Shown here: positions 1-64,000 of the stretch, one piece after another
How the letters are laid out: each line of letters opens with the position of its first letter
Position numbering within the stretch: position 1 is the stretch's first letter
Assembly: GCF_015689335.1 (NCBI RefSeq)
Contig: NZ_CP065053.1
Span: 4,216,001 to 4,280,000, forward strand
Origin: Massilia antarctica
GTDB taxonomy: Bacteria; Pseudomonadota; Gammaproteobacteria; Burkholderiales; Burkholderiaceae_D
Direction: 5' to 3'
DNA length: 64,000 nucleotides
The notes under the pieces: generated by a model
The model's input: the letters and a program-made list of their open reading frames with translations, nothing else
What the model was told of the DNA's origin: nothing
Database searches by the model: none
Translations under genes and position numbers: made by a program

Positions 1-770
1 GCGGTGGCGGTGAACGCGGCGCGCGCGCGCTCCATCGAGGTACGGTCCGAGGTGGCGCAGACGATGATGGTCTTGGCCACCAGTTCGGGGTCCAGCTCGT
101 GCTCGAGGAATTCGTTGAGTTCGCGGCCACGTTCGCCGATCAGGCCGAACACGATGGCGTCGGCCTGGCAGCCGCGCGCCACCGCCGCCATCAAGGTGGT
201 CTTGCCGCAGCCTGGCCCGGCGAACACGCCGACCCGCTGGCCGCGCCCCAAGGTGAGCAAGCCGTCGATGGCGCGCACGCCGGTCGGCAGGGCGCTGGCG
301 ATGCGCGGCCGGTCGACCGCGGCGGGCGCCTCGCGCACCACCGGCACCGTTTCGCGCCAGCCGCCCGGGCGCAGGGGCGGTGCGTGCGGGGAACGGAACA
401 GCACCCGGCCGAAGCCGTCCAGCACGCTGCCGAACAGGTGCTCGCCGCTGTCGATGGTGTGCACGCGGCCGAGCGGCTCGATGAGCGTGCTGCGCGAGAC
501 GCCCTCCAGCGAACTCAGTCCCGACAGCAAGGTGGCTTGCTCGGAAAAGCCGATCACCTCGGCCAGCATGGGCTGCGCGCCGGGGCTATGCAAATGGCAT
601 AGTTCGCCGATCCGCGCCGGCGGCATGTGCGCTTCGATCAAGGTGCCCAGGACTTGCGCCACGCGGCCGAAGCGCTGCAATCCCGGGGCGGGCGGCAGGC
701 CTGCGAGCCAGCTGGGCGCTTGGGCGGCGAGCTGCGCCAGGCGGCGCGCCAGCGCGTCGTCGCGGCTCAC
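1..770 (-). CDS. sctN: Type III secretion ATPase SctN (N-terminal part, truncated by window edge)
   Basis: Cytoplasmic hexameric ATPase that unfolds and feeds substrates into a type III secretion injectisome. Read on the minus strand from a GTG at 770, about 256 codons are visible; the C-terminal half lies outside the window. The N-terminal beta-barrel region is followed by the nucleotide-binding domain, with a Walker A GPGCGKTT, then GLIGERGRE, as in the F1/FliI/YscN family. The GTG overlaps the TGA of the upstream gene (GTGA), so the two are translationally coupled. The partner is an FHA-type SctD, which favours injectisome SctN over flagellar FliI. FliI cannot be fully excluded from this half alone. 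Confidence 0.85.
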   Translation of the reverse strand, partial: MSRDDALARRLAQLAAQAPSWLAGLPPAPGLQRFGRVAQVLGTLIEAHMPPARIGELCHLHSPGAQPMLAEVIGFSEQATLLSGLSSLEGVSRSTLIEPLGRVHTIDSGEHLFGSVLDGFGRVLFRSPHAPPLRPGGWRETVPVVREAPAAVDRPRIASALPTGVRAIDGLLTLGRGQRVGVFAGPGCGKTTLMAAVARGCQADAIVFGLIGERGRELNEFLEHELDPELVAKTIIVCATSDRTSMERARAAFTAT

Positions 771-1747
771 CAGATCACCTCGATCTTGCGTTTACCGAAG
801 AAGCTGGCGCGGCCGGGCTGGATCGCCACCAGGCGCACGCCGCGGTAGTCGTCGCCCACGTACAGGCGGGCGCCATCCTGGGTCACCACGCTGGCGTTGG
901 CGCCCGAAATCACCTGGCCGATGCGGAACGGCAACATCGCTTCGGCCGTCACCGCCCTGGCGCTGACCGGGAAGGTGATGTGGTGCTCCTTGATGAAACT
1001 GTTGAGGATGCGTTCGAAGCGCGCCGTCTCTTCGTCGTCGAGGTGGGCCTGCATGCTCCAGGCGCGCTCGCCCAGCGCGAGGTCGAAGCGGTTCAGCAGT
1101 TCGGCGTCGGCCAGGCGCTTGCGAAACAGCGCGGCCAGGGCCGGCTGGCCGGCGTCCGCTGGCGCCGCTGCCGTCTTGCCGGGCGCGGCCGCGTCCATCC
1201 TCACGGCGGGGAGCGCGGCCGGTGGCGCAGTCGCTGGCGCAAGCGGCGCGCGCGTGGTCAGCGCATAGGCGGTGGCGGCCAGCATCGCCGCGACCGTGGC
1301 CAGCAGCGCTCCAATCCCGCGCCGGCGCCAGCGGCGGTGCGCCTTTGGTGCTTCCCGCGGCGGCGCTGCCGGCGTGGCGGCGGATTCTTCCGGCGCGGCC
1401 TCGCGCGCATCGAAGTGCGGTTCCGGATCGGGCAGCGGCGGTGGCGCCTCCCACGGCGAATCCGGCCAGCAAATGCTCAGCCAGATGTCGCCCACGCGCG
1501 CGCAGTCGCCGGCGCGCAGCTCGACCAGTTCGCAAGCGTCGCTACGATCCGCGGCGTGGATGGCGCCGCCGCTGGGCGTGAGCAGCCAGGCATCGCCGTG
1601 CGGCGCGAGCAGCGCGTGGTCGGCCTCGATGCCGTGGTCGGCCATGACGACATCGGCCTCGTCGCCGCTGCCGATGTTGATGGCCTGTCCATCGAGCGGC
1701 AAGGTGGCGCCCCGGTGAAGGCCGTTGAGGATGCGCAGTTCAAGCAT
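767..1747 (-). CDS. sctD: Type III secretion inner-membrane ring protein SctD (YscD/HrpQ family)
   Basis: 326 residues. The N-terminal ~100 residues look like the FHA-like cytoplasmic domain of YscD/HrpQ (MLELRILNGLHRGA start). A proline/alanine-rich linker follows, then one transmembrane helix near residues 145-165 preceded by a basic RRWRRRG stretch, and a periplasmic part of ~150 residues. SctD forms the inner-membrane ring of the injectisome. I chose the ATG at 1747 because the FHA fold begins there; an in-frame extension to 1900 is arginine-rich and not domain-like. It overlaps sctN by four bases and is divergent from the ECF sigma gene at 2042. Confidence 0.8.
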   Translation of the reverse strand: MLELRILNGLHRGATLPLDGQAINIGSGDEADVVMADHGIEADHALLAPHGDAWLLTPSGGAIHAADRSDACELVELRAGDCARVGDIWLSICWPDSPWEAPPPLPDPEPHFDAREAAPEESAATPAAPPREAPKAHRRWRRRGIGALLATVAAMLAATAYALTTRAPLAPATAPPAALPAVRMDAAAPGKTAAAPADAGQPALAALFRKRLADAELLNRFDLALGERAWSMQAHLDDEETARFERILNSFIKEHHITFPVSARAVTAEAMLPFRIGQVISGANASVVTQDGARLYVGDDYRGVRLVAIQPGRASFFGKRKIEVIW

Positions 1748-1896
1748 GGTGTGGTCTCTGTGACTGGTTCGATACGGGTGAGTACCCGTTGCCGCGATTT
1801 GGTTCCGGCCATGCCTGGCGCCGCTACCCGGCTCGCGTTGTGGGCGCCGGCGGCCCTGCGGTTCCTTTGCCGCCACGGTGCCGGCCTGGGATTTCC

Positions 1897-1923
1897 TCAA
1901 CGTTTTTCAAAGTCTCACGAATG
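1897..1923 (+). promoter_or_regulatory. Conserved upstream element, copy 1 (before first ECF sigma gene)
   Basis: CTCAACG-T-TTTTCAAA-G-TC here is nearly identical to an element at 2642 upstream of the second sigma gene. It lies about 145 bases before the ATG. It may be a duplicated promoter; reading GGATTT at 1889 as -35 and the TCTCA at 1913 as -10 is only a guess. Confidence 0.4.
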
Positions 1924-2041
1924 CTCATGGTTCGGCAACAACACGCGTTTGCGCTGCTATCGTGGCGTCCATGGTTGCGACCCCGGCCCACGCCGGAACG
2001 CATTGCCCACCTCAATCGAGCCATTCACGAAAGACCGCATC

Positions 2042-2578
2042 ATGACGATCGAATACACCGCCAGCCCCGCAGCCGCCGCCATCGATGTCCAGCGCCTGTT
2101 CCTGGCGCACCGCCAGCACCTGGTGCGCTTCGTCCAGCGCTACACGCGCAGCCTGGAAGACGCCGAGGACGTGGTGCAAAACACCTTCATCGAAGCGATG
2201 CGCTGCGCCGACCGCTTTTCCGGCCTGTCGAAGCCGTCGACCTGGCTGTTCGGCATCGCGCTGAACCTGGCGCGCAACCAGGTGCGGCGCAACAGCGCCG
2301 ATCTGTACGAGCCGGTGGAGGAGGGGTTCATGGAACAGATCGCCGACCAGTTCGCCAATCCGGCCGACCGCTACGCCTCGCGCCAGATCACGCGCCAGAT
2401 CGATTCGCTGCTGCGCAGCCTGCCGCCGAAGATCCGTGAAACCTTCGACGTGGTGGTCAACGGCGACGCCACCTACGAGCAGGCGGCCGACTATCTGGCG
2501 ATCCCGGTGGGCACGGTGCGCTCGCGCGTGTCGCGGGTGCGCGCCGCCGTGCGCCAGCAGTTCGGCAGCGCGGCATGA
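2042..2578 (+). CDS. ECF (sigma-70 family) RNA polymerase sigma factor
   Basis: 178 residues, the usual ECF length. Region 2 (residues ~20-85) contains FVQRYTRSLEDAEDVVQNTF and STWLFGIALNLARNQ. Region 4 (residues ~120-175) contains PPKIRETFDVV and AIPVGTVRSRVSRVRAAV, the helix-turn-helix that reads the -35 element. The start is the ATG at 2042, where similarity to its neighbour begins; a longer in-frame ORF upstream is not sigma-like. It is followed 204 bases later by a close paralogue and is divergent from sctD, so it may control the secretion genes. No anti-sigma gene is adjacent. Confidence 0.88.
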   Translation: MTIEYTASPAAAAIDVQRLFLAHRQHLVRFVQRYTRSLEDAEDVVQNTFIEAMRCADRFSGLSKPSTWLFGIALNLARNQVRRNSADLYEPVEEGFMEQIADQFANPADRYASRQITRQIDSLLRSLPPKIRETFDVVVNGDATYEQAADYLAIPVGTVRSRVSRVRAAVRQQFGSAA

Positions 2579-2641
2579 AGCATTCTTTTTAGCAAATCGT
2601 TGTTGCCGCGCATCATTTTTCGCAGGGGCGGGCGCCGAACT

Positions 2642-2668
2642 TCTCAACGATTTTCAAAATCCCAGGAA
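2642..2668 (+). promoter_or_regulatory. Conserved upstream element, copy 2 (before second ECF sigma gene)
   Basis: CTCAACG-A-TTTTCAAA-A-TC matches the copy at 1897 with only a few differences. It sits 141 bases before the ATG at 2783, almost the same distance as copy 1. GAACTT at 2638 resembles an RpoE-type -35 hexamer, but no -10 can be assigned with confidence. Confidence 0.4.
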
Positions 2669-2782
2669 GATGCGGGCCAAAGTGCCGATCGTAGTGTTTT
2701 TCCTGATACATTGTTAAATAAGAATTTAAAATTCCAAATATTAAACTTTCGCTACGCCCTTTTACGCCATGGAGAAATTGTC

Positions 2783-3331
2783 ATGATGTCCGCGCCTGTT
2801 TCCTGCGCCGCGACGTCGCCCGCCCAACCGGCCGTCGACGTCCAGCGCCTGTTCATCGAACACCGCCAGCACTTGCTGCGTTTCGTGCAACGCTACACGC
2901 GCAGCCTGGAAGACGCCGAGGACGTGGTGCAAAATACCTTCATCGAAGCCATGCGCTGCGCCGACCGGTTTGCCGGCCTGTCGAAGCCGTCGACCTGGCT
3001 GTTCGGCATCGCGCTGAACCTGGCGCGCAATCAGGTGCGCCGCAACAGCGCCGACCTGTACGAGGCGGTGAAGGAGGGATACTTCGAGCAGATCAAGGAC
3101 CAGCGCGCCAATCCGGCCGAGCTGTGCGAATCGCGCCAGATCAGCTCCAGGGTGGACGCGCTGCTGCGCAGCTTTCCGCCGAAAATACGCGAGACCTTCG
3201 ACGTCGTGGTCAGCCGCGACATCACCTACGAGGAAGCGGCCGACTATCTGGCGGTCCCGGTGGGCACCGTGCGTTCGCGCGTCTCGCGGGTACGCGCCGC
3301 CGTGCGCGAACAGTTCGGCGCCAGCGCCTAG
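2783..3331 (+). CDS. ECF (sigma-70 family) RNA polymerase sigma factor, paralogue of the gene at 2042
   Basis: 182 residues, colinear with the preceding sigma factor and nearly identical through region 2 (RYTRSLEDAEDVVQNTFIEA; STWLFGIALNLARNQVRRN). It diverges mainly in the first ~15 residues and the linker (EAVKEGYFEQIKDQ). Region 4 ends AVPVGTVRSRVSRVRAAV. A GGAGA ribosome-binding site at 2771 supports the ATG at 2783; a second ATG follows directly. The spacer before it shares the conserved element described at 2642. The pair looks like a tandem duplication that included the promoter. Confidence 0.88.
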   Translation: MMSAPVSCAATSPAQPAVDVQRLFIEHRQHLLRFVQRYTRSLEDAEDVVQNTFIEAMRCADRFAGLSKPSTWLFGIALNLARNQVRRNSADLYEAVKEGYFEQIKDQRANPAELCESRQISSRVDALLRSFPPKIRETFDVVVSRDITYEEAADYLAVPVGTVRSRVSRVRAAVREQFGASA

Positions 3332-3701
3332 CCGATCCACTCCTGTGCGGCCATCAGCCGCCGCGCCAGGTCGCCCACCTGCGCCATGCAGGCCGGTACG
3401 GTGGCCAGCGGGACGCCCAGATAGCAGGCTTGCTGTCCTGCGCCCGGCTCGGATGCGTGCTGCCGCATGCCGTCGCGCGCCAGCAGCAGTGCCGTGCCGA
3501 ACAGCGATGCGGGCACGGTGCGGCGCGGCGTTGCGCCGCTCGCGCCCGCACGAACGCCGCCTGCACCACATCTTCCGCGTCTTCATGGCAGCCGGTATAG
3601 CGCGTGACGAAGCCGACCAGCACAGGGCGGTACTGCTTGAACAGATGCGCCAGGCCGGCATGCCCGGCGTCGTTGTCGGTGGCGCTGCCCGATGCCCACA
3701 T
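3328..3701 (-). pseudogene. Degenerate third ECF sigma paralogue (frameshifted, internally shortened)
   Basis: Minus-strand frame 1 from 3701 gives a region 2.1-2.2 match (YRPVLVGFVTRYTGCHEDAE, then DVVQAAFVRA). Around 3540 the match moves to another frame, which reads ASLFGTALLLARDGMRQ and then ACYLGVPLATVPACMAQV. These line up with TWLFGIALNLARNQVRR and ADYLAVPVGTVRSRVSRV of the intact neighbours. The stretch between the two blocks is missing, and the helix-turn-helix residues are eroded. Its stop codon shares a CTAG with the stop of the convergent intact sigma gene. Likely a dead or dying copy. Confidence 0.6.
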
Positions 3702-4743
3702 GTCGATTCACATAAAACGTCTTGTATGACACTGCCTTCAATCACCCTTGGATAGGGAAACGGTCGGGACCATGACATCGTTTGCGTGGCCAGGCGTAAT
3801 GCGGCACAGTTGCGTTACGACGTCATGCGACCCGGCGCCTGCGTTTGCGGGCCGCCGGACACCCGCGCCGCATACGCCGGCGGCGGGTGGTGGGATCGCT
3901 TCCCATCGATGCCGGAAAACGCGCCGGTATTCATCATTTACCCGCACGTCTTTTTCCCGGGGGCGCCGCGCGCGCTCGCGACCAGTCACTCGCCATCTGG
4001 CAAGCGTGCCGGGTGCACTTTAACAGCACTGGAATGCCCCCGCCGCATACGTGAAGAAGACTTCGCGCGCGAGGGTTTCGCGCCGGTTTGCGTATCGCTG
4101 ATGGGGCCTGCCGGCAAGGGATCGTCGCCGAGCAGAAGGTCGGCATCGGCCAGCGTTGTTGATCGACTTGTGCTTGGCTTGACGCTGTTGTGGCGGGCGG
4201 CGAAGCCGAACCGGCCGGTCACGTTCAGACCGCCGTGTCATTGCGGCGCGGGCGCAACGGTGCCTCCTGAAGGCACGGTGCGTCTCATCGCATTCACGGC
4301 CAGGATAATATTATTACGCGTAAACATTCTGTGAAAATCCATCCTTACTTTTTAGATGAATAGTAATGTCCGTTCATTAATTTTATTCAATATTGGTAGT
4401 CTCATCATATTTATTTCGAATCGCGGTTTATCGGACCGTGCGAGCAAAAAATGACGAACTACCTTGCCTGTCGCGGTGCCACGCGCTCTTCCAGATCAGC
4501 GCCCAAAAAAAACAACAGTGAACTTCATAGATGTCGCAATTTTTGGGGATAAATGTAAGACTGGCCATGTCGTCGTCCAGTATCTGCTCATCAATTTCGG
4601 CATGCATCTTAGCGAATCCGATCAAGATTGCGGGTATCGATGATGTTAATAGTTTCAATATGTATCGTCGCAGACCTTGATCGTGCGGCGCCCAGGGGGA
4701 TGAATCCGGCCCTTGTTTTGATCCGAAACATCGTGGAGAAATC
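3702..4743. other. Long intergenic region without a supportable gene
   Basis: Short overlapping ORFs occur on both strands, but none has domain-like composition, a good ribosome-binding site or recognisable motifs. From about 4300 to 4740 the sequence becomes AT-rich, in contrast to its surroundings. This may hold the promoter of the Cache gene at 4744 or be old acquired DNA. No tRNA, repeat array or transposase was recognised. Confidence 0.5.
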
Positions 4744-5211
4744 ATGATTATTAAAAACATCATCGTGCGCACTGCAAGCGTTGTGCTGCTCGCATTGGGC
4801 TTGCACAGTTCAGTTTTAGCTGGCGAGCACGGCACTGCTGAAGAAGCGACGGTGCTTGTCAAGAAAGCGGTGGCTTATCTCGAAGCGAATGGCAAGGATA
4901 AGGCGTTTGCCGAATTCAGCAATCCGGCCGGCACGTTCCGGGACCGCGACCTGTATATTTTCGTCATCGACATGAATGGCCTGGAGCTGGCGAACGGCGC
5001 TAATTCCAAGATCATCGGCAAGAATGTGCTCGAACTGAAAGACGCCGATGGCAATGCCATGGTCAAGAATCTTATCGCCTTGGCCAATGGCAAAGGGAAG
5101 GGCTGGGTCGATTACAGCTGGCCTAACCCGATGACGCACAAGGTTGATCGGAAATCCACCTATCTTGAAAAATCCGGTGACGTTCTTGTCGCCAGCGGCA
5201 TCTATAAATAG
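4744..5211 (+). CDS. Periplasmic single-Cache-domain protein
   Basis: 155 residues. A signal peptide (MIIKNIIVRTASVVLLALG, cleavage near SVLAG) is followed by one small Cache-type sensor domain. Its typical features are an N-terminal helix (TAEEATVLVKKAVAYL), a DLYIFVIDMNG strand, GANSKIIGKNVLELKDADG and a closing WVDYSW...KSTYLE block. Such stand-alone Cache proteins are thought to bind small ligands in the periplasm; ligand and partner are unknown. A GGAGA box precedes the ATG. A porin gene follows 219 bases downstream on the same strand. Confidence 0.75.
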   Translation: MIIKNIIVRTASVVLLALGLHSSVLAGEHGTAEEATVLVKKAVAYLEANGKDKAFAEFSNPAGTFRDRDLYIFVIDMNGLELANGANSKIIGKNVLELKDADGNAMVKNLIALANGKGKGWVDYSWPNPMTHKVDRKSTYLEKSGDVLVASGIYK

Positions 5212-5430
5212 CCGCGCCAGGCAATGCCGGCAGCGGTGCCGATTCAATGGCGCGGCGGATTTCTATCCGGATGGTTGGCCGGCCGGTAGCGGCCGGATAA
5301 GCAGATCACCCAGCTCGTCAGGTCATTGTTCCGCGCCACCGTGGCGTCCACGCAGGACATGCCTTGACGGGGCGCCCGCAATGGGAACCCGGCCCCGCCA
5401 AATATTCAACTTATTTGTAAGGAATTACCC

Positions 5431-6474
5431 ATGAACCGATATGTATTCGCCGTGTGCGCAATTGTTTGCAACGTCGCCATGGCGCAAAGCAGTGTCACTG
5501 TGTATGGCGTGGCTGACGCCGGCATCGTCGCGGAATCCGGTGGCCCTGCGGGCAGCGTTACCAAGATGGTGGGCGGTGTGGAAGGTGGATCGCGGCTCGG
5601 CTTTCGCGGCACGGAAGATCTGGGTAGGGGTGTGGCGGCAATATTTGCCCTTGAAATGGGCATCAATCTCGACACTGGTACCAGTGCCCAGGGCGGCGTT
5701 TTGTTCGGCCGCCAAGCCTTTGTCGGCTTGAGCAGTCCGGCTGGCGCCCTGACCCTCGGCCGTCAATATACCCCCCTGTTTCTTTCCCTGTCGGCGGTTG
5801 ATCCCTTTCAAGCATTCAGCACGGCCGGTTCCGCCGCCAATCTGATGTCCAACGCGGGGATCCGGATGAATAACACGATCAAGTATGCGTCCGCGCCGGT
5901 GAACGGCTTCAATGGCGAGCTCGCCTATGGACTGGGCGAAGTCCCGGGCAGTTCAAGGGTGGGAAGGCAGCTCGGCGCGGCGCTGGGCTATGTACGGGGT
6001 CCGCTGAGCCTGCGGCTGGGCTATGCCAACGTCAATAGCATTCCCGTGGGCCCGGCCCCTATGACAACGGGAAAAACGACCATGCTGGGCGGGGTCTATG
6101 ACTTTCGCGTAGTCAAACTCTCCCTCGGTGTCGCCTCGAATAAGGGCACCGTGAATGTGAATACCAGGATCGACCCGAATCCGGCCGCGAAATCGCGCGA
6201 TACGATTCTCGGAGTGACGCTTCCTGTAGGCGCGGGAAATATCAGGGCTTCAGCGGTCTTTAAGCACGACCGCAGCCCGACCGACCGTAACGCCAGACAG
6301 TTGGGTGCGGCTTATAACTATTTCATCTCGAAGCGTACCGACGTGTATATTGCCTATGCGCGCATCCATAACGATGTGCTCGCCGGCGCCACCGGTTTTT
6401 ACACCGTTGGCAATGCCACCGAGGCCGGTAGCGGGAATAAGGCTTTTAATCTCGGCATGCGCCACAGTTTCTAG
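5431..6474 (+). CDS. Outer-membrane porin (Gram-negative porin family)
   Basis: 347 residues, the usual size for trimeric 16-strand porins of Burkholderiales. Signal peptide ending at AMAQ, then the family hallmark SSVTVYGVADAGI and SRLGFRGTEDLG. GRQAFVGLSSPAGALTLGRQ marks the early strands and the protein ends in a C-terminal phenylalanine (LGMRHSF), needed for BAM-dependent insertion. General diffusion of small hydrophilic solutes is the family role; selectivity cannot be read from sequence. AAGGAA precedes the ATG. It may be co-transcribed with the Cache gene, though the 219-base gap allows its own promoter. Confidence 0.9.
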   Translation: MNRYVFAVCAIVCNVAMAQSSVTVYGVADAGIVAESGGPAGSVTKMVGGVEGGSRLGFRGTEDLGRGVAAIFALEMGINLDTGTSAQGGVLFGRQAFVGLSSPAGALTLGRQYTPLFLSLSAVDPFQAFSTAGSAANLMSNAGIRMNNTIKYASAPVNGFNGELAYGLGEVPGSSRVGRQLGAALGYVRGPLSLRLGYANVNSIPVGPAPMTTGKTTMLGGVYDFRVVKLSLGVASNKGTVNVNTRIDPNPAAKSRDTILGVTLPVGAGNIRASAVFKHDRSPTDRNARQLGAAYNYFISKRTDVYIAYARIHNDVLAGATGFYTVGNATEAGSGNKAFNLGMRHSF

Positions 6475-6593
6475 CGCGGATTTCCATCGGCATCGGCACG
6501 TACCTGGCGACGCATCGGGCGCCGGGACATCGTTATCCAGGCCGCGCTGCGGCGGCCCGCTGCACCGCTTGCGTCGGCGTGCCGCCGCGCGCC

Positions 6594-7577
6594 TCATCGG
6601 CTCGCTTCTCCGAACAAGCGGGTCAGCAACTGGCCGAATTTTTCCATCCGGTCGGGCTGGGTCGGTTTGATCACCCCGCGTTCCTGCAACACGGCGATCA
6701 GCTTGACCGGCCCGGTGCGATTGTTGCCCACGATTTCCACATGGCCCGCCTTGACTTCCACGATGCTGACCAGCGGGTCGCTGTCCACGGCCGGGTTGCG
6801 TTGCTCCGCCAGGGAAAAAATCGCATCCGATTCGACGCAGGCGCCGTTGCTCATGCGCCGGCAACTGCCGCTTTCATCGGTCATGATCTTGAGAAAGTCC
6901 GTCACCCTCGGATCGAGCGCGCCCGGCGCGCGGATGAAGGGCGACGTGGCGGTGATTTCCGACCATTTATCGCCCGTGACAATCTGGCAGATCGGTCCGA
7001 CCAGTCCGAGCGAGAGCGTCTTCCAGAGCGGACTGCCGCAATGGCGCGCCGCCGCGATGCCGCCGAACGGTCCCGATACCGTCACCAGGCGCAGTTGGAC
7101 ATCCTTGCCGTCGATGGCATCGGGATGGCTGACGGACATCGCCTTGCGCGCGATCAGGGCACCCTGGCTGTGGCCCAGCACGGTGATGTGCTTGTTGTCC
7201 ATGTTCCGGGCCAAGGCGGTGAGCGCCGTGTCGAGCTGGCCGGCGCTGGCACTCAGGCTGTCGCGGTCGTTGTAAGTGAAACACGCGGTCTGCTGGCCGT
7301 GAAAGGCCAGCACCTGGGCCATGCCACGGTAGCGCCCGGCCGAGCTGAAACAACCATGCACCAGCACGGTGACCGGCTCCTGGGCGTTCAGTTTCAGGGT
7401 GTGGTCGCCGCTGTCGGTGCACTGGCTCAGGCCAGCTATGACCATGCTGACGTTGGCCGGCGGCAGGCGCGAGCCGTCGATGGTCAGCAGCGCCGGCTCG
7501 GCCGGTGGCGGCGTGGCGCAACCCGTCATGAGCCCGAGGGTGGCCAGGGCCACGGCAGCTGCGGGAATTTTCGTCAT
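6594..7577 (-). CDS. Lipoprotein with alpha/beta-hydrolase (lipase/esterase-like) fold
   Basis: 327 residues. A lipoprotein signal peptide ends in the lipobox LMTGC, so the mature protein is lipid-anchored. The hydrolase fold shows VTVLVHGCFSSAGRYRGMA (oxyanion-hole strand) and the nucleophile elbow GHSQGA near residue 145. Substrate unknown; the SSAGRY...AQVLAF region resembles polypeptides annotated as lipase or PGAP1-like hydrolases. The gene ends convergent with the porin gene and is divergent from the solute-binding protein at 7821. Confidence 0.75.
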   Translation of the reverse strand: MTKIPAAAVALATLGLMTGCATPPPAEPALLTIDGSRLPPANVSMVIAGLSQCTDSGDHTLKLNAQEPVTVLVHGCFSSAGRYRGMAQVLAFHGQQTACFTYNDRDSLSASAGQLDTALTALARNMDNKHITVLGHSQGALIARKAMSVSHPDAIDGKDVQLRLVTVSGPFGGIAAARHCGSPLWKTLSLGLVGPICQIVTGDKWSEITATSPFIRAPGALDPRVTDFLKIMTDESGSCRRMSNGACVESDAIFSLAEQRNPAVDSDPLVSIVEVKAGHVEIVGNNRTGPVKLIAVLQERGVIKPTQPDRMEKFGQLLTRLFGEASR

Positions 7578-7820
7578 TTGTTATTCCATGGTAAGTATGC
7601 GTGTACTTCCGAGTGTAGCCGATCGCGCCGTCGGCAGGGCCAATGGCTGCGTACCGGCGCGTCATGATCGGGCCAGTCAGCAACGGCAGGGCTGCCGGCG
7701 CGGTTTTCCGCGCCGCGTGCGCACTACTCAAAGGAAATTATATTTACTTCGTGGAAATGGCACCATGGCGGTGTATGATTTCTTATCGACAGAGCCTTGT
7801 CCTGATCAGTGGTGGCGAGA

Positions 7821-8621
7821 ATGCGGCCGGGTGTACATTTTCTTTCGGCGTGGGCGGCTGGCCTGGCCATGCTGTTCTGTAGCGGAGCGGCACTCGGCGC
7901 CGCCGTCAGCCCTGTGCTTGCCGACAGCACCCGCGTGATCCGGCTGTCCTCGCTCGAATGGCCTCCCTACACGGGCGTGTCCTTGCCGCGCCAGGGCGCC
8001 ACCACGGCGGTGATCGCCGCCGCGCTGGCCAGCATGGGCTACCGCCTGGAAGTGGCCTATTTTCCCTGGACCCGCGCCACCGCCCTGATCCGGCACGATT
8101 CTCCCTTTGCCGGGTATTACCCCGAATACCTCTCGGCCGATCTGGCGCGCGAGTTTCTCGTTTCCGACCCGATCGGCAGCGGTCCGCTCGGCTTTGCTTA
8201 CCAGGCCGCCGCACCGGTGCATTGGGATAGCCTGGCCGACCTGTCGAAATACCGTATCGGCGTCGTGGAAGGCTATGTCAATACCGACGAATTCGATCGG
8301 CGGGTGCGCCAGGGCAAGCAAATGATCGATCCCGCCGTGAACGACAAGCAGAACCTGCGCAAGCTCGCCGCCAGGCGCGTGCCGCTGGTGTTGATCGACC
8401 GGCGCGTGTACGACCATCTGGTCCGCAACGACCCCGACCTGCACCCGCTGGCGCCGACCTTGCGTTTCCATCCCCGCCTGCTGGAAGACAAGAAGCTCTA
8501 CATTTGCTTTCGCCCCAACGCCGAGGGCGAGCGCGTGCGCGCGCTTGTCAACGCGGGCTTGAAACGGATCGATATCGAGGCCGTGATGGCGGCGGCCCTG
8601 GGCGCCGGCAGTGCGCACTAG
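7821..8621 (+). CDS. Periplasmic solute-binding protein, family 3 (amino-acid-type)
   Basis: 266 residues. Signal peptide, then IRLSSLEWPPYTG, the standard opening strand of SBP family 3, and AYFPWTRATALIRHDSPFAG and RIGVVEGYVNTDEF typical of both lobes. Standalone members without an ABC permease are common in proteobacteria, and some feed signalling proteins rather than transport. I chose the ATG at 7821; an in-frame GTG lies 12 bases upstream. Its 3' end faces the GGDEF gene, and no permease or ATPase gene is adjacent. Confidence 0.8.
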   Translation: MRPGVHFLSAWAAGLAMLFCSGAALGAAVSPVLADSTRVIRLSSLEWPPYTGVSLPRQGATTAVIAAALASMGYRLEVAYFPWTRATALIRHDSPFAGYYPEYLSADLAREFLVSDPIGSGPLGFAYQAAAPVHWDSLADLSKYRIGVVEGYVNTDEFDRRVRQGKQMIDPAVNDKQNLRKLAARRVPLVLIDRRVYDHLVRNDPDLHPLAPTLRFHPRLLEDKKLYICFRPNAEGERVRALVNAGLKRIDIEAVMAAALGAGSAH

Positions 8622-8682
8622 TCCTTGGCGCAAGCCGGCCCCGGGGCAATCCATCCAGTTCGGCCATCCGGATCAATGCGAC

Positions 8683-9630
8683 TCATGACTGCCAGGCATC
8701 GGGGCCGCCAGCCCCGCCGCTTGCTGGCCCCGCCCGGCCATCCGTCGTGGCCACGCTGACGCAATTGCGCCCGCGCAGCTTGGCCGCATACAAGGCGCCG
8801 TCGGCGCGGTGCAGCAGGTCGCTCATCTCGACGGCATCGGCGTGGTTCACCGATGCGATGCCGATGCTGACCGTGACGGCGACGTCGCCGTACGCGGTAG
8901 GCACCGTGGCATCGGCCATGGCGCCGCGCATGCGCTCGGCGACGATGAGGGCGCCCTCGGGGTCGCAGTCGGGCAGCACCGCGAGCAGTTCCTCGCCGCC
9001 ATAGCGCCCGAAGGAATCGTAGTTTCTCAGGGTCGCGGCCATGCGCCGCGTCGCTTCGCGCAATACCTCGTCCCCGGCCAGGTGGCCGTAGGTATCGTTG
9101 ATGCGCTTGAAATGATCGAGATCGGCGAAGATCACCGATAAAAAATCGGGCGTGCGCACCCGTCGTGCGATCTCCTTTTGCAGCACGTCGAGGATCGCGC
9201 CGCGGTTGAAGATGCCGGTCAGGGCGTCGCGCGTGGCTTGCCGGCGCAGTTCCTGTTCCAGGTCGACGATGCGGCGCCCGGCGCGCAAGCGCACCCGCAT
9301 TTCCTCGGCGATGAAGGGTTTGGCGACGTAATCGTCGGCCCCGGCATTCATGGCCGCGACGATGAATTCGGTTTCCGTGCGCGAGGTCAGCATGATCATG
9401 TAGACATACCGCTCCAGGCCGGCCTGGCGGATGTTGTGGCAGACATCGGTGCCGTCCAGGCCGGGCATCATCCAGTCCAGCACCGCCAACAAGGGCCCGT
9501 CGGCTTGCAGCAGGATCGCCTCGGCGCTCAAGCCGTCGGCCGCGACCACGACCTCGTAACCCCATTCGGACAGCACGTCCTGCAGGTACAAGACGGAAAT
9601 CGGATCGTCGTCGGCGACAAGCACTTTCAT
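8683..9630 (-). CDS. Response regulator with GGDEF output (diguanylate cyclase)
   Basis: 315 residues. Receiver domain (1-120) has the acidic pair (VADDDP), phosphoacceptor in LAVLDWMMPGLDG, Thr in MLTSRT and Lys in VAKPF. The GGDEF domain (~135-295) has DALTGIFNRG, FADLDHFKRINDTYGHLAGD and the active-site variant GGEEL, which is catalytically competent. It should make cyclic di-GMP when phosphorylated. The ATG overlaps the TGA of the giant hybrid kinase (ATGA), so the kinase is the probable phosphodonor. No obvious RxxD inhibitory site precedes GGEEL. Confidence 0.92.
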   Translation of the reverse strand: MKVLVADDDPISVLYLQDVLSEWGYEVVVAADGLSAEAILLQADGPLLAVLDWMMPGLDGTDVCHNIRQAGLERYVYMIMLTSRTETEFIVAAMNAGADDYVAKPFIAEEMRVRLRAGRRIVDLEQELRRQATRDALTGIFNRGAILDVLQKEIARRVRTPDFLSVIFADLDHFKRINDTYGHLAGDEVLREATRRMAATLRNYDSFGRYGGEELLAVLPDCDPEGALIVAERMRGAMADATVPTAYGDVAVTVSIGIASVNHADAVEMSDLLHRADGALYAAKLRGRNCVSVATTDGRAGPASGGAGGPDAWQS

Positions 9631-12600
9631 TGGTTCAGTTCCAGGGTCGTGGTCAATGTGGCCGACAATTCATCGATGCACAGCGCCAGGTAGCGTGCGG
9701 CGCCATCCAGGTCATCCGCGCCGGCGTCGCTGCCGGCGCGCGCCATGCTTTCCAGCGCACCCGCCGCCTGCGCCGTCGTGTCGCCGCTCAAGGTCGCGGC
9801 GGCACCCTTGATGCGGTGCGCCGTGCGTTCCAGCAGGCGGGCGTCGTTCGTTTCGAGGCCGCTGTGCAGGTGGCGCACGAGCTCGGGCGCCGTATCGATG
9901 AACGATTTTGCCATGAGGTACAATAAATCGCGCTTTCCGCGCGCGCGCTCCAGTGCCAGCGCGCGGTTGAAGATGGGCGTGGTGGCCGCCGCCCCGGTGG
10001 CCGGCACCCCGGTGGCCGGCACCCCGGCCGCCGGCTCGTCGTCCGGCGCCGGCGCCGCCGATGGGCCGTGCGCGGCGGTCCACGGTCGTTCCAGGCAGGC
10101 ATACAGGTCGAGTGGCTCGATCGGCTTGGCCAGATAGTCGTCCATGCCCGCTGCCAGGCAGGTCTGGCGGTCGCCCGCCATCGCGTGGGCAGTCACCGCC
10201 ACGATATGGATATGCGCGCCCGAGGCGCCCTCGCGGCGGCGGATTTCGGCGCTCGTCTGGTAGCCATCCATTTCCGGCATCTGGCCATCCATCAGGATGG
10301 CGTCGAAGCGGCCTGCGTCGAGCATGCGCAATACCTCGGTCCCATTGGCGGCCACGGCGAAGGTGTGGCCGCGGCTGCGCAGCAGCTCGGCAACCAGCAT
10401 CCGGTTGACCGGATGGTCGTCGGCGACCAGCACGTGCAGGCGCTTGCGCGGGGGCGCCACGGGGGCCGCCGCCATGTCTGGCGGGCTTGGCGCGGCGGGG
10501 CCGGCGGCGCCGTTCCTGACGATGCCCATCAAGGTGTTGAACAGCTCCGAATGCCTGACGGGCTTGGTGATAAATGCCGTCAATCCCGCCGCCAGTCCGG
10601 CTTGCAGCGCGGCGCCGTCGTCCTGGGCCGGCAGCATGACGATGATCGATGCCGGCGCCAGCCCGGCGGCGCCCAGGGTGACGGCCAGCGGCGCGCTGCC
10701 GCCGCCGGCCAGCGCGGCGCTGCAGATGGCCGCGCAAAACGGCTGCGCGTGCGCACCGTCGCGCGGCGGCTGCAGCGCCAATTGCCGCGTCAGTTCGGCG
10801 TGGTCCCGCACCAGCGCCGGACGCATTTTCCAGCTGCGCAGCAGGTTGACGATGATCTGGCCGGAGGTGGCATTGTCGTCGATGACCAGCACCGGCTTGT
10901 GTTGCAGCCCGGCGTCGCCCGGCCCCTGGTCCGGCGCCGCCGTGCCCTGCGCAAGCTGGACCGGCAGGGTGAAGTGGAACTCGGTGCCCACCCCGGGTTC
11001 GCTCTCGACCCACAGCTGTCCGCCCATCAGGCCCACCAGCTGGGAGACGATCGCCAGTCCCAGCCCGGTGCCGCCGTATTCGCGGGTGGTGGAGGCATCG
11101 GCCTGGACGAACGACTCGAAGATATGCTCCTGCTGCTGGCGCGACATGCCGATCCCGGTATCGCGCACCTTGAACTCGAGTTCGGCGTAGCCGGCATGGC
11201 GCGCGTGCTGGCTGACCGTCAGCACGACTTCGCCGCGCGCGGTAAACTTGATCGCATTGCTGGCCAGGTTGATCAGGATCTGCACCAGCCGGCCCTTGTC
11301 GGCGACGATCATGTCGGGAACCTCGGGCGCGATGTCGAAGGCCAGTTCCAGGCGCTTTTCCGCCGCCCCCGCCGCCAGGGTCCGGAACACATTGGCGACT
11401 TCTTCGCGCAGGTCGAAGGCCACTTTTTCCAGCACCAGCTTCTTGGCCTCCATCTTGGAAAAATCGAGGATATCGTTCAGCAGGCGCAGCAGGGAGTCGG
11501 CGGACGACTGGATCAGTTCCATGTATTCGCGCTGCTGGATCGATAAGCCCGTTTTCAGCACCAGCCGCGTGAAGCCGACGATGCAATTCATCGGCGTACG
11601 GATTTCATGGCTCATGTTGGCCAAAAACTCGCTCTTGGCCTCGTTGGCCGACTCCGCCTTGTGCTTGGCTTCCTGTAACTGGATTTCGAATTTCTTGATC
11701 GAGGTGACGTCGTGGTCGGTGCCGCGATAGCCGAGGAGGGTGCCGTCGCGGTCGAGCACCGGCACCGCCGACGATTCCAGATAGCGATCGCTGCCGTCGC
11801 GGTGGCGCCAGCGGATCAGCCAACTGTTCCAGCCCTCGCCGCGCTGCTGCAGCTGGCGCAGCCGCTCGGCCACCATGGCCCGTTCTTCGGGGTGCACGTA
11901 GCGTAGCATGGTCTTGCCGGTCAGTTCCTCGGCCCCGTGGCCGAGCATGGCCTGGACCGCCGGGTTGGAATAACGGATGCGGCCGCCGCTGTCGAGCGAC
12001 CAGATCCAGTCCTTGGTGGTCTCCACGATCGAGCGGAATTTTTCCTCGCTCAGCCTGAGCTGGTCTTCCGTCTGTTTGCGGTGGGTGATGTCGTTGTACA
12101 GGCACAGCAGATGGGGTACGCCGGACAACTCCACCAGGTCGGCTGAAAACAGGACGCTGATCACGGCGCCGCCTGCCGTTTTCATGGCCGCTTCGCAGTC
12201 GCTGACCGAGCCTTCCTGGCGCAGCCGCGCCATCATCGACAGCTGGGCGTCGGGCGCGAGCCAGTAATCGAACAGGGAGGCGGGGTGGGTGAGCAGCGCG
12301 GCGCGCTCCTGCCCGATCAGCTCGCAAAAGGCATCGTTCACTTCCAGGAAGTGGCCATCGGCCATGCTGCTGACGGTAATCGCCACCGGGCTCATGCTGA
12401 AAATCTTGGAAAAGCGTTCTTCCAGCTGGCGCATGTGTTCCTCGACCTGCTTGCGCTCGCTGATATTCATCATCGCGCCGATCATGCGCACCGCCGCGCC
12501 GGCCTCGTCGTGGATGATATAGCCGCGATCGTGCACGTGGGCATAGCTGCCGTCCGCGCAGCGGAAACGGTATTCGCCGGTCCAGTAGCGCCCGCCCTCG

Positions 12601-15128
12601 TGGATTTCATGCTCGACTTCGGCGATGACCCAGTCGCGGTCGTCGGGGTGGATCTGGTCGATCCACCACTGGGCCGGGGAAGTGCCGCCGGCCATCGCGT
12701 GACCGAAGGTGTGCTCGATGCCCGCGTTCCACCAGATGCGGTCGGTGCCGAAGTCCCAGTCCCATACCGTATCGTTGGTGGCGCGCGCGACCAGGTTGAA
12801 ACGCTCCAGGGTGGTGCGCAGGTCATCCTCGGCGCGCTTGCGCTCGCTGACATCGACGCCCACCATCGCGTACGAACTCGGTTCCCCCTCCTGGTGCGCG
12901 ATGCGGACCACGGAAAACAGAAAGGGGACCATGCCGCCGCCGCGGTTGCACAGGTCGAGTTCGCCGCGCCAGGCCGCCACCGACGCTTCCTGCAAAATGC
13001 CCGCCAGGCGGTCGCCATCCGTACCGGGACAAGTGAACGCCGCCATCGACAGGCCGCCGCAGTCTTCCTCGGCACCGATGCCGAGCAAGCCGCGCCCGGC
13101 GCCGTTCAGATAGAGAATGCGCTGCTGGCCGGAGACAAAGGCCACCAGGTTCGGCGTGGCATCGAGGAAGGCACTGAAGCGCGAGCTGACTTCGGACGCA
13201 TGGCGCTCGGCGCTGATGTCGCGCAGGATCGCCACCGACAGGCGGCCGCCTTCGTGGCGCGCTTCGCGCACCGCGATATGCAGGGGGAACAGCGCGCCAT
13301 CCTTGCGTTGTGCGTCGACCTGCACGCCGTGCGCGCTGTCCGGCCGGGCAGGATCGTCCGCCTGCGCCTGCGCGCCGCTATGGCTGGGCGGTGGTGGGGC
13401 GGGGATCAGCAAGGTCAGGGGGGCGCCCAGAACCTCGTTCGCCGCATAGCCGAACATGGCCGCGGCTGCCGGGTTGATCGACCTGATGGCGCTGTTCTCG
13501 TCGATGGTCAGCAAGCCTTCGGCCATATTGTCGACCACCGCCTGGAGCTTGCCTTCGCCCGCGCGCGCCGCCTGCCTGGCCGCCAGCAGGGCCGCGATCA
13601 GGGGCGAGACTTGCCAGTGCAGCAGCAAGGTGCCGCACACGAACAGCACGGCCAGCACCGTCATCATGGTCGAGATTTGCGTGCGGATCGGCTCGTACAG
13701 CTCGACCGCATCCTGCTTTACCACCAGGCCCAGTCCGGTGGCGCCGATCGGCCCGTAGGCGGCGATCACCATCTGGCCGCGGTAATCTTTCGCCGCCACC
13801 AGCCCGGTCTTGCCGTTCAGGGCGATGCTCATCGGCAGTTGCTGGCCGTTGCGCAGGCGCGAGGTGGCGCGAAAACCCTGGGCGTTCAGGCGGCTCGGCA
13901 GGCAATTCATCCGCTCCTTGCCCGCCGCCGCGCAGATCGCGATATCGCCGCTGTTTCCCAGCAGCGCGGCATCGGCCAGCAAGGTTTGCACGATGGCCAG
14001 CTTGCGCTCGGCCAGGATGCTGCCGATGATGGCGCCATCTTTGCGCACCGGCACCGCGATCTTCAGGATGGGGACCGCCGACCAGAGCAGCTCATGTCCA
14101 TCGTTCAGGCGCAGGGTAATCGGTGCGCCAGTGTCGGGCGTGCCGGCGTGCAGCAGGATGCTGCCGTCCGGCCCGGTCGCGGTCACCGAGGCATAACCAT
14201 CGCCGAGCAAATGCTGCCCCAGTTCGGAGGCCAGCGCCGCGTTACCCGCGGCGCCGGGCGTGCGCGCGTATTCCTTGAGCAGGGCGGGATCGGTGGAGAG
14301 CGAACGGGTCTGCAAAATCGTGTTTTCCAGCACAAAATTCAAGAGTTGGGCACGATTCGAATGCGCCGCGCTCATATTCAGGTGCAAGGCCGTTTCGGTG
14401 CGGTGGGCCGACATGACGGAACTGGTCATCCCGGCCGACAGCGCCATCGACAGCAGGATGATGGTGGCGAGCGCGGTAATGCGCTTGTCGCCGCGTTCGC
14501 GGCTGGCGCTGCGCTCCTTGACGCCCTGGTACCAGCGTAGCCACAGCGCGCCGCCCAGCAGCAGAAAGCCGAATGCCGAGTGCGGCGCCATCCCGACGAA
14601 GCGATACCACTCGTAGAGCAGGTCGAGCTTGAGCGAATAGCCGGTCACGCCGACGATGCCGAGCGCAACGAGCAAGAGGCACAGCAGCTGGACCAGCCGC
14701 TCGCTGCCGCCGCGCGCACTGTGCCGGTTCTGCAGCAAGAGGCAGACGCCGGCCAGCCAGAAGCCGGCGCAGGACAGGGGCGACATGCGTCCGGGATGCG
14801 GGTTGGGATCGACCAGCCACACATCGACGAACAGCTGGTCGACATGCAAATTCATGGCAAGCAAATTTTGCAGGGCCGCCACGCCGCTCACGGCCAGCAT
14901 GGCGATGGCGGCGCAGGTGCGTGCCGGCCGCGCACGGCGCCCGGAAACGCACAGGGCGGCGCCGGCAAACACGAAACACAGCGCGGTATTGAACACCATC
15001 GCGATGGCCCCGGGGACGAGCTGCACCAGCGCGCCCGAGTGCAGGCTCCAGCCGGCCACCACCGCCGTGCCTAAAAGCAGCACCAGCGCGCCCAGCAATC
15101 GTTCAAGCTGTGAGAAGGTCAAGACCAT
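9627..15128 (-). CDS. Giant membrane hybrid histidine kinase (7TM-sensor-5xPAS-HK-REC-REC-HPt)
   Basis: 1833 residues. Order: about seven N-terminal membrane helices (1-195); another helix and a periplasmic sensor region (~215-490); five PAS domains (from ~528 to ~1130); HisKA with NMSHEIRTPMN near 1173; HATPase with DTGIGMS near 1326 and GGTGLGLAI near 1356. Then come a first receiver (~1411-1530) that lacks the acceptor Asp, a second canonical receiver (VADDHP, ILMDGQMPEMDG near 1614) and a C-terminal HPt domain (AHRIKGAAAT near 1773). A full phosphorelay is therefore encoded in one chain. I start at ATG 15128, directly before the first helix; the 28 upstream in-frame codons are not domain-like. 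It overlaps the response regulator-GGDEF gene. Confidence 0.92.
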   Translation of the reverse strand: MVLTFSQLERLLGALVLLLGTAVVAGWSLHSGALVQLVPGAIAMVFNTALCFVFAGAALCVSGRRARPARTCAAIAMLAVSGVAALQNLLAMNLHVDQLFVDVWLVDPNPHPGRMSPLSCAGFWLAGVCLLLQNRHSARGGSERLVQLLCLLLVALGIVGVTGYSLKLDLLYEWYRFVGMAPHSAFGFLLLGGALWLRWYQGVKERSASRERGDKRITALATIILLSMALSAGMTSSVMSAHRTETALHLNMSAAHSNRAQLLNFVLENTILQTRSLSTDPALLKEYARTPGAAGNAALASELGQHLLGDGYASVTATGPDGSILLHAGTPDTGAPITLRLNDGHELLWSAVPILKIAVPVRKDGAIIGSILAERKLAIVQTLLADAALLGNSGDIAICAAAGKERMNCLPSRLNAQGFRATSRLRNGQQLPMSIALNGKTGLVAAKDYRGQMVIAAYGPIGATGLGLVVKQDAVELYEPIRTQISTMMTVLAVLFVCGTLLLHWQVSPLIAALLAARQAARAGEGKLQAVVDNMAEGLLTIDENSAIRSINPAAAAMFGYAANEVLGAPLTLLIPAPPPPSHSGAQAQADDPARPDSAHGVQVDAQRKDGALFPLHIAVREARHEGGRLSVAILRDISAERHASEVSSRFSAFLDATPNLVAFVSGQQRILYLNGAGRGLLGIGAEEDCGGLSMAAFTCPGTDGDRLAGILQEASVAAWRGELDLCNRGGGMVPFLFSVVRIAHQEGEPSSYAMVGVDVSERKRAEDDLRTTLERFNLVARATNDTVWDWDFGTDRIWWNAGIEHTFGHAMAGGTSPAQWWIDQIHPDDRDWVIAEVEHEIHEGGRYWTGEYRFRCADGSYAHVHDRGYIIHDEAGAAVRMIGAMMNISERKQVEEHMRQLEERFSKIFSMSPVAITVSSMADGHFLEVNDAFCELIGQERAALLTHPASLFDYWLAPDAQLSMMARLRQEGSVSDCEAAMKTAGGAVISVLFSADLVELSGVPHLLCLYNDITHRKQTEDQLRLSEEKFRSIVETTKDWIWSLDSGGRIRYSNPAVQAMLGHGAEELTGKTMLRYVHPEERAMVAERLRQLQQRGEGWNSWLIRWRHRDGSDRYLESSAVPVLDRDGTLLGYRGTDHDVTSIKKFEIQLQEAKHKAESANEAKSEFLANMSHEIRTPMNCIVGFTRLVLKTGLSIQQREYMELIQSSADSLLRLLNDILDFSKMEAKKLVLEKVAFDLREEVANVFRTLAAGAAEKRLELAFDIAPEVPDMIVADKGRLVQILINLASNAIKFTARGEVVLTVSQHARHAGYAELEFKVRDTGIGMSRQQQEHIFESFVQADASTTREYGGTGLGLAIVSQLVGLMGGQLWVESEPGVGTEFHFTLPVQLAQGTAAPDQGPGDAGLQHKPVLVIDDNATSGQIIVNLLRSWKMRPALVRDHAELTRQLALQPPRDGAHAQPFCAAICSAALAGGGSAPLAVTLGAAGLAPASIIVMLPAQDDGAALQAGLAAGLTAFITKPVRHSELFNTLMGIVRNGAAGPAAPSPPDMAAAPVAPPRKRLHVLVADDHPVNRMLVAELLRSRGHTFAVAANGTEVLRMLDAGRFDAILMDGQMPEMDGYQTSAEIRRREGASGAHIHIVAVTAHAMAGDRQTCLAAGMDDYLAKPIEPLDLYACLERPWTAAHGPSAAPAPDDEPAAGVPATGVPATGAAATTPIFNRALALERARGKRDLLYLMAKSFIDTAPELVRHLHSGLETNDARLLERTAHRIKGAAATLSGDTTAQAAGALESMARAGSDAGADDLDGAARYLALCIDELSATLTTTLELNQ

Positions 15129-15544
15129 CGCCTTTCGTGACGTTGATCGCCGCGACGGGCGCGGCCCGGGCGCCCCGGCACGCCCTGGGTCTGGCCAGGC
15201 CGGCCCGGACATGTCCTTGCGTGTGCGCCAGCACGGCCGCGCGACACAGGTGTTTTTTGCGCGCCAATTGGCCGACTATACAAGATTGTTCGCGGCGTTC
15301 GCTACATTTCGGATGGGTTCGTCAAAAAAACCACGCCGCGCGCTCGGCGCCTGGGTCCGCGCCGCTCTGCGCGCCGGCGCATGCCGGTAGTTGTTGCGCT
15401 GGCGATTATTCGGCGGGACCGCCATTTTTCGGCTGGAACATTGCTACAATTTCCATGCTGGCCTGGCTTCAAGGTAAGGCGGGCGCGAGAGGCTTTTGCC
15501 ATGCCGACATTGAAAGCGACATCGTACTCATCTCAAAGCGCCTT
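15129..15544. other. Divergent intergenic region, 416 bp
   Basis: Separates the hybrid kinase (minus) from the Ser/Thr kinase (plus), so both promoters should be here. A relatively AT-rich patch at 15265-15310 is the likeliest promoter area. I could not assign convincing -35/-10 pairs, and no small gene is supported. Confidence 0.4.
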
Positions 15545-17707
15545 ATGACAGACACCGCTGATTTTTCAGGGAGCGTTCGGCACTCGCATGGGGCCGCCGA
15601 CGTATTGGCGGGCCACTATGAACTCGGCGCGCGCCTCGGCGAAGGCGGCTATGGCGAGGTCTTCGAAGCGTGGGACCGCACCTTGCAGCGCAGTGTCGCG
15701 GTCAAGCGCATCAAGAAAGCCGACGGTGCCAGGAGTGGAGACGGTCCGATCCGCGAAGCCCGCATCGCGGCCTCGCTGCGGCACGCTGCCTTTGTCAAGG
15801 TCCACGCGATCGAAGACGATGGACCGAGTCAATCGATCGTGATGGAACTGGTGCCGGGAAAAACCGTCAGGCAGGTGCTGACGGAGTCGCGCATCGACCT
15901 GGCCCTTGCACTGGACTGGGTCGGCCAGGTGGCCGAAGCGATGCACGACGCGCATCAATCGGGCCTGGTGCATGGCGACCTGAAACCGTCGAACCTGATG
16001 GTTGAACCGAGCGGGCGCGTGCGCATTCTCGATTTCGGCCTCTCGCTGCGCGATGATGCGCTGGCGACGCGCTCGCTTTCCCTCACCGAACCGATGGGCA
16101 CCATTGCCTACATGGCGCCGGAGCAGTTGCAGGGCGTGCCGGCCGATGCGCGCAGCGATGTGTACGCACTCGGCATCATCTTGTACGAGCTGGTGTGCGG
16201 CACCCGTCCCTATGCCGGCCTGGCCGGCCTGGCGCTGGCCGCCGCCCACCTGCAATCCGATTCCGGCAGTTGGCCCTATCCGGACAGCGCCAGTGCGCCG
16301 ATGATCGCGCTGATCCGGGCCATGACGGCGCGCCACCCGCAGCAGCGTCTGGCCAGCATGGCCGAGATCCGCAGCCGCCTGCGCGCGCTGGCAACGCGGC
16401 CGGGGGCCTTGCCGGGCGCGCCGTGGCGCTGGACCGTTCCGGGGAAGCGCTGGTGGTGGGCGGGCGCGGCCTTGCTCGCCTGTGCGCTGGCGTTCGGCGG
16501 CTGGCAGCTGGCACCCCGGGCGGTGGCATTGCTGCAACGCGCGGCGCCTTACTCGCAAGCACTCGACATGCGATCCGGGCTGGACGCGCTGGTCTTGTTC
16601 GACCGTCCCGGCAAGCTCGATCAGGCTGGCGCCCATTTTGCGCGCATTCTCGACCATACGCCCGGGAACGCCGCGGCCGTGGCCGGCATGTCGCTGGTGT
16701 ACGCGCTACGCTACGCGGGCGACGGCCAGGATGAAGTGTGGCTGCAAAAAGCCGCCGCCGGCGCCCAGCAAGCGTTGACCCTGAACGATCAACTGGCATT
16801 GAGCCACATCGCCAATGGCTGGGCGCTCGCCAACCTCGGCCACTACGAGCGCGCACTGACGGCCTTCGACCAGGCGCTCCATCTTGATCCCGCGGATTTT
16901 TTCGCCTGGTATGGCAAGGCCCACATGCTGCGCCGCGCGGGACGCCTGCCGCAGGCGCTGCAGACCCTGGCGCTGGCATCGGCGCGTTTTCCCCGGGAGC
17001 GCGTGTTTGCCGATGAATTGGGAGCGGTCCATTTTGAAAACGGCGCTTACCGCGACGCCGAGCAGGCATTCCGGCGCAGCCTCGCCTTGCAGCCGGACGC
17101 CGTCAACGCTTATTCGAATCTGAATGCCGCGCTGGTGCGCCAGGACCGCCAGGACGAGGCCCTGCGCGTGCTGCAGCAAGGCTTGCAAATCAGGCCCAGC
17201 GCCAAGCTGTATGGGAATCTGGGCAACGCCTTGTTCCTGCGCGGCGACTATGTGGGTGCGGCGGCCGCGTTCGAGAACGCCGTATCGCCCACCCGCGGCG
17301 CTCCCGGCGACTACCTTAACTGGGCCAACCTGGCCGACACCTTGCTGTGGATACCGGGGCGCGAACAGCAGGCGCGCCAGGCTTACGGCAAGGCGCGCAC
17401 CCTGCTGGCCCCGCGCCTTGCGCGCGCCCCGGACGATGCGACCCTGGCGTCGCGCATGGCCTTGTACGCCGCGCGCAGCGGCGACAGCGCCGGCGCGCTC
17501 GCGCTGGCGGCGCATGCGCTGGCGCTTGCGCCGAAAAATGCGCAAATTCAATTTCGCATCGGCCTGGCATATGAATTGCTGGGTCATCGTCAGAAGGCGC
17601 TCGACGCTATTCTGAGTGCAAGACGCCTGGGCTATCCGTCCACAGCGGTTGCGGCTGAGCCGGATCTGGTCGCCTTGCGGCGCGATCCGGCCTATCCGCA
17701 GGACTGA
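15545..17707 (+). CDS. Membrane-anchored Ser/Thr protein kinase with C-terminal TPR repeats
   Basis: 720 residues. Kinase domain ~25-285: glycine loop LGEGGYGEV, VAVKRIKK lysine, catalytic loop HGDLKPSN (HGD rather than HRD, a non-RD kinase), DFGLS, and MAPEQ. A helix at ~303-323 (WWWAGAALLACALAF) anchors the protein. The ~390-residue remainder is rich in TPR-like helical repeats (e.g. YERALTAFDQALHLDPAD, YRDAEQAFRRSLALQPD). It would be oriented with the kinase in the cytoplasm and TPRs outside. The next genes on the same side are a small unknown protein and, convergent, an FHA-containing activator, which could read phosphothreonine made by this kinase; that link is inference. Confidence 0.88.
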   Translation: MTDTADFSGSVRHSHGAADVLAGHYELGARLGEGGYGEVFEAWDRTLQRSVAVKRIKKADGARSGDGPIREARIAASLRHAAFVKVHAIEDDGPSQSIVMELVPGKTVRQVLTESRIDLALALDWVGQVAEAMHDAHQSGLVHGDLKPSNLMVEPSGRVRILDFGLSLRDDALATRSLSLTEPMGTIAYMAPEQLQGVPADARSDVYALGIILYELVCGTRPYAGLAGLALAAAHLQSDSGSWPYPDSASAPMIALIRAMTARHPQQRLASMAEIRSRLRALATRPGALPGAPWRWTVPGKRWWWAGAALLACALAFGGWQLAPRAVALLQRAAPYSQALDMRSGLDALVLFDRPGKLDQAGAHFARILDHTPGNAAAVAGMSLVYALRYAGDGQDEVWLQKAAAGAQQALTLNDQLALSHIANGWALANLGHYERALTAFDQALHLDPADFFAWYGKAHMLRRAGRLPQALQTLALASARFPRERVFADELGAVHFENGAYRDAEQAFRRSLALQPDAVNAYSNLNAALVRQDRQDEALRVLQQGLQIRPSAKLYGNLGNALFLRGDYVGAAAAFENAVSPTRGAPGDYLNWANLADTLLWIPGREQQARQAYGKARTLLAPRLARAPDDATLASRMALYAARSGDSAGALALAAHALALAPKNAQIQFRIGLAYELLGHRQKALDAILSARRLGYPSTAVAAEPDLVALRRDPAYPQD

Positions 17708-17723
17708 GGTTCAGGCAATTTTC

Positions 17724-17739
17724 GCCGGAGAAATCCGGC
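17724..17739 (+). other. Small perfect hairpin with GAAA tetraloop
   Basis: GCCGGA-GAAA-TCCGGC lies between the kinase stop and the gene at 17768. It is a 6-bp GC stem closed by a stable GNRA-type loop, without a following T-run. It may stabilise or punctuate the transcript. Confidence 0.35.
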
Positions 17740-17767
17740 CCCGTAGTGTCCACCGAAAGGAACGTTC

Positions 17768-18151
17768 ATGAGCTCCCACCCTACGACGACCACGCATCCA
17801 TTTACGATTTCATTTACCGACGCAGTAACGGAACCCGGATGGAATTTCGGCCACAGCACATTCCGTCCCGAGCTGTGCCACGTCGCTATCAACGACAAAA
17901 TCGCTTTCAAGTTCGAGTACATGGGTATGCTTCCGGCGTCGACCATTGTGAGTCCGGTCTTGGTCGTGGCGCCGTTGCCGAGCCCATTCGTTGAGGGCAA
18001 TATCATCTGCCTGAAGGAACATCCGACCGTGACGATCGGCACCAAAAAGGGCGAGTGGCAGTTCTGCCTTGTGTTCGGCGTTCGCTCACCGGAGGGGAAC
18101 ATCCGTTTCCACTACCTTCCCGATCCGGAATTGCAGGTCGGCTCGACGTAG
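17768..18151 (+). CDS. Small protein of unknown function (127 aa)
   Basis: Not recognised. 127 residues with no signal peptide or membrane helix; the composition (alternating hydrophobics, many Pro, Thr, Phe) suggests a beta-rich fold. An AAAGGAA box precedes the ATG. It lies 60 bases after the Ser/Thr kinase gene and its stop is only 6 bases from the end of the convergent FHA-sigma54 activator. A short beta protein of similar style is encoded at 19975. Reality of the gene is supported by the ribosome-binding site and GC-rich third positions. Confidence 0.6.
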   Translation: MSSHPTTTTHPFTISFTDAVTEPGWNFGHSTFRPELCHVAINDKIAFKFEYMGMLPASTIVSPVLVVAPLPSPFVEGNIICLKEHPTVTIGTKKGEWQFCLVFGVRSPEGNIRFHYLPDPELQVGST

Positions 18152-18157
18152 GCGTGG

Positions 18158-19660
18158 TCAAGCAAGCAGTTCGAGCTTGTGCAGCAGGCGCCGCAGCGGT
18201 TCGGTCGGCGTTTTGAGCAGGGCGGCGCAGCGCGCTACGTTGCCATGGCTGGCCGCCAGCGCGCGCCTGATTTCATCGACCGCGATGTGATCGGCGCGCC
18301 GTATGTCGGGATGCCGCTCGAGCAGCTTGTACAGGGTGGGGCGCGACATCCCGAGCGACAGCGCCGCGCTCTGGATGGTCCATGCATGCTGGGCCATCGC
18401 GTTGAAAATGTCTGCTTCGCTTAACTGGGACGGCTTGCGGCGCGCCTGCGGCGCCTGGCCCGCGAGCTGCCCGGAGGGCTCAGGCGGCGCACCGGCTGAG
18501 CGCCCGGCTGGCAATCGCACCAGCTGCTCGAACTGCGGCAGCGCGCCGGCGTCGAGCATGAGGATGGCGCGCTGCAATGCATGGACCAGCTGGCGGATGT
18601 TGCCGGGCCAGTCGTAGCAGGCCAGCTGGGCGACCAGCGCGCAGGGCAGGCGCATGCCGGCTTCCTTCCCCAGCACATGCAGGATGAGCACGCCCATATC
18701 CTCGCGCCGGGCGCGCAGCGGCGGCAGTTGAATGACAAAGCCTTCCAGGCGGCGCAGCAGCGCCTGGTTGAAGCCGGCCGCGTCGAGTTGCTGGTCGGTG
18801 GCGGCGATCAGGCGCGCTGTCGCATGCCGGTCCTGCGCCGCTCCCAGCGGCCGGTAGTCGCCGCCCTCCAGCACGCGCAGCAGCATCGGCTGCACGCCGG
18901 CCGGCGCATTGCCTATTTCGTCCAGAAACAAGGTTGCGCCGTCGGCCTCGGCGAACCAGCCTTTGCGCTCGGCCTGCGCCCCGGTATAGGCACCCTTGGC
19001 GGCGCCGAACAGGTCGGCGCAGGCCAGCGACTCGTTCAGTGCCGCCATGTTGACCGTCACCAGCCTGGCCGTGGCGCGCCGGCCGAGCGCATGGATGGCG
19101 CGCGCGGCGATTTCCTTGCCGGTGCCGGTTTCGCCCAGCAGCAATACCGGCATCTCGTTCGACGCGGCCATGGCGACCTGGTCGCGCAGGGCAATGGCGG
19201 CGCTGCCGACACCGACCAGGGCGGGCATGCGATTGCGTTTCGGAAGCACGGTCATCCAGTGCAGGCAAAGCAGCACCGCGCGGCCAAGCGCGAGGATCTG
19301 GCCGTCGCGCAGCTGGTCCGCCGCCAGGCTGACCTTGTCGTGCAACTGGCGGCCATTCAATTCGACGACCATGCGCGAGTCGGGAAGATGCAGCGAAACA
19401 CCGTCGAGCGCGTCGCGCACGATACGCAGGGGCTCGCGCGAAATTCCCATGTGGCCCAGGGGCAGCTCATCGGCCCCGGCCAGGCTGAACGAGGGCGCAT
19501 ACCGGCTCAGTTCCACGGCCTCGCCTTGCACACCAGTGACGAACTGCGCACCGATGCGTTCGGGATCCGGGTGCCAGACGATGGTCAACGCCAGCAAGGG
19601 GCGGTCGGCGCCATCCGGATGCGACAGCGGCGATGTCAAGGTGCGATTGTTATCGGTCAT
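18158..19660 (-). CDS. Sigma54-dependent activator with N-terminal FHA domain and twin Fis-type HTH
   Basis: 500 residues. The N-terminal ~130 residues resemble an FHA domain (SRYAPSFSLAG, then SREP and VELNGRQLHD). AAA+ domain ~165-385: Walker A GETGTGKE, the sigma54 loop as GAYTGA, DGATLFLDEIGN and the arginine finger region LLRRLEGF. The C-terminus has two Fis-like helices-turn-helices in tandem (AALSLGMSRPTLYKLL and ARCAALLKTPTEPLRRLL). Instead of a receiver, the FHA domain suggests control by protein phosphorylation, and a Ser/Thr kinase is encoded 450 bases away. ATG 19660 is preferred over a TTG nine bases upstream. A consensus sigma54 promoter at 19849 lies in the divergent region. 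Confidence 0.9.
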   Translation of the reverse strand: MTDNNRTLTSPLSHPDGADRPLLALTIVWHPDPERIGAQFVTGVQGEAVELSRYAPSFSLAGADELPLGHMGISREPLRIVRDALDGVSLHLPDSRMVVELNGRQLHDKVSLAADQLRDGQILALGRAVLLCLHWMTVLPKRNRMPALVGVGSAAIALRDQVAMAASNEMPVLLLGETGTGKEIAARAIHALGRRATARLVTVNMAALNESLACADLFGAAKGAYTGAQAERKGWFAEADGATLFLDEIGNAPAGVQPMLLRVLEGGDYRPLGAAQDRHATARLIAATDQQLDAAGFNQALLRRLEGFVIQLPPLRARREDMGVLILHVLGKEAGMRLPCALVAQLACYDWPGNIRQLVHALQRAILMLDAGALPQFEQLVRLPAGRSAGAPPEPSGQLAGQAPQARRKPSQLSEADIFNAMAQHAWTIQSAALSLGMSRPTLYKLLERHPDIRRADHIAVDEIRRALAASHGNVARCAALLKTPTEPLRRLLHKLELLA

Positions 19661-19700
19661 GGCCAGCAATCCCCGGACAGCCGGCTCTGGCTATCCACTA

Positions 19701-19725
19701 TGTAAAACCTATGTCAAATTTTACA
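19701..19725. promoter_or_regulatory. Inverted repeat, candidate activator/autoregulatory site
   Basis: TGTAAAA (19701-19707) and TTTTACA (19719-19725) form a perfect inverted repeat spaced by 11 bases. It is ~125 bases upstream of the sigma54 promoter at 19849, a typical distance for an enhancer-binding site. It also overlaps a minus-strand TTGACA at 19717-19712, so it could control the activator gene itself. Confidence 0.45.
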
Positions 19726-19848
19726 CACTTTTCACACCCTGTTGCATGAATTGGCTTGCGCTGCCGGCCATGCCAGGACGCTGACCGCCCTGTGCCGCCA
19801 CGCGCGCCCCGCAATGCTGCCCATCGGCAGCGCGGCGCGCTGGCGGCA

Positions 19849-19864
19849 TGGCACGTCCCTTGCA
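19849..19864 (+). promoter_or_regulatory. Consensus sigma54 (-24/-12) promoter
   Basis: TGGCACGTCCCTTGCA matches the RpoN consensus TGGCACG-N4-TTGCA at every conserved position, with GG and GC separated by exactly 10 bases. Transcription would start near 19875 and run into the gene at 19975 with a ~100-base leader. Confidence 0.8.
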
Positions 19865-19974
19865 ACAGCAAGAGCAAGCGCGCCAGGAATGCGGCAGCGA
19901 CCGGTCCCGCCGGACGGCTGCGCGCATTCAAGCGCGACGAGTACTTCGCTCACCATCTTTCGAGGAGATATACC

Positions 19975-20379
19975 ATGTCCAATCCCCTGCTCGTGGCAGT
20001 TGCCAACGCAACGCAGTATGCCGCCACCCTGACGTCGACCAATAATTCGCCTAAGGACAATTCGCAGTTTTCCTTGTTTTCCACCGGCTTTACTGGCGGA
20101 ACGGACAAGGATAACATCAAGATTCCGCAGTGCTCAGGCCCGCAATGGTATGAGGGCCACCACATCCTGATTACCGGCCAGGACGCCAACGGCGTGGTCA
20201 TGTGGACCGTGTCGCTGTGGTCCAACGACCAGAACAACGCCGTCTTGTACTGGAATAACACCGATGGCTATAGCGAAAATAATCCATTGCCGGGCACGGG
20301 CGGAGGCCAGGTGATTTCCACCTTGTTTATCGGGTTCGATCCCAGCGGTAATCTGTTCGTCCACGCAAACAGCTATTAA
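19975..20379 (+). CDS. Unknown 134-aa protein driven by a sigma54 promoter
   Basis: Not recognised. 134 residues, no signal peptide or membrane helix, rich in Asn, Gly, Ser, Thr and aromatic residues (e.g. WYEGHHILITGQ, WTVSLWSNDQNN, VLYWNNTDGYS), which suggests a compact beta-sandwich. A strong GAGGAGA ribosome-binding site and the upstream sigma54 promoter point to high, tightly regulated expression. The next gene in the same direction is 150 bases away and has an equally strong ribosome-binding site. Similarity to pore-forming or lectin-like beta proteins is only a stylistic impression. Confidence 0.65.
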   Translation: MSNPLLVAVANATQYAATLTSTNNSPKDNSQFSLFSTGFTGGTDKDNIKIPQCSGPQWYEGHHILITGQDANGVVMWTVSLWSNDQNNAVLYWNNTDGYSENNPLPGTGGGQVISTLFIGFDPSGNLFVHANSY

Positions 20380-20529
20380 TCGCTGTGTCATGGCATGCCC
20401 TGCGGCCGCGCCGTCGGAGGCGGTGCCGTTGAAAACCGCACGCATCGACCAGTGCGCGCGATTTTCCAGCTACCGCAACACCGCTCGTCGAGCCCGCACC
20501 TTTTTCCAGGTACTCTGAGGAGGATCATC

Positions 20530-21648
20530 ATGAACAAGTCATATCTTGCCGAGTCGACGCCCGCCAGCCACAGCGCTAACGCCAGCGATGCCGTCACCTC
20601 GGCCAATCCGCAAATGAATGACGTCCAGGCGCTATTCAAGGCTTTTCCCGCCAAGGTGGCGCGCCAATATTATGAGTGCAAGGAATTGCCGACCGGGCCT
20701 TTCGGCATGATCGCATCGCACTTCAAGGGCGTGGCGGCGTTCGGCGGCAAGCTGATTTTTTCGCATACCGACCTGGACCTCTTGCCCCCGGCCTTCAACG
20801 GAAAATACCTGACCGGCGACATCATACGTTCAGGCGATCAGGGAGAGATCGACCACGTGGGCGACACCGCGCACCCCGGCTGGTGCCATCCGTGCGGCAT
20901 CCAGGCATGCGGCAGCTTCCTTGCGATGGGAATACAAAAGTCGGCCACCGGCACCGGAGTCCAGTCCGCCATCGAGATCTACGACATGCGCAACGCGCTG
21001 CTCGGTCAGCCCATCGTTTTGCTGGGAACGATCACCAGGTTCACGGACGGCATCAATGGCGTCGCCATGACGAAACAGGCCGGCCCGGACGGCAAGTATA
21101 TCGTTGCCGGCGTCAACGGCTCTTCCTTGACGGTGTACACATCGACGACCTCGTCGTTGCTGCCGTTCGGGGACACGCGCTTTGTCGAAGTCCTTCAGGC
21201 CAACGATTTTCCCGCGTCCGGGGCCGGCCTTGCGCTCATTACCCAGGCCGACGGCGCCATTTTTTTGATATCGATGAATGCCGATGACGACGGTGCCCAT
21301 TCCCAGATCGCCCTGTACGCCCTCGATCTCGACTGCGCGACCCCGACGTGTACCCAATTGGCCGAGAAAGCGATGCCGGTTCCGGGGATGAGCGAATCGC
21401 TGACCATACTGGAAAGCTACATCGCAACCATCGATCCTCCGTGGGGACCCATCCTTTCGCAATTGCTCGCTTTCGGGAACCCCGTGCTCAACAGCTCGTT
21501 CCGCTGGGGCAGGGGGCTGTCGATCACCTCTCCCGATAGCATCGAGATCTACGCGACCGACCGCAATGTTCTCCCGCTGTCGCACATACCGCAAATCGAC
21601 TCGCAAAAGGATTTCTCGGTGGTGGTCTGGAGCAGCGCGCATGCGTGA
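20530..21648 (+). CDS. Unknown 372-aa protein, possibly beta-propeller-like
   Basis: Not recognised. 372 residues without a signal peptide. Repeating strand patterns (FGGKLIFSHTDL, KYIVAGVNGSSLTVYTST, GAIFLISMNADD, SQIALYALDLD) suggest a propeller or other repetitive beta fold. A cysteine cluster WCHPCGIQAC lies near residue 120. A GAGGAGGAT box precedes the ATG at 20530. It follows the 134-aa gene and is probably in the same sigma54-driven unit, as I saw no consensus sigma54 site directly upstream of it. A strong terminator follows. Confidence 0.7.
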   Translation: MNKSYLAESTPASHSANASDAVTSANPQMNDVQALFKAFPAKVARQYYECKELPTGPFGMIASHFKGVAAFGGKLIFSHTDLDLLPPAFNGKYLTGDIIRSGDQGEIDHVGDTAHPGWCHPCGIQACGSFLAMGIQKSATGTGVQSAIEIYDMRNALLGQPIVLLGTITRFTDGINGVAMTKQAGPDGKYIVAGVNGSSLTVYTSTTSSLLPFGDTRFVEVLQANDFPASGAGLALITQADGAIFLISMNADDDGAHSQIALYALDLDCATPTCTQLAEKAMPVPGMSESLTILESYIATIDPPWGPILSQLLAFGNPVLNSSFRWGRGLSITSPDSIEIYATDRNVLPLSHIPQIDSQKDFSVVVWSSAHA

Positions 21649-21697
21649 CTGCTGCTGCCAGCCCCGGCACGGTTCTGATCGCGGCAAAGCGACGGGT

Positions 21698-21739
21698 AAA
21701 AAAAACGCTCGCTCCCATTGCCGGCAGCGAGCGTTTTTT
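21698..21739. terminator. Bidirectional intrinsic terminator
   Basis: An A-run, the stem ACGCTCGCT, a 12-base loop, the complementary AGCGAGCGT and a T-run form a terminator that works on both strands. It sits between the converging genes ending at 21648 and 21757. Confidence 0.9.
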
Positions 21740-21756
21740 GGAACCGCAACAGCCGC

Positions 21757-23640
21757 TTATTTATAGACGACTTGCGCCTTCAGGTTGGGCAGCACTTTCT
21801 TGGAAAACGCCTTGTATTCTTCCGCGATGGCCGGGGCGCAGACGTTGCCGCGGGTGTGGTCGTCGACCTCGCGCGTGACCGTGAGCTGGTTGCCCTTGAG
21901 GCGATAGCTCGCCTTGTAGCTGATGTTGGCCGACTTGAATGTCATGTTATCGGGCACGGCCAGCACTTTCATCTTCTTCGGGAAGGTGAATACATATTCT
22001 TCCAGGCTGGCCCCGTTGGAGCAGGCAAACTCGGTCGGCGTTGCCTCATCGTCGGCGCCAACCGCCGTGAAACGCGCGACCGGCGCGCTGCTGACGAACA
22101 CCGGATGAATGACAAAGGCGCCCGCGCCAGGGAACTGGGTGAAGTTCTTGAACTCGAAACTGGCCTTGTAATTGAGGGTATTGGTCAAGGCGGCCGGATC
22201 GTCGCCTTCGAACTTGCCCGTTCCGGTATAGCCCATGCCCCTCAACACGTTCTTGACCATGTCGTCCATGTTTTCCTTGCTGGCGTTGCGCAGGCCTTCG
22301 CGCAGGCCGAGGGCATACTGGCCCTTGAGCGCCACGTCCACGCTGCCGCTCACCGAACCGTCATCGTTGATCCTGATGCGCGTTTTCATGGTCTGGACAT
22401 TCGACCCCGCTGGCGCGGCCGGGGTTTTCAAGCCTTCCTTGAAACCGTCGACCATCAAGGCCGGCTTGTCCTGCGAACTGTAGGGCAGCATGCCGAATGG
22501 AGTGGAGTCCGAGGTCGAGTCGACGAACAGGTCGAACGCCGGCAAGTAGTTGATCACGTGATTGACGCGCGATACCACCGGCACCTTGGCCAGTCGATAG
22601 CCGCTGCCCGCGTTGATCAGCGCTTGCGTGCTGTCGATCTTCCTGGCTGCCAGCAGCGCTTGCAGCAAGGTGGCGTGGTCCTTGCAATCGCCCATCTTGT
22701 TTTTCAGGATGAAGGAAATGTCGTGCGGGACCACGGCGCCTGTACCGATGCAGTTGCCGGCGTAGGTGATGTTGGTGGACACCCAGTCGTACAGGGCGCG
22801 CGCGGTGTCGCGCGGGGTCTTCTGGTCCTTGGCGATCTGGTCCGCCAGTGCCTGGACTTCCTCGCTGACGGCCGCTTTCGGCGTGGCGCGCGCGCCGTAG
22901 GCCTGGGCGATGTCGGCATACGACTTGAAGGTCGAAAACGCCAGGCCCGGCAGGGTATCGACGTCGAACACCGAGTAATCGTTGCGCTTGTCTTTCAGCG
23001 GTACCTTGTTGGAAAAGGTCCACGACAGTTCCTTGCGGCCGTTCTTTTCGGTGCTGGAATCCGGGGTCAGTTCGCGCACGTCGAGCTGGGCCGCGAGCGC
23101 GGCCGGATAGTCGAGCGTGATTTTGGCGTCATCGTAAGCGGTGCCGCGGTTGAAGTATTGAACGATCGAGTACTGCTTCGGAAACATCGGTTCGGTCTGC
23201 GTCAACTTGTACGAAAAACCGACGGTGTCGCCGACCGCCACTTCCGGGAACACCACCGTGAGGGTGGTGCGGTCGGAATACACCGGCGCATCCTTGGCAT
23301 TGCCGGTATTGGTTTCGACCTGGAAATTCGATTTCGGCGCGTCGATGCGGCGCCCGTCCGCCTTGATGGTGTAGGCGCTCAGCACTTCGGCTTTTTCAAT
23401 GCTGGTGCTGTACGAGATCGAGGTTTCCTTGGCGCTGGACAGGGCTTTTTCCTTGAGCACTTTCATTGCCCAGTCGTGCGTTTCGCTGCTGGTGTAGTCG
23501 TCGTTGAGCGAATACCTGACGTGATAGCGTTCGAGGCGGGTGTACAGCTCCGCCGGCTCCCCGGCCGGGGCGGCGCCGGCCGCGCTGGCGGGCAGGGTGA
23601 ACATCAACAATGCTGCGGTATGCAGTAATCTGGCTTTCAA
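21757..23640 (-). CDS. Periplasmic DUF3857/transglutaminase-like protein
   Basis: 627 residues. Signal peptide (KARLLHTAALLMFTLPASA), an N-terminal DUF3857-like beta domain (~30-230), then a transglutaminase-like core with the Cys in KMGDCKDHATLL, the His in VNHVINYLP and the Asp in LFVDSTS, so the triad is complete. A further beta domain follows. Substrate unknown; members are exported and often membrane-associated peptidase-like enzymes. I prefer the TTG at 23640, which begins the signal peptide and is preceded by GTGGAGA; an in-frame ATG at 23691 would add a polar extension before it. Confidence 0.85.
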   Translation of the reverse strand: MKARLLHTAALLMFTLPASAAGAAPAGEPAELYTRLERYHVRYSLNDDYTSSETHDWAMKVLKEKALSSAKETSISYSTSIEKAEVLSAYTIKADGRRIDAPKSNFQVETNTGNAKDAPVYSDRTTLTVVFPEVAVGDTVGFSYKLTQTEPMFPKQYSIVQYFNRGTAYDDAKITLDYPAALAAQLDVRELTPDSSTEKNGRKELSWTFSNKVPLKDKRNDYSVFDVDTLPGLAFSTFKSYADIAQAYGARATPKAAVSEEVQALADQIAKDQKTPRDTARALYDWVSTNITYAGNCIGTGAVVPHDISFILKNKMGDCKDHATLLQALLAARKIDSTQALINAGSGYRLAKVPVVSRVNHVINYLPAFDLFVDSTSDSTPFGMLPYSSQDKPALMVDGFKEGLKTPAAPAGSNVQTMKTRIRINDDGSVSGSVDVALKGQYALGLREGLRNASKENMDDMVKNVLRGMGYTGTGKFEGDDPAALTNTLNYKASFEFKNFTQFPGAGAFVIHPVFVSSAPVARFTAVGADDEATPTEFACSNGASLEEYVFTFPKKMKVLAVPDNMTFKSANISYKASYRLKGNQLTVTREVDDHTRGNVCAPAIAEEYKAFSKKVLPNLKAQVVYK

Positions 23641-23746
23641 GTATTTCTCCACGTGGATTTGATCGTTCTCACAACAAATTGTTGTTTGCATGAAAACATT
23701 ATAAACCGGCACGATGGTCTTGCAAATTGACTAGTTGAATATCTTT

Positions 23747-23869
23747 CTATTTGGCTGATTTGGCAAGCTTGTCGATATGCTTGCCGCGTTGGGCGGTCTC
23801 CGGAGCGTTATTGAACGCGGCGATGCCTTCCTTCTGGTGCGGGTTGAATAAGCCGGCGCGTTCCGTGGC
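23747..23869 (-). other. Coding-like in-frame extension behind a TGA stop (40 codons)
   Basis: Directly after the TGA of the gene at 23870, the same frame stays open for 40 codons to a TAG at 23747. It reads like normal protein (GLFNPHQKEGIAAFNNAP, then RGKHIDKLAKSAK). It may be the lost C-terminus of that gene, a readthrough extension, or the remnant of another gene. Confidence 0.35.
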
Positions 23870-24412
23870 TCAGGCCTGAACCACGCTCACGCGCGCAAAG
23901 CGCAAGTTCTCGAAGACCTTGATGCGCCCCTTGAGCGGCCACCAGTCGTACAGAAAAATCTGCACCGGGCGCCACATCGCCACCCAGCCGATGATGGTCA
24001 GGCTTTCGTGGGCGATCTTGGCGCCGGGGCCGGGCATGAAGCTGGTGATGGCTTCGGCCAGCAGCAGGCAGGCGACGACGAAGACCAGGCCCACCCCCAG
24101 GCTAAGACGGCCCAGGCGCAGCAGTTGCCGCAGTTCGCCCCGCACCAGTTCGATCTTGTAACCGTAATAATTGTGGATGGCGTCGCCCACCAGCGCGTCC
24201 GCTTCGCTGGCCGATGGGAGCTGTTCGACATGGATGGTCAGGTGCAAGTGGCAATCGTGCGGCAGCGACAGCGCCCAGTTCTCGATGTAGGCCTCGCATG
24301 CACGGTCGAGGTCCTTGTTCAGGAAGGGCGTCGGATCGAGCGAGTTGAACAGCTGGCGCAGCTCGCGCACGCGCAGTTCGAGGGTATGGCTGGGATGCTG
24401 GCTGATGTGCAT
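23870..24412 (-). CDS. Small membrane protein of unknown function
   Basis: 180 residues, not recognised. The N-terminal ~95 residues are soluble and amphipathic (LELRVRELRQLFNSLDPTPF; HLHLTIHVEQLP). Two probable membrane helices follow (LSLGVGLVFVVACLLLAEAI and a weaker LTIIGWVAMWRPVQIFLYDW). It ends ARVSVVQA followed by TGA, after which the same frame remains coding-like for 40 codons. It lies divergent from a TonB receptor gene. Confidence 0.65.
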   Translation of the reverse strand: MHISQHPSHTLELRVRELRQLFNSLDPTPFLNKDLDRACEAYIENWALSLPHDCHLHLTIHVEQLPSASEADALVGDAIHNYYGYKIELVRGELRQLLRLGRLSLGVGLVFVVACLLLAEAITSFMPGPGAKIAHESLTIIGWVAMWRPVQIFLYDWWPLKGRIKVFENLRFARVSVVQA

Positions 24413-24636
24413 GGCGCGCGTTTCTCCTTGACCGCTGCGAGCCGTGCGGCGCGCAGCGATCGCCGTATTCTACCGTGCGCATCGCCGCGCCCGCTTCGGT
24501 GCTTGGGAGAGGCCGGCGAGTCATGTGAAAATTGACATTGTTGACAAAATGATCGATCATTCCGGCGCCTCATTCCTGACCGAAGGCAACGACGCGCGCA
24601 GCGCGCGCCCGCTCCAGCCTCCTGCCCCGACCCGCC

Positions 24637-26805
24637 ATGACGACGATCCCGTTTTCCCCCTTCCTCCGCGCGCCGGCAATCGCCGCCATGCTCGCCTGCG
24701 GCCAGGCCCGCGCCCAAGCGCCCGATGCGCCGGCCGCGCCTGCACCGGTGCAAGTCCAGCTGCCGCAGGTGGAGGTCGCCGCCAGCCGCGGCGATGAACG
24801 GCGCCAGTCCGGCACCTTCCGCCAGACCCTGGTCACGGCCGACCTGGCGCGCTACGGCGACGCCAGCGTGCTCGATGTGCTGCGGCGCCAGAGCGGCATT
24901 GTCGTCAACGGCGTTCCCGGTCGCAAAGGCGGCGAACTGAGCATGCGTGGCCTGGGCAGCGGCTATGTGCGCATCCTGCTCAACGGCGAAGCGGCACCGT
25001 CCGGTTTCTCGCTCGACAACCTCGCTCCCGACGTGGTCGAACGCATCGAGATCCTGGCCGTTCCCACGGTCGAGACGGGCACGCAGGCGATTGCCGGGAC
25101 CATCAATATCATCCTCAAGCGCAGCAGCGGCAAGGCCCAGCGCCAGCTGCGCGCCGGCCTGTCGCACGATAACGAACGCACCACGCCGCAGGTGTCGGGC
25201 ACCTGGAGCGACCAGCACGATGCGCTGGCGTGGCTGGTGACGGGGGCGCTGCGCCGCCTGAGCGGCGACGAAACCTTCCTGACCCGCACCGAGGGCAGGG
25301 ACGAGCAGGGCCCGCTGCTGCGCCGCATGGCGCAGTTCAACCAGGATCGCGGCTGGAACTGGAATCTTGCGCCGCGCATCAGCAGGAAGTTCGGCGCCGA
25401 CGGTTCGCTGGCGCTGCAAAGCTATCTGTCCGGGATCGACTACGATAGTGCCGGCCGCGGCCACACCGATTTCCTGCGGGGGCCGCCGACGCCGTATGCC
25501 AGCGAAACCTACACCAGCCACGGTTCGGCGCTGACCATGCGCAATAACCTGAGCTGGCTGGCCACCCTGGGCGAGCGCAGCAAGCTGGAAGCGAAAGTGG
25601 GCGCGACCTACGGGCGCACGGAAGCGGCCAGCGGCGTCGATTTTGCCGATGTGCACAAGCGCCAGGACACCGCGCGCGACAACCACAGCCACGGCGTGAC
25701 GGCCTCGGCCAAGCTGCGCAGCGTCTACAACGACAAACATGCGGTGGTGGCCGGCGTGGAATTCCAGCGCGACCGCGATGAAGTGAACCGCGCCGATGCG
25801 ATCGATGGCCGCTCCCAGCTCGACCAGGCCGGCACCGGCTTCCAGGTCGACAGCCGGCGCACGGCGCTGTACGCGCAGGATGAATGGGATATCGCCGCGC
25901 GGGTGGCGCTGTACCTCGGCCTGCGCTGGGAGCGGGTGATGCTGCGCAGCGCGAACAATCTCGGCCAGCAGGCCGACTTCGGCAAGGCCATGGTCAGCCC
26001 GGTGCTGCAGACGGTCTGGCGCCTGCCCGGCAGCAAATCGGACCAGCTGCGCCTGGGGCTGGCGCGCACCTGGAGGGTGCCGTCGGGCGAACTCCTGATC
26101 GCGGGGCGCAGCCTGTCCTTGGTGAACACGGTGACGCGGCCCGACACCGGCGGCAACCCGAACCTGCGGCCCGAGCGCGCGCTGGGCCTCGACCTGGCCC
26201 TGGAACACTACCTGAGCCAGGATGGCATGGTCAGCGCCGGCCTGTTCACGCGCCGCATCGATGACGTGACCCTGACCCGCACCGTGTCCGAGGACGGACG
26301 CTGGGTGGCGCGCCCGGTCAACAGCGGCCAGGCGCAGGCGCGCGGCATCACGCTCGATACCAAGTTCAAGCTGCCGCAGTTGCTCGCCGGCGCCCCCGCG
26401 CTCGACCTGCGCGCCTCGCTCGCGCGCACCTGGTCGTCGGTCGAGGCGGTGCCGGGCCCGGACAACCGGATCGGCAGCCAGGCGCCGCTGTCGGTCAATA
26501 TCGGCGGCGACTACAGCTTCACCTCGGCGCCGGTGACGGCCGGGGCGACCTTCGCTTATGCCCGCAATGGCGCGGTGCGCCTGTCGCGCTACGAAACGGC
26601 CGCCGAGTCCGACAAGCGCGTGGTGGAGGGCTACCTGTTGTGGAAACTCACATCCAAGGCCCAGCTGCGCCTGAGCGCGACGAACCTGTTGCATGAGGAC
26701 GACGTCAAGCGCTCCGCTTATGCGGGCGAGTCCTTGTTGCAAACCAAAACGGTGACCGCGCCCACCTGCACGGTGCTGCGCGCGATGCTGGAACTGAAGT
26801 TGTGA
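24637..26805 (+). CDS. TonB-dependent outer-membrane receptor (722 aa)
   Basis: Signal peptide, then a plug domain (~40-165) with VEVAASRG, DVLRRQSGIVVNGV, LSMRGLGSGYVRILLNGE and RIEILAVPTVETGTQAIAGT. The ~550-residue beta-barrel ends ...LRAMLELKL, as expected for BAM-assembled receptors. Ligand cannot be read from sequence. The plug resembles siderophore/heme or peptide-type receptors of FecA style, without an N-terminal signalling domain. It is the first of two consecutive TonB receptors and is divergent from the small membrane protein gene. Confidence 0.88.
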   Translation: MTTIPFSPFLRAPAIAAMLACGQARAQAPDAPAAPAPVQVQLPQVEVAASRGDERRQSGTFRQTLVTADLARYGDASVLDVLRRQSGIVVNGVPGRKGGELSMRGLGSGYVRILLNGEAAPSGFSLDNLAPDVVERIEILAVPTVETGTQAIAGTINIILKRSSGKAQRQLRAGLSHDNERTTPQVSGTWSDQHDALAWLVTGALRRLSGDETFLTRTEGRDEQGPLLRRMAQFNQDRGWNWNLAPRISRKFGADGSLALQSYLSGIDYDSAGRGHTDFLRGPPTPYASETYTSHGSALTMRNNLSWLATLGERSKLEAKVGATYGRTEAASGVDFADVHKRQDTARDNHSHGVTASAKLRSVYNDKHAVVAGVEFQRDRDEVNRADAIDGRSQLDQAGTGFQVDSRRTALYAQDEWDIAARVALYLGLRWERVMLRSANNLGQQADFGKAMVSPVLQTVWRLPGSKSDQLRLGLARTWRVPSGELLIAGRSLSLVNTVTRPDTGGNPNLRPERALGLDLALEHYLSQDGMVSAGLFTRRIDDVTLTRTVSEDGRWVARPVNSGQAQARGITLDTKFKLPQLLAGAPALDLRASLARTWSSVEAVPGPDNRIGSQAPLSVNIGGDYSFTSAPVTAGATFAYARNGAVRLSRYETAAESDKRVVEGYLLWKLTSKAQLRLSATNLLHEDDVKRSAYAGESLLQTKTVTAPTCTVLRAMLELKL

Positions 26806-26924
26806 GCCGGTAGGTCCTGGCTGATTTTTTCAGATAAGCAAAGTCGGTAATCTTCGTGTTCAGGCAGGCGTGGCGTCTGTACACTTTTTGGCATGCGGTA
26901 TCAATAAACGGATTGGGAATGGTA

Positions 26925-29243
26925 ATGGGTAAGCAGTTGATTGCACACGGAGCGCTGGCGATGTTGTCGCTGGGCGTCATCGCCACGGCACAGGCGCAGC
27001 CGGAGACGACCAGCGCCGCCGCGCGCGCCGCGGCGCGCCAAGCCGCCGGAAACAGCGATTCCGACAAGGTCGACCGGGTCGAGATCACCGCCACGCGCGC
27101 CGTCAACGCCGTCGACGCGCAGCAGGTCGCCGCCGCCATCACGGTGTTGCAGCCGGAAGGGCTGGCCAGGTTCGGGCTCGGCAACCTGGGCGATATCTCC
27201 CGTCTGGTGCCCGCCATGAGCGTGCAGGAGCAGGGACCTGGTGTGAACAACATCACCATGCGCGCTCTGGTAGTGCGCGGCATCGTGCCGTCCGAAATCC
27301 AGGATGCCTCGCTGGTGGCGGTGTATGTGGATGAAATGCCGGTGACCCTGAAATCGGGCAATCCGGATCTGCGGGTGCTGGACCTGGAGCGCATCGAAGT
27401 GCTGCAAGGTCCGCAGGGCACCTTGTTCGGCGCCAGCGCCATGGCCGGCGCGGTGCGCCAGATCACGCAAAAGCCCGATACCAACGACCTGTTCGGCTCG
27501 GTGGAAGCGGTCGCTTCGCGCAGCGCCGGATTCGGCGGCAACAACCACAATCTGCGCGGCATGCTCAACGTGCCGCTCAAGGACGAGGTGGCGGGCCTGC
27601 GCCTGACAGCCTACACCGGCGCCGATTCCGGCTACATCCGCAACGACTTCAATGGCGCCACCACCAACGCCGTCTCGACCAACCAGGGCCGCGCCGCCCT
27701 GCGCATCCGCGCGCAACCCGGCCTGGTAATCGATGCCAGCGTCACCGCCTCCAATATCAAGGGCGGCATCAACGACGCCTACGGCAAGCTGGCGCCGTTC
27801 ACCACCTATGCGCTGCTGCCGCAAAAGAGCAACGATGCGCTGCAACTGGTCAACCTGGCCGTGAACTACGAGCTGGGCGGCGCGCAGCTGGTATCGTCGA
27901 CCTCCTACCTGCACCGTGACACCGGCTATGCCACGTCGGCCCAGTATCCGGCCACCGCCTTCATTTTCGGTGGCAAGAATCCCCTGATGGCGTCGGCTTA
28001 CACGATCGATAATCGTGTCACCGACTTTGCCCAGGAAGTGCGCCTGAACTCGCGCGATGGCGGCCCCTTCAAGTGGAGCGCGGGCGCGTTTTTTGAAACC
28101 GGCAAGCGCAAGCTGCGCCAGGAACAGCCCACCGCCGGCTTCGATTCGCGTTTCGGCGAGACCCGCAATTTCCCCGGCTACAGCTCGCAGGCCAATGACC
28201 TGGCGACGACACGCGACAACTATTTCTCGGGCCGGCAAGATACCAGTTCGCATCAGGTCGCGCTGTTCGCCGAAGGCAGCTACACCGTGTTCGACAAACT
28301 CGACCTGACCGCCGGATTGCGCCTGTTCAAGGGCACGCAGGATTTCGACCTGCATTTCAGCGGCCTGTTCGGAAATCTGGCGGGCGCGACCCCCGCCGCC
28401 CCGGTCGGCAGCCCGGAAACGAGCAGCAGCAGCGCCACTGCCCAGGGCGCCAATCCGCGCTTCGCGGCCGCCTATCGCATCGACCAGCAACACATGCTGT
28501 ATGCGAACGCGGGCAAGGGTTTCCGCTATGGCGGCAATAACCAGCCGGTGCCGTTCAGCTTTTGCGGCGTGCACGCGCCCGCCACCTTCGCGCCGGACAG
28601 CCTGTGGAGCTACGAAGCCGGTTCCAAGAATACCCTGTTCGGACAGCGCATGACCTTCAATGTGAATGCCTACCTGACCAACTGGAACGATGTGCAGGTT
28701 TTCAACAAGTTGCCGTGCACGTATTACTTCACCCAGAACGCCGGCAAGATTCGCAGCGAAGGCGTGGAGCTGGAAACCTCGGTCAAGCTGACCCGGCACG
28801 CCAGCATCGGCGTCAATGCCGCCTACAACCATGCCTACGCGCGGGATGCCGTGATCACCGGCATCGCGGCGCAAAACATCCCGGCCGGCGCGCGCACGCC
28901 CTACGCCCCGCGCGTGGCGGCCAGCGTCACCGCCAGCTACCGCATTGCGCTGGCTGGCACGGATGCGATCGGCCTGGCCGCCAGCTATGCCTACAAGGGC
29001 CGTGCCTACACCAATTTTGCCGCCGCCCAGGGAAGCTATGCGGAAATTCCATCATCGAATACGCTCAACGCCACCGTGACCTACCTCACTGGCGGCATCG
29101 AAGTGGGCTTGTTCGGCACCAATCTCACGAACGGCAACAAGGTGAGCGACGCCACCACCAACAGTATCGCCATCCAGCCCGGCGATACCTTGTTCATGGC
29201 GCGTCCGCGCACGGTCGGCCTGCGGGTCAAGTCGCGCTTCTGA
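26925..29243 (+). CDS. TonB-dependent outer-membrane receptor (772 aa)
   Basis: Signal peptide (AHGALAMLSLGVIATAQA), TonB-box-like DRVEITATR, plug with LGDISRLVPAMSV, VYVDEMPV, RIEVLQGPQGTLFGASAMAG. That last run is typical of the IroN/FyuA-like and 'TonB receptor for secondary metabolites' branch. The barrel ends ...VGLRVKSRF with a C-terminal Phe. ATG 26925 is favoured by the GGGA six bases before; an ATG at 26919 is equally possible. The desaturase and PhnD-like genes follow on the same strand, suggesting uptake or sensing linked to a lipophilic compound; that is inference. Confidence 0.88.
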   Translation: MGKQLIAHGALAMLSLGVIATAQAQPETTSAAARAAARQAAGNSDSDKVDRVEITATRAVNAVDAQQVAAAITVLQPEGLARFGLGNLGDISRLVPAMSVQEQGPGVNNITMRALVVRGIVPSEIQDASLVAVYVDEMPVTLKSGNPDLRVLDLERIEVLQGPQGTLFGASAMAGAVRQITQKPDTNDLFGSVEAVASRSAGFGGNNHNLRGMLNVPLKDEVAGLRLTAYTGADSGYIRNDFNGATTNAVSTNQGRAALRIRAQPGLVIDASVTASNIKGGINDAYGKLAPFTTYALLPQKSNDALQLVNLAVNYELGGAQLVSSTSYLHRDTGYATSAQYPATAFIFGGKNPLMASAYTIDNRVTDFAQEVRLNSRDGGPFKWSAGAFFETGKRKLRQEQPTAGFDSRFGETRNFPGYSSQANDLATTRDNYFSGRQDTSSHQVALFAEGSYTVFDKLDLTAGLRLFKGTQDFDLHFSGLFGNLAGATPAAPVGSPETSSSSATAQGANPRFAAAYRIDQQHMLYANAGKGFRYGGNNQPVPFSFCGVHAPATFAPDSLWSYEAGSKNTLFGQRMTFNVNAYLTNWNDVQVFNKLPCTYYFTQNAGKIRSEGVELETSVKLTRHASIGVNAAYNHAYARDAVITGIAAQNIPAGARTPYAPRVAASVTASYRIALAGTDAIGLAASYAYKGRAYTNFAAAQGSYAEIPSSNTLNATVTYLTGGIEVGLFGTNLTNGNKVSDATTNSIAIQPGDTLFMARPRTVGLRVKSRF

Positions 29244-29342
29244 CGGCAGGGCGCTGCCGGGCGCAGGTCGGTGATGCGGCAGGTCAACGTCCGACCTGCC
29301 GCGGCCACCCACAATGCCAGTGTGAGCAACCAAGGATGACTT

Positions 29343-30326
29343 ATGCAATCACGACGGGCACGGCAGGCGCGCTCCCATTACCTGGATGCGGCGCAGCAGG
29401 GGCAAATCCGCAGCGAACGCGCGCGCCCGCTGTGGCGCGGCGAGTGGCCCACCTGGCTGCTGATCGTCGTCATCCATGGCGGCTGGCTGGCCACCCTGGC
29501 GTTCTGGCGCGAACTGGGCACGCCCGGTGCAAGCGCGCTGATGATCTGGTGGTGCGCGTGGTATATGTCCCTTCAGCATGAGTTGATCCACGGCCATCCC
29601 ACGCGTTGGCCCGCGCTCAACCGCCTGTTCGGCACCCTGCCGCTGGCCGTGTGGTATCCGTATGGCCTGTATCGCGACAGCCATCTGCGTCATCACGTCG
29701 ATTTCCACCTGACCATGCCGGCGCTCGATACCGAAAGCCATTATGTGTCGCCGGCCACCTGGGCCGGCCTGGGCAAGCCGATGCAGGCGCTGCTGTGGTT
29801 GAACAAGACCTTCTGGGGACGGTTGCTGGTGGGGCCGGCCATCGCGATTGGCGGTGCCTGGGCGCAAGCGGTGCGCGAGCCGCTGCAGGGGAACTGGCGC
29901 AATGTGCCGATGTGGCTGCGCCATCTGGCCATGCTGGGGGGCATGTTGTGGGCAGTCGAGGCGGTATCCGGGGTGACGGCGCTGTATTATGTGCTGGCGA
30001 TTTCCTATCCGGCCCAGTCGCTGGCGATGATCCGCTCGTTTTACGAGCATCGCCCGGCCGAAGAGCACAAGCAGCGCATCGTGCTCAACGAAGATGGCTT
30101 TGTCTTCCGCCTGTTATTCTTGAACAATAATTTTCATCTGGTCCACCACGATGTGCCGTCGCTGCCCTGGTTTCTGTTGGGGCGGGTGTATCACGGGCGG
30201 CGCGATGCGTATATCGCGCGCAGCGGCGGGTTTTATGTGCGCGGGTACGGCGTACTGATGCGCCGCTTCGGCGTGACGCCGGTCGATCCGCCCGTTCATC
30301 CTCATCTGCCGGAGGTCGGTCCGTGA
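29343..30326 (+). CDS. Membrane fatty-acid desaturase / hydroxylase family protein
   Basis: 327 residues with the three histidine boxes of membrane di-iron desaturases: HELIHGH (~79-85), HLRHH (~117) and HLVHHD (~265). Several hydrophobic helices surround them (TWLLIVVIHGGWLATLAFW; SALMIWWCAWYMSL). It should introduce a double bond or hydroxyl group into a lipid-type substrate in the inner membrane using oxygen and reductant. The TGA overlaps the GTG of the next gene. Substrate unknown; the short spacing to a TonB receptor and a PhnD-like protein suggests a dedicated role rather than housekeeping fatty-acid desaturation. Confidence 0.85.
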   Translation: MQSRRARQARSHYLDAAQQGQIRSERARPLWRGEWPTWLLIVVIHGGWLATLAFWRELGTPGASALMIWWCAWYMSLQHELIHGHPTRWPALNRLFGTLPLAVWYPYGLYRDSHLRHHVDFHLTMPALDTESHYVSPATWAGLGKPMQALLWLNKTFWGRLLVGPAIAIGGAWAQAVREPLQGNWRNVPMWLRHLAMLGGMLWAVEAVSGVTALYYVLAISYPAQSLAMIRSFYEHRPAEEHKQRIVLNEDGFVFRLLFLNNNFHLVHHDVPSLPWFLLGRVYHGRRDAYIARSGGFYVRGYGVLMRRFGVTPVDPPVHPHLPEVGP

Positions 30327-31126
30327 CGTGGAAAGCCGCGTTCCCCATGTATGAGGTGTCGGCCAGTGTCAGGGCAGGGTACGACACCCTGTTCGAGGCG
30401 CTGCTCGATGTGCTGCGCGCGGACGGCTTCGGCGAGGCCGTCGAGCTCGAACACACGCCGGCCTTGCCGGACTTCTGGCAGCGGCCCGACATGCTGCTCA
30501 GCCAGACCTGCGGCTATCCCTACCTGACCCGGCTGCGCGGCCACGTCGCGCTGCTCGCCACGCCGGCGTACGCGTTTCCTGGCTGCGAGGGCAGCGATTA
30601 TGCCAGCGCCATCGTGGTGCGCGCCGGCGGCGCCATCGGCACGCTAGCCGGGGCGCGCGGTTGCGTCGCCGCCGTCAACGACATCGATTCAAACAGCGGC
30701 ATGAACGCGCTGCGCCATGCCGTGGCGCCGCTGGCGCGCGACGGCCGTTTCTTCGGCGCGGTCCGCTGGTCGGGCAGCCACCGCGCCAGCCTGGCGCTGG
30801 TGCAAGACGGCGAGGCCGACCTGGCGGCCATCGATTGCGTCACCCTCGGCTACCTGCGCCGGGAAGAGCCGTCCAGCCTGGATGGCCTGGCGGTCGTGTG
30901 CCATTCCGCGCCGTCGCCCGCCTTGCCGTTCGTCACCGGCGCCGCCGTTCCGCATGCCGTGCGCGAATGCCTGCGCAGCGCCTTGCTGGCGCCGTCACCA
31001 AAGCTGGCCGGTGTGATGGCGGCACTGTCCATCCGCGCATTTGCGCCATGCGGCGACCAGGATTACGTGCGCATCGAGGCGCTCGCCGCCGAGGCGCGCG
31101 CATATGGCTATCCGCAACTGGCCTGA
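30323..31126 (+). CDS. PhnD/SsuA/transferrin-like substrate-binding protein without signal peptide
   Basis: 267 residues. Two-lobed type II periplasmic-binding fold: opening AAFPMYEVSASVRAGYDTLF, hinge region RGCVAAVNDIDSNSGMNALR and a second SxxSHRASLALVQDGEADLA segment with IDCVTLGYL, as in PhnD-like proteins. It has no signal peptide, so it is probably cytoplasmic; such orphans are common and usually unassigned. Its GTG start overlaps the desaturase stop (GTGA), indicating coupled translation. No ABC permease or ATPase is nearby. Confidence 0.75.
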   Translation: MTWKAAFPMYEVSASVRAGYDTLFEALLDVLRADGFGEAVELEHTPALPDFWQRPDMLLSQTCGYPYLTRLRGHVALLATPAYAFPGCEGSDYASAIVVRAGGAIGTLAGARGCVAAVNDIDSNSGMNALRHAVAPLARDGRFFGAVRWSGSHRASLALVQDGEADLAAIDCVTLGYLRREEPSSLDGLAVVCHSAPSPALPFVTGAAVPHAVRECLRSALLAPSPKLAGVMAALSIRAFAPCGDQDYVRIEALAAEARAYGYPQLA

Positions 31127-31145
31127 CAGCGAAAACGCGCTTGGT

Positions 31146-31159
31146 TTGACACAGATCAA
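31146..31159. promoter_or_regulatory. FNR/CRP-family binding site (FNR-like box)
   Basis: TTGAC-ACAG-ATCAA differs from the FNR/ANR consensus TTGAT-N4-ATCAA at one position. It lies in the gap before the cluster starting at 31373, ~215 bases upstream of its first ATG. It suggests oxygen- or redox-linked control of that cluster. Confidence 0.55.
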
Positions 31160-31372
31160 CCCTTGTTCATCGACATCAATCCCTTGCGATTGGGCTGGCT
31201 GATTTCCGATAGCATGTAACTGGTGCACCTATGTTGCGCCATGGGGCAGAGTCGTCTGCCGGCAAGCTGTCATCGCTGCCACCCGTCAAGCACGGCGCTT
31301 TCCCAGCCCGTCCCGCACCTTGTTGTTTGCACCCACTTCAATCAGGTCGCCCTTTTGATATTGGAGAGCATC

Positions 31373-31741
31373 ATGGCCGTCGCTCTTGATGAAATTAAGA
31401 ATGCCGCAAAAACGACATTGCAGAGTTCCGCCAACCGCTATGGGCGTTCCGCAGTCGAATATGGTCACGCCTTGCTCGATTTCGGCAGCGGCAGCACCGG
31501 TGTCGGCGACGTGGCAAAAGCTGCCGTGGAACTGGCGCTGCGCGGGGCGATGGGTGCGGTGGAGGATAGCGTCCGCTTCGGTACCGCGTATGTGAACTGG
31601 GCATATGCGCTGGTGGGCATCGGCCATCCGCTGCCGGCGGCCTGCGGCGCGCCGTGCGCTACCGCGCCGCAGGCCAATGCGCCGGCTGCGGCTGCGGCTG
31701 CGGAAGGCGGACCGGCAGCATCTGCCGCCAAGAAAAAATAA
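31373..31741 (+). CDS. Small unknown protein with Ala-rich tail (122 aa)
   Basis: Not recognised. Residues 1-85 look helical and conserved in style (ALDEIKNAAKTTLQSSANRY, FGTAYVNWAYALVGIGHPLP); the rest is an Ala/Pro-rich tail ending in KKK. No signal peptide. TTGGAGAGC precedes the ATG. It is the first gene of a tight unit (7-base gap to the next gene) whose likely promoter region carries an FNR-like box. Confidence 0.65.
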   Translation: MAVALDEIKNAAKTTLQSSANRYGRSAVEYGHALLDFGSGSTGVGDVAKAAVELALRGAMGAVEDSVRFGTAYVNWAYALVGIGHPLPAACGAPCATAPQANAPAAAAAAEGGPAASAAKKK

Positions 31742-31748
31742 GGCGCAG

Positions 31749-33881
31749 ATGGCAAACGATCGTTCCGTCGTCCCCGCCAGCGCGGCGCTCGTCATCGTCG
31801 ACGATGACGGCGCCAGCCCGGCCGACCTGCTGCGGCTGGCGTTGCGGCGCGCGGGCTGCGTGCCGGCCGCGCCGGATTCGACGAACAACAGCGCGGTTAT
31901 TCTGCTCGACCTGGCCGCGTTCGCCCCCGACAGTCCCGTGGTGGTGCGCCGCGAGCTGGTGGAAGCGCTGCTCGACCTGCTCGCCGCCGATGGCTGGACC
32001 AGCCTCGCCATCGCCTCCAGCGCCGACAGCGCCAGCACCTGGCTCGGCAACCGCGACGTCGCCGTGCTCGCGGACCTGCTCGGCTACCGGTACGAAACCA
32101 GCAGCGGCACGCCCTACGATATCGTCGACCTGTCCGAGCAGCTGGCCGATGCGCCGGCCGCCGGCCAGGACCCGTGGGCGGGGCGCCTGTCGCGCGCCTG
32201 GACCGACGCCGACCTGCGCATCGTGTTCGCCAAGTGCCGGACCGACCAGCACGATAACGTTGCGCTGTGCCTCAGTACCTTGCTGTACGCGCTGCCGCTG
32301 GCCGACAAGGATTACCATTACCGGCTGCGCACCGATCCCTGGCTGGCGCTGCTGCCCGTGCTGGAGACGAGCGCGCCGCATATCGCCATCGTCGACGCCT
32401 GCGGCGCGGCGCACGGCTCGGGCGCTGCGCAGGCGCCGCGCGCGCTGGCCACCCACACGATCATCGCCGGCAACGATGCGCTCGCGGTCGACTGCGCCAC
32501 CGCCATCAAGATGGGCGCCGACCCCGCCAGTTCGCCGCTGATCGCGGCCCTGATCGCGCGCTTCGGACGCCCATCCCTGGCGGGCCTGGACGGCTCGCTG
32601 GCCCCGTTTCCCGGCTTTCTGCTGCCCGACCCGATGCTGGTCGAGGCCACGCGCCAGCGCCAGCGCTCGCCCACCTTGCAGCGCCTGACCGCCCCGTGGC
32701 TGCAACAGGTCGACACCGCCTTGTTCCCCTTCAAGCATGCGCTCGACACAAAATGCAACCAGGCCATCGCGCCGCGCCTGGGAAACCTGGACGACGACCC
32801 GTCCGCCCGCGCGCTGCTGGTCTACGCCAACTGGACCTTGGGGGCGTGGGCGGCGGCGCTGGACGCGGCGCGCATCGGGCTCGCCAAGGACAAGCTGCTG
32901 CGCAGGGACGCGCCCATTTCCGCCGTCACGCTCGCTTGCAAGGATGCCGATTTCCTGGCCATGGAGCGCGAGCTCGACGAGCTGCGCGCCTGGCTGGCCA
33001 TCGCGCCTGGTGTCGCTGGGCCGCTGCGCTGGCGCCGCATCGAGCAGGCGGTGCTGTTCGAATACCAGCGCGAATTTCCCGTACCGCTGACCGAATTCGC
33101 CAGCCGGATCGACATCGCCCGTGCGATCGAATTCATGAACGACTACATCGGCGGCGAGCTGCGCGTACTGACCCGCGATGCGCAGGGCAGGCCGCTGCAT
33201 CAGGCCGAACGCAATGTCTACCTGCCGCAGCCGAACTACGTCGCGTGGTGGGGCGGCAAGGAAATCGATGTCTCCAAGATCGAGAGCGTGCATTACGGCG
33301 ACGACGAGCAGCGTATGGTCTGGAAAACACTGCATTCCGAGAACGGGTCGGCGCTGTTCGACGATGGCATCATCACCTTTTCCGCAACGGACGCCGGCAC
33401 GCGCGTGAGCATTTTCGGGCGCCAGCTGTTTGCCTTGCCGCCCTTGCTGGAAAGCTTGCAGCTCGACCGCTATCCGGCCCTCAAGGACCATCTGACCGAG
33501 CAGGCATATTCCACCTTTTTCGCCCGCACCTTTTCCAATTTCGAAGCCTTGCTCGAAGGGCGCGAGATCGCCATCGGCCAGGCCTGGCAGGTGCCGGCCA
33601 CGCCGCACGACAGCGCGCCGCGCCCGGTGGACACGCTCGCCAATCTGGCGAGTGCACTGGGCGAGGTTGCCGCCACCCTGTTCGCTGGTGTTCTTCAGCC
33701 GAGCGCGGCGCCGGGCAAGCCACGGATCGACACAGATGGCTTTACCCATGTCGACGGGCCGGCCGCCGCGCCGCCGCCAAACGCGCTCGGCGCATGGGTG
33801 GGCGGTTTCTGGCAGGGCTATGGCGAGGCAATCGCCCGTGATCTCGGCCAGAACGCGCAGGCGCTCTGGCCGCGCACCTGA
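31749..33881 (+). CDS. Two-part protein: DUF362-like N-terminal domain and SRPBCC-like C-terminal region
   Basis: 710 residues. The N-terminal ~330 residues resemble DUF362 proteins (SAALVIVDDDGASPADLL opening; HIAIVDACGAAHGSG; HTIIAGNDALAVDCATAIKMG near 240). These are often redox/iron-sulphur associated, but I see no ferredoxin-type Cys cluster here. Residues ~430-640 look like a ligand-binding SRPBCC/START-like fold (AWWGGKEIDVSKIESVHYGD, SENGSALFDDGIITF). Function unknown. It is embedded between a small unknown protein, an SDR epimerase-like enzyme and a second SRPBCC protein, all on the same strand with short gaps, so it likely acts in the same pathway. Confidence 0.6.
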   Translation: MANDRSVVPASAALVIVDDDGASPADLLRLALRRAGCVPAAPDSTNNSAVILLDLAAFAPDSPVVVRRELVEALLDLLAADGWTSLAIASSADSASTWLGNRDVAVLADLLGYRYETSSGTPYDIVDLSEQLADAPAAGQDPWAGRLSRAWTDADLRIVFAKCRTDQHDNVALCLSTLLYALPLADKDYHYRLRTDPWLALLPVLETSAPHIAIVDACGAAHGSGAAQAPRALATHTIIAGNDALAVDCATAIKMGADPASSPLIAALIARFGRPSLAGLDGSLAPFPGFLLPDPMLVEATRQRQRSPTLQRLTAPWLQQVDTALFPFKHALDTKCNQAIAPRLGNLDDDPSARALLVYANWTLGAWAAALDAARIGLAKDKLLRRDAPISAVTLACKDADFLAMERELDELRAWLAIAPGVAGPLRWRRIEQAVLFEYQREFPVPLTEFASRIDIARAIEFMNDYIGGELRVLTRDAQGRPLHQAERNVYLPQPNYVAWWGGKEIDVSKIESVHYGDDEQRMVWKTLHSENGSALFDDGIITFSATDAGTRVSIFGRQLFALPPLLESLQLDRYPALKDHLTEQAYSTFFARTFSNFEALLEGREIAIGQAWQVPATPHDSAPRPVDTLANLASALGEVAATLFAGVLQPSAAPGKPRIDTDGFTHVDGPAAAPPPNALGAWVGGFWQGYGEAIARDLGQNAQALWPRT

Positions 33882-33892
33882 GAGGAGGGGAC

Positions 33893-34960
33893 ATGCGCGC
33901 ACTGGTCACGGGAGCGAACGGCCTGATCGGCGCCAATCTGTGCCGCGAACTGCTGCTGCGCGAATGCGAGGTGCGTGCCATGACCCGCGCCGGCAGCGAC
34001 CGGCGCGCCCTGCATGGCCTTGCGCTGGAGCATGTCGAAGGCGATATTTTCGATACCCCCGCCAGCCTGGCCGCCCTGTGCGCCGGCTGCGATGTCGTCT
34101 TTCACGCGGCGGCGCGCTTCGCCTACAGCGGCATCAGCGCGGCCGAACTCGACCGCACTGCCCTGAGTGGTACCAGCAACATGATCGAGGCGGCGGCGCT
34201 GGCCGGGGTGGGGCGGGTGGTCATCACCTCGTCGTCGGTCGTGTTCGGCTCGTCGACCATGCCGCTGGCGCGCGACGAGCACGGCGGCCCCATTGATGGC
34301 TTTGTCGAGCCGCCCTACATCCAGTCGAAAATCAAACAGGACCGTCTGGCCCTCGCCCTCGGGCGCGAACGCGGCGTGGACATTCTGCTGGCTTGCCCCA
34401 CCATGTCGGTCGGCCCGCATTCGACCACGCTGGGGCCGTCGAACGGGGTCATCGTGGCCTACCTCAACGATCCGCTGCGCCTGACCTATCCGGGCGGCTG
34501 CAATATCGTGTCGGTGCGCGATGTGGCGCATGGCCACTGGCTGATCGCCACGCGCGGCACGCCGGGCGACAGCTACATCCTCGGGTCCGACAACCTCGAA
34601 TGGAACGCGATCCATGCCGCCATTGCCGACCTGTGCGGCGTCGAGCGCCCGCGCCTGGAAGTCAATCACACGGCGGCCTATCTGGCGGCCTCGTACGAGG
34701 AAGTGCGCGCCCGCCTGCAAGGGCGCGCCCCGCTGAGCAGCCGCGAACAGGCGCGCATGATCGGCCGCTATTACTGGTACGAACACAGCAAGATCGCGCA
34801 GCTCGGCTACGCGCCCATGCCGGCCCGCGTCGCGCTGGCCGAGGCCTGCGCCTGGCTGGCGGCGAGCCCGCACATCAGCCGGGAAGTACGCACCTCGATG
34901 ACCCTGGCCGGCGACGTGCACCGGGCGCGCGCCGGCATGCTATCCAAGGAGCCACAATGA
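33893..34960 (+). CDS. NAD(P)-dependent extended SDR (HpnA / sugar-epimerase-like)
   Basis: 355 residues. Rossmann motif TGANGLIGANL at the N-terminus, VVFHAAARFAYSG, TSSSVVFGSS and the catalytic YxxxK as YIQSK near residue 142. It most resembles the HpnA/3-beta-HSD-like branch of extended SDRs (GSDRRAL...GLALEHVEGDI). It would oxidise or epimerise a sugar- or sterol-like hydroxyl using NAD(P). GAGGAGG precedes the ATG, 11 bases after the previous stop, and its own stop overlaps the next start (ATGA). Confidence 0.82.
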   Translation: MRALVTGANGLIGANLCRELLLRECEVRAMTRAGSDRRALHGLALEHVEGDIFDTPASLAALCAGCDVVFHAAARFAYSGISAAELDRTALSGTSNMIEAAALAGVGRVVITSSSVVFGSSTMPLARDEHGGPIDGFVEPPYIQSKIKQDRLALALGRERGVDILLACPTMSVGPHSTTLGPSNGVIVAYLNDPLRLTYPGGCNIVSVRDVAHGHWLIATRGTPGDSYILGSDNLEWNAIHAAIADLCGVERPRLEVNHTAAYLAASYEEVRARLQGRAPLSSREQARMIGRYYWYEHSKIAQLGYAPMPARVALAEACAWLAASPHISREVRTSMTLAGDVHRARAGMLSKEPQ

Positions 34961-35526
34961 CACCGTTTCATAGCTTTACCATGGTCAAGCACCCGGTCGA
35001 CCAGATCTGGCTGGTGATGCGCGACCACTTGGCCGAGCTGGCGGTCCAGCTGGACGATCTCGATTCCATCGTGCAGCTCGAACGCAGCACCGGCAGCGAT
35101 GGCCGCCTGCTGCTGGTGAACCGCTGGCAGGCCAGGCAAACCATTCCGGCGATGCTGCGCGGGGCGCTCGGCGGGGAAGTCATTTCCTGGGTCGACCGCG
35201 CGCAGTGGGACGACACTGCCCACGTGTGCGAATGGGCCATCACGCCATCGGTGCTGTCCGACCACATCGACTGCCGCGGCAGCACGCGCTACGAGCCGGC
35301 CATGGCCGGACGCGGCACCCGGGTCAGCTTCGACGGCAGCTTCACGCTCAAGCCGGGATTCTTGAACCGCTTGCCGGCCGCGTTCGAGCCGGCGATCCTG
35401 AGCCTGGTCGAGAACATCGTCTCGACCTTGATTCCCCGCAATTTGTCCAAGGCCATCAATGCCGCCGGCCAGTTCAGCGCCGCCCAGGCGCCGGGCCAGG
35501 CGCTGGCGCCGCCGGCCTCACCCTAG
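34957..35526 (+). CDS. SRPBCC-family protein (polyketide cyclase/START-like)
   Basis: 189 residues. Helix-grip pattern: opening strand FHSFTMVKHPVDQIWLVMRD, internal strands (GRLLLVNRWQAR, RGSTRYEPAM, RVSFDGSFTLK) and a long C-terminal helix (AILSLVENIVSTLIP). Members bind hydrophobic ligands or act as cyclases/hydroxylases. The ATG overlaps the SDR stop by ATGA, so it belongs to the same translational unit. Its 3' end overlaps by nine bases the 3' end of the convergent gene at 35518. Ligand unknown. Confidence 0.65.
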   Translation: MTPFHSFTMVKHPVDQIWLVMRDHLAELAVQLDDLDSIVQLERSTGSDGRLLLVNRWQARQTIPAMLRGALGGEVISWVDRAQWDDTAHVCEWAITPSVLSDHIDCRGSTRYEPAMAGRGTRVSFDGSFTLKPGFLNRLPAAFEPAILSLVENIVSTLIPRNLSKAINAAGQFSAAQAPGQALAPPASP

Positions 35527-36804
35527 CAGCCAGGCGTGGTGAAAGCCCAGGCGCGGATCGGCCAGCGGCGACAGCCACGAAAAATAGGTTTGCAGCGGGG
35601 GCATCTCAACGCGCAGCCGCAGGGTTCCGGTAGGGTAGTCGTAGATGGTGATGTGGTTCAGTCCGCGGTTGGCCGTGAACAGCAGCGACTGGCCGGCCGA
35701 CAACTGGCAGCCATAAATGGAATCGAGCAAGGACTTGCGGGACACTTGCAGCGCGCCGAGGAAGTGCTGGCTGTTCGAAAAGAAATTGCCCCGCGTGAAA
35801 ACGTCGGCGACTTGCGATACCACCTCGCGCGGCCGGTTCAGCTGCGCCGCGGCATCAGGGCGTTCGTCCACCAGCTGGCGGTAGCTGGCGAAGGTAGCCA
35901 GGTCGATGGCGATCACGTTCTGGCTGCCGCCATTGCAAAAAATCAGCTCGCTGTCGGACAGGCAGACGTCGGAATTGATGTGCGCCGGTATCTCGCGCCC
36001 GGCCGCCCAATGGCGCAGCACCTGGCCGCTGGCGGCGTCGATTTCAAAGGCGTATTCCTTGAGAAAGGCCATGGCCCACTCGTGATAATCGACATGATCC
36101 TGCGGCAGCACGCGGAAGGAAACGCCGTAAAACCGGTCTTCGGTCGGATGCACGGCCACGTGCCAGCAGGTGGCCGGCAGATCGACCACCCTCACCGCCA
36201 TCGATTCCAGGTCGAGGATGGCGACGTGGCAGGCTTCGCCATCGCGGCCGTCGTGCGGGCCGTCCATCGAGCCGTAGACGATGTAGCGGCCCGATGCCGT
36301 GCGCTTCATGCCGTGCGGCAGCTTGAGCTGATGCGCGCACAGGCGTTCGCCGTGCTCCAGCGCATCGATGGAAAAGCGGTAGAAGTGGGCCCCGATCACG
36401 GTGATGAATTCCTGGTCCGACATCCACACCAGATGGGTCGAGCCCTGCAGCGAGGAAGGCGGACATGCGTAGCGCAGGGTCGACACGCGGCCGATCTCGT
36501 CGAGCGTGCTGGTGTCGTAGAACAGCAGGTGCTGGCCGGCGTTGCCCAGAAAGCCGATGGTGCCGGACGGATTGACCGACACCGCATGTCCTGCGGCAAT
36601 GCCGTCGTAGTAGCGCACCTTGTACGCGTAGCCTTGCGAAACTTGATCGAACAGGAACAGGCAGACCCCGGCCATGCCTTCCAGGCCGTTGGCGCCATTG
36701 CCGTCCAGGGCGATGTGGAAGCGCTGGCTGTAGACCCGTTCGGCCGGGGCGGATAAGGTGTTGGCGGGGGCGTCTTGCAGTTCCATTTCTTTGTGAGGAT
36801 GCAT
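35518..36804 (-). CDS. Beta-propeller-like protein of unknown function
   Basis: 428 residues, no signal peptide. Repeated blades with patterns such as GTIGFLGNAGQHLLFYDTST, GRYIVYGSMDG, HVAILDLESMAVRVVDLP, NVIAIDLATF and SLLFTANRGLNHITIYDYP suggest a seven-bladed propeller of YVTN/quinoprotein style. No catalytic residues recognised. ATG 36804 is chosen; it lies only four bases from the start codon of the divergent PAP2 gene (36809), so each ribosome-binding site would lie inside the other gene. An alternative start at the in-frame ATG 36786 would relieve part of that conflict. Confidence 0.65.
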   Translation of the reverse strand: MHPHKEMELQDAPANTLSAPAERVYSQRFHIALDGNGANGLEGMAGVCLFLFDQVSQGYAYKVRYYDGIAAGHAVSVNPSGTIGFLGNAGQHLLFYDTSTLDEIGRVSTLRYACPPSSLQGSTHLVWMSDQEFITVIGAHFYRFSIDALEHGERLCAHQLKLPHGMKRTASGRYIVYGSMDGPHDGRDGEACHVAILDLESMAVRVVDLPATCWHVAVHPTEDRFYGVSFRVLPQDHVDYHEWAMAFLKEYAFEIDAASGQVLRHWAAGREIPAHINSDVCLSDSELIFCNGGSQNVIAIDLATFASYRQLVDERPDAAAQLNRPREVVSQVADVFTRGNFFSNSQHFLGALQVSRKSLLDSIYGCQLSAGQSLLFTANRGLNHITIYDYPTGTLRLRVEMPPLQTYFSWLSPLADPRLGFHHAWLLG

Positions 36805-36808
36805 CAAA

Positions 36809-37414
36809 ATGTCTCTTCCTTTTCGTCGATCCAAGCAATCGCAAACTTCGGAAACAATCGTGCTGGCGCCCGCCAGCCGCTGGCGCCACGCCCTGCTGAG
36901 GGCAGGGCGGCTGGAGTTAATTATTGTACAACGCATCGTGCCGCTAGCGCGTTACCGCTCTGTCCGCTTTACAACGAACTCCATCAATCTGCTAGGTAAC
37001 GGGTGGGTGTACCTGCCGCTGGCCGCCGCCATTTTCTTCGCGCAGATCCGGCATCCGGTGGCCGTGTTGCAGGCGGCGCTGCTGTCGACCCTGATCGGGC
37101 ATCTGTTTTACCGTGCGCTCAAGCAGCGCGTGGCACGCATGCGTCCGTTCGACCGCGATCCGGCGCTGCAATCGCTCAGCAAGGTGCTGGACAAGTATTC
37201 CTTCCCGAGCGGGCACTGCATGACCCTGACCACCGCGCTGGTGCCGATCGCCCATGCCGCGCCCGCCACGGTGCCGCTCGCCGTGGGCGCGCTGGCGCTG
37301 CTGGCGCTGTGCCGCCTGATCGCGGCGCATCACTATCCCAGCGATGTGCTGGCCGGCATCGGTTTGGGCGCGGCGATTGCGCTTCCCGTGTCCGCGTGGC
37401 TGATGCCTGCCTGA
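36809..37414 (+). CDS. PAP2-family membrane phosphatase
   Basis: 201 residues with the three phosphatase motifs: KQRVARMRP (near 108), PSGH (near 134) and CRLIAAHHYPSD (near 171, catalytic His with Asp). Hydrophobic helices between and after them give an integral membrane protein. It dephosphorylates a lipid or polyprenyl phosphate at the membrane, for example undecaprenyl or phosphatidic acid derivatives; which one cannot be told. A GTGAGGAT stretch at 36793 can serve as ribosome-binding site and lies within the divergent gene. A hairpin follows its stop. Confidence 0.88.
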   Translation: MSLPFRRSKQSQTSETIVLAPASRWRHALLRAGRLELIIVQRIVPLARYRSVRFTTNSINLLGNGWVYLPLAAAIFFAQIRHPVAVLQAALLSTLIGHLFYRALKQRVARMRPFDRDPALQSLSKVLDKYSFPSGHCMTLTTALVPIAHAAPATVPLAVGALALLALCRLIAAHHYPSDVLAGIGLGAAIALPVSAWLMPA

Positions 37415-37434
37415 AGCGCGCGGGCGCGCTTCAG
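37411..37434. terminator. Hairpin between converging genes (possible terminator)
   Basis: CTGAAGCGCGC-GG-GCGCGCTTCAG is a perfect 11-bp stem that contains the stop codons of both the PAP2 gene and the convergent kinase. No T-run follows, so it would at most help a factor-dependent stop. Confidence 0.45.
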
Positions 37435-39005
37435 AGAGGCGCCACCTCGGCCAGCAAGTGCTGCAAGGTCGCGAATTCGACCGGCTTGGCCAGGTGATGG
37501 TCGAATCCGGCCGCCAGGGCGGCGTCGATATCGGATGGCTGGCCCCAGCCGGTCAGGGCGATCAGGATAGGTTGCCTGGCCAGCGGCATGGCCCGGATAC
37601 GGCGCGCCAGCTCGTAGCCGTTGATGTCGGGCAGGCCGATATCCATCACGCATGCCTGTGCCTCGTGCTCCCGCAGGTAACCGGCCGCTTCCTCGCCGCA
37701 GTAGGCGAGGGCGGTCGGATAGCCGTGGAGGTCGAGCATGGCCTTGAGCATTTGCGCGGCGTCGCGATTGTCGTCCACCACCAGCACCTGGAGCGGGGCG
37801 CCGGCGGGCGGCGCCGCTGGCGCGGCCGGCATGGCCGGCGCCTGTTCCACCAGCGGCAGGCGGACCGTGAAGGTGCTGCCTTGGCCCGGCCCCGCACTGT
37901 CGGCGCCGATGGTGCCGCCATGCAGTTCGACCAGGCCCTTGACCAGCGCCAGGCCGATGCCCAGGCCGCCATGCGCACGCTGCAGTGCCGGTTCCAGTTG
38001 CGAGAACATCTCGAACACGCTTTCCAGCGCCTCGCGCGGAATGCCGATGCCGCTGTCGCTGACCGCAATGACGGCGGCGCCGGCATCGTCGCGCAGGTCC
38101 AGCGTAATGCGCCCGCCCGCCGGCGTGTATTTGCAGGCGTTGGTCAACAGGTTCACCAGCATCTGCGTCAGCCTGGTCGGGTCGCCTTGCGCCATCAATG
38201 GCTGCGCGGGCAGGGTGACGCTCAGTGCGTGGCCGGCGGCCGCGATCTGGGCCTGCATGTCGCCCACGGCGCCCTGGACGATATTGCCAAGGCTGACCGG
38301 CTCGGTGCGCAAGACCAGCTTGCCCTGGCTGATGCGCGCCACTTCCATCAGGTCGTCGACCAGATGGGACATCTGGCGCAGCTGGCGGTCGAACATGTCC
38401 ACCATGCGGCGCTGCGGCGCATGGTCGGGCAACTGCATCTTGAGCAGGTCGACGCCGCTGCGCATCGGGGCCAGCGGATTTCTCAGTTCATGCGCCAGGG
38501 TCGCCAGGAATTCATCCTTGCGGCGATCGGCCAGCGACAATTGTTCGTTAGCCCGGCGCAGCCTGGCTTCGGCGCCCTTTTGCGCCGCCAGCGCGGCTTC
38601 GGCCGCGCTGCGCGCGCGCAGCAGTTCGCGCTCGTACGCGCGGCGGTCGTTGGCGATGAAGATCGCCACCTGATCCATCAAGCCCTCGCCCACGCGGCGC
38701 CTGGCGATATTGAGCAGGGCGGGAACCCGGGTGCGGTCCTTGCGCACCAGGTCGACCTGCACTTCGCTTACCGATCCCTGCAATTGCAGCAGGGGAGCGC
38801 AGTGGGTCTGGTGAAACAGGCGGCCGCCGACACTGAGCAAGTCCTGCAGGCGCATGCCGGCCGTCATTTCGGCTTCGGTGAAGCCGAGCCAGGCCGCCAG
38901 GGTCTGGTTCGCGCGCAGGATGTTGCCGGCCACATCGGTCAGCATCAGGCCGCAGGCCGCTTGGGAAAACAGGTCCTCCGGCGAGGGGAGGGAGGGTTCA
39001 AGCAT
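37431..39005 (-). CDS. Soluble PAS hybrid histidine kinase (partner of RsbQ-like hydrolase)
   Basis: 524 residues, no membrane helix. One PAS domain (~10-125), with VGGRLFHQTHCAPLLQLQG; a short coiled coil; HisKA FLATLAHELRNPLAPM near 175; HATPase with NLLTNACKYTP, DSGIGIP and GIGLALV; and a C-terminal receiver (VVDDNRD, CVMDIGLPDINGYEL, KPVEF). The ATG at 39005 follows the stop of an RsbQ-like hydrolase gene by five bases, so they form a two-gene operon. In Bacillus, RsbQ signals through the PAS domain of RsbP; the same pairing here, with a kinase instead of a phosphatase, is my inference. Confidence 0.88.
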   Translation of the reverse strand: MLEPSLPSPEDLFSQAACGLMLTDVAGNILRANQTLAAWLGFTEAEMTAGMRLQDLLSVGGRLFHQTHCAPLLQLQGSVSEVQVDLVRKDRTRVPALLNIARRRVGEGLMDQVAIFIANDRRAYERELLRARSAAEAALAAQKGAEARLRRANEQLSLADRRKDEFLATLAHELRNPLAPMRSGVDLLKMQLPDHAPQRRMVDMFDRQLRQMSHLVDDLMEVARISQGKLVLRTEPVSLGNIVQGAVGDMQAQIAAAGHALSVTLPAQPLMAQGDPTRLTQMLVNLLTNACKYTPAGGRITLDLRDDAGAAVIAVSDSGIGIPREALESVFEMFSQLEPALQRAHGGLGIGLALVKGLVELHGGTIGADSAGPGQGSTFTVRLPLVEQAPAMPAAPAAPPAGAPLQVLVVDDNRDAAQMLKAMLDLHGYPTALAYCGEEAAGYLREHEAQACVMDIGLPDINGYELARRIRAMPLARQPILIALTGWGQPSDIDAALAAGFDHHLAKPVEFATLQHLLAEVAPL

Positions 39006-39010
39006 CTGTG

Positions 39011-39814
39011 TCAGGCCAGCGCCTTGGCCAGGAACGCCGTGATCGCATCCGTACTGGCGCTGGGCGCGCTCATGTGGGGGCAATGCCCGATATTGTCGAT
39101 CAGCGCCAGCACGCTCGTTGGCAGGGTGCGGTGCATGTAGTTGCCCACGGCCACGGGCGCGATCATGTCGTCGGTACACTGGAGAATGAGTGCCGGCGTG
39201 GACGACTTCGGCACATCGGCGCGGTGGTCGGACAGGAAGGTCACGCGCGCGAAATGGGCGGCGATGTCCGGATCGGTGCGGCAAAAGCTGTTGGTCAGTT
39301 CCTCGCTCAGCTCGGGCTGGGCGGGCGCGCCCATGATGGCCGGGGCCATATTGCTTGACCAGCCGAGGTAGTTGTCTTGCAGGGTCTGGAGCAGTTCGTC
39401 GATATCCGCGCGCGAAAAGCCGCCGATATAGTCGCCATCGTCGATGTAGGAGGGCGATGGACTGACCATGACCTGGGCGGCGAACAGTTCGGGCGCCTTG
39501 ATGGTCGCCAGCAGGCCGACCATGGCCGCGACCGAATGACCGACGAACACCACCGGGCCGGAACCGAATTCGGTGACGATCTCGACCAGGTCGTCGGCGT
39601 AGCCGTGCAGGGTGTCGTACTTGATCCGGTCGTACGCGGCCAAGTCGGACGCGCCGCTGCCGACGGAATCGAATGACACAATCCGGTATTGTTCTTCGAA
39701 CGAAGGCACGAGGAAGCGCCACATCGACTGGTCGCAACCGAAGCCGTGGGCGAAGACGATGGTCGTCGGGCCGCGCCCGCATACCTTGACGTTATTGCGG
39801 CTTTGTATGCTCAT
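39011..39814 (-). CDS. RsbQ-like alpha/beta hydrolase (signal-perception type)
   Basis: 267 residues, matching RsbQ (~269) and the plant D14/KAI2 family in length and pattern. FAHGFGCDQSMWRFLVP (oxyanion loop), GASDLAAYD, nucleophile in GHSVAAMVG near residue 95, DDMIAPV Asp, and GHCPHMSAP His complete the triad. RsbQ binds a small hydrophobic molecule and activates the PAS protein RsbP during energy stress. The downstream gene encodes a PAS hybrid kinase with five bases between, which fits that role. The ATG at 39814 begins MSIQSRNNVKV, the family start; a longer ORF upstream is not homologous in style. Confidence 0.85.
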   Translation of the reverse strand: MSIQSRNNVKVCGRGPTTIVFAHGFGCDQSMWRFLVPSFEEQYRIVSFDSVGSGASDLAAYDRIKYDTLHGYADDLVEIVTEFGSGPVVFVGHSVAAMVGLLATIKAPELFAAQVMVSPSPSYIDDGDYIGGFSRADIDELLQTLQDNYLGWSSNMAPAIMGAPAQPELSEELTNSFCRTDPDIAAHFARVTFLSDHRADVPKSSTPALILQCTDDMIAPVAVGNYMHRTLPTSVLALIDNIGHCPHMSAPSASTDAITAFLAKALA

Positions 39815-39908
39815 GCCAGTTGTTCCATGGATTAACGGTGGTAGCGGTGGGGTCGGACACCGCGGGCGATTATTATAGCAAGCTACCTCGCACACAAAAG
39901 GAGATTGC

Positions 39909-40586
39909 ATGAACAAGGTGATTCGACTGGCGGGCGCCATGCTGGTGGCTATGGCGTCGGCAACGGCGCACGCGGCCAACCTGCCGCTTGATCTTGAGTG
40001 CAGCGACAGCGGCAACCCCGCAAAAGAGGCGGCGCGCATCAAGACGGCGGCGCCTGGTGTGGTCACGCGCGAATCGAAGCACGTGTTGAAGGTGCTGGCC
40101 GGCGGAAAGACCTTGAGCTTTACCGACGAGCCGCCGTACGATGACCCCTACGGCAACATGCGTTACGAGTTCTGCGCCCGCAAGGAGGGCTTTATCCTGG
40201 TCCGCGCAGAGGACATCTACCTGTCTACCGGCAAGCTGATTAACGAGGCGACGGGAGCGGTCACGGATGGCGGCGAGAGGGTCACGCTTTCGCCCGACAG
40301 GCGCGCCTATTTCACCAGTTCGCAGCCGGACGGACTCGATGGGTCGGTGTGGGCCATTCATGCGCTCGACGGGCGCAAGTCCTGGGAGGGATACAGCTTC
40401 ATTCCCCATCCAGTCAAAGCCGGCCATATGGCGGCCACCTTGTCGGATGAGCGGTGGGAAGCGAATGGCGAATTGAGCGCGCAAGCCACCTGCTTTTACG
40501 GCAAGAGCGCACCATGGAGAGTCAAGCTGGTCAAGTCCGATGGCGCCTGGGATTGGCGGCCCAGGCGTACTTGCCCGGATGCCTGA
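39909..40586 (+). CDS. Periplasmic protein of unknown function
   Basis: 225 residues, not recognised. Clear signal peptide (MNKVIRLAGAMLVAMASATAHAA). Four Cys (LECSDS, EFCARKE, ATCFYG, RRTCPD) may form disulphides in the periplasm. The rest is beta-rich (LVRAEDIYLSTGKLI, WAIHALDGRKSWEGYS). AAAAGGAGAT precedes the ATG. It is divergent from the RsbQ-like operon by ~95 bases and followed by a GC-rich hairpin. Confidence 0.7.
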   Translation: MNKVIRLAGAMLVAMASATAHAANLPLDLECSDSGNPAKEAARIKTAAPGVVTRESKHVLKVLAGGKTLSFTDEPPYDDPYGNMRYEFCARKEGFILVRAEDIYLSTGKLINEATGAVTDGGERVTLSPDRRAYFTSSQPDGLDGSVWAIHALDGRKSWEGYSFIPHPVKAGHMAATLSDERWEANGELSAQATCFYGKSAPWRVKLVKSDGAWDWRPRRTCPDA

Positions 40587-40607
40587 GCGGCCGCTTGACG
40601 CGGCCGC
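40587..40607 (+). other. GC-rich hairpin after the gene at 39909
   Basis: GCGGCCGC-TTGAC-GCGGCCGC immediately follows the TGA. The strong stem without a T-run suggests transcript end protection or factor-assisted termination. Confidence 0.35.
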
Positions 40608-40672
40608 CTTCCCGTGCCGGCCGCGTCAATCGGCTGGACACCAGCAGCGCACCTGCGGTGCGCCGCAACCTG

Positions 40673-43423
40673 CTAGCGGAACGCGTAATTCACGCTCGCG
40701 TAAAAGCGCCGTCCGCGCGGATCGGTGTAGGTCGGGTCGTAGCCGGAAATGAAGAAGTTGGCCTGGTTCGAGTACGGCGGCGCCTTGTCGAACATGTTTT
40801 GCACGCCGGCGCGCAGTTTCAGGTTCTTGCCCCATTCATAGCCCAGCGACATGTCCCACAGCGAGTATGCTTTGACCCGGTTGGGAGCGACCACGCTGCC
40901 GTCGTCGGTGTTGATGGCCGAGTTCTGGTCGTCGTAGGATGCCGAGAAGGTGTTCGACAAGGTGGCCGACAGCGGCCCCTGTTCCCAGTCCATGCTGACC
41001 GTGTGGCGCCAGCGCTGCACCACGGTGTCGGTGACGAACTTGCCCAGGTTGCTGATGTACGGGTCGCCCGAGCTGGTCTGGATCTTCGAATCAAGCACGT
41101 AGGTGCCGTTCAGGCGCGCGCCGAAGCGGCCCACGCCGGTGTTGACGCTGCGCATGTTGACCACCAGGTCCAGGCCGCTGGCGAGCTGGGCCCCGCGGTT
41201 TTCCTTGTGCAGCTCGATGTAATCGATCTCGCCGTCGTCGTTGCGGTGCACCAGCTTGCCGTACTTGCCCAGGTTGCCCAGGATGATGTCGTCGCCGATT
41301 TCGCTGATCAGATCGGTGCGCTTGATCTTCCAGTAGTCCAGGCTGGCGTTCCAGTGCTTGCTCGGCTCGATCACCAGGCCGGCCGAGAACTGGCGGCTGC
41401 GTTCCGGTTTCAAGTTCGCATTGCTGTAGCGGCGCGTATCCCAGTTGAAGGCGCAGTCGGCGAAATTGTTGTCGACGGTGGCGCATAAAACGGGGTCGGG
41501 CAAGGTGGCGGTCTGGCTGTAGACGGTGGGGCGGTACAGGTCGGACATCGACGGCGCGCGGAAGCCCTTGCCGGCCGAGGCGCGCACCGTGAGCGCCTTG
41601 TCCGGGGTCCAGGCCATGCCGATTTTCGGGCTCAGGGCGCCGCCGACCTGCTGGTAGTGGTCGTAGCGGGCCGAGAGCTGGCCCTGCCACTGTCTGGTGA
41701 ACGGCGCCAGCAGTTCGCCGAACACGGCATAGACCTTGCGCTGGTCGCTGGTGGCCTTGCCGCCTTCGGGGGCGTCATCATTGTTAATGTTGTCGCTCAT
41801 TAGCAATGCCGATGGATTGAAATCGGTGCGCTCGCGGCGCGCTTCGGCGCCCACCGCCACGCCCAGGTCGCCACCGGCCATGGTCATGAGCGAACGCGAC
41901 GCCTTGACGTCGAGCGAGTCGACGGTGCCGCGCGCGCGCCGCACCACATCGTTGACCTGGATGCTACCCAGCAGCGCCACGCCCTCGGCGCCGGACGGGC
42001 CGAAGGGATTGATCTTGCCGTCGGCGATGCCGGCCAGCAGCTGATCGCGCAGTAAATAACCGTGGGTATCCTTGTCCTTGACCGTGTTGACGCTGTGATT
42101 GTAAGCGGCGTCGTAATCCCAGCCGGCCGCGATGCCGGTCACGCCGAGCACGTAGCGCTGGCTTTCGCTGGTCAGTTCGCTGGTGCGCATGCCGGCTTCG
42201 CTCAGGCGCAGGCGCAGTGCGATCTGGCCGGGATTATCGTCGTCGAGCTGGTCCAGGCCGGTATTGGCCAGGGCTGGAATCTTGCGGTAATCGATGGCGC
42301 CGGTCACGCGCGCCGACGAGCCGACGTAGTTGGTGCGCGAGCGGCTCAGCGCCACTTCGGCGTACGCCTGGGCGTCGGCGCCGAGCTTGATCACGCCGCG
42401 GCTGAGCAGGTTTTGCTTGGTCGACTCGGGATACAGCTCGGTGTCGCCCATGTAGTTGTAGGTGCAGGCATCGACCCCGCCGCTGCCGGCGGGCAGGTAC
42501 AGATTGGCCGGTGGCGCGCAGGTCGGAATCGACAGGTTGATCTGGCGGTTGGTGATCGGCCGGCCGTTGAGCAGGAAGCCCGTTTCCTGCAGGTGGTCGC
42601 GCTGGGCCGACGTGAGGCGGATATTCGCCGGGCCGGTATAGTTCGACAGCAGGTGGCCGAGCCGCTGCGGGATCCGCAGCTCGTCCACAAACTTGCGCTG
42701 CGAGGTGTTGAGGCGATCCGTGCCCTGCACGTCGAGCACGGCGAAGACGTTGTAGCCGTCCTTTTCCAGCTCTCCCGTACCCAGGCTGAGGGTGGCGGCG
42801 CGCTTGCCGGCGCCGCCTTCTTTCGTGCCGAGCACGTAGGCGTTCATTTCCACGCCGTGGAAATCCTTGCGCGTGATGAAGTTGATCACGCCGCCGATCG
42901 CATCGGTGCCGTACAGGGCCGAGGCGCCGTCGAGCAGCACTTCGACCCTGGCGATGGCGGCGGCCGGAATGTTGTTCAGGTCGACGCCGCTATCGTCGCC
43001 GGGCGAGGCAAAGTTGGCCATGCGGCGGCCGTTGAGCAGCACCAGGGTGGACGAGGTGCCGATGCCGCGCAGGTTGGCGCTGTTAAATCCGCGCTGGTCG
43101 CCGCCGACGTTGATGCTGGCGCCATCGGTCAGGCCGCCCACATTGGACGAGATGCGCGCCATCAGTTCGGCGGCGGTGGTCACGCCGGCTTTTTCGATTT
43201 CGTCGCGCGTGACGACCTGCACCGGCAGCGGGGTGTCGGTGACGATGCGCTTGATGGCCGACCCGGTGATCTCCACCTTCGGCATCGGCGCATCGGGCGC
43301 CTGGGCCGACGCGGCGCCGTGGGCCAGCAGGCCGGCGGCGCCCGCGTGAAGCGCCAGCCGGACGGCGCGCGTCAGGCGCGAAACGGGGAGGGGATGACAA
43401 TACTGGCGATAGGGCTTGCGCAT
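40673..43423 (-). CDS. TonB-dependent outer-membrane receptor (916 aa, large-barrel type)
   Basis: Signal peptide, then plug with MPKVEITGSAIKR, ITRDEIEKAG-type helix (VVTRDEIEKAGVTTAAELMA), NLRGIGTSSTLVLLNGRRM, VEVLLDGASALYGTDAIGGV. This is the extended family typical of Xanthomonas/Caulobacter-type receptors for oligosaccharides, peptides or chelates. The long barrel ends VNYAFR. No SusD partner and no sigma/anti-sigma pair is nearby, so the ligand stays open. It is transcribed away from the long repeat-bearing intergenic region. Confidence 0.88.
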   Translation of the reverse strand: MRKPYRQYCHPLPVSRLTRAVRLALHAGAAGLLAHGAASAQAPDAPMPKVEITGSAIKRIVTDTPLPVQVVTRDEIEKAGVTTAAELMARISSNVGGLTDGASINVGGDQRGFNSANLRGIGTSSTLVLLNGRRMANFASPGDDSGVDLNNIPAAAIARVEVLLDGASALYGTDAIGGVINFITRKDFHGVEMNAYVLGTKEGGAGKRAATLSLGTGELEKDGYNVFAVLDVQGTDRLNTSQRKFVDELRIPQRLGHLLSNYTGPANIRLTSAQRDHLQETGFLLNGRPITNRQINLSIPTCAPPANLYLPAGSGGVDACTYNYMGDTELYPESTKQNLLSRGVIKLGADAQAYAEVALSRSRTNYVGSSARVTGAIDYRKIPALANTGLDQLDDDNPGQIALRLRLSEAGMRTSELTSESQRYVLGVTGIAAGWDYDAAYNHSVNTVKDKDTHGYLLRDQLLAGIADGKINPFGPSGAEGVALLGSIQVNDVVRRARGTVDSLDVKASRSLMTMAGGDLGVAVGAEARRERTDFNPSALLMSDNINNDDAPEGGKATSDQRKVYAVFGELLAPFTRQWQGQLSARYDHYQQVGGALSPKIGMAWTPDKALTVRASAGKGFRAPSMSDLYRPTVYSQTATLPDPVLCATVDNNFADCAFNWDTRRYSNANLKPERSRQFSAGLVIEPSKHWNASLDYWKIKRTDLISEIGDDIILGNLGKYGKLVHRNDDGEIDYIELHKENRGAQLASGLDLVVNMRSVNTGVGRFGARLNGTYVLDSKIQTSSGDPYISNLGKFVTDTVVQRWRHTVSMDWEQGPLSATLSNTFSASYDDQNSAINTDDGSVVAPNRVKAYSLWDMSLGYEWGKNLKLRAGVQNMFDKAPPYSNQANFFISGYDPTYTDPRGRRFYASVNYAFR

Positions 43424-44042
43424 GCTGGAGGCTCCGTGGGGATGAGGGGATTGCGGTGCAGGCGGGTGGACCGGCGCCGGCCGGCCGCGACAAGGGCGGC
43501 CCGGGCGCCCGGCGTGCGGCGCGCCCGGGCAGGTCCGGCTGGCAGGTCGTCCGGGTAAATAATCGATGCTGTTTTCCCTGTCTGACGCGTAGCTGAGTAT
43601 TTAACAAGTTTTCCACTCTACGCATAACGTGACGAAAGCTCAATAGTTTCCTTTGCCAGCCGACGGCCCGATCATCCGGGCGCGCGGCCCTGCATCGCCT
43701 GCGGCGCACAGGGCGCACGGCGTAAGGCCAGCAACGCCGGAGCATGTGGTTCGCATAAACGGGTGCGCCCGGATGGCGGACATGGGCGCCTTGGTTCATC
43801 GATACTGTTGCGTTTTCGCCCGCCACGCACTGGTGGCGGGTGAGGGCGGAGTTGCAGAAACGTGTTGATATTGTCAAATTCGCAATGTCAATCGAGCATC
43901 ATCCTCACCCGGCGCGGCGCTGGGGCGAGCGAGCTCATCGCCCGCACGCGAGGCCGCGCATCGATACGCTCAACGCCGCCATCCAGGCTGGGGGCAGGAA
44001 GATGGGTTCCGCGCTGCCCTTGCTGTCGGCACATTGAACTGC
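43424..44042. other. Intergenic region upstream of the TonB receptor
   Basis: No supportable gene. Up to ~43560 the sequence is GC-rich; 43560-43650 is AT-richer and probably holds the receptor's promoter. Two small ORFs near 43840-44037 have no ribosome-binding site or recognisable product. Confidence 0.4.
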
Positions 44043-44120
44043 TGCCTGAAAAGCATGCACCGGCATATTTGTGTTTGAAAGCAAGCACTTAGCAGCCATG
44101 GCGCAAGCTTGTTAACAAAC

Positions 44121-44129
44121 TTATCCACA
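44121..44129 (+). promoter_or_regulatory. DnaA box, repeat unit 1
   Basis: TTATCCACA, the strongest DnaA-binding nonamer, preceded by the palindrome TTGTTAACAA. Confidence 0.75.
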
Positions 44130-44260
44130 GTTTCTGTTCGCAAGTTGTACTCGAAACATCGTCCATGCACATTGCCTGAAAAGCGCGCACCGGCATTTTT
44201 TCGTTCATAAACAAGGGCTTAGGGCGGGGAGGGCAGGTTTGTTAACAAACTTATCCACAG

Positions 44261-44269
44261 ATTCTGTTT
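44261..44269 (+). promoter_or_regulatory. DnaA box, repeat unit 2
   Basis: TTATCCACA in the same context as unit 1 (TTGTTAACAAAC before it, ATTCTGTTTGCAA after it). Confidence 0.75.
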
Positions 44270-44379
44270 GCAACTTCCAACAACGCGGCGACTATCCACA
44301 CTGCCCGAAGAGCGCGCAATGCCACTTTCCTGTTTAAAAGCAATGGCTTGGCGCACTCGCGCCATGTTTGTTAACACAC

Positions 44380-44388
44380 TTATCCACA
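44380..44388 (+). promoter_or_regulatory. DnaA box, repeat unit 3
   Basis: TTATCCACA, preceded by TTGTTAACACAC (one base different) and followed by GAAATTGTTTACAA. Confidence 0.75.
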
Positions 44389-44441
44389 GAAATTGTTTAC
44401 AAGTGTGACCGGGCGACAATTGCAGCGGGGAGCAAAAGGGC

Positions 44442-44469
44442 TTTACAAATTCGCCCGTTTCGCTAGACT
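44442..44469 (+). promoter_or_regulatory. Sigma70-type promoter of gntK
   Basis: TTTACA (44442-44447) and TAGACT (44464-44469) are separated by 16 bases. The start point would fall at or just before the palindrome at 44480. Confidence 0.5.
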
Positions 44470-44479
44470 TGCCAGTCTA

Positions 44480-44492
44480 TGTTAGCGCTAAC
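44480..44492. promoter_or_regulatory. LacI/GntR-type operator before gntK
   Basis: TGTTAGCGCTAAC contains the perfect palindrome GTTAGCGCTAAC with a central CG, the style of LacI-family operators and close to the E. coli GntR site. It lies just downstream of the predicted promoter, a position suited to repression. No LacI-family gene is adjacent. Confidence 0.6.
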
Positions 44493-44510
44493 TTTCACTT
44501 GGGCGGCAGA

Positions 44511-45047
44511 ATGAGCGATGCAGACGGCAAGCTGGGCAACACGGTCCGCTGGGTGGTGATGGGCGTGAGCGGCTGCGGCAAGAGCACGGTCGGGCAAGCC
44601 TTGGCGCATGAGCTCGGTGTCCTTTTTGTCGAGGGCGACCAGTTTCATCCTGCCGCGAATGTCGCCAAGATGTCCGCCGGCATCGCGCTCGACGATCACG
44701 ACCGGGCCGGCTGGCTGGAAACCCTGCAATGGCGGATCGGCGAGGCCCGCGCGCACGGTGCCGGCCTGGTCGTGTCCTGCTCGGCGCTCAAGCGGCGTTA
44801 CCGCGACCTGTTGCGCCAGGGCGACCCGGCGCTGCGCTTCGTCCATCTGGACGGTCCGCGCGAACTGATCGCCGGGCGCATGCGCGCGCGGGCCGGTCAC
44901 TACATGCCGCCGGCGCTGCTCGAGAGCCAGTTGCGCGACCTCGAAGCGCTGCAGGCCGACGAAGCCGGCGTGGTGCTCGATGTCGGCATCGCGCCCGCCG
45001 AGCAGGTCGCGCGTATTCTCGGCCACGGCGCCGTCGCCGGCGCATGA
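44511..45047 (+). CDS. gntK: Gluconokinase
   Basis: 178 residues, the family length. Phosphorylates D-gluconate to 6-phosphogluconate for the Entner-Doudoroff or pentose phosphate route in the cytoplasm. Walker A GVSGCGKSTVG near the N-terminus, EGDQFHPAANVAKMSAGIAL (gluconate-binding region), VVSCSALKRRYRDLLR and FVHLDGPRELI are hallmark GntK segments. The ATG at 44511 follows GGGCGGCAG; an in-frame extension upstream would run through the operator palindrome and is rejected. The gene stands alone, without gntR, permease or edd/eda neighbours, but has its own promoter and operator. Confidence 0.93.
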   Translation: MSDADGKLGNTVRWVVMGVSGCGKSTVGQALAHELGVLFVEGDQFHPAANVAKMSAGIALDDHDRAGWLETLQWRIGEARAHGAGLVVSCSALKRRYRDLLRQGDPALRFVHLDGPRELIAGRMRARAGHYMPPALLESQLRDLEALQADEAGVVLDVGIAPAEQVARILGHGAVAGA

Positions 45048-45241
45048 CTTTCAGCGGCATATAGCCGAACTGCGCGACATAGCAACAGCCCCCGTTACCA
45101 TCGACTCCGGCCGCCACGGTCCCGGGTCCGCATATGCTCACTGCGCCGCCGGGATCATGTTCCGGGGGCGGCGCCCAAGGCCGGGGACTTGCCCGCGGCT
45201 TGCCCGGTCATGTATGATTTTTCGAACTTGACGGGGATACG

Positions 45242-45562
45242 ATGAAAAAACTGAGCTTGCTACCAATGATGTTTGCCCTTGCCGCCTGCGGAAAACCCGC
45301 CGTGGCGGAGAACCCGCTCGACGCCGCCGCCCGCCGCACCTGCATGGACACCATCGCGGCGCGCGCCACCAACAGCAAATCGATCTCGTATGACACCGAC
45401 GCGCCGAGCCCGGTCACGCACGGCGCCAACGGGCAACTGGAGGTGTCGCTCAAATTCTCCGCCAAGAACGAAATGAATATCGCCTCGACCATGCAGGCCC
45501 GTTGCGTGGTGAGCTCCGACGGCAAGACGCTGGCCGGCATCACGGTCAAGGACAGCCGATAG
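45242..45562 (+). CDS. Small lipoprotein of unknown function (106 aa)
   Basis: Lipobox ALAAC places the lipidated Cys at residue 16. The mature part is small, with two further Cys (RRTCMD and ARCVVSS) likely bridged in the periplasm. Not recognised beyond this. Starts with ATG after GACGGGGATAC. It stands alone between gntK and the convergent GlxA-type regulator. Confidence 0.6.
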   Translation: MKKLSLLPMMFALAACGKPAVAENPLDAAARRTCMDTIAARATNSKSISYDTDAPSPVTHGANGQLEVSLKFSAKNEMNIASTMQARCVVSSDGKTLAGITVKDSR

Positions 45563-45647
45563 GCGTCTGCACGACTGCGACTGGATATCCGTTTTCCTGT
45601 TGCGGGACCGATGCCACCACGATGGCCCGCCTGTTGGCGCTAATAGC

Positions 45648-46613
45648 TTAGCGCAAGGTACTCGGCGTCACGCCAAACTCGCGTTTGATCAATTTACGCA
45701 AGGCCGTACTGTCCTGATAACCGACGTGCGCCGCCACCGTTTCGATCGGGAGCGCGGTCGTCTCCAGCAGATGCGCCGCATGCGACAAACGCCGCCGTTG
45801 AATGAATTTGATCGGCGAGATACCGGTCGCCGCCTTGATGCGCCGCGCCAGGGTCTTGGGCGAGAGCGCCAATTCCGACGACAGCGCGGTCACGCTCATC
45901 GGCTGCGCCAGATGCGCATCGATCCAGCGTTCGGCCGCAATCACCGTCCGGTCTTCATGCTCCAGATGGTCGCGCATCATGTAGCGCGCCTGCGACGAGC
46001 GCTGATCGATCAGCAAATAACGCGAACACAGATGCGCCACCGATTGCCCCGCCACGTCGGACACGATCGCCAGCATCAAATCGAGCTGCGACAAGGCCGC
46101 GCCCGCGGTCAGGAACGGCCCGTCGCGCACCAGGATGCGCGTTTCGTCGAGGTGCACCCCCGGATACCGCGCCCGAAATGCCGGAGCCAGCCACCATGCG
46201 GTGGTCGCCTTGCGCCCATTGAGCAAACCGGCTTGCGCCAGCAGGAAGGCCGCGCTGCATGACGCCGCGATCTTCGCCTTGCCCGCTGCCGCCGCGGCCA
46301 GCCAGCGCATCGCCTGCACGGTATCGCTGCGCGCAAAACATGCGCCCAGTTCCTGATCTGAACGGTAACCAAGTCCGGGAGCAATGATCCAGTCCGATGC
46401 CGCCTGCTTGGCCGTCGTGAACCGGAGGTCGGCCTGCATCCGCAGTCCGGCGCCGGTCGTGATGCGCGCCTTGGCGGCGATGGTCCTGACCTGCAGTTGC
46501 GGCGCACCGCCGCGCGCCGCCAGGATGGCCTGGGCCGCATGCAAGGTATCGAGCGTAATCGACAGACTGCTGTCGAATACCCCATCCATGACCAGAATCG
46601 TGATTGTTTTCAT
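45648..46613 (-). CDS. GlxA-type AraC-family regulator with DJ-1/PfpI domain
   Basis: 321 residues. N-terminal DJ-1/PfpI-like domain (~1-195), with the nucleophile-elbow Cys in AASCSAAFLLAQAGLLNG and ATTAWWLAP. The C-terminal AraC DNA-binding domain (~215-315) has two helix-turn-helices (TALSSELALSPKTLARRI and IETVAAHVGYQDSTALRKLI). Regulators of this type are thought to sense amines, aldehydes or other small metabolites; the inducer is unknown. It is divergent from a glutathione S-transferase gene 105 bases away, a plausible target. Confidence 0.88.
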   Translation of the reverse strand: MKTITILVMDGVFDSSLSITLDTLHAAQAILAARGGAPQLQVRTIAAKARITTGAGLRMQADLRFTTAKQAASDWIIAPGLGYRSDQELGACFARSDTVQAMRWLAAAAAGKAKIAASCSAAFLLAQAGLLNGRKATTAWWLAPAFRARYPGVHLDETRILVRDGPFLTAGAALSQLDLMLAIVSDVAGQSVAHLCSRYLLIDQRSSQARYMMRDHLEHEDRTVIAAERWIDAHLAQPMSVTALSSELALSPKTLARRIKAATGISPIKFIQRRRLSHAAHLLETTALPIETVAAHVGYQDSTALRKLIKREFGVTPSTLR

Positions 46614-46718
46614 TTGTCCATTTTGACATAAAAAATGTCAAATATCGTTCTTCACCCGCGAGCTGCAAGGCGCCACACTGCCACTTCCCTCAATCGATAT
46701 TCACTACCGCGGAAAACC

Positions 46719-47417
46719 ATGCAGATTCAACACCTGAAGCTATACCATTACCCCGCCAGCCGCAGCGCACGTACCAAATGGATGTTGCATGAGGTCGTCG
46801 GCGATGCCTTCGAGGTCGAGAAAGTCGATCTTTACGGCGCCGTTCAATATTGCGCCGAGTTCCTGCGAATCAATCCCAACCATGGTGTGCCTGTGCTTGA
46901 GATTACGTGGGACAACGGCGTGGTGCAGCAGATGATCGAAAGCGCTGCCATGGTGGCGTTTCTTGCGGATGCATTCCCCGCTGCGGAGTTGGCGCCGGCC
47001 AGCGCCGCGTCGCCCGAGCGGGCCGACTACCTGCAAATGCTTCACTTCGGCTCAACCTGGATGGACATGATGCTGTGGCAAATCCGGGCCCATGAGCATG
47101 TCTTGCCGGAGCCGGAGCGCGACCCGCGAACGGCGGCCCGATACCGCAAGAAATTCCGCGAGGAAGTCGAACCCCAGCTTGCGGCGCGCCTGGAGCGGGC
47201 GCCGTTCGTCTGCGGACAGGCATTTACCGCCGCTGATTGCATCGTGGGACATGCTGTTTTCTGGGCGCGCGGCTATGGCTTGTGCCGCGACGAGATCTTC
47301 AAGCGCTACATGTCACTGCTGTCGAAACGGCCGGCGTTCGGCGCCGCGTTCGCGGACGTGCGCGAGTTTGTGGCCGACGCCACCGGACAGCCGCTCTCGG
47401 CGCGCTTTACCGGATAG
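46719..47417 (+). CDS. Glutathione S-transferase
   Basis: 232 residues. N-terminal thioredoxin-like domain (LKLYHYPASRSARTKWMLHE; NHGVPVLEI with the cis-Pro; MIESAAMVAFLAD) and an all-helical C-terminal domain with the capping motif FTAADCIVGHAVFW. Conjugates glutathione to electrophiles or isomerises them. The AraC/GlxA-type regulator gene is divergent from it, suggesting inducible detoxification. The ATG at 46719 is preceded by GGAAAA; a 28-codon in-frame extension upstream is not homologous. Confidence 0.9.
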   Translation: MQIQHLKLYHYPASRSARTKWMLHEVVGDAFEVEKVDLYGAVQYCAEFLRINPNHGVPVLEITWDNGVVQQMIESAAMVAFLADAFPAAELAPASAASPERADYLQMLHFGSTWMDMMLWQIRAHEHVLPEPERDPRTAARYRKKFREEVEPQLAARLERAPFVCGQAFTAADCIVGHAVFWARGYGLCRDEIFKRYMSLLSKRPAFGAAFADVREFVADATGQPLSARFTG

Positions 47418-47464
47418 GCACCGCAAGAAAATCATGATCCGGCAAGGATGAACACGGGCGCTAG

Positions 47465-48349
47465 CTAGGGCCGCGCCGGGCATGCCTGTTTTCCCAGCAG
47501 CTCCCCGAGCGCGAGCGCGCCGGAGAAATCGTCGCCCGACAATTCCTCGCCAAAACGGTCGCGCAACTGTTCCTGCGTCACGGGCTTCTTGCGTGGTATG
47601 GCGGCGGCAATGCTGTAGGCCATCGAGGTGCGCACATCGCGCGCCGTGATCTGGCCGGCGTCATACACGGTCGACAGCAAGGCCAGGGCAAAATGGTCGC
47701 ACTGGTCGCCGGCCTGTTTCAGGTAGGCCAGCGCCTCGTCTTTCCATTGCTTGACGATGGGGTCGTCGGTATTTTGCGTCAGGTCCACCTTGCGTCCGTA
47801 CGGGCCTTCCATGTACACATCGATCTGCGCCGCCTTGTTGCCGGAGCGCGCCGCCAGGTTCAGAAAGCCCAGCCGTTCCTGCACTTGGGCCGGCGACATG
47901 CCGGCGCACAATGCGGCCAGTTCCTTGCGCTCGCGCTGGAAGGCTGCCAGCTCGGCCGGATCGTGGTAATCGGCCTCCGGGTCGTCGTTGGCCGCGCATA
48001 CCGATTCGGCCTGATACACATCGTAGGCGGCCTTGGTGTCGCCGCTGCGCGCGGCTGCGATGCGCTTGCCGATGTACTGGACGATGCTCAAGCCGCCAAG
48101 GTCGATGATGCGGCCATTGCGGCCATAGACGGTGGTCTTTCGATCGGCCAGCATGCCCGGGCCCGGATTCGCCGTGCCAGGCGCGGGCACGGATGAAAAC
48201 CAGCGCGGCCCGGCCACGGTGGCGGCGGCCGGGCGGGCGGGGGCGGGCGGGGTGGCGTCGCCGCCCGCCGCGATGGCGCCCGCGAGCCAGATGCCAAGGC
48301 CGGCGGCGCCAAGGCCGAGACAGATCAACAGGGGCAGACGTGCGTTCAT
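47465..48349 (-). CDS. Exported protein with Sel1-like helical repeats
   Basis: 294 residues. N-terminal hydrophobic anchor (LLICLGLGAAGLGIWLAGAI), a Pro/Ala-rich linker, then helical segments with AAYDVYQAESVC, GFLNLAARSGNKAAQIDVYM and ALAYLKQAGDQCDHFALALL. Those resemble Sel1/TPR-type repeats. Function unknown. First of three small exported-protein genes on the minus strand in this stretch. Confidence 0.6.
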   Translation of the reverse strand: MNARLPLLICLGLGAAGLGIWLAGAIAAGGDATPPAPARPAAATVAGPRWFSSVPAPGTANPGPGMLADRKTTVYGRNGRIIDLGGLSIVQYIGKRIAAARSGDTKAAYDVYQAESVCAANDDPEADYHDPAELAAFQRERKELAALCAGMSPAQVQERLGFLNLAARSGNKAAQIDVYMEGPYGRKVDLTQNTDDPIVKQWKDEALAYLKQAGDQCDHFALALLSTVYDAGQITARDVRTSMAYSIAAAIPRKKPVTQEQLRDRFGEELSGDDFSGALALGELLGKQACPARP

Positions 48350-48412
48350 CAGCTCACTCGACGATGGCGGCGCCGCACGCCAGCTTGCGCGCGGCGCCAG
48401 CGGGGTGGCGGT

Positions 48413-48892
48413 TCAATCCCAGAGGTAGCAATAGTCCTGGCTGCGCATCTTGCTGGCGCCGACCGAACCGGACGCCGCAATCACCTTGACCCAGCCGTTC
48501 GGGGCCGAGGTGTTGGGTACGTCGCCGCAATTGCTGTGCACCCAGTGGATGCCGGTGCCGCTGGTGTATTTTTTGCCGCACAGGCCGAGCCGGTCATTGA
48601 CCTTGATGGCGGCCAGCGACGACGGCATGGTGGACGCGTTTTTCACGTAGTCGATGGCGTAGACATTATCCATGGCCACATCGTAGGTCTTGCCATCCTG
48701 GTCGGAACGCAGGTTCAGGCGCGTGTGCGACAGTTTCACACCTTCCCTGCTTGACCCTTCCGCGAACTTGGGCGCGCTGATCACGGTGCCGGTGATATAG
48801 GCCCCCTTGTTGGCCGCGCAGCTGGACTGCTCGGAAGCGAATGCGCACAACGACTGGGACAACAAAAGCAGAGCAAAGATTGATTTGGTCAA
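48413..48892 (-). CDS. Small periplasmic protein of unknown function
   Basis: 159 residues. Signal peptide (IFALLLLSQSLCAFAS), then a beta-rich domain with four Cys (SSCAANKG, LGLCGKKY, SNCGDVPN, DYCYLWD), likely disulphide bonded. Not recognised. GGAGAAGT precedes the ATG at 48892. Confidence 0.6.
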   Translation of the reverse strand: MTKSIFALLLLSQSLCAFASEQSSCAANKGAYITGTVISAPKFAEGSSREGVKLSHTRLNLRSDQDGKTYDVAMDNVYAIDYVKNASTMPSSLAAIKVNDRLGLCGKKYTSGTGIHWVHSNCGDVPNTSAPNGWVKVIAASGSVGASKMRSQDYCYLWD

Positions 48893-49170
48893 TTTACTTC
48901 TCCTGTTTCATACCTCAAGGGAAGATGCCGGGTGAGCCGGCATCCGTTTGTGCACTGGTCGATCAGAGAGCGGTGAGGGCAGGAAATTTACTTCTGATTT
49001 CAAGCTCAGAGCAACAAATAGTATGCATGACAATAGTTTCAATTTTGTGACAAATGTTGGCGATGAGGCCAAATTTGCAACATCCGGCCGCAGGGGATCC
49101 TGACGTGTTATCGTCATCGGTTGACTTTTTGTTGAGCGCGGCGGCCCCGCTGGCGCCGGCGCGACCCGGG

Positions 49171-49584
49171 TTAATCCGCCTTGGTGATACAGTCGTTAGC
49201 CGTGTCGGAGTCCAGTTTCAGCCCTGCCAGCAGGGTCTTGCGCGCACACAGGCCGAGCGCGGGAATGGCATTTTCGGGCAGCATGCGCGGCCTGTGCTCG
49301 GGCGCGATCTGTGGATAGCAGCCGACGAACGAGGCATCGACCGCCGCCAGGAACTGCGCGCGCGATATGCCGTAACACTGCAGCTTCTTGTCGCTCAGGG
49401 CCCGGCCCTTGGTCGCGCTGCGTGCCCGCATGAAGGCGAACAGGGCGTCGGTATCGACCTTGCCTTGCGCATCACGCTCAAGATTGGCGTGGTCGTTGGC
49501 GGCGGGCGGCGCCGCGGCGTGCGCGCAGGCGCCATAGGTCAGGCTTGCTGCAACGAGGAGGCAATAGCTGAAGATAGTGCGCAT
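49171..49584 (-). CDS. Small periplasmic protein of unknown function
   Basis: 137 residues. Signal peptide (FSYCLLVAASLTYGACAHA), mature helical domain with QGKVDTDALFAFMRARS, Cys at LQCYGIS, FVGCYPQ, LGLCARK and DCITKAD. I start at ATG 49584, where the signal peptide begins. Not recognised. Third of three neighbouring exported proteins, but not tightly spaced with the others. Confidence 0.6.
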   Translation of the reverse strand: MRTIFSYCLLVAASLTYGACAHAAAPPAANDHANLERDAQGKVDTDALFAFMRARSATKGRALSDKKLQCYGISRAQFLAAVDASFVGCYPQIAPEHRPRMLPENAIPALGLCARKTLLAGLKLDSDTANDCITKAD

Positions 49585-49695
49585 GGGATGCTTTCGGTAA
49601 GGGTCAATCGTATGTGACGGGGCGCTGCGCTCGCTGTCGTCGCAGGTGCGCACGTGGCTCGATGTCGTCAGCCAGCACGCGCGCCTGCGCCAGCC

Positions 49696-50589
49696 TCAGG
49701 GCAGTTCCGCGCGCAGCCGTTCGATGGCGAAGTCGGCAAAATGGCGCACGCGCGGCGACAGGTGCAGCGCGTGCGGGTACACCACCTGCAGCGGCTCGCC
49801 CGGCGCGCTGTATTGCTTCAGCACGCGCACCAGGGAACCGTTCTCCAGGTCGGCGCTCACATCCCACAGCGCTTTATAGAAAATTCCGCCGCCTTCGCGG
49901 GCGATGGCCTGGGCGGCGTCGCCATCGTTGCAGAAGAAGGTGGGCGTGATGGTGGCCGTCACCGGTTTGCCGTCGCGCTCGAATACCCAGTGCCGGGTCG
50001 AATCGGCCCGGTACACGATGCAGGCGTGGCGCACCAGGTCGTCGGGCGTGAACGGCTCGCCGTGCCGCTCGATGTAGGAGGGCGAGGCGCACATGATGCG
50101 GTTACCGGTGGCGACGTGCCGCGCGATCATGCTCGAATCGTTCAGGTTGCCGAAGCGCAGGGCCACGTCGATGGCCGATTCGACCAGGTCGACGAAGGCG
50201 TCGTCCAGGCTCAGTTCGATACACAGGGCCGGGTGCTGGCGCTGGAAGGCGGCCACGATGCCGCTCAGGTAACGGCGCCCAAGGCCGCGCGGCGCGCCCA
50301 CCCGCAGCAGGCCGGCGATGCTGGTGCGGCTGTCGGTCATGTCGGCCTCGGCATCCTGCACCTCGGCCAGGATGCGGATGCAGCGCTGGTGGAAGCGCGC
50401 GCCTTCCTGCGTGAGCGATTGCTTGCGCGTGGTGCGGTTGAGCAGGCGCACGCCGAGCCGCTCTTCCAGCCCCGCCATGCGCTTGCTGACCACCGCCAGC
50501 GACAAGTCGAGCTCGCCGGCGGCATCGGTCATGCTGCCGGTCTGCACCACCCGCGCGAAAATGCTGAGGTCGAGAATATTGTCGATCAT
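49696..50589 (-). CDS. LysR-family regulator (divergent from MBL-fold hydrolase)
   Basis: 297 residues. N-terminal winged HTH (LSIFARVVQTGSMTDAAGEL; SLAVVSKRMAGLEERLGVRL; NRTTRKQSLTQEG) and a C-terminal substrate-binding domain (LRVGAPRGLGRRYLSGIVAA...). It belongs to the CrgA/DsdC-like branch. The start faces the metallo-beta-lactamase-fold gene at 50693 across ~100 AT-rich bases, so that gene is its probable target. Effector unknown. Confidence 0.9.
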   Translation of the reverse strand: MIDNILDLSIFARVVQTGSMTDAAGELDLSLAVVSKRMAGLEERLGVRLLNRTTRKQSLTQEGARFHQRCIRILAEVQDAEADMTDSRTSIAGLLRVGAPRGLGRRYLSGIVAAFQRQHPALCIELSLDDAFVDLVESAIDVALRFGNLNDSSMIARHVATGNRIMCASPSYIERHGEPFTPDDLVRHACIVYRADSTRHWVFERDGKPVTATITPTFFCNDGDAAQAIAREGGGIFYKALWDVSADLENGSLVRVLKQYSAPGEPLQVVYPHALHLSPRVRHFADFAIERLRAELP

Positions 50590-50692
50590 CCGATTATCAA
50601 CGCTGTGAAGATAAAGATTATATTTTAAGCCCCTGCATCAACAAAATGGAAATATATATAATCGATTGCCTCACCACTTTCAAGGATGCACC

Positions 50693-51682
50693 ATGAACAG
50701 AACCGCCATGATCGGCTATCTCGCCGCCGCTTTCCTTACGTTCGGCACCCTGGCGCCGCACGCAATGGCCCAGTCCGCACCAGTGAGCAAGATGTCCAAG
50801 GCCCAGGCCGGCTATTACCATTTCAAGGTGGGCACGGTGAACGTGACGGCCTTGTCCGATGGCACCCTGGCACTGCGGCCCGGCGACCGGCTGACCAACG
50901 TGGCGCCCGGGCAAGTGGCATCACGCCTGGCGGAAACGTTTCAATCCACCCATGTGGATACTTCCGTGAACGCCTACCTGATCGAGAGTGGCAAGCGGCT
51001 GGTGCTGGTCGATACCGGCAGCGGCGAGCTGTTCGGCCCGACCTTGAACAAGCTGGTCGCTTCCCTGCAGGCGGCTGGCTACCAGCCGGGACAGATCACC
51101 GATATCCTGATCACGCATATCCACACCGACCACACGGGTGGGCTGATGGATGGCAAGCGCATGGTATTCCCGAATGCCACCTTGCATGTCGATGCACGCG
51201 AGCTGGACTACTGGATGAGCGCTGCCAACCGTGCCAAGGCGCCCGACAACAAGCGCAAGAACTTCGACGAGGCACTGATGAAGGTAAAACCCTATGTCGA
51301 TGCCGGCAAGGTCAAGGCCTTCGACGGCGCCACCGAGCTCGCTCCGGGCCTGCGCTCGGTGCCGGGCTACGGCCATACGCCGGGACACAGTTTTTACGCA
51401 CTGGAAAGCGCTGGCGAGAAACTGGTGTTCTGGGGCGACTTGGTGCATGTGGCCGAAGTGCAGTTGCCGGACCCGGCGGTCACCATCGTGTTCGATGTCG
51501 ATCCGGTGGCGGCAGCGGCCCAGCGCAAACGGGCCTTCGCCGAAGCGGCCAGGGAAAAATACTGGGTGGCGGGCGACCACATCGCCTTCCCGGGTGTGGG
51601 CCGCCTGCGCGCCGATGGCGACGGCTATCGCTGGGTGCCGATGCCGTACATGAACGACCACGTTGCGCCTGCGGCCAACTAA
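50693..51682 (+). CDS. Exported metallo-beta-lactamase-fold hydrolase
   Basis: 329 residues. Signal peptide ending AMAQ, then the MBL fold: VLVDTGSG, metal motif THIHTDHTGG, PGYGHTPGHSFY and FWGDLVHVAE, AGDHIAFPG. Resembles quorum-quenching lactonase or 'AttM-like' periplasmic hydrolases, without enough signal to choose. LysR regulator divergent, so probably induced by a metabolite. AAGGATG precedes the ATG at 50693. Confidence 0.88.
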   Translation: MNRTAMIGYLAAAFLTFGTLAPHAMAQSAPVSKMSKAQAGYYHFKVGTVNVTALSDGTLALRPGDRLTNVAPGQVASRLAETFQSTHVDTSVNAYLIESGKRLVLVDTGSGELFGPTLNKLVASLQAAGYQPGQITDILITHIHTDHTGGLMDGKRMVFPNATLHVDARELDYWMSAANRAKAPDNKRKNFDEALMKVKPYVDAGKVKAFDGATELAPGLRSVPGYGHTPGHSFYALESAGEKLVFWGDLVHVAEVQLPDPAVTIVFDVDPVAAAAQRKRAFAEAAREKYWVAGDHIAFPGVGRLRADGDGYRWVPMPYMNDHVAPAAN

Positions 51683-51846
51683 GGGGGAGGGACGCTGGTG
51701 CCCGGTGTCGAGGCCACCGGACTAGCCTGTCGCCGCAGGAACAAAGGCGGCGTACTCCACCAGCGTAGGCCTCTGGCGCGCACGCGATACGATCTGCGTC
51801 TATCGCGCTAGCTCGCATGTACGCCAGGCTTGTGGTAGGACATGCT

Positions 51847-53061
51847 TCATTTGCTGGTTTCGGCGAGCGCGACCGGCCGCAGTTCCGACAGCCACAGGCC
51901 CAGTCCCAGCGCCGGGAAAGCCATCCCCGCCAGCAACACAGTATGCCAGCCGTAGGTGGCGAACACCCATCCGCCGAGCGCCGATCCGAGCGCGCCGCCG
52001 GCGAAGAACAAGGCCAGGTAAAGCGCGTTCAGGCGGCTGCGCACCTCGGGCGCCATGCTGAAAATGGCGCGCTGGCCCAGCACCAGGCTGGCCGCTACGC
52101 CCATGTCCAGGATGATGGACGCTATCACCAGCACGGCCAGGGCCACGTCGCGCGAACCGGGAATAAGCAAGGGCAGGGCAAATGCGCTCACGCCGAGCAA
52201 GAGGGCGACACCGGTCGCCGGCAGGGTTTTGCCGGCATCGGCCAGGCGCCCGGCAATCGGCGAGGCGATTGCGCCAGCCATGCCGACCAGCGCAAAAATG
52301 GCAATGCCCGTCTGCGACAGTTGAAACTGCGGGCCGGACAGCATCATCGGCGTGACCGTCCAGAACAGGCTGAACGCACCGAACAGCCCGGCCTGATAAG
52401 CGGCGCGGCGGCGCAGCACCGGCGTGGCCTTGAACAGGGTCCACAGCGAGCCGATCAGGCGCGCATAGGGCAGCGCCGATTCCGGCACCCGCTGCGGCAG
52501 CTTGACGCGCAGCACGGCGGCCAGCACCAGGATCAGCACGGCGGCGCCGCCGAACACCACGTGCCAGTTGCTGGCGTCGGCCACCAGGCTGGCCACGGGA
52601 CGCGCCAGCATGATGCCCAGCAACAGACCGCTGACCACTTTGCCCACCACCTGGCCGCGCGTCGCTTCGCGCGTCAGATGGGCGGCAAAGGGCACCAGGA
52701 TCTGCGCGGCCACGGAACCGAGGCCGATGGCCAGCGCCGCCGCCAGGAATACCCATCCGCTGGTGCTGAAGGCTGCGGTGAACAGGGCGATGGCGGTCAG
52801 CAGCAGCGCGCCGATCACCAGGCGGCGGTTTTCCAGCACGTCGCCAAGCGGCACGATGAACAGCAGGCCGAGTGTGTAGCCGATCTGGGTGAGGGTGACG
52901 ATCAGGCCGGCGGCCCCGGCGGACAGGCCGGTGGCGCGGCTGATGGGCCCCACCAGCGTTTGCGCGTAGTACAGATTGGCCACGATCAGGCCGGCGGCGA
53001 CGGCCAGCAGCAGCACCATGCCGGACGACATATCGCCTGCGTGTTCAGGGTTCGGTTTCAT
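51847..53061 (-). CDS. MFS transporter (12-TM, DHA-like)
   Basis: 404 residues, 12 predicted helices, with the motif A-like loop GDVLENRRLV and motif C-like GLGSVAAQILVPF. The DHA1 family exports drugs, amino acids or sugars by proton antiport. A LysR regulator is divergent (126 bases between starts), consistent with an inducible efflux pump. Substrate unknown. Confidence 0.88.
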   Translation of the reverse strand: MKPNPEHAGDMSSGMVLLLAVAAGLIVANLYYAQTLVGPISRATGLSAGAAGLIVTLTQIGYTLGLLFIVPLGDVLENRRLVIGALLLTAIALFTAAFSTSGWVFLAAALAIGLGSVAAQILVPFAAHLTREATRGQVVGKVVSGLLLGIMLARPVASLVADASNWHVVFGGAAVLILVLAAVLRVKLPQRVPESALPYARLIGSLWTLFKATPVLRRRAAYQAGLFGAFSLFWTVTPMMLSGPQFQLSQTGIAIFALVGMAGAIASPIAGRLADAGKTLPATGVALLLGVSAFALPLLIPGSRDVALAVLVIASIILDMGVAASLVLGQRAIFSMAPEVRSRLNALYLALFFAGGALGSALGGWVFATYGWHTVLLAGMAFPALGLGLWLSELRPVALAETSK

Positions 53062-53186
53062 CTTGCATCCTCAAGAAATCAACTTGCGTTGAGCTGAGGC
53101 CATTGTAGACAAAACCGTCCTGCTGATTATATGCTCATAATGCACCTATACTTTTCACAATATATGAACAATCGAGGGGGGAACGC

Positions 53187-54110
53187 ATGGACAAGGTGAA
53201 AGCGATGCAAACCTTCGTGCGGATCGTGGAGGCGAACAGTTTTTCGCGGGCGGCCGAGAGCCTGCACTTGCCGCGCGCTTCGCTGACGGCCACGATGAAG
53301 AACCTGGAAGCGTTTCTCGGGCGCCAGCTGCTTCAGCGAACCACCCGCAAGCTGTCGCTCACCCCGGACGGCGCGCAATACTACGCCCATTGCATCGACA
53401 TCCTGGCCGCGATCGATGCCTCCGAGCAGCCGTTTTTCGGCGCCGGGTCGACCCGGCCCAAGGGCAAGCTGCGGATCGACTTGCCGTCGGCGGTGGCGCG
53501 GCATCTGATCCTGCCGCACATTGCCGTTTTTCATGAAGCCTATCCCGAGGTGGAACTCGGCATCAGCATCACCGACCGCCTGGTCGACCTGATTCAGGAC
53601 GGCATCGACTGCGCGCTGCGGGTGGGGCAGTTGCAGGATTCCTCGATGATCGGGCGCCAGATTGGCGAGATGCGCTTCGTCACCTGCGCCGCGCCATCCT
53701 ACCTGGCGCGCCATGGCGTGCCGCGGAGCATTGCGGATTTGCAGGGCCACCGCAGCGTCGTGCATTTTTCGGCGCGCACGGGGCGGCCCTTCGACTGGGA
53801 TTTCGTGGTGGGCGATGCGGTGACACGCATCGCCATCAGCGGGCCGATCGCCGTCAACGATGCCGACGCCAATCTCAGCTGCGCACTGCAGGGGCTGGGA
53901 TTGACGCAGGCCGCCACCTACCAGGTCCGCAAGCACCTGGCCGACGGCTCGCTGGTGCAAGTGCTGGCGGACACACCGCCCACGCCCATGCCGGTCTCGC
54001 TGCTGTACCCGCAGGGGCGGATGGCGGCGCCCAAACTGGCCGTGTTCGCCGGCTGGCTGGCGGCGCTGTTCGACGCCGATCCGGATCTGGCGTCAGCCGG
54101 CCGGCCGTGA
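53187..54110 (+). CDS. LysR-family regulator (divergent from MFS transporter)
   Basis: 307 residues. HTH region MQTFVRIVEANSFSRAAESL, LPRASLTATMKNLEAFLG, RTTRKLSLTPDG; effector domain from GKLRIDLPSAV. CrgA-type branch, as for the other LysR here. GAGGGGGG ribosome-binding site. Short AT-rich gap to the MFS gene contains the shared operator; effector unknown. Confidence 0.9.
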   Translation: MDKVKAMQTFVRIVEANSFSRAAESLHLPRASLTATMKNLEAFLGRQLLQRTTRKLSLTPDGAQYYAHCIDILAAIDASEQPFFGAGSTRPKGKLRIDLPSAVARHLILPHIAVFHEAYPEVELGISITDRLVDLIQDGIDCALRVGQLQDSSMIGRQIGEMRFVTCAAPSYLARHGVPRSIADLQGHRSVVHFSARTGRPFDWDFVVGDAVTRIAISGPIAVNDADANLSCALQGLGLTQAATYQVRKHLADGSLVQVLADTPPTPMPVSLLYPQGRMAAPKLAVFAGWLAALFDADPDLASAGRP

Positions 54111-54322
54111 CACCGGCGCGGCGCGACCCTCACCGAGAATCGCTACGCCGCTTGGTGAATTTCATAATTGAAACCACGCGCCCTTGCTTGCAGAATGGGC
54201 CGCAGCCCCGCTACACCGTCCAGTTCATTGATATTAAAACAAATAATTTTAGCTATACAATCAATGAAGGAAGCGTACCCGATCAAGAGGTGCGCCGGCG
54301 GGGCCCAAGGAGACAATCCACC

Positions 54323-55546
54323 ATGATGATGCCAAAATCGCATCGAATCGCATTGCTGTTTAACGCAAACAAGATTTTCGACCGTGAAGTTATTGAAGGA
54401 ATCGCCGCCTATCTGTCGAGCACGCGCAGCTCCTGGGACCTGTTCCTCGAAGAGGACTTTCGCCTCCGCTTGCCCGGCATCGAAGACTGGCAGGGCGATG
54501 GCGTGATCGCCGATTTCGACGACCCGGCGGTCGCCGCCGCCCTCGCGCGCAGCCGCATTCCCGTGGTGGCCGTGGGCGGCTCCTACGAAAACGTCAACGC
54601 CTATCCGGCCGGCGTGCCTTACGTGGCCACCGACAACTTCAAGCTGATCAAACTGGCTTACGAACACCTGATCGAAGCCGGCCTGCGCCACTTCGCCCTG
54701 TTCAGCCTGCCCGAAGCGCAGGAAAACCGCTGGGCCCAGGAACGCGAAAACGCTTTCCGCAGCCTGATGCGGCGCGACCGCATGGAAGCCGAGGTGTTCC
54801 GCGGCCAGGGCACCAGCGCGCCGTCGTGGGACGAAGCGGTGCAGCAGCAGATCAACTGGCTGCACAGCCTGCCCAAACCCTGCGGCATCATCGCCGTGAC
54901 CGATGCGCGCGCGCGCCAGCTGATGCAGGCCTGCATGATCGCCGGCATCGAAGTGCCGGAACAGGTGGCCCTGATCGGCATCGACAACGACCCGCTGGCG
55001 CGCATGCTCACCCGTATCCCGCTCAGCTCCGTGATCCAGGGCGCGCAGGAAATGGGGCGCGCCGCCGCCCATTTGCTCGACCAGATGCTGCACGGCGCGC
55101 GCCTGGCCGATACGCGCATCCTGGTGCCGCCGGCCGGCATCAATGTGCTGGCGTCGAGCAAGCACGAACCGGCCAAGCACCCGCACGTGATGCGCGCGCG
55201 CCACTTCATCCGCCAATATGCCTGCCAGGGCATCAAGACCGGGCAGGTGGCCGATTACGTCGGCATTTCGCGCTCTTCGCTGGAATCGTATTTCCGCCAG
55301 GAGCTCGGCTGCAGCGTGCACGACGAGATCCTGCGCTTCCGCCTGGACGCGGCGATTGCCATCCTCGGGCGCGGCGACTGCAACCTGGCCAATGTGGCGC
55401 TCAGCTGCGGCTTCACGTCGAGCCAATACATGCACTCGGTGTTCAAGCGCGAGCTCGGCTGCACCCCGCGCGCCTACCAGGATCAGGCCCTGCAAGGCCA
55501 GGCCGAGGCGGCGCCGGCTCCCCAATTTCAACATGCAGATTCGTAA
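54323..55546 (+). CDS. xylR: Xylose operon transcriptional activator XylR
   Basis: 407 residues; E. coli XylR is 392. N-terminal periplasmic-binding-like sensor (IALLFNANKIFDREVIEGIA...; GVIADFDDPAV; VPYVATDNFKLIKLAYEHL), then AraC DNA-binding domain with VADYVGISRSSLESYFRQEL and NLANVALSCGFTSSQYMHSV. Binds D-xylose and activates xylose genes. AAGGAG at 54308 supports the ATG at 54323; a longer in-frame ORF overlaps the LysR end and is rejected. The stop overlaps the galM start (TAATG), so the two are coupled. No xylA, xylB or transporter is in the window. Confidence 0.9.
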   Translation: MMMPKSHRIALLFNANKIFDREVIEGIAAYLSSTRSSWDLFLEEDFRLRLPGIEDWQGDGVIADFDDPAVAAALARSRIPVVAVGGSYENVNAYPAGVPYVATDNFKLIKLAYEHLIEAGLRHFALFSLPEAQENRWAQERENAFRSLMRRDRMEAEVFRGQGTSAPSWDEAVQQQINWLHSLPKPCGIIAVTDARARQLMQACMIAGIEVPEQVALIGIDNDPLARMLTRIPLSSVIQGAQEMGRAAAHLLDQMLHGARLADTRILVPPAGINVLASSKHEPAKHPHVMRARHFIRQYACQGIKTGQVADYVGISRSSLESYFRQELGCSVHDEILRFRLDAAIAILGRGDCNLANVALSCGFTSSQYMHSVFKRELGCTPRAYQDQALQGQAEAAPAPQFQHADS

Positions 55547-56595
55547 TGACGACCAACCAATTCCTTGCCACACCGCCGCTGCGCGCCGCAGACCAGTTAT
55601 TCACCCTGCGCAACGCCAACGACATGCGCCTGACGATCAGCGAGCGCGGGGCAGCGCTGGTGTCGTGGTGGGCGCCCGACCGCTACGGCAAGGTGGCCGA
55701 CGTGCTGCTCGGCTATCGCGACGCGCACGGCTACGCCGATAACAGCGCCTACTTCGGCGCCGTCATCGGACGCTGGGCCAACCGCATCGCGCACGGCCGC
55801 TTCATGCTCGACGGCGCGCCGGTGCAGGCGGCCGTCAACGACCGCGGCAACCACCTGCACGGCGGCGAGGATGGCTTTCACAAGGCGCGCTGGCAGCTGA
55901 GTGCGTCGGATACCGGGGTGTCGCTGCGCCTGAGCTCGCCCGATGGCGACGGCGGCTTTCCCGGCAAGCTCGACGTGCAGGTGCATTACCGGCTCGATGA
56001 CGAAGGTCGCCTGACGATCGACTTTGAGGCGGTGACCGACGCGCCCACGCCGGTCAACCTGACCGCCCATCCGTATTTCAACCTGAACGGCGGCAGCGCC
56101 GACGTGGGCGACCACATGCTGCAGATCGATGCCGATTTTTACCTGGAGACCGACCAGGGCGGCATTCCGGTGGGCGTGGCGGCGGTGGGCGGCACGCCGT
56201 TCGATTTCCGCCAGCCGGCCGCGATCGGACCGCGCCTGGGCTGGCCGGATGCGCAGATCCGGCTGGCGGGCGGCTTCGACCACTGTTACTGCATCCAGCC
56301 GCACGCGATGGGCCGGGCCGGGCCGCTGCGCGAGGTGGCGCGCGTGGTCGACCCGGGATCGGGGCGCTGCCTGCAAGTGTCGACCACCGAACCGGGGTTG
56401 CAGTTCTACAGCGGTAATTATCTCGATGGGGTGCAGGGCAGGGCGGGACGGCCGTACGCGCGGCACGACGGGTTTTGCCTGGAAGCGCACGCGTATCCGG
56501 ATCAGTTGAACGGCCAGTGCGCGTCGGCGGTGATTCTCAGGCCGGGGCAGGTGTACCGGCAGACCACGGTGTACCGGCTGTCGTTGCAGTCGTGA
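55546..56595 (+). CDS. galM: Aldose 1-epimerase (galactose mutarotase)
   Basis: 349 residues. Interconverts alpha- and beta-anomers of aldoses such as galactose or xylose. GRWANRIAHGRF, GNHLHGG (His), VNLTAHPYFNL (catalytic His) and FCLEAHAYPD (catalytic Glu) are all present; the family ending PGQVYRQTTVYRLS is intact. Co-translated with xylR (TAATG). The last ~130 bases (56461-56589) recur in decayed form at 58157-58284, on the far side of an AT-rich islet, so the 3' end of this gene is an insertion site. Confidence 0.93.
   Translation: MTTNQFLATPPLRAADQLFTLRNANDMRLTISERGAALVSWWAPDRYGKVADVLLGYRDAHGYADNSAYFGAVIGRWANRIAHGRFMLDGAPVQAAVNDRGNHLHGGEDGFHKARWQLSASDTGVSLRLSSPDGDGGFPGKLDVQVHYRLDDEGRLTIDFEAVTDAPTPVNLTAHPYFNLNGGSADVGDHMLQIDADFYLETDQGGIPVGVAAVGGTPFDFRQPAAIGPRLGWPDAQIRLAGGFDHCYCIQPHAMGRAGPLREVARVVDPGSGRCLQVSTTEPGLQFYSGNYLDGVQGRAGRPYARHDGFCLEAHAYPDQLNGQCASAVILRPGQVYRQTTVYRLSLQS
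56461..56589 (+). repeat. Direct repeat copy A (intact 3' end of galM)
   Basis: Matches 58157-58284. Longest exact blocks: TCCGGATCAGTTGAACGG at 56496-56513 and AGTGCGCGTCGGC at 56516-56528. It includes the galM catalytic Glu codon and all but the last codons of the gene. Confidence 0.8.
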
Positions 56596-58156
56596 CCCAT
56601 TCTGTAAATAATTTTTTTAACCACGCAAGGAGCCGGCAAGTTAGTATTGATCGTGTATTTGAGCTTTTCATATATTCGCGTCGTTATCAAAGGCGAAAAA
56701 AGTGTGTCGTGTGATGAATTTAAAACCATTCCATATTTCTTTGAATCTATTGGGTAAGCTCAATTCGGAATGCTTTTAATTTTCATGGACTTGAAATTTC
56801 AATTGTGTTTAGTTAGGGGGGTAAGAAAATAATGCGCGAATTTTTTTCAAGCTATGCACCTTCAAATTTTGATTATCCTAAAATATGGAAGGACGCGTTG
56901 TTTGTAATTGATGCAAACGTGCTATTAAATTTGTATCGATATCAGGAGAAAACGTCAAAGGAGTTTCTTGATCTGTTATTTACTCTAAAGGGACGTGTGT
57001 GGATATCGAACTATGCCGCTCTTGAATTTCATCGCAATCGTTTAAGCGTAATTGCTGATCAAAACCTACGCTTTGGCGAGGTCAAAAAAATAGCAACTAT
57101 GGCATTGGCCAGCGTGGAAAAAGATATGGATGCTCTGCATTTATCAAAAAGACATCGCGCAATTGATCCTGCGGAATTTCTTAATGATTTTAAGTTGCTG
57201 GTGGAGAAGTTCGCCGTAGAGGTGGACGGGTTGGAGCGTAGTAAGCAAGGTTTATTAGGCGAAGACGCTTTGCTTCAGAAAATCTACGAAATATTTGACG
57301 GGAGGGTCGGCGAGCCGTATTCTCAAAAAATCTTGGATGAAATTTACGAAAATGCTGAAATTAGGTATAGGTTGGATATCCCGCCGGGTTATAAGGACCG
57401 TGAAAAAAAAGATCGGTTTAGGCACAATGGCATCAATTACCAAGCTAAATACGGTGATTTTTTGGTGTGGAAGCAATTGCTTGATAAAACGGCAGCGGAT
57501 AACATTAAAAATGTGGTCTTCATTACGGGCGATTTGAAAGAGGACTGGTGGAAAATAGTTGGGCCTGAAAAAATTGGGCCGCGTCCGGAATTGCTCGAGG
57601 AGGCTGCAGCAATAGGTAAAGTCGATGCCTTCCTTATGTATAGACCTGAAGTCTTTTTAGCTCGAGCTAAACATTACGTTGATGCGATTGTTTCCGATGA
57701 GGCGCTTGCTGAGGTAAGAGATGCTAATCTAGCTGCCGCCAGTGAAGGGAATAATTTTGATCTGGTTAAATTCGTCGCAAGCCAAGACCCTCGTGCTGCG
57801 ATTATACAAGCTTGGCTCCATTTTGAATTGGCCGCGATCGAAAGATTGATGAAATTGGGACTTGCGGAGAAAAATGATTCGATCCACGGGAATTCTAGAC
57901 TTGGCCACGCTTTACTTAATTCAAATATTATTAATAAGAAAGAATTTGAGCTCTTTCACGAGTTGCGTGAGCAGCGAAATTGGGCAGCGCATAATGTTTC
58001 CGAAGACGTAGCAATTAGCGTTGCTCTAAATTTCATCCAATCAATCGAACGGCTTGTTGCAGGGTTTATGTGAGTGTGTATTTTTATCGTCTCATCTTTG
58101 GATATTGACGACGGCCCAGACGTCGCCGTTACACATCTCAGGGCAGCGCCGCCTTC
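56590..58156. mobile_element. AT-rich islet between duplicated galM 3' ends
   Basis: About 1.57 kb with GC near 40% by eye, against ~65% around it. The composition breaks sharply at the galM stop and recovers just before the second galM-like repeat. It carries one gene (PIN-HEPN, 56832-58073). No integrase, transposase or inverted terminal repeat was found. The flanking duplication of a gene end is what integration into a gene's 3' end, with restoration of the reading frame, leaves behind. Exact ends of the islet are uncertain. Confidence 0.7.
56832..58073 (+). CDS. PIN-like nuclease fused to a HEPN-like domain
   Basis: 413 residues. The N-terminal ~260 residues are a PIN-like domain (DUF4935/PIN_8 style), with acidic positions in FVIDANVLLNLYR, YAALEFHRNR, and VVFITGDLKEDWW. 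Residues ~300-413 look like a HEPN domain: PRAAIIQAWLHFELAAIERL, then LFHELREQRNWAAHN, which holds the RNase motif RxxxxH with Asn after the Arg. Both halves are predicted RNases, so the protein may be a toxin or abortive-infection factor. AGGGGGG precedes the ATG. Base composition and codon use differ strongly from neighbours. No partner antitoxin lies beside it. Confidence 0.75.
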   Translation: MREFFSSYAPSNFDYPKIWKDALFVIDANVLLNLYRYQEKTSKEFLDLLFTLKGRVWISNYAALEFHRNRLSVIADQNLRFGEVKKIATMALASVEKDMDALHLSKRHRAIDPAEFLNDFKLLVEKFAVEVDGLERSKQGLLGEDALLQKIYEIFDGRVGEPYSQKILDEIYENAEIRYRLDIPPGYKDREKKDRFRHNGINYQAKYGDFLVWKQLLDKTAADNIKNVVFITGDLKEDWWKIVGPEKIGPRPELLEEAAAIGKVDAFLMYRPEVFLARAKHYVDAIVSDEALAEVRDANLAAASEGNNFDLVKFVASQDPRAAIIQAWLHFELAAIERLMKLGLAEKNDSIHGNSRLGHALLNSNIINKKEFELFHELREQRNWAAHNVSEDVAISVALNFIQSIERLVAGFM

Positions 58157-58284
58157 CGGCATGACGGGTTGCCCTAGAAGCTCATGCGAGTCCGGATCAG
58201 TTGAACGGGTAGTGCGCGTCGGCAGTGATTGTTGGTCCGGGGTGGGTGCGCCGGCCGGCCACGGCGTAAAGGCTGCCGCTGCTA
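58157..58284 (+). repeat. Direct repeat copy B (decayed 3' end of galM)
   Basis: Aligns with 56461-56589 without large gaps. The exact blocks are TCCGGATCAGTTGAACGG (58191-58208) and AGTGCGCGTCGGC (58211-58223); between and after these about a quarter of bases differ and no galM reading frame survives. Confidence 0.8.
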
Positions 58285-58422
58285 TTTTAGCAGGCCCTTC
58301 GGACGCTTTTTGACCGCCAATATCCGCTGTACATCGGCGCGCCGGCCGTCGCTGGCGCGCAAACGCAGCCCTTGACGGGATTCGGGTTCTTCACATCATC
58401 TGCACATACGCGTTCACTGAGC

Positions 58423-58747
58423 TCAAATAACCGAAAAATTCAAGTCGCGCCCCAGTGCCAGCAGGGCTTGCTCAATCGGGTCGATGCGCGATCATCTCGT
58501 TCAAGAGTAGAACCTTCGCCGCTAAGCTGGGCGGAAGCGCGATCACGCGTTCGCGCCGCTATGGTTGAGACGGCAATGGGGCTGGGCGATTGTCGTCTAA
58601 GTAGACGTCCATCGATGACAAGAGGACGTCTTTTGCCATGTCGGGCGCGTCCGCTTCGTGGTCACCCTGTGTGATGGCTTCAGGGATATTCCGAAACGTG
58701 ACGACGAATCCATCGGTATCTGGCAAGAAGTATTCAGGGTATTTCAT
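58423..58747 (-). pseudogene. hicB: Broken hicB antitoxin gene
   Basis: The frame from ATG 58747 gives a typical HicB N-terminus (MKYPEYFLPDTDGFVVTF, IPEAITQGD, ALxxD-type helix, VYLDDNRPAPLPSQP). An in-frame TAG at 58561-58559 ends it at residue 62. The same frame then goes on as family sequence (RRERVIALPPSLAAKVLLLN) and, after loss of ~20 codons and a frame change, as IDPIEQALLALGRDLNFS. The HTH segment is deleted. No hicA toxin gene is recognisable upstream. Likely an inactive remnant of a HicAB module. Confidence 0.75.
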
Positions 58748-58803
58748 ATCATCGTCCTCTCAGAAGCCCGTGTCCGCTGCGCGAGGTGGCACCTCCGAAT
58801 GAC

Positions 58804-59325
58804 TCATATCGCGGATGACGTCGGCACGCGTTTGACGTTGGGCAGCGCTTCATTCTGAAGCCAGACAATGAATTTTTTCATGTCCGCTTCCCCACCTCGT
58901 CGCATCAGCCGGACTTCGATCAACCGCAGCAAGCCCTGCTCGCTATAACCATGCAGCGCGGTGCCGGGAATGAGCGCGTAATCGGCGCCCAGCAGGCGTT
59001 GTTCGCGCTCGCTGACGGCGGGTGAGATGATTGCCCTGACATCGACCTCGACGATCCAGACCATGTCGTCCACCAGGCACAGGCGGATCTGAGCTCCGTA
59101 GTACGCGTAATAGCGGCCGTTCCATTTTTCCGATGCCGAACGGCGCGCGGCGTACCTGATGGCCGGGATGATATGGATGATATCCCTCGCAAAATGAAAG
59201 CACCCGCCCGCGCACCACAATAGCAAGACAACCGGTAAGGCCGCGCCGAACAAGCCGCTCAATGGTCTGGCGATCAGCCAACCCAGCGTGAAGTAGCAAG
59301 CAAGTCGAATCGGGAGAGGAGGCAT
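58804..59325 (-). CDS. Membrane protein of unknown function
   Basis: 173 residues from the ATG at 59325. Two adjacent hydrophobic segments (RLACYFTLGWLIARPLSGLF; ALPVVLLLWCAGGCFHFA), then a soluble part with SEKWNGRYYAYYGAQIRLCL, WIVEVDVRAII and GLLRLIEVRLMRR. No recognised domain. The start is uncertain: the frame stays open to 59724, but the upstream part is arginine/serine-rich and not protein-like, and no good ribosome-binding site was seen before 59325. Confidence 0.55.
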   Translation of the reverse strand: MPPLPIRLACYFTLGWLIARPLSGLFGAALPVVLLLWCAGGCFHFARDIIHIIPAIRYAARRSASEKWNGRYYAYYGAQIRLCLVDDMVWIVEVDVRAIISPAVSEREQRLLGADYALIPGTALHGYSEQGLLRLIEVRLMRRGGEADMKKFIVWLQNEALPNVKRVPTSSAI

Positions 59326-59790
59326 GGCGCGTACTTGCCGCTGTTGCGGCTTTTCAAATAGTCGGGGCCGGTTTTTCGCCGGGCCAGGGCAGCGATGCGC
59401 GGCCCGAAAACCACACATCATACAACTTGCCGATTGTTTAATCATCTTATCCAGCGTAGTATAAGTGCGTCGCTGCCATAACGGCCCCGCTTGGGGTTGC
59501 CGGCGCCGATTCGACCCGCGCGAACCCGGCTCCCCGCCTTCCTCGCAACGGCGACAGGTACGCGAGGTACCTGTCCAGGCATCGCTGTCGGATGCTGAAA
59601 GCTGTTCCCTACCCAACCCGTCGGACCCGATCGCCCGTGATGCGCCGCGGCTTGCCGCGACCTTGTTCACGCCGATCCGGCATTGCCGCAGGCAAGGCGC
59701 CGGCGCGCGGGTAGGGATCGTCATGCGAGGCGCATTGAAGCGTTCAACAAAAGAACGCGCGCCATTTTATTTGCTTCATTGGAGACAACC
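59326..59790. other. Divergent intergenic region upstream of the pectate lyase
   Basis: 465 bases without a supportable gene. The promoter of the pectate lyase should be here; AT-rich stretches at 59420-59465 and 59745-59775 are candidates, but no clear hexamers were found. Confidence 0.4.
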
Positions 59791-61236
59791 ATGAAAAAGA
59801 CCATACTCGCCCTCAGCGTCATGCTGGCATCGGCCGCCCAGGCGGCCCCGATCGACGCCAGCACCTTCGTCGGCGCAAGCACGCCCCTGCAAACGGCGCC
59901 TTACGGCGTGCGCAACTACTCGGCGCCGGTGCTGGTGGGCGGCCTGCACGACCCCGCCAGCTACATGGCCGCGCCCAAGCTGCCGGCCTGGCAGTTCGCC
60001 CAGGTCGACCCGACCGGCGGCGTGCTCACCTTCGAGCGCCAGAGCGCGCCGGCGACCGGCTGGCATACCTGGTCGCGCAAGGGCAGGGTGGTGGTCAGCG
60101 GCGGCAGCGCGGCCAGGGCCGACCGGATCTACACCGTCTTTAACGGCCAGCAGCTGGTGGCCGCCATCAACCAGGCCGGCAATGAACCGAAGATCATCCG
60201 CGTGGTCGGCCATATCGACTTGCGCTGGAGCCAGAACAACACGGTGTTCAAGGAATACACCAGTTTTTCGGACCAGAAAAACGGCGGCTCGATCAACCTG
60301 CCGTCGAATACCACCCTGGTGGGCATCAACGACGCCCAGGGCCGGCCGGCGCGCATCACCGGCACGGCGCTGCTGATCGGCGCCGAAATGCCGCTGGCGC
60401 CGGGCGGCGACCCTGAAGTCGACTTCAAGAAATGGATCAAGGATGGCAAGGATGGCGAGGCGTATCCGACCTGGACCCGCAACATCATCGTGCGTAACCT
60501 GGTGATCGACACGCCGTGGGACGTCAATCCCGAGGATTCGGACAACGCCTACGCCGACGGCATCACCGTCTCGCGCGCCCAGAACATCTTCATCGACCAC
60601 GTGACCGTGAGCGATGGCGATACCCCCGAATCGCTGGCGACCGGCACCTACAAGACCCGCCACGATGGCGCGCTCGACGTGGTGCGCGGCAGCGATTACG
60701 TCACCATCGCCAACAGCACCTTTTCCACCCATCACAAGACCACCCTGGTGGGCAATGGCGATGGCGGCCGTGCCTGGAGCGACGAGGGCCGCCTGCACGT
60801 GACCTTTGCCGGCAACTGGTGGAACGGGGTGGCCGCGCGGCTTCCGCTGAACCGCTTCGGACAGGTGCACATGTTCAACAATCTCGTCACCGGCAACGTG
60901 ATGACCAAGGATACCGACGTCAAGTTCGAAAGCGGCTCCGATGCCCGCTATCGCTCGAACATGCTGCTCGAAAATAACTACTACAACATCACCGGGGTCA
61001 AGCTGTCCGAGTTCTGCGGCAAGGTGATCAAGGGTAAAGGTTTTATCGGCTTCCGCTCGTCCGGCCACATCTTTACCAGCGACCGCGCCGGCACCAATGC
61101 CGTCGACGGCCAGTGCGGCATGGCCCGGCCTGACGCGGCCAAGCTGTGGACTCCGCCTTACCTGTATGCGCTGCAGACGGCCACCTCGACCGAGAGCGCG
61201 GTGCCGGCCCAGGCTGGCGCCGGCAAGCTCAAATAA
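59791..61236 (+). CDS. Secreted pectate lyase (PL1 family)
   Basis: 481 residues. Signal peptide (KKTILALSVMLASAAQA), then parallel beta-helix repeats typical of PL1: WTRNIIVRNLVID, IFIDHVTVSDG, HDGALDVVRGSDYVTIANS, HHKTTLVGNGD, and the RxPxxR segment ARLPLNRFGQVHMFNN carrying the catalytic Arg. Cleaves polygalacturonate by beta-elimination outside the cell with calcium. GGAG precedes the ATG. The next gene, 25 bases on, encodes a PEP-CTERM exoprotein, so the two may be co-expressed. Confidence 0.9.
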   Translation: MKKTILALSVMLASAAQAAPIDASTFVGASTPLQTAPYGVRNYSAPVLVGGLHDPASYMAAPKLPAWQFAQVDPTGGVLTFERQSAPATGWHTWSRKGRVVVSGGSAARADRIYTVFNGQQLVAAINQAGNEPKIIRVVGHIDLRWSQNNTVFKEYTSFSDQKNGGSINLPSNTTLVGINDAQGRPARITGTALLIGAEMPLAPGGDPEVDFKKWIKDGKDGEAYPTWTRNIIVRNLVIDTPWDVNPEDSDNAYADGITVSRAQNIFIDHVTVSDGDTPESLATGTYKTRHDGALDVVRGSDYVTIANSTFSTHHKTTLVGNGDGGRAWSDEGRLHVTFAGNWWNGVAARLPLNRFGQVHMFNNLVTGNVMTKDTDVKFESGSDARYRSNMLLENNYYNITGVKLSEFCGKVIKGKGFIGFRSSGHIFTSDRAGTNAVDGQCGMARPDAAKLWTPPYLYALQTATSTESAVPAQAGAGKLK

Positions 61237-61260
61237 TCCAACCACCTGATGGAGAAAAGC

Positions 61261-61881
61261 ATGTCTGTGAAACGATTGCATGGTTGCGCGGCGCTCCTGC
61301 TGGCGCTGGGCATGGCGTGCGCCCCGGCGCGGGCGGCACTGGTGGCCGACACCGGCACGCCGGCGAACGCCGTGGGCGCTGGCTGGGCTTTTAACAGCGA
61401 ACACAGCTACGCAGGACGGTTTTCGGTGCTGTCCGACCTGGCGATCAAGCGCATCGAGGGCTATTTCAGCACCGATGCCGGCGAAGTCAAGGTCAGCCTG
61501 TTCGGCAGCAGCGCCGACGGCGAGGGCGGTTTCGTTCCCGGCAGTATGCTGCAGTCGGCCAGTTTTGCCACCGGCGCGGGCGATCTGGCGTGGCGCGGCG
61601 TCGCCGGCCTGAATTGGGCTGTGAGCAAGGGCAGCTACTGGATCGTGTTCAACGCCAGCTATGGCAATGCCAGCCAGGCCAGCATGCCCGGCGGGTTCGC
61701 CAGCCCGCTGGACGGCTACGCCCTGATGCAGGCGGGCCAGTGGTACGACGCCGCCGGCCTGGGCCTCGACCAGGGCTTGCGCGTGGACGCCACGGCGGCT
61801 GCCGTGCCCGAGCCCGGCAGCATGGCGCTGTTCGGCCTGGGACTGGGCTTGATCGGGATCTGGACCCGCCGGCGCGCCTGA
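61261..61881 (+). CDS. PEP-CTERM sorting-domain exoprotein
   Basis: 206 residues. Signal peptide (HGCAALLLALGMACAPARA), a ~150-residue beta-rich body, and the C-terminal PEP-CTERM signal AAVPEPGSMALFGLGLGLIG followed by the basic WTRRRA tail. Such proteins are handled by exosortase and usually belong to exopolysaccharide-linked surface layers. GGAG at 61251 precedes the ATG; an earlier in-frame ATG at 61249 is less likely. No exosortase or EPS gene is in this window. Confidence 0.85.
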   Translation: MSVKRLHGCAALLLALGMACAPARAALVADTGTPANAVGAGWAFNSEHSYAGRFSVLSDLAIKRIEGYFSTDAGEVKVSLFGSSADGEGGFVPGSMLQSASFATGAGDLAWRGVAGLNWAVSKGSYWIVFNASYGNASQASMPGGFASPLDGYALMQAGQWYDAAGLGLDQGLRVDATAAAVPEPGSMALFGLGLGLIGIWTRRRA

Positions 61882-61909
61882 CCCGGGCGCGCCCGGCGCC
61901 GCAGGCGGC

Positions 61910-63916
61910 TTAGTTGCGCCGCGTGCCCGGCGCCGGACGGGTCCGGGTCGGCGGGGCGGGGCGGATGGCCGGGGCCGCGGCGACCGCGCCTCCTCCGCCT
62001 TCGTACAGCTTGAAGCCGCCGACGATCTGTTCCAGGTTGGCCGCCTGCTGCTGCAGGGACTGGGCCGCAGCCGCCGCCTGTTCGACCAGGGCGGCGTTCT
62101 GCTGGGTGGTGTCGTCCAGCTCGGTGATGGCCTGGTTGACCTGGCCGATGCCCAGGTTCTGTTCGGCGCTGGCGCCCATGATCGCGCCGATGATGCCGGC
62201 CACCTTGTCGGTACTCACGACAATCCGCTGCATCGTGGTGCCCGCTTCGGCCACCAGGGCGGCGCCCTTGTCGACGCTGGTCACCGATTCGTTGATCAGC
62301 GCATTGATTTCCTTGGCCGCCGCCGCCGAGCGGTGCGCCAGGTTGCGTACCTCGGACGCGACCACGGCAAAACCGCGCCCCTGCTCGCCGGCGCGCGCCG
62401 CCTCCACGGCCGCGTTCAGCGCCAGGATGTTGGTCTGGAAGGCGATGCCGTCGATGACGCTGATGATGTCGACGATCTTGCGCGACGATTGCTCGATCGA
62501 GCCCATGGTCGCCACCACGCTGGAGACGATATTGCCGCCCTGCGCGGCCACGGTGGACGCTTCCAGCGCCAGCCGGTTGGCCTGGCTGGCATTGTCCTCG
62601 TTGTTCTTGACAGTGCTGGTCAGCTCTTCCATCGATGCCGCCGTCTCTTCCAGCGAACTGGCCTGCGCCTCGGTGCGCGCCGACAGGTCCTGGTTGCCGG
62701 CCGCGATCTCGCGCGAGGCCAGGGCGATCGACTGGGTGCTCATGCCGATTTGCTGGAGCATGCTTTGAAGGCGCTCGATGAAGGCATTGAAGCTGCCGGA
62801 GACGGCGTCGAACTCCATGCCGCCACCGGCCGGCAGGCGCCGGGTGAGGTCGGCGTCGCCGGCCGACAGCACCTCGATATTGCCCTTCAAAACGTCAAGG
62901 CGGCGCATGATCATGCGGATGCCCAGGATGATCAGCACCAGCATGACGACGGCGATCGGAATCTGCACCACGCCCAGGGTGCGCAGGATGCGCGAGCTTT
63001 GCTGGCTCAGCAGTTGGTTCGGCAGGCCCGTGGCCAGCAGCCAGGGGCTGCCGGGAATGGTGGCCAGGAACAGGGTATGGTCCGTGCCGTCGCTGCTGTA
63101 GGACGATTCCAGCGTAGCCTTGTCGCCCAGTTGCGGCAGCACCTTGAGCAGCTGCGCCGCCAGCGGCGAGGTGGCGGCCAGCTCGCTGATGTTCTTCAGT
63201 ACGATTTCGCTCTTGATATAGCTGCTGTTGCTCACGACCTTGCCGTCGTGTTCGAGGATCAGGATCTGGCCGTGCACGGCCGCCTCCATGTCGGCCACCA
63301 GGCGGTTGAAAAAGCCCAGGGTGACGTCGACCGTCGAGACGCCGAACAGTTCATCGTTCTTGTAGATCGCCATGGCGCAATTGGTGCGCGGCTGCGCGCT
63401 GGCGTCATCCTTGTAAGCCTTGGCCCAGGCGCACTGGCCCTTGGGCGCCTTGGCGCCGCCCTGCCACCACGGCTGCTCGAAATACTTGAGCGACTCGGGC
63501 GTATTCCAGTGGGTGTTGACCTGCAGCTTGCCGGCTGCGTCGCGCGCATAGAAGGTGCTGAACTTTTCCTTTTCCGGATCGCGTTTTTTGGGCACGGGCC
63601 AGATGCCGCCGCCGAACACGTTCAGGTCGCCGTACTGGTCCACCAGGCCGGGCAGCAGGGTATCGATGGCGGCGCTGTCCATCAGGGCCACGGTCTGGGT
63701 GATGGCGCGCTGCTGCGCCTCCACCTGCTTGAGCTGCTGAGTGATCTTGATGGCGATGTTGTTGACATCATTGCCGATCAATTGGCCTTCGGCGCGTTTC
63801 AGCTCGGGCGTGATGAAGAGCGTGATGGCGCCCAGGGTAATGACCAGCAGGGCGATAAAGATGGCGGAAAACAGCAGGATGAAGCGCGACTGGCTGGAGC
63901 GGAAATAGTCTTTCAA
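61910..63916 (-). CDS. Methyl-accepting chemotaxis protein
   Basis: 668 residues from a TTG at 63916 that is preceded by GAGGC. First helix ([20 protein letters not shown]), a double-Cache-like periplasmic sensor (~45-330), second helix ([17 protein letters not shown]), HAMP, then a long coiled-coil signalling domain with the conserved tip [20 protein letters not shown]. Transmits ligand binding to CheA/CheW. The C-terminus (PAPGTRRN) lacks a CheR/CheB pentapeptide. The frame stays open to the window edge at 64000, so a start further upstream cannot be excluded. It faces the PEP-CTERM gene tail to tail. Confidence 0.9.
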
Positions 63917-64000
63917 GGGAGCCTCTTGAGTGTATTGACTGCTGTGTGGCGCGCTGCCGACGCGCGAGCGTAGCCGGACCGCGCCGCGTTGCGCCGGCAA

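Follow-up and report, generated by a model that had tools for sequence, protein, structure and literature searches.

A PIN_8 nuclease domain fused to a HEPN domain in a one-gene AT-rich islet of Massilia antarctica: a candidate phage-defence effector

This study focused on the question raised by a single AT-rich gene of Massilia antarctica, namely what kind of protein it encodes and whether that protein may serve in defence against phages. The window, by which we mean the whole stretch of DNA analysed, comprises 64,000 nucleotides of contig NZ_CP065053.1 (positions 4,216,001 to 4,280,000). An earlier, sequence-only reading had proposed that one of its frames joins a PIN-like nuclease to a HEPN-like RNase. 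That frame was recovered exactly, at 56832..58073 on the forward strand, with an ATG start and a product of 413 aa, and the motifs quoted from it lie at residues 25-35 (VIDANVLLNLY), 232-240 (TGDLKEDWW) and 379-388 (REQRNWAAHN). Profile searches and structure models backed the presence of two domains in one chain, and the PIN_8 plus HEPN architecture of the 413-aa protein is near certain. The neighbouring genes, judged by eye from their reading frames, look ordinary. The gene and its parts are as follows.

56832..58073, + strand: PIN_8-HEPN fusion protein gene, a single gene of 413 aa (ORF list and profile searches)
56815..56821, + strand: AGGGGGG run resembling a Shine-Dalgarno sequence, 10 nt upstream of the ATG (read from the sequence)
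56898..57593, + strand: PIN_8 nuclease domain, residues 23-254 (profile match)
56910..56912, + strand: D27, invariant acidic residue of the PIN domain (66-sequence alignment; residue checked)
57024..57026, + strand: E65, invariant acidic residue of the PIN domain (66-sequence alignment; residue checked)
57456..57458, + strand: D209, invariant acidic residue of the PIN domain (66-sequence alignment; residue checked)
57531..57533, + strand: D234, invariant acidic residue of the PIN domain, within T-x-D-x-K-E-D-W-W (66-sequence alignment; residue checked)
57774..58061, + strand: HEPN (DUF4145-type) domain, residues 315-410 (profile search and fold)
57825..57827, + strand: E332, conserved acidic HEPN residue (at least 90% conserved in a 59-sequence alignment; residue checked)
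57975..57992, + strand: R382-N383-x3-H387, Rx4H motif (R and N invariant, H at least 90%, in 59 sequences; residues checked)

The N-terminal half was matched by PIN_8 (PF18476) over model positions 1-227 of 227, with 200.2 bits against a cut-off of 26.1 (E 5.7e-59), and a PIN fold was seen in the structure model. The earlier assignment to PIN_8/DUF4935-type nucleases was therefore right for PIN_8 (200 bits, PIN fold) and wrong for DUF4935, which we take to be PF16289, named PIN_12 in the Pfam copy used; that profile was unlisted at E 10, ruling out membership of the fusion protein, and it matches 53 of the 66 aligned PIN_8 proteins. At position 233 the fusion protein has G, against D in at least 90% of the 66-sequence PIN_8 alignment. 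PIN RNases are metal-dependent enzymes.

The C-terminal half was less easily placed by general profiles. DUF4145 (PF13643), the only HEPN model listed for the fusion protein at E 10, scored 21.1 bits on the protein against a cut-off of 23.1, and 23.0 bits on the genome (23.7 with the neighbours in frame). A family-specific HEPN profile built without the query gave 67 bits (E 1.7e-20) and, together with the HEPN fold, settled the claim of a C-terminal HEPN domain with an RNxxxH motif. In the full-length model the HEPN part had a pLDDT of about 50, so it was modelled separately with its own relatives; the four-helix bundle of HEPN domains, whose absence the earlier reading had named as evidence against itself, is present in the structure model. 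The sequence R382-N383-x3-H387 has the form Rx4-6H with a polar residue after the R, given in the available text of PMC3710099 as the motif of catalytic HEPN domains. Both domains keep their conserved residue sets intact, and the chain carries two complete-looking, chemically unrelated predicted RNase sites.

The closest HEPN relative found, P0127, is 51% identical over residues 320-404 and is apparently a membrane-anchored protein; it was rejected as a fragment of a fusion and is a separate HEPN protein. Its WP helix was recognised by eye from the description in the available text of PMC3710099. DUF4145 HEPN proteins of this kind, with an N-terminal membrane helix and WP signature, share the HEPN domain and Rx4H motif with the fusion protein, which lacks their membrane part and has the PIN_8 nuclease instead. 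A survey of the HEPN family found 11 matches in 10 other genomes of 329, none of them a fusion, as judged by profile for six (L197, L200-L204) and by frame length, 196-257 aa, for five (L193-L196, L198); PIN_8 was looked for in L189-L191, L197 and L200-L204, and found in none.

The gene stands alone in DNA of distinct composition, flanked by two copies of the end of a mutarotase-like gene, presumably galM:

56461..56587, + strand: 3' end of the upstream mutarotase-like gene, the upstream repeat copy (sequence comparison)
56588..58156, no strand: foreign islet of one gene, low in GC up to about 58100, without antitoxin-like or integrase-like ORF by eye and without Rfam match
58157..58282, + strand: second, degenerate copy of this part of the mutarotase-like gene, bounding the islet on its other side (79% identity in 127 aligned columns)

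The description of this DNA as AT-rich and foreign-looking held up, as its GC content is 0.32-0.51 per 100 bp (56601-58100); elsewhere, in steps of 1 kb, it is 0.52-0.72. At third codon positions the PIN half of the gene has a GC content of 0.407 and the HEPN half one of 0.408, compared with 0.80-0.86 in three other genes of the window that were measured. The equality of these two values suggests that the halves probably arrived as a ready fusion. No plausible antitoxin was seen by eye among the 21 ORFs of at least 25 aa overlapping 56596-58200, nor any integrase-like ORF in the islet. A toxin-antitoxin pair (VapBC, HEPN-MNT) was rejected, as no antitoxin-like ORF adjoins the gene by eye, and a structured RNA partner was rejected as no known RNA family matched the islet (Rfam). 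Consensus promoters (4, against 2.9 in shuffles) and terminators (2, against 2.4) showed no excess over shuffled sequence.

Behind the mutarotase-like gene, six congeners (L034-L039) carry other DNA, differing among them but partly common. By eye, a ketoacyl-synthase-like cluster lies there in two of the six, a transglycosylase-like gene in two and a PKD-like protein in one; in one congener a 37-bp piece of the end of the mutarotase-like gene is repeated about 750 bp downstream. The varied DNA and the leftover 3'-end copies make the stretch look like a recurrent exchange site able to leave such copies. A defence hotspot at this position was rejected, since the six congeners have neither the fusion gene nor PIN_8 there.

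The fusion itself was found once. A genome search gave one match in its own genome, and in the genus the gene occurs in one of 17 genomes, its own. Among GTDB contigs searched for close relatives, 48 pattern matches yielded no confirmed one, and phage records searched for relatives gave no match; with residues 296-413 as the query against the protein database, the query itself was the sole match among 243 candidates. None of the families in PADLOC-DB 2.0.0 (5027 models) matched the fusion protein at E 10. Foldseek searches with the full-length model gave nothing significant against the PDB (best E 0.23, unrelated), and against BFVD the best match was a phage 'PIN like domain' (3e-3, prob 1.00). 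Among the matches listed, PIN_8 (PF18476)/phrog_9788 proteins resemble the fusion protein from residue 1 to about 300, with up to 49% identity and the invariant residues in common, but the fusion C-terminus appears in none of the 119 other relatives listed, in none of them beyond the linker. Weak C-terminal matches, such as P0011 (E 0.0022), mainly span that linker, at about 286-318.

What follows PIN_8 in its relatives was surveyed in 220 distinct PIN_8 proteins, 219 of which have a C-terminus of at least 40 aa (119 from the protein search, in which 120 of 649 relatives were listed, 73 viral, from 80 of 103 loci, 14 plasmid and 13 genomic). BLAST divided the 219 C-termini into 92 clusters, 74 of them singletons and the largest with 98 members; because the proteins were collected as relatives of the fusion protein, these sizes and proportions are biased, and single linkage may separate distant homologues. 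Only one of the 219, the window's own protein, clearly carries this HEPN domain. Two other proteins were considered as second fusions and rejected: L165, with a HEPN profile E of 0.0099 (10 bits, within HMMER inclusion), gave a profile-profile probability of 2.6% (33 columns) and has no motif H in the matched stretch, and the L104 protein, suspected by eye, gave 0.1%. Pfam domains in the PIN_8 C-termini include HNH_2, Mrr_N and a second PIN, with HEPN_RES_NTD1 just under the cut-off, and further PIN_8 proteins have a LuxR-type HTH, a GntR wHTH or IF2_N. When 69 C-termini were scanned alone, most matched nothing.

Two of those 69 PIN_8 C-termini matched the PcrA/UvrD tudor domain (best 6.4e-15), in which these two proteins terminate. 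This domain binds RNA polymerase, which would fit the role of an address module. Other C-termini appear by eye as short tandem repeats, for example EEAIRRSLGVESL (L064, L094, L095, L115, L179); these come from plasmids of Klebsiella (5.2 kb) and Psychrobacter (4.2 kb), from two viral contigs and from one genome contig.

The module of the largest cluster looks by eye like a PD-(D/E)xK nuclease, with a strict PD...ExK pattern in 29 of its 98 members and a looser one in 45; readings of GHKL-ATPase and WP-helix modules were likewise made by eye. In a tree of the PIN part, the fusion protein falls in a clade of 81 leaves (support 0.88), 68 of which carry the largest cluster's module, and HEPN thus probably took the place of that module. 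Its sister in the tree, L018, has yet another C-terminus, and support for the pairing is weak (0.26). As judged from these comparisons, PIN_8 is a constant N-terminal nuclease domain whose C-terminus has been repeatedly exchanged.

PIN_8 genes are sparsely distributed: samples of 392 genomes from the family, 398 from the phylum and 369 from the class had them in 15, 16 (14 above the cut-off) and nine (eight above the cut-off), respectively. These samples overlap and include the own genome. Relatives are also encoded in 59 plasmid records and 103 viral contigs. Of the 13 strong genomic hits other than the window's own, 12 were examined in their loci with long flanks, and in every one of these the PIN_8 gene was lower in GC than its locus, by only 0.01-0.02 in two. 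One PIN_8 gene, on a Halomonas plasmid (L093:5995-7280), is split across two frames.

For the role of toxin or anti-phage effector that had been proposed earlier, the support comes only from where some of these relatives sit. In 16 of the 59 plasmid records (the first eleven, H1-H11, and five further down the list), annotation placed a restriction, methylase, Abi, SIR2 or pore-forming-effector gene near PIN_8 in eight; seven were without such a defence neighbour by annotation and one was without annotation. At the same 12 genomic loci, PADLOC matches at E 1e-60 or better within 3.5 kb of PIN_8 fell on four apparently different genes (Drt8, HEC-05, MTase_II and PDC-S59) among 88 ORFs, against none among the 112 ORFs beyond 3.5 kb (best 2e-38), where ORFs were of at least 90 aa, chosen by a longest-first rule, and the near-set matches listed were 25 of 65 families. 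The MTase_II match may be an ordinary prophage methylase. In the far set at E 1e-10, PADLOC matched nine families, several of them, by our own reading, housekeeping paralogues.

HEPN genes near PIN_8 were sought by Pfam in ten neighbouring proteins picked by eye, and another neighbour sample consisted of ten genes likewise picked by eye. On a Bacillus velezensis plasmid with phage genes (L104), a DUF4145 HEPN gene at 5161-5748 (DUF4145 1.9e-12) directly precedes the PIN_8 gene at 5977-7158; the domains that are joined in the window's protein thus stand there side by side as separate genes. There were sub-threshold HEPN matches near PIN_8 in L084 and L087, and in L121 our own HEPN profile gave a match (E 9.6e-4) close to the PIN_8 gene. 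The gene at L084:4762-6522, near PIN_8, is possibly the Drt8 reverse-transcriptase match (1.1e-145), an assignment that was guessed.

We know of no phenotype for any PIN_8 protein of this set. A literature search, with most subscription papers and all preprints outside its scope, found no paper naming PF18476 and none with PIN_8 and HEPN together, and its matches for PIN_8 in bacterial defence were, by title, on plant, auxin and other unrelated subjects. The nearest precedents are eukaryotic Swt1 and the bacterial system DS-3. As described in the available text of PMC3710099, Swt1 has an N-terminal PIN followed by a HEPN, the domain order of the window's protein, and its describers suggested in 2013 that it originated in a bacterial defence system; the likeness is one of domain order, and its HEPN belongs to another family (Abi2/Swt1) and was judged inactive and RNA-sensing. 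The DefensePredictor system DS-3 is a single PIN protein without antitoxin, proposed to be self-inhibited, whose phage defence was validated in 2026 and lost on active-site mutation; compared by description only, it differs in that its PIN is split between the N- and C-terminus, and the available text of PMC13092281 mentions no HEPN in it. DS-11, a one-protein CBS-HEPN system also validated in phage defence in 2026, needs its HEPN catalytic residues and resembles the fusion protein in joining HEPN to a partner domain, although that partner is a ligand-binding CBS domain and not a second nuclease (PMC13092281, as available). According to the accessible parts of two surveys of BREX and Dnd systems, PIN and HEPN RNases occur there as auxiliary effectors (PMC12839542, PMC10853773).

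The reading that we prefer, and to which we give about an even chance, is that the gene came by horizontal transfer and encodes a nuclease effector that needs no partner gene, most likely a phage-defence protein of the abortive-infection type. In its favour are the two domains with their active-site residues, the exchange of C-termini, the mobile settings and defence neighbours of some relatives, and the precedents of DS-3 and DS-11. Against it weigh the ordinary-looking neighbours of the gene, the G at position 233, the single occurrence of the fusion, the seven plasmid regions without an annotated defence neighbour, the far-set PADLOC matches at E 1e-10, and the lack of any significant PADLOC or Foldseek/PDB match for the whole protein. 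As no antitoxin gene was seen in the islet, the protein must restrain itself, and its fold or its state of assembly would hold it inactive. HEPN domains are typically dimeric, according to the available text of PMC13092281, and the HEPN domain would accordingly pair two chains. On infection, the C-terminal module would sense or bind a trigger, either phage or host RNA, releasing the PIN (metal-dependent) and HEPN (metal-independent) RNases; these would cut tRNA or mRNA, and growth would stop before the phage matures. HEPN would in this way both pair the chains and cut RNA. That the C-terminus is exchanged suggests that it sets the time or the place of action of the constant PIN_8 nuclease, and the modules of the relatives would then be different sensors or address labels for that nuclease.

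The main rival to this proposal is that PIN_8 is the sole effector and that HEPN, without cutting, binds RNA or dimerises as a sensor that aims or gates it, as was proposed for the inactive HEPN of Swt1. PIN_8 is indeed constant and the C-terminus variable, the HTH, Mrr_N, UvrD tudor and IF2_N modules resemble binding domains more than nucleases, and the HEPN of Swt1 was judged inactive and RNA-sensing (PMC3710099, as available). However, the HEPN of the fusion protein, unlike that of Swt1, keeps R382, N383, H387 and E332, and other exchanged modules are themselves nucleases (HNH_2, PIN). We regard this alternative as less likely than the preferred reading.

A role in stabilisation or addiction, or in some other RNA metabolism of mobile elements, would suit the PIN_8 genes found on small plasmids (5.2 kb in Klebsiella, 4.2 kb in Psychrobacter) and on many viral contigs, and PIN toxins (VapC) mostly come paired with an antitoxin. 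We consider it improbable here, as no antitoxin-like ORF is seen by eye beside the gene, which forms a lone islet without a maintenance partner. Least probable, and in our estimate very unlikely, is a decaying or accidental chimera without present function. The single occurrence of the fusion, the G for D at position 233 and the degenerate flanking repeat would agree with decay, but the 413-aa frame is intact, every invariant residue of both domains is kept, third-position GC is equal in the two halves and the Shine-Dalgarno-like run is in place.

Taken beyond this locus, and with confidence that falls somewhat short of even, we propose that PIN_8 proteins may be a polymorphic class of immune effectors, each encoded by one gene, that has so far gone unrecognised, and in which a constant PIN nuclease is combined with exchanged sensors, binders or second nucleases. 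The variant in the window would combine it with a catalytically complete-looking HEPN, so that a single chain, in the domain order of Swt1, would hold two unrelated kinds of RNase chemistry. If this is true, PIN_8, as found on plasmids, on viral contigs and in chromosomal islets, would become a testable defence family with a design rule of constant nuclease plus swapped address module, and the 92 C-terminal clusters would each be a candidate for a sensor of infection. In that case the variant with HEPN would be a bacterial example, with its motif intact, of the PIN-HEPN layout that has been suggested to have reached eukaryotes in the form of Swt1.
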